Shown here: one piece after another, positions 1 through 21,150 of the stretch
Layout: every line of letters starts with the position of its first letter
How positions within the stretch are numbered: position 1 is the stretch's first letter
Origin: a virus
Reading direction: 5' to 3' (one strand)
IMG/VR virus record: IMGVR_UViG_3300044961_000149
Span: 1-21,150 of that record
DNA: 21,150 nucleotides
Translations under genes and position numbers: made by a program
The notes under the pieces: generated by a model
Database searches by the model: none
What the model was told of the DNA's origin: nothing
Seen by the model: the letters and a program-made list of their open reading frames with translations, nothing else

Positions 1-585
1 TGCAGAGATAGAACCTGTTGCGAAGTTTGATGCACCTGCTGATGCAGCAACTGTTAGAGCAGAACTTGAGTAGTCGTTGATTGTGTAACCAAACCTACCC
101 GGCCCGAAGAGACCTTCTGTTGGAGTTGCCCATCCATAAGGCGCTGTACCTGCTGCTCCGCCTTTTTTAGGGTCTGTGATACCAAATACAGAGTCGTCCT
201 GACGGTCTTTACCTGTACCTGTATTAAATCCGGGCTGTCCTGTTCCGTACTTGATGTCGAGCCAGAATACAAGACCCGAAGGCATGTTCATCGGCTGAAC
301 GGATACGAAGTCCTTTGCTGAAATTTCAGCAAAAATCCTTCTAATAAGAGGGAGAGCGATACCCGCCCACTCTTCAGAACCTGCAACTGTTCCTGTCTGG
401 TTCGCTTCTGTTACTAATTGACGTGCTTGGTTTTCAAGCAATTGCGCCATATTTCCTTTTTCATGCCCACTTAAACCTTCTAGAAGTCCAGTGCGTTCCC
501 ATTTACGGGAAAGCATCTGTGCTTTTTTTCTTTGGTTCATATAGGCATCTCTAGGTAACAAATCACTAAGATTCATTTGTGCCAT
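1..585 (-). CDS. 23: Major capsid protein gp23, N-terminal part (cut by window edge)
   Basis: An open frame runs without a stop from the ATG at 585-583 to the left edge, giving the first 195 residues. The protein starts MAQMNLSDLLPRDAY. It contains a stretch near residues 75-115 (LIRRIFAEISAKDFVSVQPM, then PSGLVFWLDIKYG) that matches the conserved start of the T4 gp23 head-protein fold, where RRaiP..ia.d...VQPM..PtG.vF is typical. In T4 this protein forms the hexameric capsid lattice and is trimmed at its N-terminus by gp21 during head maturation. The leader here looks shorter than the 65 residues removed in T4, and I cannot place the cleavage site. A GGAG Shine-Dalgarno lies 10 bases before the ATG. 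It follows gp22 directly, as in T4. The C-terminal part lies outside the window. Confidence 0.93.
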   Translation of the reverse strand, partial: MAQMNLSDLLPRDAYMNQRKKAQMLSRKWERTGLLEGLSGHEKGNMAQLLENQARQLVTEANQTGTVAGSEEWAGIALPLIRRIFAEISAKDFVSVQPMNMPSGLVFWLDIKYGTGQPGFNTGTGKDRQDDSVFGITDPKKGGAAGTAPYGWATPTEGLFGPGRFGYTINDYSSSALTVAASAGASNFATGSISA

Positions 586-627
586 TTATACATATCTCCA
601 ATGTCTTTTTTGTTATTTTTTTGACTG

Positions 628-1644
628 CTAGTCTTTGATTTTCCTTAGACCTGCCAATTCTTGTAACCTTCTCACCGTTACCTCGTTTATGATAGAACGG
701 CTCTGGTTTTTGATTGAAGTCCTTGGGTTGATCTGTTTAACAGTTTTTGATGCCAAACCTTTGTTTTCCTTAATCGAAGCCTTTCCTTTCTTGTTGAAAG
801 ACTCTACGATAGTTGTATAGACAAGTTTGACCTCTCTCACTGATTTTGCACGGTCAAAACTTTCAAGGATGCGAACCTGCTGGTTTTCATTGAGGTCAAA
901 CTGACGCAAGGTCTTAGTCGTGAACATCAATTTAGCGTTAAGAAGGTTGACTTCATTGATGGCTTTCTTGTAGGTAGTGATTGTTCTGAGTGCTTCTTGA
1001 AGACTTTTCTTTAGTTTCCTGTTTTCGTTCCTTAATTTCCTTCTTTCAAGGAATTGTGGGCCACTTGGCGGGATTTCATCAAATACAGAACCATCCTCTT
1101 TGTTTGGCCCCATGTCTAATTCGTCCCCAAGACTTTCTTCCTCTCCAAAAAGTTCTTCAAGTACTGACTCCACTACTTCATCTTCATATGCACCGTCACC
1201 TTCTTCTTCATCTAATGAATCTCCCCATTCAGAACTCGGATTGGTATCAGAAAACTCATCCTCTTCTCCTTCCATGAAACCATCTTGTCCTTCGTCATCT
1301 GTCTCTCCTTCCAATTCACGTATGAGTGCTTCAAGTTCTAAGTCCTCACCACCTTCATCGTCTGCCGGTTCTTCGTCATCACCAGCACTCCCTCTGAATC
1401 CTGTCTGAGGGGTTTCGTCCTCTTTGCCACTGTCATCCATGTCACTCTCTGGATTTACTTTGATTTCTATGTCTTCTTCAAACATATCGTCGTCCATTTC
1501 ATCTTCTTCTGCAAGTTTAGATGAGATCATCCTTTGTAGTGTTGGCTGGAATGTTTCTTCCAGTGCAATTTTAGCGTTTGCGAGTGCCGCGCTTTTTACG
1601 CGCTTTGCGTCTGCAATCGCTTCTTGTAAAATGTTCTTTGCCAT
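628..1644 (-). CDS. 22: Prohead core scaffold protein, gp22-like
   Basis: This 338-residue protein has a helical N-terminus (1-45), a very acidic low-complexity middle (about 46-195, dominated by Asp/Glu), a Lys/Arg-rich coiled coil (about 198-240, ending NEVNLLNAKLMFTTKTLRQF), and a basic tail ending VRRLQELAGLRKIKD. The coiled coil followed by FDRAKSVREVKLVYTTIVESF resembles the gp22 scaffold of marine T4-like phages, as I recall it. The role is to build the internal prohead core around which gp23 assembles, and then to be degraded by gp21. Its place between gp21 and gp23 matches T4 order. The start is supported by an AGGAG Shine-Dalgarno 8 bases before the ATG. The acidic run produces a long serine-rich antisense open frame that is not a gene. 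Confidence 0.85.
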   Translation of the reverse strand: MAKNILQEAIADAKRVKSAALANAKIALEETFQPTLQRMISSKLAEEDEMDDDMFEEDIEIKVNPESDMDDSGKEDETPQTGFRGSAGDDEEPADDEGGEDLELEALIRELEGETDDEGQDGFMEGEEDEFSDTNPSSEWGDSLDEEEGDGAYEDEVVESVLEELFGEEESLGDELDMGPNKEDGSVFDEIPPSGPQFLERRKLRNENRKLKKSLQEALRTITTYKKAINEVNLLNAKLMFTTKTLRQFDLNENQQVRILESFDRAKSVREVKLVYTTIVESFNKKGKASIKENKGLASKTVKQINPRTSIKNQSRSIINEVTVRRLQELAGLRKIKD

Positions 1645-1711
1645 TGAAATTACTCCTAAATTTCTATTTGGTCTTGCACACCTATTTAAAGGTCTGATAT
1701 GTATTTTATTG

Positions 1712-1719
1712 TATTTATG
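1712..1719 (-). promoter_or_regulatory. Candidate T4-type late promoter (CATAAATA) ahead of gp22
   Basis: The minus strand reads CATAAATA 68 bases before the gp22 ATG, in non-coding DNA. T4 late promoters have TATAAATA as the only core element, and T4-like cyanophages use the looser NATAAATA. The position suits expression of the gp22-gp23 pair. In AT-rich DNA such an octamer also arises by chance, so support is modest. Confidence 0.38.
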
Positions 1720-1753
1720 AATAGATATTAAATCTACTATGCGTTACTGTGAA

Positions 1754-1978
1754 CTACCCATTTGCTAAAGACAAATGGGCTTCGGGTTTCACAGACTTGC
1801 GCTTCTTTACAGAAGTCTTATTTGTGTCTCCACCCGTGTAATCGCCAGTTCCTGACGATATTATTTTTAATCCTTCTTTGAAAATATTCTTTGCGGCATT
1901 AAGGTCACGGTCTAAAACGTGTCCATTCTTGCAAGTCCTGATACTATTCGTGAGTATATCCTCAATCAGGTTAGTCGC
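1754..1978 (-). pseudogene. C-terminal fragment of TnpB (IS605 OrfB)
   Basis: The frame has no start codon and opens after a TAA at 1979-1981. From about 1936 it reads TCKNGHVLDRDLNAAKNIF, then a tail with SSGTGDYTGG and SVKPEAHLSLANG, ending at TAG 1754-1756. DRDLNAAKNI is the last RuvC motif of TnpB, with its catalytic Asp. The C/GH residues before it are the end of the zinc finger, and the KPEA tail is typical of the family. About 300 upstream residues of a normal TnpB are gone. The first 15 or so codons (ATNLIEDILTNSI) do not look like TnpB and probably represent left-end DNA joined by an internal deletion. TnpB is an RNA-guided nuclease that helps its element persist; this copy cannot work. 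Confidence 0.85.
1757..1779 (-). repeat. Right-end hairpin of the IS605 remnant
   Basis: This is a perfect 8-base-pair stem, CCCATTTG facing CAAATGGG, with a 7-base loop. It immediately follows the tnpB stop codon and overlaps the last sense codons. This is where IS605 right-end hairpins, and the 3' scaffold of the omega RNA, normally lie. There is no T-run after it on the minus strand, so it is not an intrinsic terminator for the gene cluster. Confidence 0.8.
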
Positions 1979-1984
1979 TTACAT

Positions 1985-2007
1985 CCCACAGGCTAAAGAC
2001 CCGTGAG
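1985..2007 (-). repeat. Left-end hairpin of the IS605 remnant
   Basis: On the minus strand CTCACGGG faces CCTGTGGG across the 7-base loop TCTTTAG, the same loop as the right-end hairpin. The stem has 6 Watson-Crick pairs plus 2 G-T wobbles on the minus strand. On the plus strand those two become C-A mismatches. The fold is therefore better on the tnpB coding strand, the strand IS605 transposases process. Confidence 0.72.
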
Positions 2008-2054
2008 TTTTACGCTCCTTTTATAAATATTGCTTAATTTTTTGAAACCTAAAA

Positions 2055-2579
2055 TTATGGATTTTGTCCGTGATATTGGTTTATCTGAGAAAACGTTTCC
2101 TTTATTGCATTCGCTATTTGTAAGTCTGCTTTCTTGAATATCTCAATTATTTTAGCGTTAAGTAAGGTCTTTGCCCGCGCAAAGTATTTTTGCAACTCCT
2201 GCGTTATTTCTGGCGAGTCTTCGTTCTGGTTTGCGCTCAGTTCATAAGCCTTTACCAGTTTTTCTATGTTAGGAGGAAGCGGCCCTACGGTTAGACTTTT
2301 CTTCTGTCCCCCACCATATATACTAATTTCCACGTTAGCCTTTCCGTTTCTATCAGGTTTAATCTCAACTCCGTTGTTAAAACCTCCATTAGCATATGTC
2401 ATTTCATATTTGAACCTATCATCTTTTTTTTCTGCTGGGGTTTTCTTCTTTGGCACATCTTTTTTTGGCGCAGGTTTCTGTTCAGGTGAGGGAGATTTGC
2501 CCTTATCTGGTGTTGCGTCCTGTCGCTTTGCTGGTGTCACTTGCTTTTTATCTTGTGGTTTCTGTGGATGTTCTGGCAT
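2055..2579 (-). CDS. Unknown protein with Lys/Pro-rich N-terminal tail
   Basis: I do not recognise this 174-residue protein. Residues 1-52 are low complexity, rich in Lys, Pro, Gln and Ala, and are probably disordered. Residues 53-100 (RFKYEMTYANGGFNNGVEI and on) look like a small beta-rich unit, and residues 100-174 are mostly helical. No signal peptide or membrane segment is seen. The start has a good AGGTAGG Shine-Dalgarno. It begins 2 bases after the stop of the preceding gene, in one operon with the S21-like gene, and is the last gene before the IS remnant and gp22. The position suggests a minor head or core protein, but nothing in the sequence proves it. Confidence 0.72.
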   Translation of the reverse strand: MPEHPQKPQDKKQVTPAKRQDATPDKGKSPSPEQKPAPKKDVPKKKTPAEKKDDRFKYEMTYANGGFNNGVEIKPDRNGKANVEISIYGGGQKKSLTVGPLPPNIEKLVKAYELSANQNEDSPEITQELQKYFARAKTLLNAKIIEIFKKADLQIANAIKETFSQINQYHGQNP

Positions 2580-2581
2580 TG

Positions 2582-3052
2582 CTACCTACCTTTCTTTACC
2601 AGTTTGAATCCTGTACCTGCTACATAAAAATCATACATGTCATTATTTTCCTTAGCGTAGCTCATTATTTTAAGTCTAAGTTCTCTTATTTCATTGTAAA
2701 ATTTAGAAAAACCTTCGTTGTAGCTTAATGGGCGATGAGAAGCATCCTCAGCCAGTGACAAAGCATTAACTACTTTTAAAACATGCTTCATATCTTCTGG
2801 ATATATTTCAGTTTTGCCTTCATTCAACACATCTTCGACAAGTTTTCTTATTTTAGTCCTAAGCCTTGATTCTAATGACCTGCCCTTCTCAAGTTCCTGT
2901 ATCTCTTGATCGGTGTATTTAAACTTATTCTTTAGGATCTTCTTGGCATCTTCAACAGATAAGCCACCTAATAAGGCTTTATTAGGATTTTTAACAGTAT
3001 CAACAGCGATTTTGTGTTGATGCTTATCAGCTACCGTTGACGGTTTTATCAT
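2582..3052 (-). CDS. Conserved-looking phage protein of unknown function
   Basis: This protein has 156 residues. The N-terminus (MIKPSTVADKHQHKIAVDTV) and the segment LGGLSVEDAKKILKNKFKY (29-47) look like a short helical module that I recall from other T4-like phages, without an assigned role. Residues 63-78 (LRTKIRKLVEDVLNEG) form a basic/acidic amphipathic helix like those in two other proteins of this cluster. The C-terminal half is helical and ends in a short hydrophobic strand (DFYVAGTGFKLVKKG). The ATG has an AAGGAA site upstream. The gene overlaps the end of the S21-like gene by 26 bases, so translation is likely coupled. Confidence 0.75.
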   Translation of the reverse strand: MIKPSTVADKHQHKIAVDTVKNPNKALLGGLSVEDAKKILKNKFKYTDQEIQELEKGRSLESRLRTKIRKLVEDVLNEGKTEIYPEDMKHVLKVVNALSLAEDASHRPLSYNEGFSKFYNEIRELRLKIMSYAKENNDMYDFYVAGTGFKLVKKGR

Positions 3053-3278
3053 GGCCTGATTCCTTTTTTTGTTTATATTTTGCGAGGGCTATCTGCTCTC
3101 TCTTTTGTACAGACTTCTTCTTGAAAAATTTTTTATCGAACAGTTCTCTAACTATATTAGATTCTTTTTGCTTCCTTTTCCAGATTGTAATTGCTGTTGA
3201 AAGGTCTCCATTGTTGACCTTTACGGAATTTGGTTTTCCGGGTACAATACCCTGAAATTTTTTTGATGTTAAGTGCAT
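3027..3278 (-). CDS. Ribosomal protein bS21-like protein
   Basis: Residues 18-71 of this 83-residue protein follow the bS21 pattern. VKV starts a short strand. A helix with AITIWKRKQKESNIVRELFD corresponds to the family's AL.rFKR.v...gil.Elr. It continues with KKFFKKKSVQKREQIALAKYKQ, matching the R..yeKPS.kRkrk..a...r of S21. Length and very basic charge also fit. bS21 sits on the head and platform of the 30S subunit near the Shine-Dalgarno/anti-Shine-Dalgarno helix and is needed for initiation on many mRNAs. S21 homologues are known in several phage genomes and are thought to enter host ribosomes. A 17-residue N-terminal extension is present. The Shine-Dalgarno is weak. The gene lies 11 bases after the preceding stop and overlaps the next gene. 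Confidence 0.75.
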   Translation of the reverse strand: MHLTSKKFQGIVPGKPNSVKVNNGDLSTAITIWKRKQKESNIVRELFDKKFFKKKSVQKREQIALAKYKQKKESGHDKTVNGS

Positions 3279-3289
3279 TCTTGTAATTT

Positions 3290-4243
3290 TTACTTGTTTT
3301 TAGGTTGTGCGTTTACAAATTCTTCTTCTTCTTCTAATGCGTTTACATAATATTCTGCGAATTGTTTTCGCTCTTGAGGCGACAATTTAATGTCTTCTCC
3401 TATTTCTCTCTTGTAAGCGGGACGTACATAATTCTGGTAGTAATATTCCAGTAATTTTATGGCCAAGTCACGGTTATACACGCCTCTTTTCTTCTTAGCT
3501 ACCATGTTTTTAAGGTAATTGTCCATTAATACTTTATATAATCTTCCATCATTATCTGCATAAAGTATTAGTTCTCTTACAGCATCGCTCATTCTATCTT
3601 CCTTTCTAAGCGCTTTTTTGTACTCTTCTCTGACTATCTTTTTTATTGTTTCTCTAACCTTTTTAGCTATTAAGGCTTTTTTTGACTCATTAATTTTTTT
3701 TATTTTAGGTTTTCTAATATTTTCTTGTTGCCAATCTTCGTCTTCATCGTAATCAATCCATCCTTCTTCTTCTGCTACTTCCCAAACTTCCTGAATGAAG
3801 AAGTCTTTTTCTTTTAAATAGAATTCAAGAATGTCCCCCAAAGTATTACAGCGTTTTAGTTCTTTAAGGAAACCTGCTCCGAACCTCTTTACTAGCTCTG
3901 GTTCTACTTCTTTCCATCCAACGTTAAAATCGTTATCTCCTCCGTGCGACCATTGCTTGTTTCCTCCTGAAAGCCAATAAAGAAAATCCTCTATTACTAT
4001 ATTATTCTTATCGGCACTTGTCAATTCTATCTGCTGTATTTCCGGTTCAGATTTATACTCTGAACCTGCTACAATCGCCATGGCCGCTGCTGGGTCTTCC
4101 GTATCATGCCACCATCCGGGCGCATGAAAATCAAAATTTAGCGTGCCTTTTTCCCTTTTTATGATCAATCGAGGGCTGTAAAATAGAGTTTTGTCTTCCG
4201 CACCTTCTTTAAGCGTTCTTTTTTTTGTTCTTTTATAGGTCAT
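3290..4243 (-). CDS. Large conserved-looking phage protein of unknown function
   Basis: The ATG at 4243-4241 is preferred because GGAG lies 5 bases ahead of it. A TTG four codons upstream is in frame but has no such site. The product is 317 residues. The N-terminal part has a Trp/His-rich segment (FDFHAPGWWHDTEDPAAAM). There is an acidic stretch near 160-175 (DYDEDEDW). At 196-212 lies the basic helix VRETIKKIVREEYKKAL. A C-terminal module starting VRELILYADNDGRLYKVLM and continuing KKKRGVYNRDLAIKLLEYYY resembles a helical domain that recurs in many large-phage proteins, as I recall it. No enzyme motif is visible. The gene overlaps the end of the preceding gene by 11 bases. It is likely a head-associated or accessory protein by context only. 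Confidence 0.8.
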   Translation of the reverse strand: MTYKRTKKRTLKEGAEDKTLFYSPRLIIKREKGTLNFDFHAPGWWHDTEDPAAAMAIVAGSEYKSEPEIQQIELTSADKNNIVIEDFLYWLSGGNKQWSHGGDNDFNVGWKEVEPELVKRFGAGFLKELKRCNTLGDILEFYLKEKDFFIQEVWEVAEEEGWIDYDEDEDWQQENIRKPKIKKINESKKALIAKKVRETIKKIVREEYKKALRKEDRMSDAVRELILYADNDGRLYKVLMDNYLKNMVAKKKRGVYNRDLAIKLLEYYYQNYVRPAYKREIGEDIKLSPQERKQFAEYYVNALEEEEEFVNAQPKNK

Positions 4244-4589
4244 AATATCTCCCAAGTTTAGTACCGATATTCTCGTAAAGGCTTTCTAACCTTTGTTGTA
4301 GTTTGGTCAATTCGGCACAGGTTTTACTAAATAGTTTGTAATCGTCTTTTATAGACTTCATGTCTCTACCTACGGATATCGCATCGAACATCCCCTCAGT
4401 TTCTTTTAGAGTGAAAGCCTCTGCTGATTCTATCATCTGACCAAGTTGTTCAGATATTTCCACAAGTCTTTTGCTCCTGTATATCTCATTCTTAAACTTG
4501 GAAAATTGCTTTAAAGAATCTATAAACGCCTTCCTCTCTTCCTTGGTGTAGGAGAACTCGTGTTCAAAAATATATCTTCTTTTTCTCAC
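4233..4589 (-). CDS. Small helical phage protein of unknown function
   Basis: This 118-residue, almost entirely helical protein starts at GTG (4589-4587). The start is supported by AAGG 7 bases upstream and by the lack of an early in-frame ATG. The segment YTKEERKAFIDSLKQF and the C-terminal LQQRLESLYENIGTKLGRYYDL resemble a conserved small protein found near gp21 in marine T4-like phages. This is recollection; I know no function. The GTG overlaps the TGA of the broken endonuclease as GTGA, so the gene may originally have been read by coupling from that frame. Conserved position beside the prohead protease hints at a head-assembly role. Confidence 0.75.
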   Translation of the reverse strand: MRKRRYIFEHEFSYTKEERKAFIDSLKQFSKFKNEIYRSKRLVEISEQLGQMIESAEAFTLKETEGMFDAISVGRDMKSIKDDYKLFSKTCAELTKLQQRLESLYENIGTKLGRYYDL

Positions 4590-4882
4590 GGTTTTACCTT
4601 GTTTTTGTGTACTATTGTCCGTAATTTTGTTAAATTCTCATTTAAATTTTCTGTAAAACATCTATCAAAAAGTGTTTTTTCTAATAACAACATTTCATAA
4701 GGAGATTTACAATCCTTTATTATTTCTTTTGTAAAATACTCTCTACCGTACTTATTTATTTCGCGTTTTAAAAATACGCCATTTCCTAAGTAATTATCTT
4801 ATATATTGCTTGTAGCATGACACCCGATGTACGTCTTGCCGTTTATATTATTTGTTGTTTTATATGCTAAATAATGCTTTTT
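4586..4882 (-). pseudogene. Broken GIY-YIG homing endonuclease (Seg-like N-terminal domain)
   Basis: The gap between gp21 and the 118-residue gene is not empty. In one minus frame it reads KKHYLAYKTTNNINGKTYIG, then CHATSNI, a TAA at 4799-4801, then DNYLGNGVFLKREINKYGRE and YFTKEII, ending at TGA 4586-4588. The pattern Y.vYKtTN.iNGK.YIG.H.t...D.YlGSG..lk.AI.KYG...F.keI is the GIY-YIG domain of phage T4 SegA-E type enzymes. The first motif is LAY rather than GIY or VYK, and the YIG is kept. No ATG or other good start is visible, there is one internal stop, and the DNA-binding C-terminal region is missing or very short. This is a free-standing homing endonuclease gene in decay, wedged beside the intein-bearing gp21 gene. 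Confidence 0.82.
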
Positions 4883-4886
4883 TAAA

Positions 4887-6644
4887 TCATATTTTACCGG
4901 GTTTATCTAAACAACACTGTTGTCCAAGTTCGCACAATATCTCCTGCATTATTAAGTTAGCGTTTCGGTATCTTGTGCTTATTTTAGGAGAATAAGATTC
5001 GTGTAGGCCGGGAGCGACCATATTAGCTCCTATCGTTGATTCGTCTGAAACACAGTCAGATAGCGTAACCAATTCAAAGTCGTCCTGAACCTCTACCACT
5101 TCTGAGTCCCCCCCCTCTCTTAAAGGCTCTACTGATCCAAGGCCACGAGAACTTTGCCCAACTCTAAACCCCGCAAGTAAGATGTTTCTTACAATATTTC
5201 CCGATGGCGTTGGCAGTATCTCTACATCCCCGTAAACTTCATTGCCTTTCCAATTTACGTCAACTATTGCGTGACATACATTCTTTAAATTTACTATGTT
5301 TGAATTTCCAGTCCAGTGAGGCAATCCATTATATCTAGTATAAAAAGACCCATTATCAACTGTTACACAATGTACAGTATTATCATAGTCAACTTCTTCT
5401 ATACAAATGAATCTGAAATCCAAATGAATGGCTTTTGATGATTTAAAACATAGCCTATATAGAGTTTTTGAATTTTTTGCTTCTATCAATCTTCCTTCTA
5501 TTAACCTATCTTTAGGTGTCTGCTCTTTTATTACACCAGTTATCCCTAACTTCAACAAAATCTCATTAAAGTCTTCTATCATCTTCTTTGATACTGAAAA
5601 TATAGATTTTCTCTCGTATCCCTTATAAACTGGCTTAGTCTCATCACCAAGTAAATACCAATCAACAAATTCTTGAAGTAATTCTGATGATGCGTTTTTA
5701 ACATCTTTTGGAATATGTTTAGTGTACTTATCTCCTAGTTTTGATAGATATGTCCACAACCTCGCATCACTACACTTAAATATTAAACCTTTTCCATTTT
5801 TTCTCTCTGTTATTGTCCACTCTAATTCGCTTGAAAGTCCACTTATTAAGTTTAAGAACTTATCTGCTTTCTCCCCCTTATTCTGACTTATAAAGATACC
5901 GTAGCCTTTTGTACTATCTATATCAGTTATATGACCCTCTGCAAGATAGAATCCTAAAAATCCAAAAAAACTCTTAGAATCAAGAGTTAGCGGACTTAAA
6001 TATTTACTAATCCAGTTCTTGTTTGTAATATCTATATCTACACCCGGAATTATGTAGTATTTATCAGAAAAATCACCTATCCATTTTTCAGCGGTTATAG
6101 GTATTCTTAAATGTGAATTTTTATTTATTTTACTAATATCATAAATTTCTTGGGCAGTCTTTTCTACAAATTCATTATTCCTATCTAATAGATTGAACCT
6201 ATGGTTTGGTGTAACTACCATATCAATATTACGACCCTTTATGTGAATCATTTTACCTTTATAAGGTTCATTTACAACCCGTTTAACTGGCTGCATTTCT
6301 AATGCGCCTGTCTTAGTGTTTAGTGTTGGTATCTTTTCTCCAACTTCAACATCTTTAAGTAGTTTCCAGCCTGATTCTGTGAGAATTTCTGCTAAGTAAA
6401 ATTCGCATTCGGGATGGTCGAGTTCTCCGAACGCCCTTCTTTCTTTTATCTTATTCTCGTATAACCTTATCTCTCGCTCAAGTATATGTTTAGGATATAC
6501 CCTTTTATTCCTGTTGGGAGAATCAGCCCTTTGCAACAATACGTTCCTAATAATTAACCTTCCGTCATTCTTTTGGATTGACTCTATGAGGGCGGGTTTC
6601 TCTACTCCTATTAAAGCGGTATGTTCTATTAGTAATTGCTTCAT
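4887..6644 (-). CDS. 21: Prohead core protease gp21, intein-containing precursor
   Basis: The frame encodes 585 residues: exteins 1-79 and 448-585 (217 residues spliced, close to the 212 of T4 gp21) around a 368-residue intein. The N-extein ends AFGELDHPE; the His of LDHP (residue 77) is the expected catalytic His of this S-type herpesvirus-like protease family. The C-extein starts SNIVNLKNV and holds VGQSSRGLGSV (495-504), the expected catalytic Ser region. The intein separates these residues, so the protease should be inactive until spliced. gp21 degrades the scaffold and trims gp23 and other head proteins during maturation. The ATG has AAGG 7 bases ahead. A GIY-YIG remnant follows and a frameshifted gene precedes it. 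Confidence 0.94.
   Translation of the reverse strand: MKQLLIEHTALIGVEKPALIESIQKNDGRLIIRNVLLQRADSPNRNKRVYPKHILEREIRLYENKIKERRAFGELDHPECEFYLAEILTESGWKLLKDVEVGEKIPTLNTKTGALEMQPVKRVVNEPYKGKMIHIKGRNIDMVVTPNHRFNLLDRNNEFVEKTAQEIYDISKINKNSHLRIPITAEKWIGDFSDKYYIIPGVDIDITNKNWISKYLSPLTLDSKSFFGFLGFYLAEGHITDIDSTKGYGIFISQNKGEKADKFLNLISGLSSELEWTITERKNGKGLIFKCSDARLWTYLSKLGDKYTKHIPKDVKNASSELLQEFVDWYLLGDETKPVYKGYERKSIFSVSKKMIEDFNEILLKLGITGVIKEQTPKDRLIEGRLIEAKNSKTLYRLCFKSSKAIHLDFRFICIEEVDYDNTVHCVTVDNGSFYTRYNGLPHWTGNSNIVNLKNVCHAIVDVNWKGNEVYGDVEILPTPSGNIVRNILLAGFRVGQSSRGLGSVEPLREGGDSEVVEVQDDFELVTLSDCVSDESTIGANMVAPGLHESYSPKISTRYRNANLIMQEILCELGQQCCLDKPGKI
5304..6407 (-). mobile_element. Intein in gp21 with LAGLIDADG endonuclease (both acids kept)
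   Basis: The intein has 368 residues, from Cys80 to Asn447, followed by Ser448 as the +1 nucleophile. Block A is CEFYLAEILTESGWKLLKDV. Block B has TPNH (145-148). Block F and the end read VHCVTVDNGSFYTRYNG, then LPHWTGN. The penultimate residue is Gly instead of the usual His, a variant I recall from other phage inteins ending in GN/S. LAGLIDADG motif 1 is FLGFYLAEG (acid Glu236); motif 2 is VDWYLLGDE (acid Asp334). Both catalytic acids are therefore present, making this the inset most likely to code for a working homing endonuclease. The insertion point lies 3 residues after the catalytic His. Confidence 0.92.
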
Positions 6645-6696
6645 TCACTAACCTTTATATATATTTTTTAAGTCATCTCAAACGTGCCAATCCTGT

Positions 6697-6704
6697 TATT
6701 TATT
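6697..6704 (-). promoter_or_regulatory. Candidate late promoter (AATAAATA) ahead of gp21
   Basis: The minus strand reads AATAAATA about 53 bases before the gp21 ATG, in DNA that no longer codes for anything convincing. It fits the NATAAATA late motif of T4-like cyanophages. The AT-rich background makes chance occurrence likely, so this is weak. Confidence 0.25.
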
Positions 6705-6708
6705 TTAA

Positions 6709-7037
6709 TCATATTTTTTCTACTATTTTAGTGAGTTTTTCCATCAAATCCCCCTCATCGTCATTGTCATAAATCCTATCCCAAAATCCAACACCGTGAT
6801 GATTTCTTTTGATCCGAAAATCATGTTCCAAGTCATTCATAGGTCTAAGTTTTGCAGATATAGCTCAAGGAGTCCTTCTTTTTCTACATCTGCCACAAAA
6901 CTTCCTAAATAGGCTTTTGCCTTCTTTATAGTTTCTGGCCTTAAATCATATATAGAGTAGTTATCATATATATTACCGCCTTTATCATCCGTAGTATACC
7001 ACAAGGCTGTGCCTATATATCTACTGCTATTTCTTAT
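6709..7037 (-). pseudogene. Small phage gene split by a -1 frameshift (GFWDR-type protein)
   Basis: The gap upstream of gp21 holds two overlapping minus frames that together look like one protein. The first (7037-6837, about 66 codons) reads YIGTALWYTTDDKGGNIYDN and SIYDLRPETIKKAKAYLGSF. It ends at TGA 6837-6839. The second (open from 6864, ATG at 6840, stop at 6709-6711) reads DLEHDFRIKRNHHGVGFWDR, then a Leu/Lys helix. Phages widely carry a small protein with .TALW.STDD......Y.I.Di.PE....a followed by HDFWLTRNGHGAGFWDR (recollection, no known function), and the two frames match its two halves in order. The shift must lie in 6837-6864. The first half has no ATG, GTG or TTG; its only candidate start is ATA at 7037-7035, overlapping the preceding TAA. 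Decay, a sequencing error or programmed shifting are all possible. Confidence 0.65.
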
Positions 7038-7438
7038 CTCAAAAAAGTATTTTTAGTTAAAGCCCTCTTGACTTCTTCTTTTATTATCCTTCTTATGAGT
7101 TTTCTTGCTTCTATTTTTAGGAACGGTTTTTTCATAATTCTTGATTCCAATGTGTTTATTTTACCTAAGTTTATCCAATTTCCGTCCCAAGGAACTCCAT
7201 TTAAGTAAGTTTTACCCTGTTTTACGCTCACATTAACCCCCGGAAGTCTATTTAACCTTTCGTAGGTTGTGATGGATGCCCACCCAGCGTCAGAAACCCA
7301 CAAGTCGCCATCTTCTATGCGGGCAATATCGTTACCATTTAAAGTGTAATAAATACCATCTGTGCTGCTGTTTCCGACCCTCTTAGGTTTTCCTTGGAGA
7401 AATGATGCTACAACGGAATCTGTTACTTTTCTTGGCAT
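7034..7438 (-). CDS. Small phage protein of unknown function
   Basis: This protein has 134 residues. Residues 1-92 look like a compact beta-rich domain (STDGIYYTLNGNDIARIEDG, WVSDAGWASITTYERLN, YLNGVPWDGNWI), a layout I recall in other phage proteins without known function. Residues 107-127 form a basic amphipathic helix (FLKIEARKLIRRIIKEEVKR) that resembles helices in two other small proteins of the cluster. An AGGA site lies just ahead of the ATG, and the gene starts 10 bases after the previous stop. It is part of the run of small genes between portal and protease. Confidence 0.75.
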   Translation of the reverse strand: MPRKVTDSVVASFLQGKPKRVGNSSTDGIYYTLNGNDIARIEDGDLWVSDAGWASITTYERLNRLPGVNVSVKQGKTYLNGVPWDGNWINLGKINTLESRIMKKPFLKIEARKLIRRIIKEEVKRALTKNTFLR

Positions 7439-7448
7439 ATTTTTCCTG

Positions 7449-7943
7449 TTAACTTCCCATATCTACAATCTTAGCAGACATGCGGTTTAATCTTTCTTTT
7501 ATTTTTACAAATGATTCTATTGTTTTTTTCCAAAACACGCTTTGGTCGCTACCAATTTCAGACTTTAACCTTGAGGCATGTGTTATCATCTGCTCAACTT
7601 CTCTTAGCTTCTTGTTTATTTCAAGGACGTGATTGTTGATTTTTTGTCTATGAGTCTGCGTGTCATCAGCAACATAGTCACGGTATCTTGCTTCTTTTAA
7701 AGACTCTAACCTATGATTTATTCTATAATAAATATCTTCTATTTTTTTGTAAAACCTATCAGTTTCTTCCACTGGTTCGCTGTACGCATCATCATCATGT
7801 TCCTCTTCTTTTTTGGCGAAAGCATACGGAGTCTGGAACTGCCCTTGCCCGCCGTCCAAGTTTGAAGTAGTGTTTTTTTCTTCTATTGAGAACTGATAAT
7901 TGCAGTCTAAATTTTCAAGTATGTATTTCAGGCTACTGTTCAT
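7449..7943 (-). CDS. Conserved-looking coiled-coil protein between portal and protease
   Basis: This 164-residue protein has a short helical start (MNSSLKYILENLDC), then a Gly/Gln-rich linker with GGQGQFQTPYAFAKKEEE (32-49), an acidic stretch, and a long helical region from about 60 to 160 with probable coiled coils (INKKLREVEQMITHASRLK). The linker and the helices resemble a conserved protein of marine T4-like phages found in the same place, from memory. The ATG overlaps the stop of the 278-residue gene as ATGA and has GAGGAA 8 bases ahead. In T4 this interval holds the core proteins gp67 and gp68. A core role here is possible but rests on position only. Confidence 0.78.
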   Translation of the reverse strand: MNSSLKYILENLDCNYQFSIEEKNTTSNLDGGQGQFQTPYAFAKKEEEHDDDAYSEPVEETDRFYKKIEDIYYRINHRLESLKEARYRDYVADDTQTHRQKINNHVLEINKKLREVEQMITHASRLKSEIGSDQSVFWKKTIESFVKIKERLNRMSAKIVDMGS

Positions 7944-8776
7944 GATTGCAGTTCCTCTATAAGTTCAAAATACTTCAACAAAGAAGACAAGTGTTCGTCT
8001 TTAACCTGCTTTGCAGATATTATATTTTGAGTAAGTTTAAGAGTTTCCATCAATTTTATCTTTGTTATTGGGTCATTAACAAAATCTGCAAGACTCTGTA
8101 ATTTACTATTTACATACCCGACTTCTTTCATAACGTAGTTCTTAAACTCTGGTGTAGAAGTATCTTCGTTTATGTACCGGCTTAATAAAGTTTTCTGCCT
8201 GTCAGATAGAGTTCTGTATTTTTCGTTGAACTTCTGTACAACAATCTTGAACCCAAGAGTTCTCGTGTCTTTGTCTTGGTCTCTCCAATCTCTCTCAACC
8301 TGTTCTTCTAATACCTCTTCTCTCTTTTGGCCAGTAATGGTCTCAAGAACCGTCTTCTTTGCCGTTAAATACTCATCGGGGTTCATTGATGGGCTGTGTT
8401 CAAACAACTTAAAAATAGATGCACATAGTTTGTAGTTCGCCGTTCTTGTCTCGAAGAAAGTCTTTATATCGTACTTCTTACGAATGTCTTTCACAAGGTC
8501 GTACTTCTCAGCCTCAAGTTTTAAATGGTTTAAGGATTTTCTGGACTCAAGGGTTAGAGACAATAGTTCAGCGCCATCGTTTTTAGTTTCTTTGCTCAGT
8601 GATTGATATAGCATTAACTCCTTCAAAATCTCCGATTTAGGATTGAAGTGCTTCTTTATTAAAGACAGGGCCACTTGCTTTTGATTGTCGTTAAGAACTT
8701 CATACATAACAGTCTTCGACAGTATCTCGAATAGCAATCCCGTATTTCTCAATTTATTATGACGTAATTTCTTCAT
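7940..8776 (-). CDS. Conserved-looking helical protein downstream of portal
   Basis: The product has 278 residues and appears all-helical. It starts MKKLRHNKLRNTGLLFEILS, a beginning I recall from a conserved uncharacterised protein encoded beside gp20 in T4-like phages of marine bacteria. Typical segments are FNPKSEILKELMLYQSLSKE (45-64) and LLSRYINEDTSTPEFKNYV. No catalytic motif, signal peptide or membrane segment is visible. It begins about 50 bases after the portal stop, which is the largest real spacer in this part of the operon, and ends in a 4-base overlap with the next gene. Head assembly is the likely setting by context; the function is unknown. Confidence 0.8.
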   Translation of the reverse strand: MKKLRHNKLRNTGLLFEILSKTVMYEVLNDNQKQVALSLIKKHFNPKSEILKELMLYQSLSKETKNDGAELLSLTLESRKSLNHLKLEAEKYDLVKDIRKKYDIKTFFETRTANYKLCASIFKLFEHSPSMNPDEYLTAKKTVLETITGQKREEVLEEQVERDWRDQDKDTRTLGFKIVVQKFNEKYRTLSDRQKTLLSRYINEDTSTPEFKNYVMKEVGYVNSKLQSLADFVNDPITKIKLMETLKLTQNIISAKQVKDEHLSSLLKYFELIEELQS

Positions 8777-8828
8777 GTATTGTTTTCCACGAAATGGTTA
8801 GTTGCCGTTACACTATTATAAATATATG

Positions 8829-11783
8829 TTAATTAGGAAAATCATCGAGGATATTATCTTCATTCAGCATATTGACCGAGTCAATATTCTTATCTATTTC
8901 TAAAAGGGACTTTTTATTATCTTTATTGTATCTTTTTTCCAACCTTTTTATTAATTTTTCGTAAGATTCTTTGGCAACACTCGGCATTTCTATCTTATCG
9001 TTTTCCCTCCTACCTACGGGGTCTCTTCCAAAATCCTGATCTCTTTTAGTTTCAAAGTTTCCCTTATACTGTGGCGGCTTTCCTTCATTTTCCTCTCTGC
9101 CGTCCGGGGTATATAATTTCTCAATGTCTTCCTGTGATACGGGAAACATCCTACTACTTACTTGTAGGGATGCAATATCCCAAGGAGTTCCAAAAGATTT
9201 CCCAGATACCTGTGGATCATTGCCCTCTTCTGTGATTTGCTTTAGTCTAAAGGTCAGTTTTGCATCTTCTATCCTTCTGTCTATATCTGCTTTCCACTCG
9301 TCTTCGCTCATACCGAATATATTCTCATATATGTATTTTTGAGAAAACACGTTATCTTCTTTAATAGACTTTGCCAAGTCAACCTTTGCTGTCATAACGT
9401 CTGTTTTTTGACGCTCGAACACAAGACTTGGATTAGTCAAGTATATTTCAAATCCAAGCAAATCATCCTCTCTAAACCCTTGAGTATACAAGTGAATTAT
9501 TGCTATTTTATATAATTCTGAAACGAATATCTTCTGTACCCTTTCTACCGTCCTTGCGAACCTTACATCAAGAGATGCCAACCCAGCCTTTGAACTTCCT
9601 CCACTATCTTCTCCGTATCCGAGAAATTCTTTTGGTATCTTTAGTGCAGCCATCATTTTTTTTCTGACGTACTCCACGTCGTCCATAGCGTTCTGGTTTT
9701 GTAGGCCGGGCAACGTCTCTACCGAGTTTCCGCTCTGTCCGCCCCTTACTGGAAGGAACCAATCTTCTATCGCATTCTCAAGGTTATACCTTAAATTGTA
9801 CTCGCCTGTTTGAGGGTCTATGTATGGAGTTTTCTTCATCTCAGACACAATCTGCTCTACGTGAGCATCTACCTCTTCTGGTGCGATGTTTCCTATATCA
9901 ATTTTTACTATACGCCTCTCCGGCGCACGCATTATTCTGTGAAGAAGCACAGCATCTTCAAGTAAGGAAAGCATCTTGTATGACTTTTTAGCAGGCTCTA
10001 TGAAGGAGTTGTGAACTATTATTCCATTTGCAATGAAATTTGAATTGTCTGATTCAACTTGAATATCAAAAGTTTCTTGTGATTCTAATTGTTTTATACT
10101 CTTAACTGGTTTTAAGATTATATTATCAGAAGTAACTCTACTGTATTTTTTTTCTTGTCTTATTTTACTGCCCTCTAAATATATATAAAAATAGTAGCAA
10201 TCAGATTCTGGCAAAAATTTTTCTCTACTTTTTCGTGATAATCGGTGTCTATGTTTTATATTGGATGTTTTAATGTTTATAGTTGATGCTAATATCTTTA
10301 AATCTTGACATAATTCTCTATTAACCAATTCTATTTTATATCTCTTTACCCCATATTTATCTACATTAGTAGAGCCGTCTGCATCTATAAATCCCCTTAT
10401 AAAAGATTCTTTTAATTCTGGTGAAAGTTCAAATACCCAACTTGGAACCCGTTTTGTTTTAGCACCTCCTTTAAGTTCCATGTTGCTTAAAACAGTTGTT
10501 AACATCTTACTTGACACAATACAAGCATTTGGAAGTCCGTTATGTTTTGACTTGCTAAAATATGCAGTTTTACCACTAAACTTTTCAATTAAATTTTTAT
10601 AATAGTTGTTAATTTCTGGATAAACGCCACATGCAAAAGCAACTCTGTCCATAGTTAACCGACCGCCTCCAAGCAAAAACCCAAACAATCTAACAAATTC
10701 AGTATTTACAATATCTGGAACATTATCTATGTTATTTTTACATTCATTTTTATTGACACCATCCACTAAATTTTTATCAATAAAAACATCTCTGGATAAT
10801 GTATTTTTATTAGAATTTAAAACTAATAAATCCCCAACAACTATTTTATTTGCTGGCTTATATTTTAAACTTTCCGATCCCTTGTCAAAACACAGTATTG
10901 GATGTTCTTGTGAACATTTAATTGAATTATTCTGTGTGCATATTTCTATTAAATTCTTTACTCCACTACTAACTTTATTTACAACATAACTTAATTCTAA
11001 TTTATCTGTATTAATGTTATAAGTCCAAACTTTGTCTCCAACTACCACGTTATCAATTGTTTTTACTCCAAATTCCATATCAATATATGAATCTTTGGGC
11101 AGGCAGCGACCGTATGGCAAGTAGTTTGTATCGGTTAGCAACCTAAAATGGGCTATTTCAAATGCCTCAAATTTTTCTTGTGTAGTCCAATAACCTCCAT
11201 CACCGTCATATACAAATTGAACTATATCAGGGTTTTCTTTGTCAAGCCCTTCCTCCCTCCTGATTAGGCTAGGGTGTATAGGCATTACATTAGTTATGCC
11301 AAACTCTTCGTCAATTTGAAGATATAAAAAGTGGTCTCCATATTTACACATTGTCCTTATCCAAGACCACAAGTTAAACTCAATGTTCAGCACATCATAA
11401 AATAAATTATGTAATATCTTCTTTATCTTCTCGTTATCTGTCCTTATTTTTAACAACTGACCGTCTACATCTACTGTAGTGCTTTCTTCTGCTATTAAAT
11501 CAAGGGCAGAGGATATAATAGCATCGCTATCCATAAGTTCATAATCAATGTAAAACATCTTTCTAAGCGACTCTATTTCTTCGTTGGAGGTACTTCCACC
11601 GAATCCGGGGCCATAGCCGCCCATTCTCCCGCTGCGCCATTTAGACCTGTTTGAGTATTTTGTCGGCGATCCGACTGATTGACTCTTGCTAACATCGTAC
11701 GCTTTAAGCCTCCCTCCGGGAAGATGCTTGATAAGCACGTTCTTGGTGAACATGGTTTTTAACCTGTCTCTTATAGTAGCCAT
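8829..11783 (-). CDS. 20: Portal vertex protein gp20, intein-containing precursor
   Basis: The frame encodes 984 residues. The exteins (1-226 and 593-984, 618 residues spliced) match T4-type gp20, somewhat longer than T4's 524. The N-extein has LRKMFYIDYELMDSDAIISS and IRTMCKYGDHFLYLQIDEEF. The C-extein has SFIEPAKKSYKMLSLLEDAV, ERRIVKIDIGNI, KIPKEFLGYGEDSGGSSKAG and LASLDVRFARTVERVQ, all hallmarks of the family. gp20 forms the dodecameric ring at one head vertex that starts head assembly, docks the terminase and joins the tail. The join TNYLPYGR/SFIEPAKKS restores the usual sequence once the 366-residue intein is removed. The ATG has AGGAGA 7 bases ahead and lies inside the end of gp17 (13-base overlap). 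The extra C-terminal tail is Lys/Asp/Glu-rich. Confidence 0.95.
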   Translation of the reverse strand: MATIRDRLKTMFTKNVLIKHLPGGRLKAYDVSKSQSVGSPTKYSNRSKWRSGRMGGYGPGFGGSTSNEEIESLRKMFYIDYELMDSDAIISSALDLIAEESTTVDVDGQLLKIRTDNEKIKKILHNLFYDVLNIEFNLWSWIRTMCKYGDHFLYLQIDEEFGITNVMPIHPSLIRREEGLDKENPDIVQFVYDGDGGYWTTQEKFEAFEIAHFRLLTDTNYLPYGRCLPKDSYIDMEFGVKTIDNVVVGDKVWTYNINTDKLELSYVVNKVSSGVKNLIEICTQNNSIKCSQEHPILCFDKGSESLKYKPANKIVVGDLLVLNSNKNTLSRDVFIDKNLVDGVNKNECKNNIDNVPDIVNTEFVRLFGFLLGGGRLTMDRVAFACGVYPEINNYYKNLIEKFSGKTAYFSKSKHNGLPNACIVSSKMLTTVLSNMELKGGAKTKRVPSWVFELSPELKESFIRGFIDADGSTNVDKYGVKRYKIELVNRELCQDLKILASTINIKTSNIKHRHRLSRKSREKFLPESDCYYFYIYLEGSKIRQEKKYSRVTSDNIILKPVKSIKQLESQETFDIQVESDNSNFIANGIIVHNSFIEPAKKSYKMLSLLEDAVLLHRIMRAPERRIVKIDIGNIAPEEVDAHVEQIVSEMKKTPYIDPQTGEYNLRYNLENAIEDWFLPVRGGQSGNSVETLPGLQNQNAMDDVEYVRKKMMAALKIPKEFLGYGEDSGGSSKAGLASLDVRFARTVERVQKIFVSELYKIAIIHLYTQGFREDDLLGFEIYLTNPSLVFERQKTDVMTAKVDLAKSIKEDNVFSQKYIYENIFGMSEDEWKADIDRRIEDAKLTFRLKQITEEGNDPQVSGKSFGTPWDIASLQVSSRMFPVSQEDIEKLYTPDGREENEGKPPQYKGNFETKRDQDFGRDPVGRRENDKIEMPSVAKESYEKLIKRLEKRYNKDNKKSLLEIDKNIDSVNMLNEDNILDDFPN
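10008..11105 (-). mobile_element. Intein in gp20 with LAGLIDADG endonuclease (first acid lost)
   Basis: The intein has 366 residues, from Cys227 to Asn592, with Ser593 as +1. Block A is CLPKDSYIDMEFGVKTIDNV, followed by VGDKVWTYN. Block B reads KCSQEHPIL (Ser in the place of the usual Thr, His kept). Block F and the end read TFDIQVESDNSNFIANGIIV then HN, with the standard His-Asn. LAGLIDADG motif 1 is LFGFLLGGG, where the catalytic acid position is Gly373 (GGC, one transition from GAC). Motif 2 is IRGFIDADG with Asp469 intact. Splicing should be normal; cleavage of DNA is doubtful. Confidence 0.93.
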
Positions 11784-14467
11784 TTAAGATTCTCCTTTTG
11801 TCCTCTCACATCCATTTGCCATTTGTCTGCTCCAATAGGTTGTGGTTTGTAAACTGATTTGTGTGTATTTCTTATTGCATTTTTAATAAGTTCTATGCCC
11901 ATTTGCCTCATTCTTAGGGCAGTGTCTCTTATGTACATTCCCATAGCCCAGCACATAACCAAGTCGTCGGTTTTTCCTCTCTGTGCCTGCGGTTTTCCAT
12001 CATGCCATACGAAAACTCGCAACTCGTTCATAAATCTCTTTGAGTATATTATAGGGGTTCTTTCCCGAAAATACATCTCTAATTTTGATACAAAAACTGG
12101 CCTCAACCTTGTAGTTGTGGTTAATCCGGGTATCATATCCTCTTTGTTCTTTAGATCATAGTTCTTTCTTAAATGTATATTTTCATCAAGATAAGGGTCA
12201 TTTTTGTAAGAATAGTACAGGTTTTTATACCCTAAATCTAAGGCTACTTGAACTGTGCTCCAACCAACGTTTTTGTTGTCTATAACAAGCAAAGCATTAC
12301 CATACTCAGTAGCAACCGCAACCCCCATTCTTCCAAAAGACTGCGTATCAATCTTACCTCTATACTCTGCTACTTGCTCACAAGTTTCTACATCTATAAC
12401 CTGCATACCTGAGTTATCTTCTCCATCTCCACGAGCGGGGTCAAGTACAACAATGTAGTCTTTTATAGGGTCTGGGTACTTCCAAATCCAAAGGTCTCCT
12501 TCTACCCCTCTTTTTTCTAAAGGTTCTATGGTCTTTGCGTCATACTCTGCAAGTATGTCCGCTTCTATTACAGTGTGACCAGAGGTTAAAAAATCGCAAT
12601 CACAATTATGAACAACACCATGTTCTGTTATATAAGTGTGATCCTCATATACTTCTAAATTATATACCTTGACATCTTCTACAACACCTTCACTAATAAT
12701 TAGTCTGTTTTTAACATCACAAGAATATGAATTTTTAAAACTATAGGGAATATTTTTATTCCTTTTATAAGATAAATAGTAAGATTCTCTTATATTTACT
12801 ATCCTGCCTTCTATTGTTTCAACACCTGCTGTCTTTACCCTTCTTATTGATGTGTTTTTTATATTCAATAAATCTGAAATTGACTTTAAATCGTACAATA
12901 GTTCTAAGGACACTGTTGTTGATGTTTTTTTATACTTCTCTAACAGACACCCATCCCCTTGCAAATACCCTTCTAATATCCCTTTAAAAAAATTATAATT
13001 TCCATAAATATATGTGTTTTTAGATAATTTCTTTGTTGAGGATGAAGTACCTTCTACAAAAAAGTCAATAAAACCTGATATTATTGTGCTTGATATAGAT
13101 ATTTGTCCTGTGTTTTTTCCCGTAACCCTATCGTTAATCGGCGATTGTCCAAATAGTTTATTTAGTTTTTCAAACAGGTCTAATTTCCACTTGTTTAGTT
13201 CATGTTCTGCATTGCAACTAATTATCAATCTTGTTCGTGTTTTAGAACCTTTTGCCAAATATAGCCCAATCAAATGACCGGATTCCCAATCTATTGGGAT
13301 GTATCTAAAATATTCTTTTTTATGCCTTCTGTCATTTATGTAAAATCTATTAGCATCTTCTGTTAGTTTTTTCTTAAAGAATACAGGACTTAACACATCG
13401 TATAAATCCAAAATACTCGTAGAACTTTTAATTTCAAAATCAGGCAAATTACACAACACATGTTCATTATTAAAATCTCCAACATTTACCCACCCATTAT
13501 CAGTTAAAAACGGGTGATTTTTAGTAACAAAGGATTTTTTTAACCTGTTATTTGAACTATATAATTCTACACAATTATTAGATATATGACTCATAACCCT
13601 TACCACAGGTCTTAGTCTGCCTTTGTGAGTAAACACTAATTCGCCTATTCTTATGTCCTTTATACACTTATATCCAGTCTCAGTCAGCACTCTGGTATCT
13701 CCATCAAAACATTCCTGAGCTGCTTGTCTCTTTCCTAACAAATGGTCATAACCGTCTCTCCACTTCTGATCTCGTTCTGGGTGCAAATACCAAGGTAGTT
13801 TTATTGGATTAAATGCTTCTATACCATCAGCAACACCTTCTTCTGCTTTTACCCAAAGGTCGTGGAACGTGTTTCCTGTTCCGTTCGGTGTTGATAGTAT
13901 TATACATTTACCGCCTGTTGCTAATGTCATCTGCGCTGATGTCCATATAGCTTCAGAAGACTCTACGAACGCGAACTCATCACAAATTAACAGTGACAAG
14001 GACGCTGAACGTGCAGCATCAGGTGAACTTGATACTGCTTTGATTGAACTTCCGTTGCTGAACACAAGACTTAACTTGTTTTTGTTTACTATTGACAAGC
14101 CTCCTTGCTTTAGAAAGTTTGGAAGCAGCTCGAACATCAACTGAACCTTTTCTACAAGGCTCTTGGCTACTTCTTGTGTGGTTGCTATTACCAATATTTT
14201 ATAGTCGTCATTGAACATCATCTCATGTAGGGCATACCCTGCTGTTAATGTGCTTATGCCCATCTGTCGAGACTTTAAAATTATGTTATACCTGTTCCGT
14301 TGAAGTTGGTATAAAGTTTCCTCTTGGAAAGGATACAAGTCAAATAATATCTTTCCTTTCTTAGGGTGCGAAATCTTTGCGTATTTCTTAAAGAAATAAA
14401 CTGGATCGGTACCGCACTTTAAGAACTCGTCTTTTACTATCTGTCTTAAATTATCTGGGGCTTCTAT
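11771..14467 (-). CDS. 17: Terminase large subunit gp17, intein-containing precursor; no ATG start
   Basis: gp17 is the ATPase-nuclease motor that packages DNA through the portal. Numbered from an ATA at 14467-14465, the precursor has 898 residues (529 after splicing). Residues 2-43 (EAPDNLRQIVKDEFLKCGTD, then PVYFFKKYAKISHPKKG) continue into LYPFQEETLY as in gp17 homologues, so this region belongs to the gene. The Walker A variant SRQMGIST is at 66-73, Walker B LLICDEF at 159-165, and the coupling motif STPNG follows. Nuclease acids appear as VLDPARG (Asp676), VIDNKN (Asp730, where T4 has Glu) and GKTDDLV. An in-frame TGA sits directly upstream and no ATG, GTG or CTG exists before it. The first common start is a TTG at 14338-14336, which would remove 43 conserved residues and has a poor ribosome site. 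AGAGGA lies 7 bases before the ATA. Confidence 0.93.
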   Translation of the reverse strand: MEAPDNLRQIVKDEFLKCGTDPVYFFKKYAKISHPKKGKILFDLYPFQEETLYQLQRNRYNIILKSRQMGISTLTAGYALHEMMFNDDYKILVIATTQEVAKSLVEKVQLMFELLPNFLKQGGLSIVNKNKLSLVFSNGSSIKAVSSSPDAARSASLSLLICDEFAFVESSEAIWTSAQMTLATGGKCIILSTPNGTGNTFHDLWVKAEEGVADGIEAFNPIKLPWYLHPERDQKWRDGYDHLLGKRQAAQECFDGDTRVLTETGYKCIKDIRIGELVFTHKGRLRPVVRVMSHISNNCVELYSSNNRLKKSFVTKNHPFLTDNGWVNVGDFNNEHVLCNLPDFEIKSSTSILDLYDVLSPVFFKKKLTEDANRFYINDRRHKKEYFRYIPIDWESGHLIGLYLAKGSKTRTRLIISCNAEHELNKWKLDLFEKLNKLFGQSPINDRVTGKNTGQISISSTIISGFIDFFVEGTSSSTKKLSKNTYIYGNYNFFKGILEGYLQGDGCLLEKYKKTSTTVSLELLYDLKSISDLLNIKNTSIRRVKTAGVETIEGRIVNIRESYYLSYKRNKNIPYSFKNSYSCDVKNRLIISEGVVEDVKVYNLEVYEDHTYITEHGVVHNCDCDFLTSGHTVIEADILAEYDAKTIEPLEKRGVEGDLWIWKYPDPIKDYIVVLDPARGDGEDNSGMQVIDVETCEQVAEYRGKIDTQSFGRMGVAVATEYGNALLVIDNKNVGWSTVQVALDLGYKNLYYSYKNDPYLDENIHLRKNYDLKNKEDMIPGLTTTTRLRPVFVSKLEMYFRERTPIIYSKRFMNELRVFVWHDGKPQAQRGKTDDLVMCWAMGMYIRDTALRMRQMGIELIKNAIRNTHKSVYKPQPIGADKWQMDVRGQKENLKWLL
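12605..13711 (-). mobile_element. Intein in gp17 with LAGLIDADG endonuclease (first acid lost)
   Basis: The intein has 369 residues, beginning at Cys (13711-13709) after AAQE and ending at Asn (12605-12607) before CDCDF. Block A is CFDGDTRVLTETGYKCIKDI. Block B has VTKNHPFLTDNGW (TxxH). Block F and the end read VYNLEVYEDHTYITEHGVVH then N, with Cys as +1. LAGLIDADG motif 1 is LIGLYLAKG, where the usual Glu/Asp is Lys (AAA, one transition from GAA). Motif 2 is LEGYLQGDG with the Asp kept. Removing the intein joins AAQE to CDCDFLTSG, the normal gp17 sequence that follows the ATPase domain. Splicing looks intact, while DNA cleavage is doubtful. Confidence 0.94.
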
Positions 14468-15114
14468 AGCTCATTCCTCTTTGTTTCAAATTGCTCAAGA
14501 GTCCTCTTCTTAAACTCTGCATATTGTTCATCAATCATCTTTTTATAAGACTCAGGGTCTTGAAAACTCCACTTTTCAACAACATTATTATTGTCAGTTT
14601 CATCCCCTGCAAAGTTGATGTTCATTATTTCTCTTTTTAGTACTTCCACCTCTACATCTGCTTGTTTAAAGAAAGATTCCGCATTTGCCTTCATCTTATT
14701 TAAGGCATATTCGTTGAACTTTCCTTTAATTTTCAATGAAGTTTCGTAAGAAATAAGGCACTCCTCACACATTCCTGCAATTATTCTAAATTTTTCATCA
14801 AGTCTTGTAGGATTATGACAAGTACATTGTTCTTTTGGGCAATTAGGGAAAGAGCGTAGCCAAGTTCTCGTATCTTGCATCATTTTATTTACGCTCGGAT
14901 GTACGTTTGTCTTTACTCTGTAACCTTCAAACTGTTCATACCATGTACTATTTCCGTGTATGTCTTTGACTTCCCATATCTCCCCAACCTCCCTTTTTTT
15001 ATTGCGCTCTGCGGTCGCAGCAACATCAGAAAATCCGATAGTAGTTCTGGTTTGTGTTCTGTGAGTTCCAGCAAGCATCTCGTTGATTGCTTTTATGTTT
15101 TTTAGTTTGCTCAT
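14464..15114 (-). CDS. Zinc-ribbon protein upstream of gp17 (possible small terminase or packaging factor)
   Basis: This 216-residue protein starts MSKLKNIKAINEMLAGTHRT. The middle has VGEIWEVKDIHGNSTWYEQF and EGYRVK. A Cys cluster at 92-119 (Cys92, Cys97, Cys99, Cys116, Cys119; CPKEQCTCHN and MCEEC) looks like a zinc ribbon. The C-terminal 95 residues are helical and charged, with probable coiled coil. I recall similar zinc-bearing proteins next to gp17 in other T4-like phages, without a proven role. In T4 the gene before gp17 is gp16, the small terminase, but I see no clear gp16 likeness, so that reading rests on position. The ATG follows AGGA closely. The stop (TAG) overlaps the proposed ATA start of gp17 as ATAG. 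Confidence 0.78.
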   Translation of the reverse strand: MSKLKNIKAINEMLAGTHRTQTRTTIGFSDVAATAERNKKREVGEIWEVKDIHGNSTWYEQFEGYRVKTNVHPSVNKMMQDTRTWLRSFPNCPKEQCTCHNPTRLDEKFRIIAGMCEECLISYETSLKIKGKFNEYALNKMKANAESFFKQADVEVEVLKREIMNINFAGDETDNNNVVEKWSFQDPESYKKMIDEQYAEFKKRTLEQFETKRNEL

Positions 15115-15204
15115 TTTCCTGTTTATTTAATTCAAGTGCTAAATTACATTCATTTCTGTTACTATTATCAGTGTTAAGCTCAGGTTTGAAAGCATCTGGT
15201 GTTA
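15115..15204 (-). other. Short spacer with an open frame and strong Shine-Dalgarno-like site
   Basis: This 90-base gap lies between the 93-residue gene and the zinc-ribbon gene. A minus frame, open from 15259 to the TGA at 15026-15028, reads RRRRVVTPDAFKPELNTDNS and then NRNECNLALELNKQENE across the gap. AGGAGGAGAA (15220-15211) lies at its beginning, but no ATG, GTG or TTG follows at a useful distance. It may be a small gene with an unusual start or a chance open frame. Confidence 0.2.
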
Positions 15205-15486
15205 CTACTCTTCTCCTCCTGTTAGGTATTGCCCATTCTCGCCATTTTGTACATGTGCCTTAATGTTGCTCATAAAATCATCAAAACGAACTTCTGGTAC
15301 ACCAAGGAGTCCAGCGAATCTAACTATTGCTTTGTATTTATCAGTAGGCATCTGTAACTGAGACAGCAACTTCATAATTTCTGGGTTAGACTTTATCTTA
15401 TCAACGAGCAACAAAGCATTGGCCGAGGACATAGCATCTTGGTCAACATCCTCTAAAAGCCTGTTTAATAAAGGTTTTAACTTCAT
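15205..15486 (-). CDS. Small acidic helical protein of unknown function
   Basis: I do not recognise this 93-residue protein. It starts MKLKPLLNRLLEDVDQDAMS and is helical until about residue 78, with a middle segment YKAIVRFAGLLGVPEVRFDDFM that looks like a folded helical hairpin. It ends in a Gly/Asn/Glu-rich tail. AGGAGA lies 6 bases before the ATG, which argues that the gene is real. It begins 10 bases after the stop of the NMNAT/ligase-like gene. Confidence 0.72.
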   Translation of the reverse strand: MKLKPLLNRLLEDVDQDAMSSANALLLVDKIKSNPEIMKLLSQLQMPTDKYKAIVRFAGLLGVPEVRFDDFMSNIKAHVQNGENGQYLTGGEE

Positions 15487-15496
15487 TTATTTTCTC

Positions 15497-17503
15497 CTAA
15501 GTATTAAAATTATTGTTAAAAACGTATTTTTTCCAAATATTAAAAATAGGAACCAAAGCAGCGAAAGAGCCTGTGAGTTTAAAAGTTCGGCCACCCCACT
15601 GAAAAACAATACCTTCTATAGGGTTAATAGCAGAAAACCCCCCCAAACGATCAAGCAAATAAAAAGAATCCTCAAAAGTTGATAAATCGGAATCGTTAGT
15701 CAAAGAATTGCCAACATAATCAATGATAGAAACAACCCTGTTAACGTTGCCAGCAAAGTCAGGAATTCTAAAATTATGCTTAATGACTGCATTGCCTAAA
15801 TCAAGTATAAATAACTTGATTTCAAAAAGCTGTTCAGTAGGAAGTGAAATTATGTTAGCAGATTCTGGGATTTTAAACTTATGTTGGAGCAGGTTCAGTC
15901 GGGCTATGAGCAGGTCTGCGCTTGGCAATGCGCTCAATTTTACCTTCGGGGTTTCTATTATAGCCACTCCTTCATACGTCCTTCCTAAGACAACATCCAC
16001 CACTTCGGGCAAAACCGAGGTTCTGTGCAACTCGTTGCCCATTTGGTCATACGTTATCATGCCATGCACGGATAGTGCCTTGTAGCCCGTTTTTAACACA
16101 TTTAAAGGCTCTTCATGCAAAATCTCAAAGTTAAGAAACACTGTTCCATTCCCAAACACTCTGTTTAGGGCGTTTTTGTCTGCGCCGGACAGAGCTGCTT
16201 CAATTACTTTAAAAGCCTCGCAAAAAACAGCCCGCGCTTTTGGCTTGTCCGCATATTTAATAGCCAACTGTTCAAAAGACATAGGGCTTACTACAGTACT
16301 TTTGTTCCTTGAGCAAGCGAACCTTCCGTCTCTATAAGTCATCTGAAAATTCCATCCATCTAATTTTAAAGTACAATCGGCTATGCTCTGTACGTTTTTA
16401 GTGACATCAAAGACAAACCTCTTCAACTCAGTAAAAGTCATGTCTGTTTCGTATGGATGGGATATGTGCCTATTATATTTTCCTTGGTTTGTTGTGTCAG
16501 GCTCAAAAACTTCTTTAAACTGTTCGACCTTATATATTGGATCACTGGTGTAAAAATTCTTCTTCCTCATTACTGTTTTGGGCACGAGATCGAGTTCTTT
16601 TTTATCCTTGTCCCACTTTATTATAAAAGGTATGTTTATGTCGGTGCTCATGTCTTTTAACACGCCCTCTGCCCCTGAATTTGCCTTAGACAGGGCTTCG
16701 CCGTATTTCTGAGAAACTTTCCTGAACAACTGTTTTATTTCGTCGGCAGTAATCTCAGGCTTGTTCCTTGGGTCGTTCAACCTTTGATAAAAGTGACTGT
16801 CCCTGAGCATGGTCTTGAAGTCTATACCAATCCCAAACCTAAAGAACAGTGCATCAGCATATTGCTCCAGTCTATGCAACTCTGTTTTGCTTATACGAGA
16901 CTCTTGTAAAGAGTCAAACGCTTCTTTTACGAACGAAAGGCTTTTATTTGATTGAAACTTCCTTCTAAAGGTGCTGTAAATACTATCATCAAACCATCCC
17001 ATCAGGTCAAGCATTTCTTTCCTTGTACAGTCCGATAATACCTCCCTTAGATATGTTCCACATATTTCATTTCCGTTATGAAATATGCTAACGTGAGGAG
17101 CCACAACCACATACGCACTGTCCTTGAAAGGGTCTAATACGTGTTGCCCAATGTATTTTTTAAAGTATGAAGGGCTTCCATCCCTTTTCTTAAACCCAAT
17201 CCTGCCATAATCCTTTTGTCCATACACTACTATCAACCTGTCTACTTTTTTATCAAATTTGCTCAAAAGATTTATTGGCATGTAGGGCTTTTCTGCCTCT
17301 ATTATCTTGTTTTTGGGTATTCCGTATTTTCTAATTACAGCAGACTTTTCCTCAAAATTAAGGGGGCTTTTGTCATCAACTGCATTACTCGTTGAAATAT
17401 ATACATTATCCGCACCAAACCTTTCTGTCACCCATTCATAGGTTTGATAGTGATGTTTTCCAAACGGCTGAAATCTTCCGGGATATATTACTATCGTTTT
17501 CAT
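15497..17503 (-). CDS. Two-domain protein: NMNAT-like adenylyltransferase plus ligase-like nucleotidyltransferase
   Basis: Residues 1-160 of this 668-residue protein look like a nucleotidylyltransferase of the HxGH superfamily. GRFQPFGKHHYQTYEW (9-24) corresponds to GRFxPxHxGH with a degenerate His motif (GKHH). VYGQKDYGRIGF lies in the middle, and ICGTYLREVL (147-156) corresponds to the ISxTxIR phosphate-binding motif. This class includes NMN adenylyltransferases of NAD synthesis. The C-terminal part carries, in order, KLDG (380-383, nucleotidyl-Lys motif I), YRDGRFACSR (390-399), VFLNFEILHE (455-464, motif III), LSVHGMITYD (477-486, motif IIIa), EGIVFQW (630-636, motif IV) and FKLTG (641-645, possible motif V). 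This is the pattern of ATP-dependent DNA/RNA ligases and capping enzymes. I infer a fusion of two nucleotidyl-transfer domains; substrates are unknown. The ATG overlaps the stop of the fibre gene as ATGA. Confidence 0.75.
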   Translation of the reverse strand: MKTIVIYPGRFQPFGKHHYQTYEWVTERFGADNVYISTSNAVDDKSPLNFEEKSAVIRKYGIPKNKIIEAEKPYMPINLLSKFDKKVDRLIVVYGQKDYGRIGFKKRDGSPSYFKKYIGQHVLDPFKDSAYVVVAPHVSIFHNGNEICGTYLREVLSDCTRKEMLDLMGWFDDSIYSTFRRKFQSNKSLSFVKEAFDSLQESRISKTELHRLEQYADALFFRFGIGIDFKTMLRDSHFYQRLNDPRNKPEITADEIKQLFRKVSQKYGEALSKANSGAEGVLKDMSTDINIPFIIKWDKDKKELDLVPKTVMRKKNFYTSDPIYKVEQFKEVFEPDTTNQGKYNRHISHPYETDMTFTELKRFVFDVTKNVQSIADCTLKLDGWNFQMTYRDGRFACSRNKSTVVSPMSFEQLAIKYADKPKARAVFCEAFKVIEAALSGADKNALNRVFGNGTVFLNFEILHEEPLNVLKTGYKALSVHGMITYDQMGNELHRTSVLPEVVDVVLGRTYEGVAIIETPKVKLSALPSADLLIARLNLLQHKFKIPESANIISLPTEQLFEIKLFILDLGNAVIKHNFRIPDFAGNVNRVVSIIDYVGNSLTNDSDLSTFEDSFYLLDRLGGFSAINPIEGIVFQWGGRTFKLTGSFAALVPIFNIWKKYVFNNNFNT

Positions 17504-20500
17504 ATTCTTATTTCATGTTTTATTATTTTGGCAGATGTAGCGACATAAGCAGTCCAAAAAAAAGAAGAAGTAGGTCTTAAATTCATGTTAATCTTTATAT
17601 TACCTGAACTTAACGCATCGGATACAATTGAAATTTTATACCAATTTGACAAATCTTTTTTATTTCCAAAAACAGTACCATAACCCCCTAAAGAGCTACT
17701 ATTATTGGCAGAACTTGACACTAATGATATACCTGATATGTAAGTTCCTAATATGTCTTTTGGGTTATATAATATCCTGAATTGACACGTTGATGCCCAA
17801 TTATACGTATCTATCGGAGAGGCCAAACTACCGGTTATCCCGTATATCATATTTTCTACTTCTACCAAATGGGTTGCATTATATATGGTTGGTGTGATGG
17901 GCGTATTATCATCACTTCCTAACAATACTGGAATATATACATTAAAGTTAAAATTTGCATTGTTTACACTATGTACGCTTTGTGTTATAAAATCTACTCT
18001 CGTAGTCCAGTAGCTTGAACTATACCCTCTTTCAATATTTACACCGCTCCCCATCCTTACCCTATTATCAGTAGAACTGCTTATATACTTTAAGGGTTCA
18101 TTTGCTACTGAACCTGAAACTGTACCGTCTGATGTTAAAATTCTATATATGCCGGGGGTTTTTATTACTGGTTTATTAGTTATTTGGTCATAATTTACTT
18201 GTTTAGAAGAACTATACTGTCCAGAAAAAGACCCTGAGAAAGAGCCTGTTGCACGAGCAACTACCAAAAAAGAAGATATTGTGACGCTCCCGCTTACTGA
18301 CTGGTTCCCGTTGAACTGGTTAGATCCTGTTGTGGCGTATGAGCCTGTTTTTATTTCTATGTTGTTAAGTCTTGTGTCGTTAGAACTGGTGTAAGTATTA
18401 AGTGAGCCTGTGGTAAGCTCAATAGCGCTAAGTCTTATGTTTGTAGACCCTGTGTGGTTGTTTAAGGGAATTATAGAACTCGTGTATAGATACGAACCTG
18501 TTATATTTTCAATACCGATTACCCTTGTATTGATGCTCCCTGTAAAAGTATTGAGCGAACCAGTAGTCTGCTCTATCGAATACACCCTTTTCGATAAAGA
18601 ACTTGATACGTATGTAAACGATCCACTTATATCAGACCCTATTTGAGCGGAACTTGAGACTAATCCCGTTCCCTTTCGTTCATACCTTATATCATAAGAA
18701 GATGTAAACTGCTCCGATCCAGAAGATACCCCTGTTGGTAGTAATACTTTTATTTGAGCAGAACTTGATGGCATTCCTTGGAAAATGCCACTGAAACTAC
18801 CAGTAGCAAATACAAAGGAAATAGACCCGCTTACATCTAGTGAACCTGTTATTTTCTGATTTCCAATAAACGTATTTGAACCAGTAGTTGCGTATGACCC
18901 AGTATTTGTCTCAAGCGAGTTTAATCTTGAATTTGCTGAACCTGTAAATATGTTTAAACTTCCAGTTGTTTGCTCAAGCGAGTATATTCTTTTTGATATG
19001 GAACTGGATACGTCGGTAAATGACCCGCTTATATCAGACCTTATTTGAGCAGAACTTGATATTATACCTGTTCCTTTTCTTTCGTATCTCCAATCAAAAC
19101 TTGAAGTTAACTGGTCACTTCCAGATACTGTTCCGGAAGGTATAGTAGTACTGACCGCAGCCGAAGAACTTGCGGTATTCCCATCAAACACTACTCCATA
19201 TAGAGAAGTACCGATATTAGCCTTTTCGTTCTTTGAGTTTAAATATTCAATGAATATGCCCAGTTCTGAGCGGGCATCGAACTCTTTTGGTAGAGGTACT
19301 TCAAGGTCAATGTAATTTGCAGAATATCCGGGCTTGTTTCTAACAGAAAGCGTGATATTAGAATACACTGCACCAGTTGTCCTGTTTACAAACCTCGGCG
19401 TAATCTTTCCGTCCTTATTAGGCACAAAGTAGAATGTTGGGCTACTTTTTAACGTTTTGCTATCGTCAACACTTCCTATGTAAGTCCCAAACCTTGCGTT
19501 CTTTATAGGAGAATATGTTGCCGTCTGATTAGACGTTACATTGTCAATCTCTGAACCAGATATGTAAACATCCAACTGTCTTCTTATTGTGGTGGGGGTG
19601 TTGCCAAGGTATGCCATATCAAAAGACAACTCATACTCTGTTCCTTTTTTAACAGGTATTAAGTAATCATGTAACAAGTAGAACTCTGAGTACTCAAGAG
19701 AAGTTCTAAACGAACTGCTGTCAGGGAACAGTACACCATTCAAAAGGGCATCATTGTTTGAGAAAGATATAGCACTCCCTGTCGTACTAGAACCCGTCCA
19801 ATATGTCAAAGGGTTTCCGAGTTTCCTGAAATCTCCTAGACCTAAAGGTTCTATACCTTTGGATGTCATAGTGTATGACCCTGTTCCTACTGTCAATATG
19901 TTCTTTCTGCCAACATCGTATGTCCCAAGGTCAATGTATTGACCGGGTTTATTTATGCTTTTTGCTTTTACATTTATAGCCTTTATAGAACCTATTGCAG
20001 GCTCTGAATTTTCTATTTGTAACTTTATATAAGAATCATAACTTGCCGTTGAAATAGTTAATTTAGGCTCTATGTGATAAGATGCTGTAAAATTACTAAC
20101 CTCTCTAAATCCATCCAATACTAATTTTCTCGCTGTTCCTGTATTATCAGTATAGTTTAATATATGATAAAAAGTAGGCGTTACAAAACATGTGCTCTTG
20201 TTCACTATCTTTACTATTGACCCACTGTAATTAAGAACCTTTGACTCTGTTAGGACTGCATTGGCTGGATATGAGTAAGGGATGTTGTTAAAATATAACC
20301 TCCCCCCTTCCATAGAAGCAGTGATGTCGAAATTAGTAAAATAAACAGATGCTATCTCATTACCATCTCCTATTGGAGTGATAGGGACAAATGTTGCGGA
20401 AGAAGTTCCATTGCTCAATATGTGGCCAGAGGTAGCCCCTCCCCTACTTTCTATCTCTTTTACGGTGTTTAGTTGCCCTCTGTTAGAATACATTGTGGCT

Positions 20501-21066
20501 GTTGAAGAAGAAGTAGAGTATATATTTACCAATCTGTTATCAGTGTTTAACCTATACTGAGGCTTTCTGATCTCTGAATATGTTACGGTCGGTGGAATGG
20601 AAAAATAAACAGGACTTTCCACTTCTTTCGGGTTTATTTGAAGTACCTTTCTCCAAACTACATTTGGTATTCCGTGAAAGTCCTGCGAACTCGGATCATT
20701 TGAGTAAGGTATCTTTAAGCCTGTCTTTGGGTTTGTTTCGAGCCTTCCTGCTATTATTAATTCGCACTCGCCTATAGGGGTAGTGTCATAAATATAAACA
20801 ACGACAATCCGCTCTTTGTTGGGCAGATTATCTCTGATTATCGTATAATATATTGGGTTGCCAAATTTATCAAGTATGTCTATAAACACCTCTGATCTAT
20901 GAACAAGCACATTACCGTTGAGGTGTAATTTAAAAGAGTTTTTCCCAAGTAAAAACTTATCTGGAAGGTCTGTGACCTTGAAGGTATAATCTGCATTTGC
21001 GGATATGTCTTGAAATACGTATGTTTTATTTTTTAGTCCGTTTAACGGTCTTTTTAACTCAAGCAC
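17500..21066 (-). CDS. Large repeat-rich structural protein, probable tail fibre or baseplate appendage
   Basis: The product has 1188 residues. The start is GTG, with GGAGG 7 bases ahead. The first 150 residues (KTYVFQDISANADYTFKVTD, IDILDKFGNPIYYTIIRDN) look like a beta-sandwich attachment domain. Residues 150-640 are beta-rich and Ser/Thr/Gly-rich. Residues 645-950 hold a long duplicated segment with SSSAQI, DISGSFT, LEQTTGSLN and RLNSLETNTGSYATTGSN, typical of trimeric fibre shafts with short coiled stretches. The last 200 residues form another beta-rich domain with few charges, which might be the receptor-binding tip. No chaperone or peptidase domain and no cysteine-rich region is seen. 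Such proteins are common in T4-like phages of aquatic bacteria. The partner gene upstream overlaps it by 13 bases. Confidence 0.75.
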   Translation of the reverse strand: MLELKRPLNGLKNKTYVFQDISANADYTFKVTDLPDKFLLGKNSFKLHLNGNVLVHRSEVFIDILDKFGNPIYYTIIRDNLPNKERIVVVYIYDTTPIGECELIIAGRLETNPKTGLKIPYSNDPSSQDFHGIPNVVWRKVLQINPKEVESPVYFSIPPTVTYSEIRKPQYRLNTDNRLVNIYSTSSSTATMYSNRGQLNTVKEIESRGGATSGHILSNGTSSATFVPITPIGDGNEIASVYFTNFDITASMEGGRLYFNNIPYSYPANAVLTESKVLNYSGSIVKIVNKSTCFVTPTFYHILNYTDNTGTARKLVLDGFREVSNFTASYHIEPKLTISTASYDSYIKLQIENSEPAIGSIKAINVKAKSINKPGQYIDLGTYDVGRKNILTVGTGSYTMTSKGIEPLGLGDFRKLGNPLTYWTGSSTTGSAISFSNNDALLNGVLFPDSSSFRTSLEYSEFYLLHDYLIPVKKGTEYELSFDMAYLGNTPTTIRRQLDVYISGSEIDNVTSNQTATYSPIKNARFGTYIGSVDDSKTLKSSPTFYFVPNKDGKITPRFVNRTTGAVYSNITLSVRNKPGYSANYIDLEVPLPKEFDARSELGIFIEYLNSKNEKANIGTSLYGVVFDGNTASSSAAVSTTIPSGTVSGSDQLTSSFDWRYERKGTGIISSSAQIRSDISGSFTDVSSSISKRIYSLEQTTGSLNIFTGSANSRLNSLETNTGSYATTGSNTFIGNQKITGSLDVSGSISFVFATGSFSGIFQGMPSSSAQIKVLLPTGVSSGSEQFTSSYDIRYERKGTGLVSSSAQIGSDISGSFTYVSSSLSKRVYSIEQTTGSLNTFTGSINTRVIGIENITGSYLYTSSIIPLNNHTGSTNIRLSAIELTTGSLNTYTSSNDTRLNNIEIKTGSYATTGSNQFNGNQSVSGSVTISSFLVVARATGSFSGSFSGQYSSSKQVNYDQITNKPVIKTPGIYRILTSDGTVSGSVANEPLKYISSSTDNRVRMGSGVNIERGYSSSYWTTRVDFITQSVHSVNNANFNFNVYIPVLLGSDDNTPITPTIYNATHLVEVENMIYGITGSLASPIDTYNWASTCQFRILYNPKDILGTYISGISLVSSSANNSSSLGGYGTVFGNKKDLSNWYKISIVSDALSSGNIKINMNLRPTSSFFWTAYVATSAKIIKHEIRI
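18220..18726 (-). repeat. Fibre repeat, copy B (residues 781-949)
   Basis: This copy starts SSGSEQFTSSYDIRYERKG and repeats copy A through SSSAQIGSDISGSFT, SKRVYSIEQTTGSLNTFTGS and TGSYATTGSNQFNGNQSVSG. It differs by carrying additional short units (NTRVIGIENITGSY, NIRLSAIELTTGSLN, DTRLNNIEIKTGSY) in place of a single unit in copy A. The change in unit number suggests growth by slippage or unequal recombination. Confidence 0.8.
18775..19125 (-). repeat. Fibre repeat, copy A (residues 648-764)
   Basis: This copy starts SGSDQLTSSFDWRYERKG and runs through SSSAQIRSDISGSFT, SKRIYSLEQTTGSLNIFTGS, NSRLNSLETNTGSYATTGSN and TFIGNQKITGSLDVSGS to ATGSFSGIFQG. The same order of motifs returns in copy B about 400 bases further in transcription. 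Confidence 0.8.
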
Positions 21067-21150
21067 TTGCTTGCCTCCAACTTACTGTATCCGTTTAATT
21101 TTGTTATGCCTATGGTTTTGTCAACAAAGTCCCGCATCGTGTCTATATGA
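21054..21150 (-). CDS. C-terminal end of an upstream gene (cut by window edge)
   Basis: One minus frame is open from the right edge to the TAA at 21054-21056. It reads HIDTMRDFVDKTIGITKLN and GYSKLEASKCLS. It overlaps the GTG start of the fibre gene by 13 bases, as is usual in this cluster. It is too short to identify. Since the next gene is a fibre-like protein, a baseplate or tail role is possible. Confidence 0.6.
   Translation of the reverse strand, partial: HIDTMRDFVDKTIGITKLNGYSKLEASKCLS

Follow-up and report, generated by a model that had tools for sequence, protein, structure and literature searches.

Two of the three inteins encoded by the window, the 21,150-base virus record analysed here, very probably carry homing endonucleases that have been disarmed while the inteins still splice. 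The record contains T4-type portal (Portal_T4), prohead protease (Peptidase_S77) and terminase genes, all on the minus strand, and the inserts in these genes (gp20, gp21 and gp17, Table 1) are inteins in which a monomeric LAGLIDADG homing endonuclease is nested. One of the two metal-binding catalytic acids of this enzyme has been lost on the window lineage, Glu to Lys in gp17 and Asp to Gly in gp20, and the two nucleases would most likely no longer make the double-strand break that homing needs. Splicing would have been preserved, as the phage needs it for its terminase and portal protein. From the residues involved it can be inferred that the gp17 and gp20 inteins have lost cleavage and continue to splice; the acids would have been lost either when selection for homing ceased or through selection against cutting.

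Table 1. Intein host genes, inteins and LAGLIDADG motifs of the window
Feature	Position	Strand	Basis
gp17 large terminase, host gene of the intein	11771..14338	-	Pfam Terminase_6N; PHROG terminase large subunit
gp17 (TerL) intein, 369 aa, site AAQE^CDCDF; LAGLIDADG endonuclease within Hint splicing domain	12605..13711	-	sequence; model mean pLDDT 85
gp17 motif 1, LIGLYLAKG; Lys codon AAA (13250-13252) where relatives have Glu	13247..13273	-	
gp17 motif 2, LEGYLQGDG; Asp retained	12950..12976	-	
gp20 portal, host gene of the intein	8829..11783	-	Pfam Portal_T4
gp20 (portal) intein, 366 aa, site LPYGR^SFIEP	10008..11105	-	sequence; model mean pLDDT 90
gp20 motif 1, LFGFLLGGG, followed by W149R; Gly codon GGC (10665-10667) where all relatives have Asp	10662..10688	-	
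gp20 motif 2, IRGFIDADG; Asp retained	10374..10400	-	
gp21 prohead protease, host gene of the intein	4887..6644	-	Pfam Peptidase_S77
gp21 (prohead protease) intein, 368 aa, site GELDHPE^SNIV	5304..6407	-	
gp21 motif 1, LGFYLAEG; Glu retained	5934..5957	-	
gp21 motif 2, VDWYLLGDE; Asp retained, next residue Glu instead of Gly	5640..5666	-	

The window also encodes a 1,188-aa protein (17500-21066) that contains repeated segments rich in Ser/Thr/Gly and matches nothing in PHROG or Pfam, and a 668-aa protein (15497-17503) with a cytidylyltransferase-like match at its N-terminus.

All three inserts have the N-terminal Cys, C-terminal Asn and Cys or Ser at +1 that are expected of a splicing domain. 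The splice residues are C1, a block-B TxxH or SxxH, and HN^C (gp17), HN^S (gp20) or GN^S (gp21), with Pfam and NCBIfam matches, and the GN ending is the usual form within the gp21 intein family. Both LAGLIDADG motifs of one monomeric domain are present in each intein. The full endonuclease domain (inteins of 366-369 aa) distinguishes the three from mini-inteins, and each lies within one open frame and is not a split intein; some relatives have split forms at the gp17 site or next to it. Of the acids at position 8 of both motifs that mark an active endonuclease, gp17 (K/D) and gp20 (G/D) have one each and gp21 (E/D) has both. The original prediction had read Lys and Gly at the first motif, Asp at the second motifs and both acids in gp21, and this reading is confirmed; the gp21 intein (5304-6407) falls outside the region (10008-13711) to which that prediction was assigned. 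The further claim that each loss is a single transition also holds for the ancestral residues deduced from relatives, with GAA to AAA for the gp17 Glu and GAC to GGC for the gp20 Asp.

Mean pLDDT is 90 for the AlphaFold model of the gp20 intein (m85bd18fe5cd5) and 85 for that of the gp17 intein (m9c653d212ef8). The LAGLIDADG helices span residues 135-147 and 229-243 in the gp20 model and 142-154 and 239-252 in the gp17 model. Position 8 of either motif thus comes to lie at the C-terminal end of its helix, with the changed residues, gp20 147 and gp17 154, ending the first one, in agreement with the proposed active-site location. Profile alignments, with positions counted by hand, equate position 8 with Asp149 of the PI-PfuI chain (1DQ3) and with Glu288/Asp383 of the PI-PkoII chain (2CW7). 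The solved folds nearest to both models are the TliVMA and PhoVMA inteins.

An assembly or sequencing artefact can be set aside as a negligible possibility. A twin record, IMGVR_UViG_3300045902_000205, has 9 mismatches to the window across 17,378 bases and nevertheless encodes three intein proteins identical to those of the window, including both acid changes, which makes an assembly error unlikely. Comparable alleles in related phages, the L230 and L232 types described below, are each represented by two or three contigs, and no point in support of an artefact was found.

The portal site offers the clearest comparison. A survey using an alignment of three same-site inteins as the query, with search patterns in the splicing domain, yielded 32 loci, 23 of which, twin record included, encode full-length endonuclease inteins; all of these except L122 and L124, which have other contexts, are located at LPYG[KR]^[SC] or one codon earlier. 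Position 8 of motif 1 is Asp in 22/22 of those other than the twin record (~17 distinct), and position 8 of motif 2 is Asp in all 23. The search patterns of the gp20 and gp17 surveys do not touch position 8 of motif 1. As the other gp20-type inteins all have Asp at this position, the Gly of the window is derived. Where the 15 compared relatives are invariant, the window intein departs from them at three positions, D147G, W149R and G210E; all of these belong to the endonuclease domain, and its splicing domain departs at no such column. Seven distinct endonuclease-free mini-inteins (~146-183 aa) occur at the gp20 site or one codon before, carried by L125, L126, L127, L128/L129, L130, L131 and LR756508. 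Several of these deletions look independent, since L131 (96% identity across its 156 aa), L128 (86%) and L125 (80%) each match a different full-length intein, L120, L118 and L105, respectively. The gp20 site shows a natural series leading from intact through acid-lost to endonuclease-free forms. The portal gene of LR756508.1 (L092, 7761-11921) apparently contains three inteins, the first being a 150-aa mini-intein at the gp20 site of the window.

Relatives of the gp17 intein were harder to find. A nucleotide search of phage genomes gave nothing useful, and scans with single proteins yielded only the twin record as a close relative of either the gp17 or the gp20 intein; relatives of both were recovered instead by an alignment scan and a splice-junction DNA pattern. 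The alignment scan retained 80 TerL loci, every one uninterrupted at the gp17 site, and the view that no orthologue exists at this site was then overturned by the junction pattern. Searching with a DNA pattern of the C-terminal HN^CDCDF junction gave 33 contigs, of which 21, twin record included, have complete contiguous inteins at AAQE^C. The closest same-site relatives share 41-43% identity with the window intein and none outside its own twin record exceeds 43%, so the window branch is long. Among the complete relatives, position 8 of motif 1 is Glu in all except L230 and L233 (Lys), and position 8 of motif 2 is Asp in all except L232 and L234 (Gly). The Glu exceptions all lie within one population, with E-to-K and D-to-G alleles of its own. 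That TerL-site relatives keep Glu outside this population shows the window Lys to be derived. Because L226 and L223 keep Glu, it can further be inferred that the E-to-K change of the window arose independently of that in L230.

Split forms are found in the same region of TerL. In L216, L228, L240, L241 and L243, short open frames ending in HN^CDCDF look like the C-terminal halves of split inteins at the exact gp17 site of the window. In L081 (9612-12398) and L082 (2275-4406), on contigs G005 and G007, the TerL gene is apparently fractured by a split intein, and L081 has a separate 255-aa open frame without a Pfam match between the halves. The G005 and G007 split inteins were considered as orthologues of the gp17 intein and ruled out, as their junction is two codons downstream.

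The population with the exceptional alleles comprises five near-identical contigs (L223, L230, L232, L233 and L234) and a sixth, L326, added by a pattern scan. All six contain the TerL intein, in a search able to find intein-bearing contigs only. The two acids of this intein are Glu/Asp in L223, Lys/Asp in L230, L233 and L326, and Glu/Gly in L232 and L234. The portal gene of L223, L232 and L234 has an extra insert of ~1.29 kb, an intein by Pfam with HNH-like-looking sequence, that is absent from L230 and L233. Among the first five contigs, the TerL block has 11 variable codons: three nonsynonymous (I30T, E152K, D250G) and one synonymous in the intein, none and seven in the extein (Fisher p 0.024). 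Two of the three amino-acid changes thus fall exactly on the two catalytic acids among 368 codons, with a chance of 4.4e-5 under random placement; both positions had been named beforehand by the original prediction. This placement suggests that the inactivation was selected rather than the result of drift alone.

Selection against nuclease activity, arising from the cost of cutting or from interference by a neighbouring intein, is an alternative to passive drift after fixation that deserves serious consideration, at somewhat less than an even chance. In its favour, every amino-acid difference of the TerL block lies within the intein, the intact L223 and the disarmed L232 alleles are separated by only 3 sites in 4,753 bases, one of which is D250G, and E-to-K appears to have arisen independently at least twice. 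Neighbouring haloarchaeal inteins interfere with each other in homing (PMC10643990), which would be one possible reason to disarm. However, the argument draws on one population and three nonsynonymous changes, and the relative rates of the window also fit some relaxed constraint. For the acid-focused changes of this population, a selected switch-off of the nuclease fits at least as well as passive decay. A wider proposal, rather doubtful as yet, is that single-acid loss is a recurrent, selected switch-off of phage intein endonucleases, with the two disarmed inteins of the window lying near a third that has both acids and might carry its neighbours by co-conversion.

The enzymes might alternatively retain a reduced activity. 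Residual or single-strand cleavage is possible because gp17 and gp20 keep the other acid and the block-D lysine, and the fold is also retained. Single-acid enzymes that nick one strand or cut weakly could keep some mobility or a role in stimulating recombination, and the full endonuclease domain persists even though mini-inteins are viable at the gp20 site. This explanation is nevertheless improbable, given that all other gp20-type inteins retain the residue lost here, that gp20 has also lost W149 and G210, and that PhoVMA, without its active-site aspartates, lost cleavage (PMC8966425). Searches of the literature for a catalytic-acid nickase within this endonuclease family turned up nothing decisive. 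Disarmed nucleases in splicing inteins thus remain the preferred reading.

The original prediction had further placed the three endonucleases at different stages of decay, with gp21 as the one that has both acids. A ranking of such stages finds no support. A gp21 survey with six gp21 inteins as the query gave 80 loci; among the 78 that were tabulated are the twin record and some inteins located in genes other than gp21. The motif-2 Asp is present in 78/78. The residue after it is Gly in 75/78; of the remaining three, the twin record has Glu, and L281 and L282 have Asp. Conservation of the motif-1 Glu was not counted as evidence, as this residue forms part of one search pattern. Motif 2 of the window gp21 intein ends in GDE and not GDG, a difference that the original prediction does not remark on, nor does it mention W149R and G210E of gp20; this Gly-to-Glu change may weaken the gp21 nuclease even with both acids kept. 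Relative branch lengths were used in place of dN/dS, the inteins being ~30-60% identical; the rate of the endonuclease versus the splicing domain on the window branch was taken relative to the rest of the tree, on fixed topologies with 60 bootstrap replicates each. The endonuclease-domain excess is 1.7x in gp20 (bootstrap 1.05-3.7), 1.65x in gp17 (0.99-4.5, an interval that touches 1) and 1.8x in gp21 (0.88-3.1). These values suggest, with modest support, a weaker constraint on all three endonucleases in the window lineage and, being alike, give no ordered stages.

The idea that gp21 is the newest arrival fares no better, as a same-site intein is found in many relatives and none beyond the twin record is more than ~61% identical to that of the window. 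Identity to relatives is 48-61% for the gp21 intein and 40-53% for its extein, 32-43% and 44-53% for gp17, and 37-46% and 28-57% for gp20. The resemblance among the gp21 inteins thus somewhat exceeds that among their host proteins, as could result from exchange or from a stronger constraint. The GC content of the three inteins, all AT-rich, gave no arrival order. The homing cycle, also invoked by the original prediction, fits as a general account (PMC1654191, PMC3229294), but prior fixation, its premise, finds no support here: the gp17 site is unoccupied in most related phages, and in the same loci the portal sites that could be seen are likewise uninterrupted.

Degenerate intein endonucleases are well known, mostly from isolated species. 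In the present case, intact, acid-lost and endonuclease-free versions can be compared at the same insertion sites, and near-isogenic alleles, distinguished chiefly by their catalytic acids, occur within a single population. Such natural alleles would allow a direct test of passive decay after fixation against selection against cutting.

Several known systems resemble those of the window in part. The Thermococcus litoralis VMA intein (TliVMA, 7QSU/7QSS) is the best structural match to both models, but it is an active nuclease with both acids (PMC8966425). The Pyrococcus horikoshii VMA intein (PhoVMA, 7QST), also among the top structural matches, retains the LAGLIDADG fold without the active-site aspartates; it is degenerated and regained cleavage after active-site regions were grafted (Beyer and Iwai, PMC8966425). 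One aspartate was lost there by a deletion within block E (PMC8966425), whereas the losses in the window are single-base substitutions in block C. Mycobacteriophage TerL inteins likewise reside in the phage large terminase, and a functional LAGLIDADG endonuclease is present in some of them (PMC5050341), but their families, TerL1 and TerL6, are reported in the ATPase domain (PMC5050341), whereas the window intein is in a T4-type terminase at AAQE^CDCDF. In the three-allele homing model, empty, degenerate and functional alleles are considered (PMC3229294); the L223/L230/L232 population similarly has functional-type and degenerate-type TerL alleles together, and, as in the model, also varies in the presence or absence of the neighbouring portal intein. 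Whereas that model is theoretical (PMC3229294), the alleles described here are natural phage alleles that differ at the catalytic acids.

Follow-up and report, generated by a model that had tools for sequence, protein, structure and literature searches.

A probable AUA start codon on the large terminase gene gp17 of a T4-like phage lineage

In the 21,150-nucleotide stretch of viral DNA analysed here (the window), gp17, the essential gene for the packaging motor, lacks a normal start codon; its most probable start is AUA. We consider it very likely that the gene is translated from AUA 14467-14465, positioned by a Shine-Dalgarno site, with an fMet start at a rate limited by IF3. The gene product matches Pfam Terminase_6N (3e-11; the terminase ATPase domain is present) and PHROG 5989 (terminase large subunit, 3.1e-44). 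It belongs to the same protein family as gp17 of T4 and lies in a T4-like neighbourhood of terminase, portal, prohead protease and major head genes; it differs from T4 gp17 in that it contains an intein, and the surveyed homologues outside its clade nearly all start with ATG. The features discussed are listed in the table.

Features of the gp17 region in the window
Feature	Position	Strand	Remarks
gp17, T4-type large terminase	11771..14467	-	898 codons + stop, intein inside; Terminase_6N and PHROG matches
ATA, proposed gp17 start codon	14465..14467	-	column of L307 ATG and L312/L085 TTG; ATA in L003, ATC in L002
TTG, first NTG of gp17 frame	14336..14338	-	rejected as start; inside LYPFQ motif
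AGAGGA, predicted Shine-Dalgarno site	14475..14480	-	7 nt ahead of ATA; GAGGA-N7-AT[AC] in window, L003 and L002
Upstream gene, 216 aa, in position of small terminase	14464..15114	-	neighbour and homologue in L002, L003, L307
ATG AGC TAT AGA AGC CCC AGA TAA (MSYRSPR*)	14451..14474	-	relic C-terminal frame of upstream gene

On the minus strand the gp17 junction reads AAAGAGGA ATGAGCT ATA GAA GCC CCA GAT AAT TTA AGA; the full junction, from the upstream gene into gp17, is GAAACAAAGAGGAATGAGCTATAGAAGCCCCAGATAATTTAAGACAG. The gp17 frame is shut by TGA 14473-14471, which is followed by GCT, by the ATA and then by EAPDNLRQIVKDEF. Past this TGA the first NTG codon in frame is TTG 14338, with no ATG, GTG or TTG before it. 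Reading of the minus strand confirmed the original prediction that gp17 has no ATG and that its frame is closed by TGA. The upstream gene ends in ETKRNEL*, its stop codon TAG 14466-14464 overlapping the ATA as ATAG. No match to this 216-aa gene was found in Pfam or PHROG, so a role as small terminase is suggested by its position only.

TTG is a recognised start codon, and TTG 14338 or some other internal codon could in principle be the gp17 start, leaving the part upstream untranslated. We regard this as highly improbable. Comparison of codons 2-43 of the window with those of L002, one of the two closest relatives, showed 5, 4 and 17 differing sites at codon positions 1, 2 and 3, respectively, with dN at 0.067, dS saturated and synonymous differences in 17 codons. 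Judged by this pattern, codons 2-43, ahead of TTG 14338, are coding and under protein-level constraint, in agreement with the earlier claim that the frame is coding upstream of the TTG. A start there would remove 43 residues that are conserved in the relatives, its Shine-Dalgarno sequence is 12 nt off, and the TTG itself lies within LYPFQ, a motif of the conserved domain without variation among the closest homologues. An ATA at codon 10 was also considered as the start and rejected, as the conserved NLR motif would be lost.

The closest relatives, L002 (84% identical) and L003 (83%), carry the gene pair as in the window and encode terminase proteins of 532 and 531 aa, respectively, without an intein. 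In L003 a TGA stands one codon ahead of the ATA, as it does in the window, and consequently no start further upstream is possible in either. L002 has ATC in the column of the window's ATA. The aligned starts are IEAPDNLR (window, ATA), ISNQTNLR (L003, ATA), IENQNNLR (L002, ATC), MSDQSNLR (L307, ATG), LSEPTNLR (L312, TTG) and LSKQENLR (L085, TTG); the ATG of L307 and the TTG codons of L312 and L085 align with the window's ATA without gaps, while the ATG of L308 falls one residue later and the TTG of L004 four earlier. The alignment of gp17 N-termini proposed in the original prediction therefore places the ATA in the column of the homologues' start codons, with agreement in N-terminal length.

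In 108 of 116 distinct loci the conserved NLR motif is preceded by an ATG at a distance of at most 16 codons. Among the 116, the only untruncated loci without one were the window strain, L002, L003, L004 and L085. In the phylogenetic tree the window, L002 and L003 form a group (100/99) within an eight-member clade (99/94), and the AUH start is carried by these three divergent phages only, all of one clade. A nucleotide search of phage records gave no match, a scan of genome contigs yielded only two distant relatives, and a loose DNA pattern (Shine-Dalgarno plus ATH) run over viral contigs was unspecific and added no member to the clade. In the wider clade, L004, L085 and L312 have TTG starts for gp17 with the upstream gene approximately 375-910 nt away, showing that weak starts occur without gene overlap.

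The predicted Shine-Dalgarno site is preserved together with the weak codon. GAGGA stands exactly 7 nt before ATA, ATA and ATC in the window, L003 and L002 (3/3). The motif GAGGA-N7-ATH is not rare by itself, with three occurrences on the window's minus strand; what raises it above chance is its conservation among homologues. Duplex energies with an assumed anti-Shine-Dalgarno sequence were -6.0 (window), -8.6 (L003) and -5.8 kcal/mol (L002). The window's value is ordinary among its genes, most of which start with ATG and two with GTG, and the site is not extended; that of L003 is stronger. In L002, in-frame TTG codons lying 7 and 10 codons before the ATC are possible alternative starts, though with a weak Shine-Dalgarno sequence (-2.9 vs -5.8 for the ATC).

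Both the AGAGGA 7 bases before the ATA and the ATAG overlap with the previous stop, as originally described, are seen in the sequence. The overlap is not kept in the relatives: in L002 and L003 the upstream gene stops approximately 17 nt beyond the gp17 start, which indicates that what is conserved is not the geometry of coupling but the Shine-Dalgarno site with a weak codon. An indel shifts the frame of the upstream gene, yet GAGGA-N7-AT[AC] is kept, so GAGGA is conserved as nucleotides and not as upstream protein. Taken together, the alignment column, the N-terminal length, the Shine-Dalgarno site and the non-ATG codon in the relatives agree with ATA as the gp17 start, the first of the two possibilities raised in the original prediction.

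The second possibility was ATG 14474, which opens only MSYRSPR before a stop. Ribosomes might begin there and enter the gp17 frame by a programmed +1 shift at AAGCCCCAGA; the ATG is present, and CCC-A permits slippage of tRNA-Pro in principle. However, AGAGGA directly abuts this ATG (spacing 0), and the codon in its place is GTG in L003 and CTT in L002, which makes the ATG a product of chance. A conserved slippery site with an upstream start in another frame was not found, as L002 lacks both the CCC and an NTG and L003 lacks the CCC, and the CCCC run is absent from both. Moreover, the third frame of the window, RGMSYRSPR*, corresponds residue for residue to RGVSHKQPD* in L003 and RGLNYRKSK* in L002, with equal length and matching stops. 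This comparison identifies the MSYRSPR frame as a relic of the ancestral C-terminus of the upstream gene and not a start of gp17, and the ATG frame is thereby accounted for. The ETKRNEL* ending probably arose when 1 nt was inserted ahead of GAGGA in the lineage of the window, an event that left the relic frame behind, the direction of the indel being drawn from two relatives against one. The chances of the frameshift are, in our estimate, very slight.

Removal of one base from the CCCC run would likewise join the two frames, and a base error or mis-assembly could therefore conceal a true start at ATG 14474. A second contig recovered in the viral-contig scan (L001/G001) has a junction identical to that of the window. 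The two differ by 9 mismatches over the shared 17,378 nt (99.95% identical), and their DNA similarity ends sharply around window position 3773; these differences show that the second contig was assembled separately, from a close strain, and a shared error at the CCCC is unlikely. The relatives have no ATG at this place either, and L003 has no other NTG start. A base-call error is accordingly most improbable. Both the frameshift and the error, as originally suggested, fall with the relic frame, the absence of CCC from both relatives and the lack of an NTG at this position in L002.

A reassigned genetic code (ATA read as Met) was rejected: the other internal ATA codons of gp17 align mostly with I or V, indicating that the code is standard. 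In the proposed mechanism, AGAGGA 7 nt upstream would set the 30S subunit onto the AUA, where the initiator tRNA (CAU) would pair with A and U. Because the third base is mismatched, the protein would start with fMet at a low rate, held down by IF3, whose behaviour in the host is assumed. Since the TAG overlaps the ATA, coupling is also possible, and ribosomes ending the upstream gene there may contribute re-initiation at the AUA. No RNA structure signal was found around the start (z 0.15, -0.02 and -0.98), and no phage-encoded initiator tRNA was present in the contigs examined, the only tRNA being tRNA-Arg(CCT) in a 122-kb relative.

AUA, AUC and AUU are known to pair at two positions with the initiator tRNA and to be discriminated by IF3 (PMC5472188). 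The infC gene starts with AUU in E. coli and ATC in Streptomyces (PMC5472188) and with AUA in S. aureus (PMC13009471); as in gp17, the start is a non-NTG AUH codon whose third base drifts across species while AU stays (PMC5472188, PMC13009471). The autoregulation of infC by way of IF3 is a loop that does not exist for a phage terminase. In S. aureus, expression from AUA or AUU starts was about 10% of that from AUG in poor medium, and up to 30% for ccpN in rich medium; the AUA starts of infC and ccpN have a strong Shine-Dalgarno sequence and yield approximately 10-30% of AUG in reporters, and the AUH starts of ccpN and cvfC1 are conserved (PMC13009471). The starts of ccpN and citZ (AUA) and cvfC1 (AUU) thus resemble that of gp17 in combining AUH with Shine-Dalgarno support, at a yield of approximately 10-30% of AUG (PMC13009471), but they belong to bacterial chromosomal genes and were tested experimentally. 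Streptomyces sigR (GTC) offers a weak start in a co-transcribed coupled pair that sets the protein ratio under IF3 (PMC5472188); it differs in being GUC rather than AUH and in belonging to a host stress regulator. From the pairing and IF3 facts and the infC and ccpN precedents we infer low-rate fMet initiation at the AUA.

Our literature searches, which covered mostly open papers, turned up no earlier AUA start in a phage gene, a terminase included; as evidence of novelty this is weak. The gp17 AUA is therefore a known kind of start, apparently unreported for a phage terminase in the literature searched. Overall, gp17 presents a real case of a start codon that is both non-canonical and conserved, in a phage gene that is essential; the mechanism is ordinary, the place unusual. 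Gene callers accept ATG, GTG and TTG only, and consequently such a gene would be annotated 43 residues short or broken.

A very weak start, AUA or AUC in the two nearest relatives, suggests that gp17 is translated at a low level, whether by design or through tolerance. One substitution, A/C to G, would be enough to give AUG, yet AUH is kept in 3/3 phages with saturated synonymous divergence. That this path is unused suggests that selection favours low synthesis of gp17, as judged from only three lineages, of which L002 might use its upstream TTG. We propose, tentatively and at less than even chances, that the AUA/AUC start acts, through discrimination by IF3 and coupling to the upstream gene, as a fixed throttle on the large terminase of this phage lineage. 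Tolerated neutral drift of a true ATA start without a regulatory role, a reading that concerns regulation and not the start site, is to us just as possible; the confinement to one clade, the lack of associated RNA structure and the variable overlap geometry speak for it, and the retention of AUH speaks against it. If the throttle is real, motor subunits would be few relative to procapsids, or would be made late, upon a change in the fidelity of host initiation. The conservation of AUH at the start of an essential gene suggests that weak-start control of the infC type is available to phages as well, and gp17 offers a small, testable system for the control of packaging-motor dosage at the level of translation.

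Several other features of the window were noted. Inteins occur in three head and packaging genes, the large terminase, the portal (gp20, 8829-11783) and the prohead protease (gp21, 4887-6644), all on the minus strand; the terminase intein is missing from L002 and L003, as it is from the other relatives examined. At 6712-7031 (minus strand) a small gene is seemingly split over two frames, the first running from YIGTALWYTTDDKGG to LELYLQNLDL and the second being AISAKLRPMNDLEHDF. It has no obvious NTG start, is identical in the contig of the sister strain and is possibly a decaying gene. A 74-codon open stretch at 1757-1978 (minus strand) resembles by eye the C-terminal end of a TnpB-like protein (CKNGHVLDRDLNAAKN); 1749-1938, covering part of it, is found again, at 97.9%, at another place in the contig of the sister strain. 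The open stretch at 4592-4798 (minus strand) looks by eye like part of a homing endonuclease of the GIY-YIG type.

Follow-up and report, generated by a model that had tools for sequence, protein, structure and literature searches.

A gene in the late packaging cluster of a T4-like phage raises the question of what is done by a single polypeptide with an NMNAT-like nucleotidyltransferase domain at one end and a domain resembling ligases at the other. The window (the whole stretch of DNA that was analysed) is a virus record of 21,150 bases. The gene is a 668-amino acid open reading frame (ORF) on the minus strand, with coordinates checked on the window sequence; it starts with ATG, in a four-base overlap with the stop of the ORF upstream, and a protein 100% identical to its product is found on IMGVR_UViG_3300045902_000205, a 30.6-kb IMG/VR contig. 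The original prediction described a fusion of two domains, and both are present, as are the ORF and all of the quoted motifs when their positions are checked; however, a third domain, in the middle of the protein at residues 203-326, had been missed. The features discussed below are as follows.

15497-17503, minus strand: fusion ORF of 668 amino acids with N-terminal, middle, and C-terminal domains (N-M-C; N-M-C relatives L170, L172, and L090)
16943-17503, minus strand: HxGH/HIGH-type nucleotidyltransferase domain, residues 1-187 (NMNAT/NadD/PPAT fold; Pfam, model, VIA-align)
16526-16897, minus strand: middle domain, residues 203-326 (PHROG 23027, PHROG 14518)
15524-16492, minus strand: domain assigned to the covalent nucleotidyltransferases (RNA-ligase-like), residues 338-660 (AlphaFold model, VIA-align, Foldseek, motifs)
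16355-16366, minus strand: motif I, Lys380-Leu-Asp-Gly, with the predicted AMP-acceptor lysine (K, D, and G invariant in 76 of 76)
16124-16126, minus strand: motif III, Glu460 of NFEIL (76 of 76; equivalent to T4 Rnl1 Glu159 in hhalign)
15611-15616, minus strand: motif IV, Glu630-Gly631 of EGIVF (75 of 75)
15569-15580, minus strand: motif V, Lys642-Leu-Thr-Gly, with KxTG replacing the KxK of Rnl1 (K, T, and G in 75 of 75)
15644-15937, minus strand: helical insert between motifs IIIa and IV, approximately residues 523-620 (model helices, alignment)
14464-15114, minus strand: conserved downstream neighbour of 216 amino acids (homologue downstream in 66 of 90 loci)
11771-14338, minus strand: terminase large subunit (TerL) with an apparent intein (PHROG terminase, E 6.9e-41)

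The neighbours in the window are a fibre-like repeat protein, two small genes, TerL, the portal, the prohead protease, and other head genes. In 84 of 90 loci TerL follows downstream on the same strand, at a mean gap of approximately 1.2 kb, and synteny with TerL or with the 216-amino acid neighbour includes the Microcystis phage Mel-JY01 and loci L173, L174 (TerL), and L176. The 216-amino acid protein has a Cys cluster (CPKEQCTCH...CEEC) and adjoins TerL in 66 of the 90 loci; no convincing family match was found for it, and it is a candidate small terminase subunit or packaging factor. The fibre-like protein (17500-21066, 1188 amino acids), directly upstream of the fusion ORF, has GSISGSFTGSFSGS-type repeats; homologues of it occupy the upstream position in L170, L172, and L090, and in L006 an N-terminal part of similar appearance is found there. 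TerL (11771-14338), the portal (8829-11783), and the prohead protease (4887-6644) each carry an apparent in-frame intein, two of the three with LAGLIDADG-like segments, and the TerL of L170 and L172 (530-531 amino acids) appears to be without one.

The C-terminal domain contains LKLDG (379-383), SRNKS (398-402), NFEIL (458-462), SVHGMITYD (478-486), EGIVF (630-634), and FKLTG (641-645). From Lys380 to Glu630 there are 250 residues, the distance between motifs I and IV that had been predicted, and the helical insert between IIIa and IV accounts for approximately 100 residues and is larger in marine relatives. K380, D382, G383, K401, E460, N468, E630, G631, K642, T644, and G645 are invariant among 75-76 distinct homologous C domains, as are His346 and His349 ahead of motif I. 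The original prediction had been staked on conservation of Lys380, which is unchanged in all 76; it also described motif V as weak, but this motif is a family-specific [FWY]KxTG in which K, T, and G never vary. The sequence and fold hallmarks of the superfamily are present: the motif I KxDG Lys, the motif III Glu, the motif IV EG, the motif V Lys, and the nucleotidyltransferase-domain fold. The core persists in the remote homologue L174, with the invariant columns H, H, K, D, G, E, N, E, G, K, T, G, and F in an alignment of 34 rows. This protein (L174:4962-5996), encoded upstream of TerL, is a stand-alone relative of the ligase-like domain of 344 amino acids with KIDG, DRGS, EGMVV, and FKITG, and may be a compact ancestral form.

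Conservation of this kind bears on whether the protein is virion-related, with a ligase-like fold that no longer ligates, as the assembly role of T4 Rnl1 (annotated as a tail fiber attachment catalyst) might suggest. In addition to that annotation of T4 rnlA, the late-gene location and the fibre-like repeat protein encoded just ahead of the fusion, both in the window and in the N-M-C relatives, are in keeping with a virion role, and the TerL synteny could also mean a structural or packaging role. However, the fibre gene was recognised, by the search used, in the N-M-C clade only, and a purely structural role would not need the invariance of all catalytic positions across very divergent members. 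A role limited to the virion is considered very improbable.

Direct Pfam and PHROG scans gave no match for the C domain, and a single-sequence PDB search with it gave only a chance match to DnaJ. Pfam RNA_ligase was matched at motif I in four relatives (E 0.005-0.04). A PDB profile search with four rows weakly matched motif I of LigA (E 2), and with a deeper alignment of 34 rows it found no ligase. Identification of the domain as a named cyanophage DUF was dropped, as the name was absent from the literature searched and there was no such Pfam match.

The C half and the N+M half were modelled separately, with rows from the phages collection left out, and the AlphaFold2 model of the C domain (31 homologues) has a pLDDT of 89 and a pTM of 0.85. 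When VIA-align was run on Foldseek's candidates for this model, T4 Rnl1 was at the top (Z 9.7 over 182 residues at 4.0 Å), and the other RNA ligases included Trl1 (9.6), the Naegleria ligase (9.3), T4 Rnl2 (8.1), the editing ligase REL1 (7.7), and archaeal ligases (7.2-7.8). The first 34 entries are RNA ligases except for 3qwu (Z 7.5), archived as a putative ATP-dependent DNA ligase; other DNA ligases are lower, at Z 6.9 or less, and LigA and capping enzymes are not among the entries listed, which is not evidence of absence. Foldseek agrees with RNA ligases, with a modest best E of 3.7e-3 and low TM-scores (approximately 0.3), because the C domain is divergent and has a large helical insert. 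In a viral-library comparison, most of the named enzymes, past same-family and unnamed phage proteins, are RNA ligases. In an unguided hhalign comparison with the T4 Rnl1 alignment, motifs I and III each fell on their counterparts and RNK fell on KxK, with P 0.0087 (0.034 with fewer rows), compared to P 0.11 and 0.21 for unrelated controls. The C domain is almost certainly a covalent nucleotidyltransferase, and that it joins RNA is quite likely. The modelled fold is that of the ligase/capping superfamily, as first proposed, and not an unrelated one; of the two types then named, the domain resembles RNA ligases rather than capping enzymes.

T4 Rnl1 (gp63) is the best fold match and has the KxDG, downstream [KR]xK, N-x-E, EG, and FK motifs in the same order, with a motif IV-V spacing of 13 compared to 12 here. 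Rnl1 differs, however, in motif V, where its KxK (K240 and K242, invariant in the Rnl1 alignment) corresponds to KxTG, the second Lys being Thr in 75 of 75 family members. The helical insert, an HxxHP[FY] sequence ahead of motif I, and the NMNAT-like fusion are found here and not in Rnl1. Rnl1 also runs approximately 130 residues past motif V, whereas the window protein ends approximately 26 residues past K642. Since motif V is without the second Lys and the Rnl1 C-terminal domain is absent, the C domain is not filed as an Rnl1 member; it is its own RNA-ligase-like family within the superfamily.

The short C-terminal end is also relevant to the proposal that the C domain seals nicks in DNA, one use being to supply the terminase with an unbroken template, in which case the site beside TerL and the portal would reflect a packaging role. 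DNA ligases, as members of this superfamily, match with Z values of up to approximately 7, and the closeness of TerL in most loci is as this proposal would have it, but several families of RNA ligases have higher scores (Z 7.2-9.7). Translation stops so soon after motif V that there is no room for the OB fold of a DNA ligase, and the CCA-adding and RNase_T-type domains fused to some relatives act on RNA in known systems. Sealing of DNA is judged improbable, and the RNA-joining reading of the C domain is retained in what follows.

The N-terminal domain carries GRFQPFGKHH at residues 9-18, with a GxHH variant of the active site at 15-18, and ICGTYLR at 147-153, with CGTxxR at 148-153. Residues 1-187 match Pfam CTP_transf_like weakly (E 6e-4), and in the model of residues 1-335 (pLDDT 85.8) the N domain is mostly above 90 and has a Rossmann-like NMNAT/PPAT fold. 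The NMNAT-like fold that had been predicted is borne out by VIA-align at Z 11-12, but NadD, archaeal NMNAT, NadM, and PPAT are tied (Z 11.3-12.4), and the substrate is not readable from the modelled fold. The window protein does not have the canonical HxGH. Its GKHH, taken at first as a degenerate form, is instead a family-wide GxHH: 33 of 46 ligase-fused N domains have GxHH, 11 have HxGH, and two are unreadable. Because a well-supported HxGH clade is nested among GxHH members in the tree, the site seems interconvertible and not decayed. The GRFQPF and SGTxxR signatures resemble those of NMNAT, and activity of the N domain on NMN is possible, if somewhat doubtful. Phage NadM and NadR, which are NMN adenylyltransferases (PMC9503650), share the HIGH-superfamily fold, GRFQPF, and SGTxxR, and have a further likeness in the kinase or Nudix domains fused in some relatives; unlike them, most members here have GxHH, a ligase is the partner, and the kinase is of the AAA_33/zeta type by Pfam.

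A NAD-centred function would have the N domain make NAD from NMN and the C domain use NAD instead of ATP as its source of AMP, or the pair act on NAD-type RNA ends. The bifunctional NMNAT/Nudix enzyme that is the top Foldseek match of the N domain fits such a function, together with the GRFQPF...SGTxxR signature, a Nudix domain in one relative, and a tree compatible with a single origin of the N-C pairing. However, no LigA domain Ia was seen, the fold matches do not separate NMNAT from NadD and PPAT, and most members have another residue in place of the first HxGH His; the probability given to this function is low. That one polypeptide couples NAD-type adenylyl transfer to RNA-end ligation, with GxHH as the site of new chemistry, is unlikely; such coupling could, for example, take the form of installing, removing, or resealing nicotinamide-adenine-type RNA ends, or of using NAD made in situ as the AMP donor.

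The first C-domain homologues were in Mel-JY01 and two huge uncultured phages, and a profile from an alignment of four C domains was searched against IMG/VR, giving at least 594 confirmed relatives on viral contigs, of which 80 loci were kept. There was no C-domain match in plasmids, and bacterial and archaeal genome contigs gave a single locus, on a Flavobacteriales MAG contig that is probably phage since it carries TerL and portal. Among 34 distinct C-domain ORFs whose 5' end is complete, 31 have the N domain, counts that are not independent samples because loci were picked by similarity. L173, L174, and L005 lack the N domain; the gene that comes next downstream in L005 ends in an N-type domain. 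The pairing is real, and the original prediction was correct to treat it as meaningful. In the tree the ligase-fused N domains cluster, with support of 99/87 when the long L006 branch is left out and 95/46 when it is included; the N-M-C proteins, the window's among them, form a single clade (100/99). No account of an NMNAT-like/RNA-ligase fusion turned up in the literature searched; the C domain lacks a Pfam or PHROG model, and its proteins are annotated at most as cytidyltransferase-like.

Pfam recognises AAA_33/zeta kinase in nine of 34 flanking segments, a CCA-adding head with an RNA-binding domain in four (best E 4e-31), HD in two, Nudix in one, and RNase_T in one. The AAA_33/zeta modules are, by sequence, candidate polynucleotide kinases and not proven ones, and the kinase, CCA, and phosphatase modules are absent from the window's own protein. 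On a Flavobacteriales-binned contig, L176:835-6558 is a 1907-amino acid ORF that joins a CCA-adding-type head and an RNA-binding domain to the N-C core. In L060:1946-5260 the N-C core is joined to a DnaQ/RNase_T-type exonuclease, and the 216-amino acid neighbour is upstream and not downstream. The parts used for RNA repair in jumbo phages include ATP-grasp RNA ligases, polynucleotide kinases, HD-like phosphatases, and CCA-adding enzymes (PMC7824862), and it is mainly because the accessory domains are of the same kinds that RNA-end repair is favoured. The domains of the related fusions and the site upstream of TerL point to RNA-end repair rather than specifically to the linking of NAD synthesis to sealing that was first suggested.

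Polyvalent proteins of phages and conjugative elements (PMC5512222) are likewise variable multi-domain fusions beside virion and packaging genes, but here the nucleotidyltransferase-ligase core is constant. In that study the 2H domains are reported never to be associated with RNA ligases, and its text contains neither nicotinamide nor HIGH nucleotidyltransferase as a term. Polyvalent proteins encoded near virion genes are proposed to be packaged and injected (PMC5512222), and by analogy the fusion protein may be delivered in the virion.

The middle domain matches PHROG 23027 (E 2.6e-22) and 14518, occurs alone or with the N domain in at least 510 viral contigs, and is widespread in T4-like phages. 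Its alignment has the invariant sequences HF..R..D.RN and KT.MRK, and His237 is invariant. VIA-align of the N+M model lists nothing for this domain, which is not evidence of absence. RegB_T4 (PF10715) was matched by one of 20 members (E 0.0016), and when 3,533 ORFs are ranked with the RegB HMM, those with the middle domain come out unusually high; they make up more than half of the top 25 and are mutually related. The HxxxR context resembles T4 RegB, but by eye catalytic His68 has no counterpart, nor is there a clear one for the second catalytic His of RegB (PMC3014915). In addition, hhalign against RegB gave no support, so RegB identity is suggestive and not accepted. These weak sequence hints make a RegB/RelE-type RNase, with the BECR fold, a lead. 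In Sinorhizobium phage phiM12, L004:3540-5348 combines a degenerate N-type domain with the same middle domain and is encoded close to primase and thymidylate synthase, not TerL.

The protein is probably a three-domain phage nucleotidyltransferase of an RNA-repair toolkit family, with a C domain that works as an ATP-dependent RNA ligase. From the computed fold, motif conservation, pairing, and synteny we infer catalysis, RNA as the substrate, and a role in repair, the last with an even chance of being correct. Lys380 is predicted to accept AMP from ATP and would pass it to an RNA 5'-phosphate, after which a 3'-OH would close the break. The N domain, a fixed partner, would most likely make or regenerate an adenylylated nucleotide (e.g. 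NAD) or bind an adenylylated RNA end, and binding or cleavage of RNA is the probable task of the middle domain. Relatives add 5'-end kinase-type, CCA-adding-type, HD, Nudix, or 3'-exonuclease-type modules, giving a polyvalent RNA-repair toolkit beside the packaging genes, and the family probably protects tRNAs and other RNAs against RNase-based host defence.

If this is correct, then a function is given to a large domain that had no annotation and is present in at least 594 viral contigs. New RNA ligases would be useful reagents, and through the constant NMNAT-like pairing a link of NAD-type nucleotide chemistry to RNA sealing can be put to the test. Many T4-like marine phages, it would seem, maintain an RNA-ligase-like core next to their packaging genes and recruit RNA-end enzymes to it, which is consistent with strong pressure from host defences that cut RNA.
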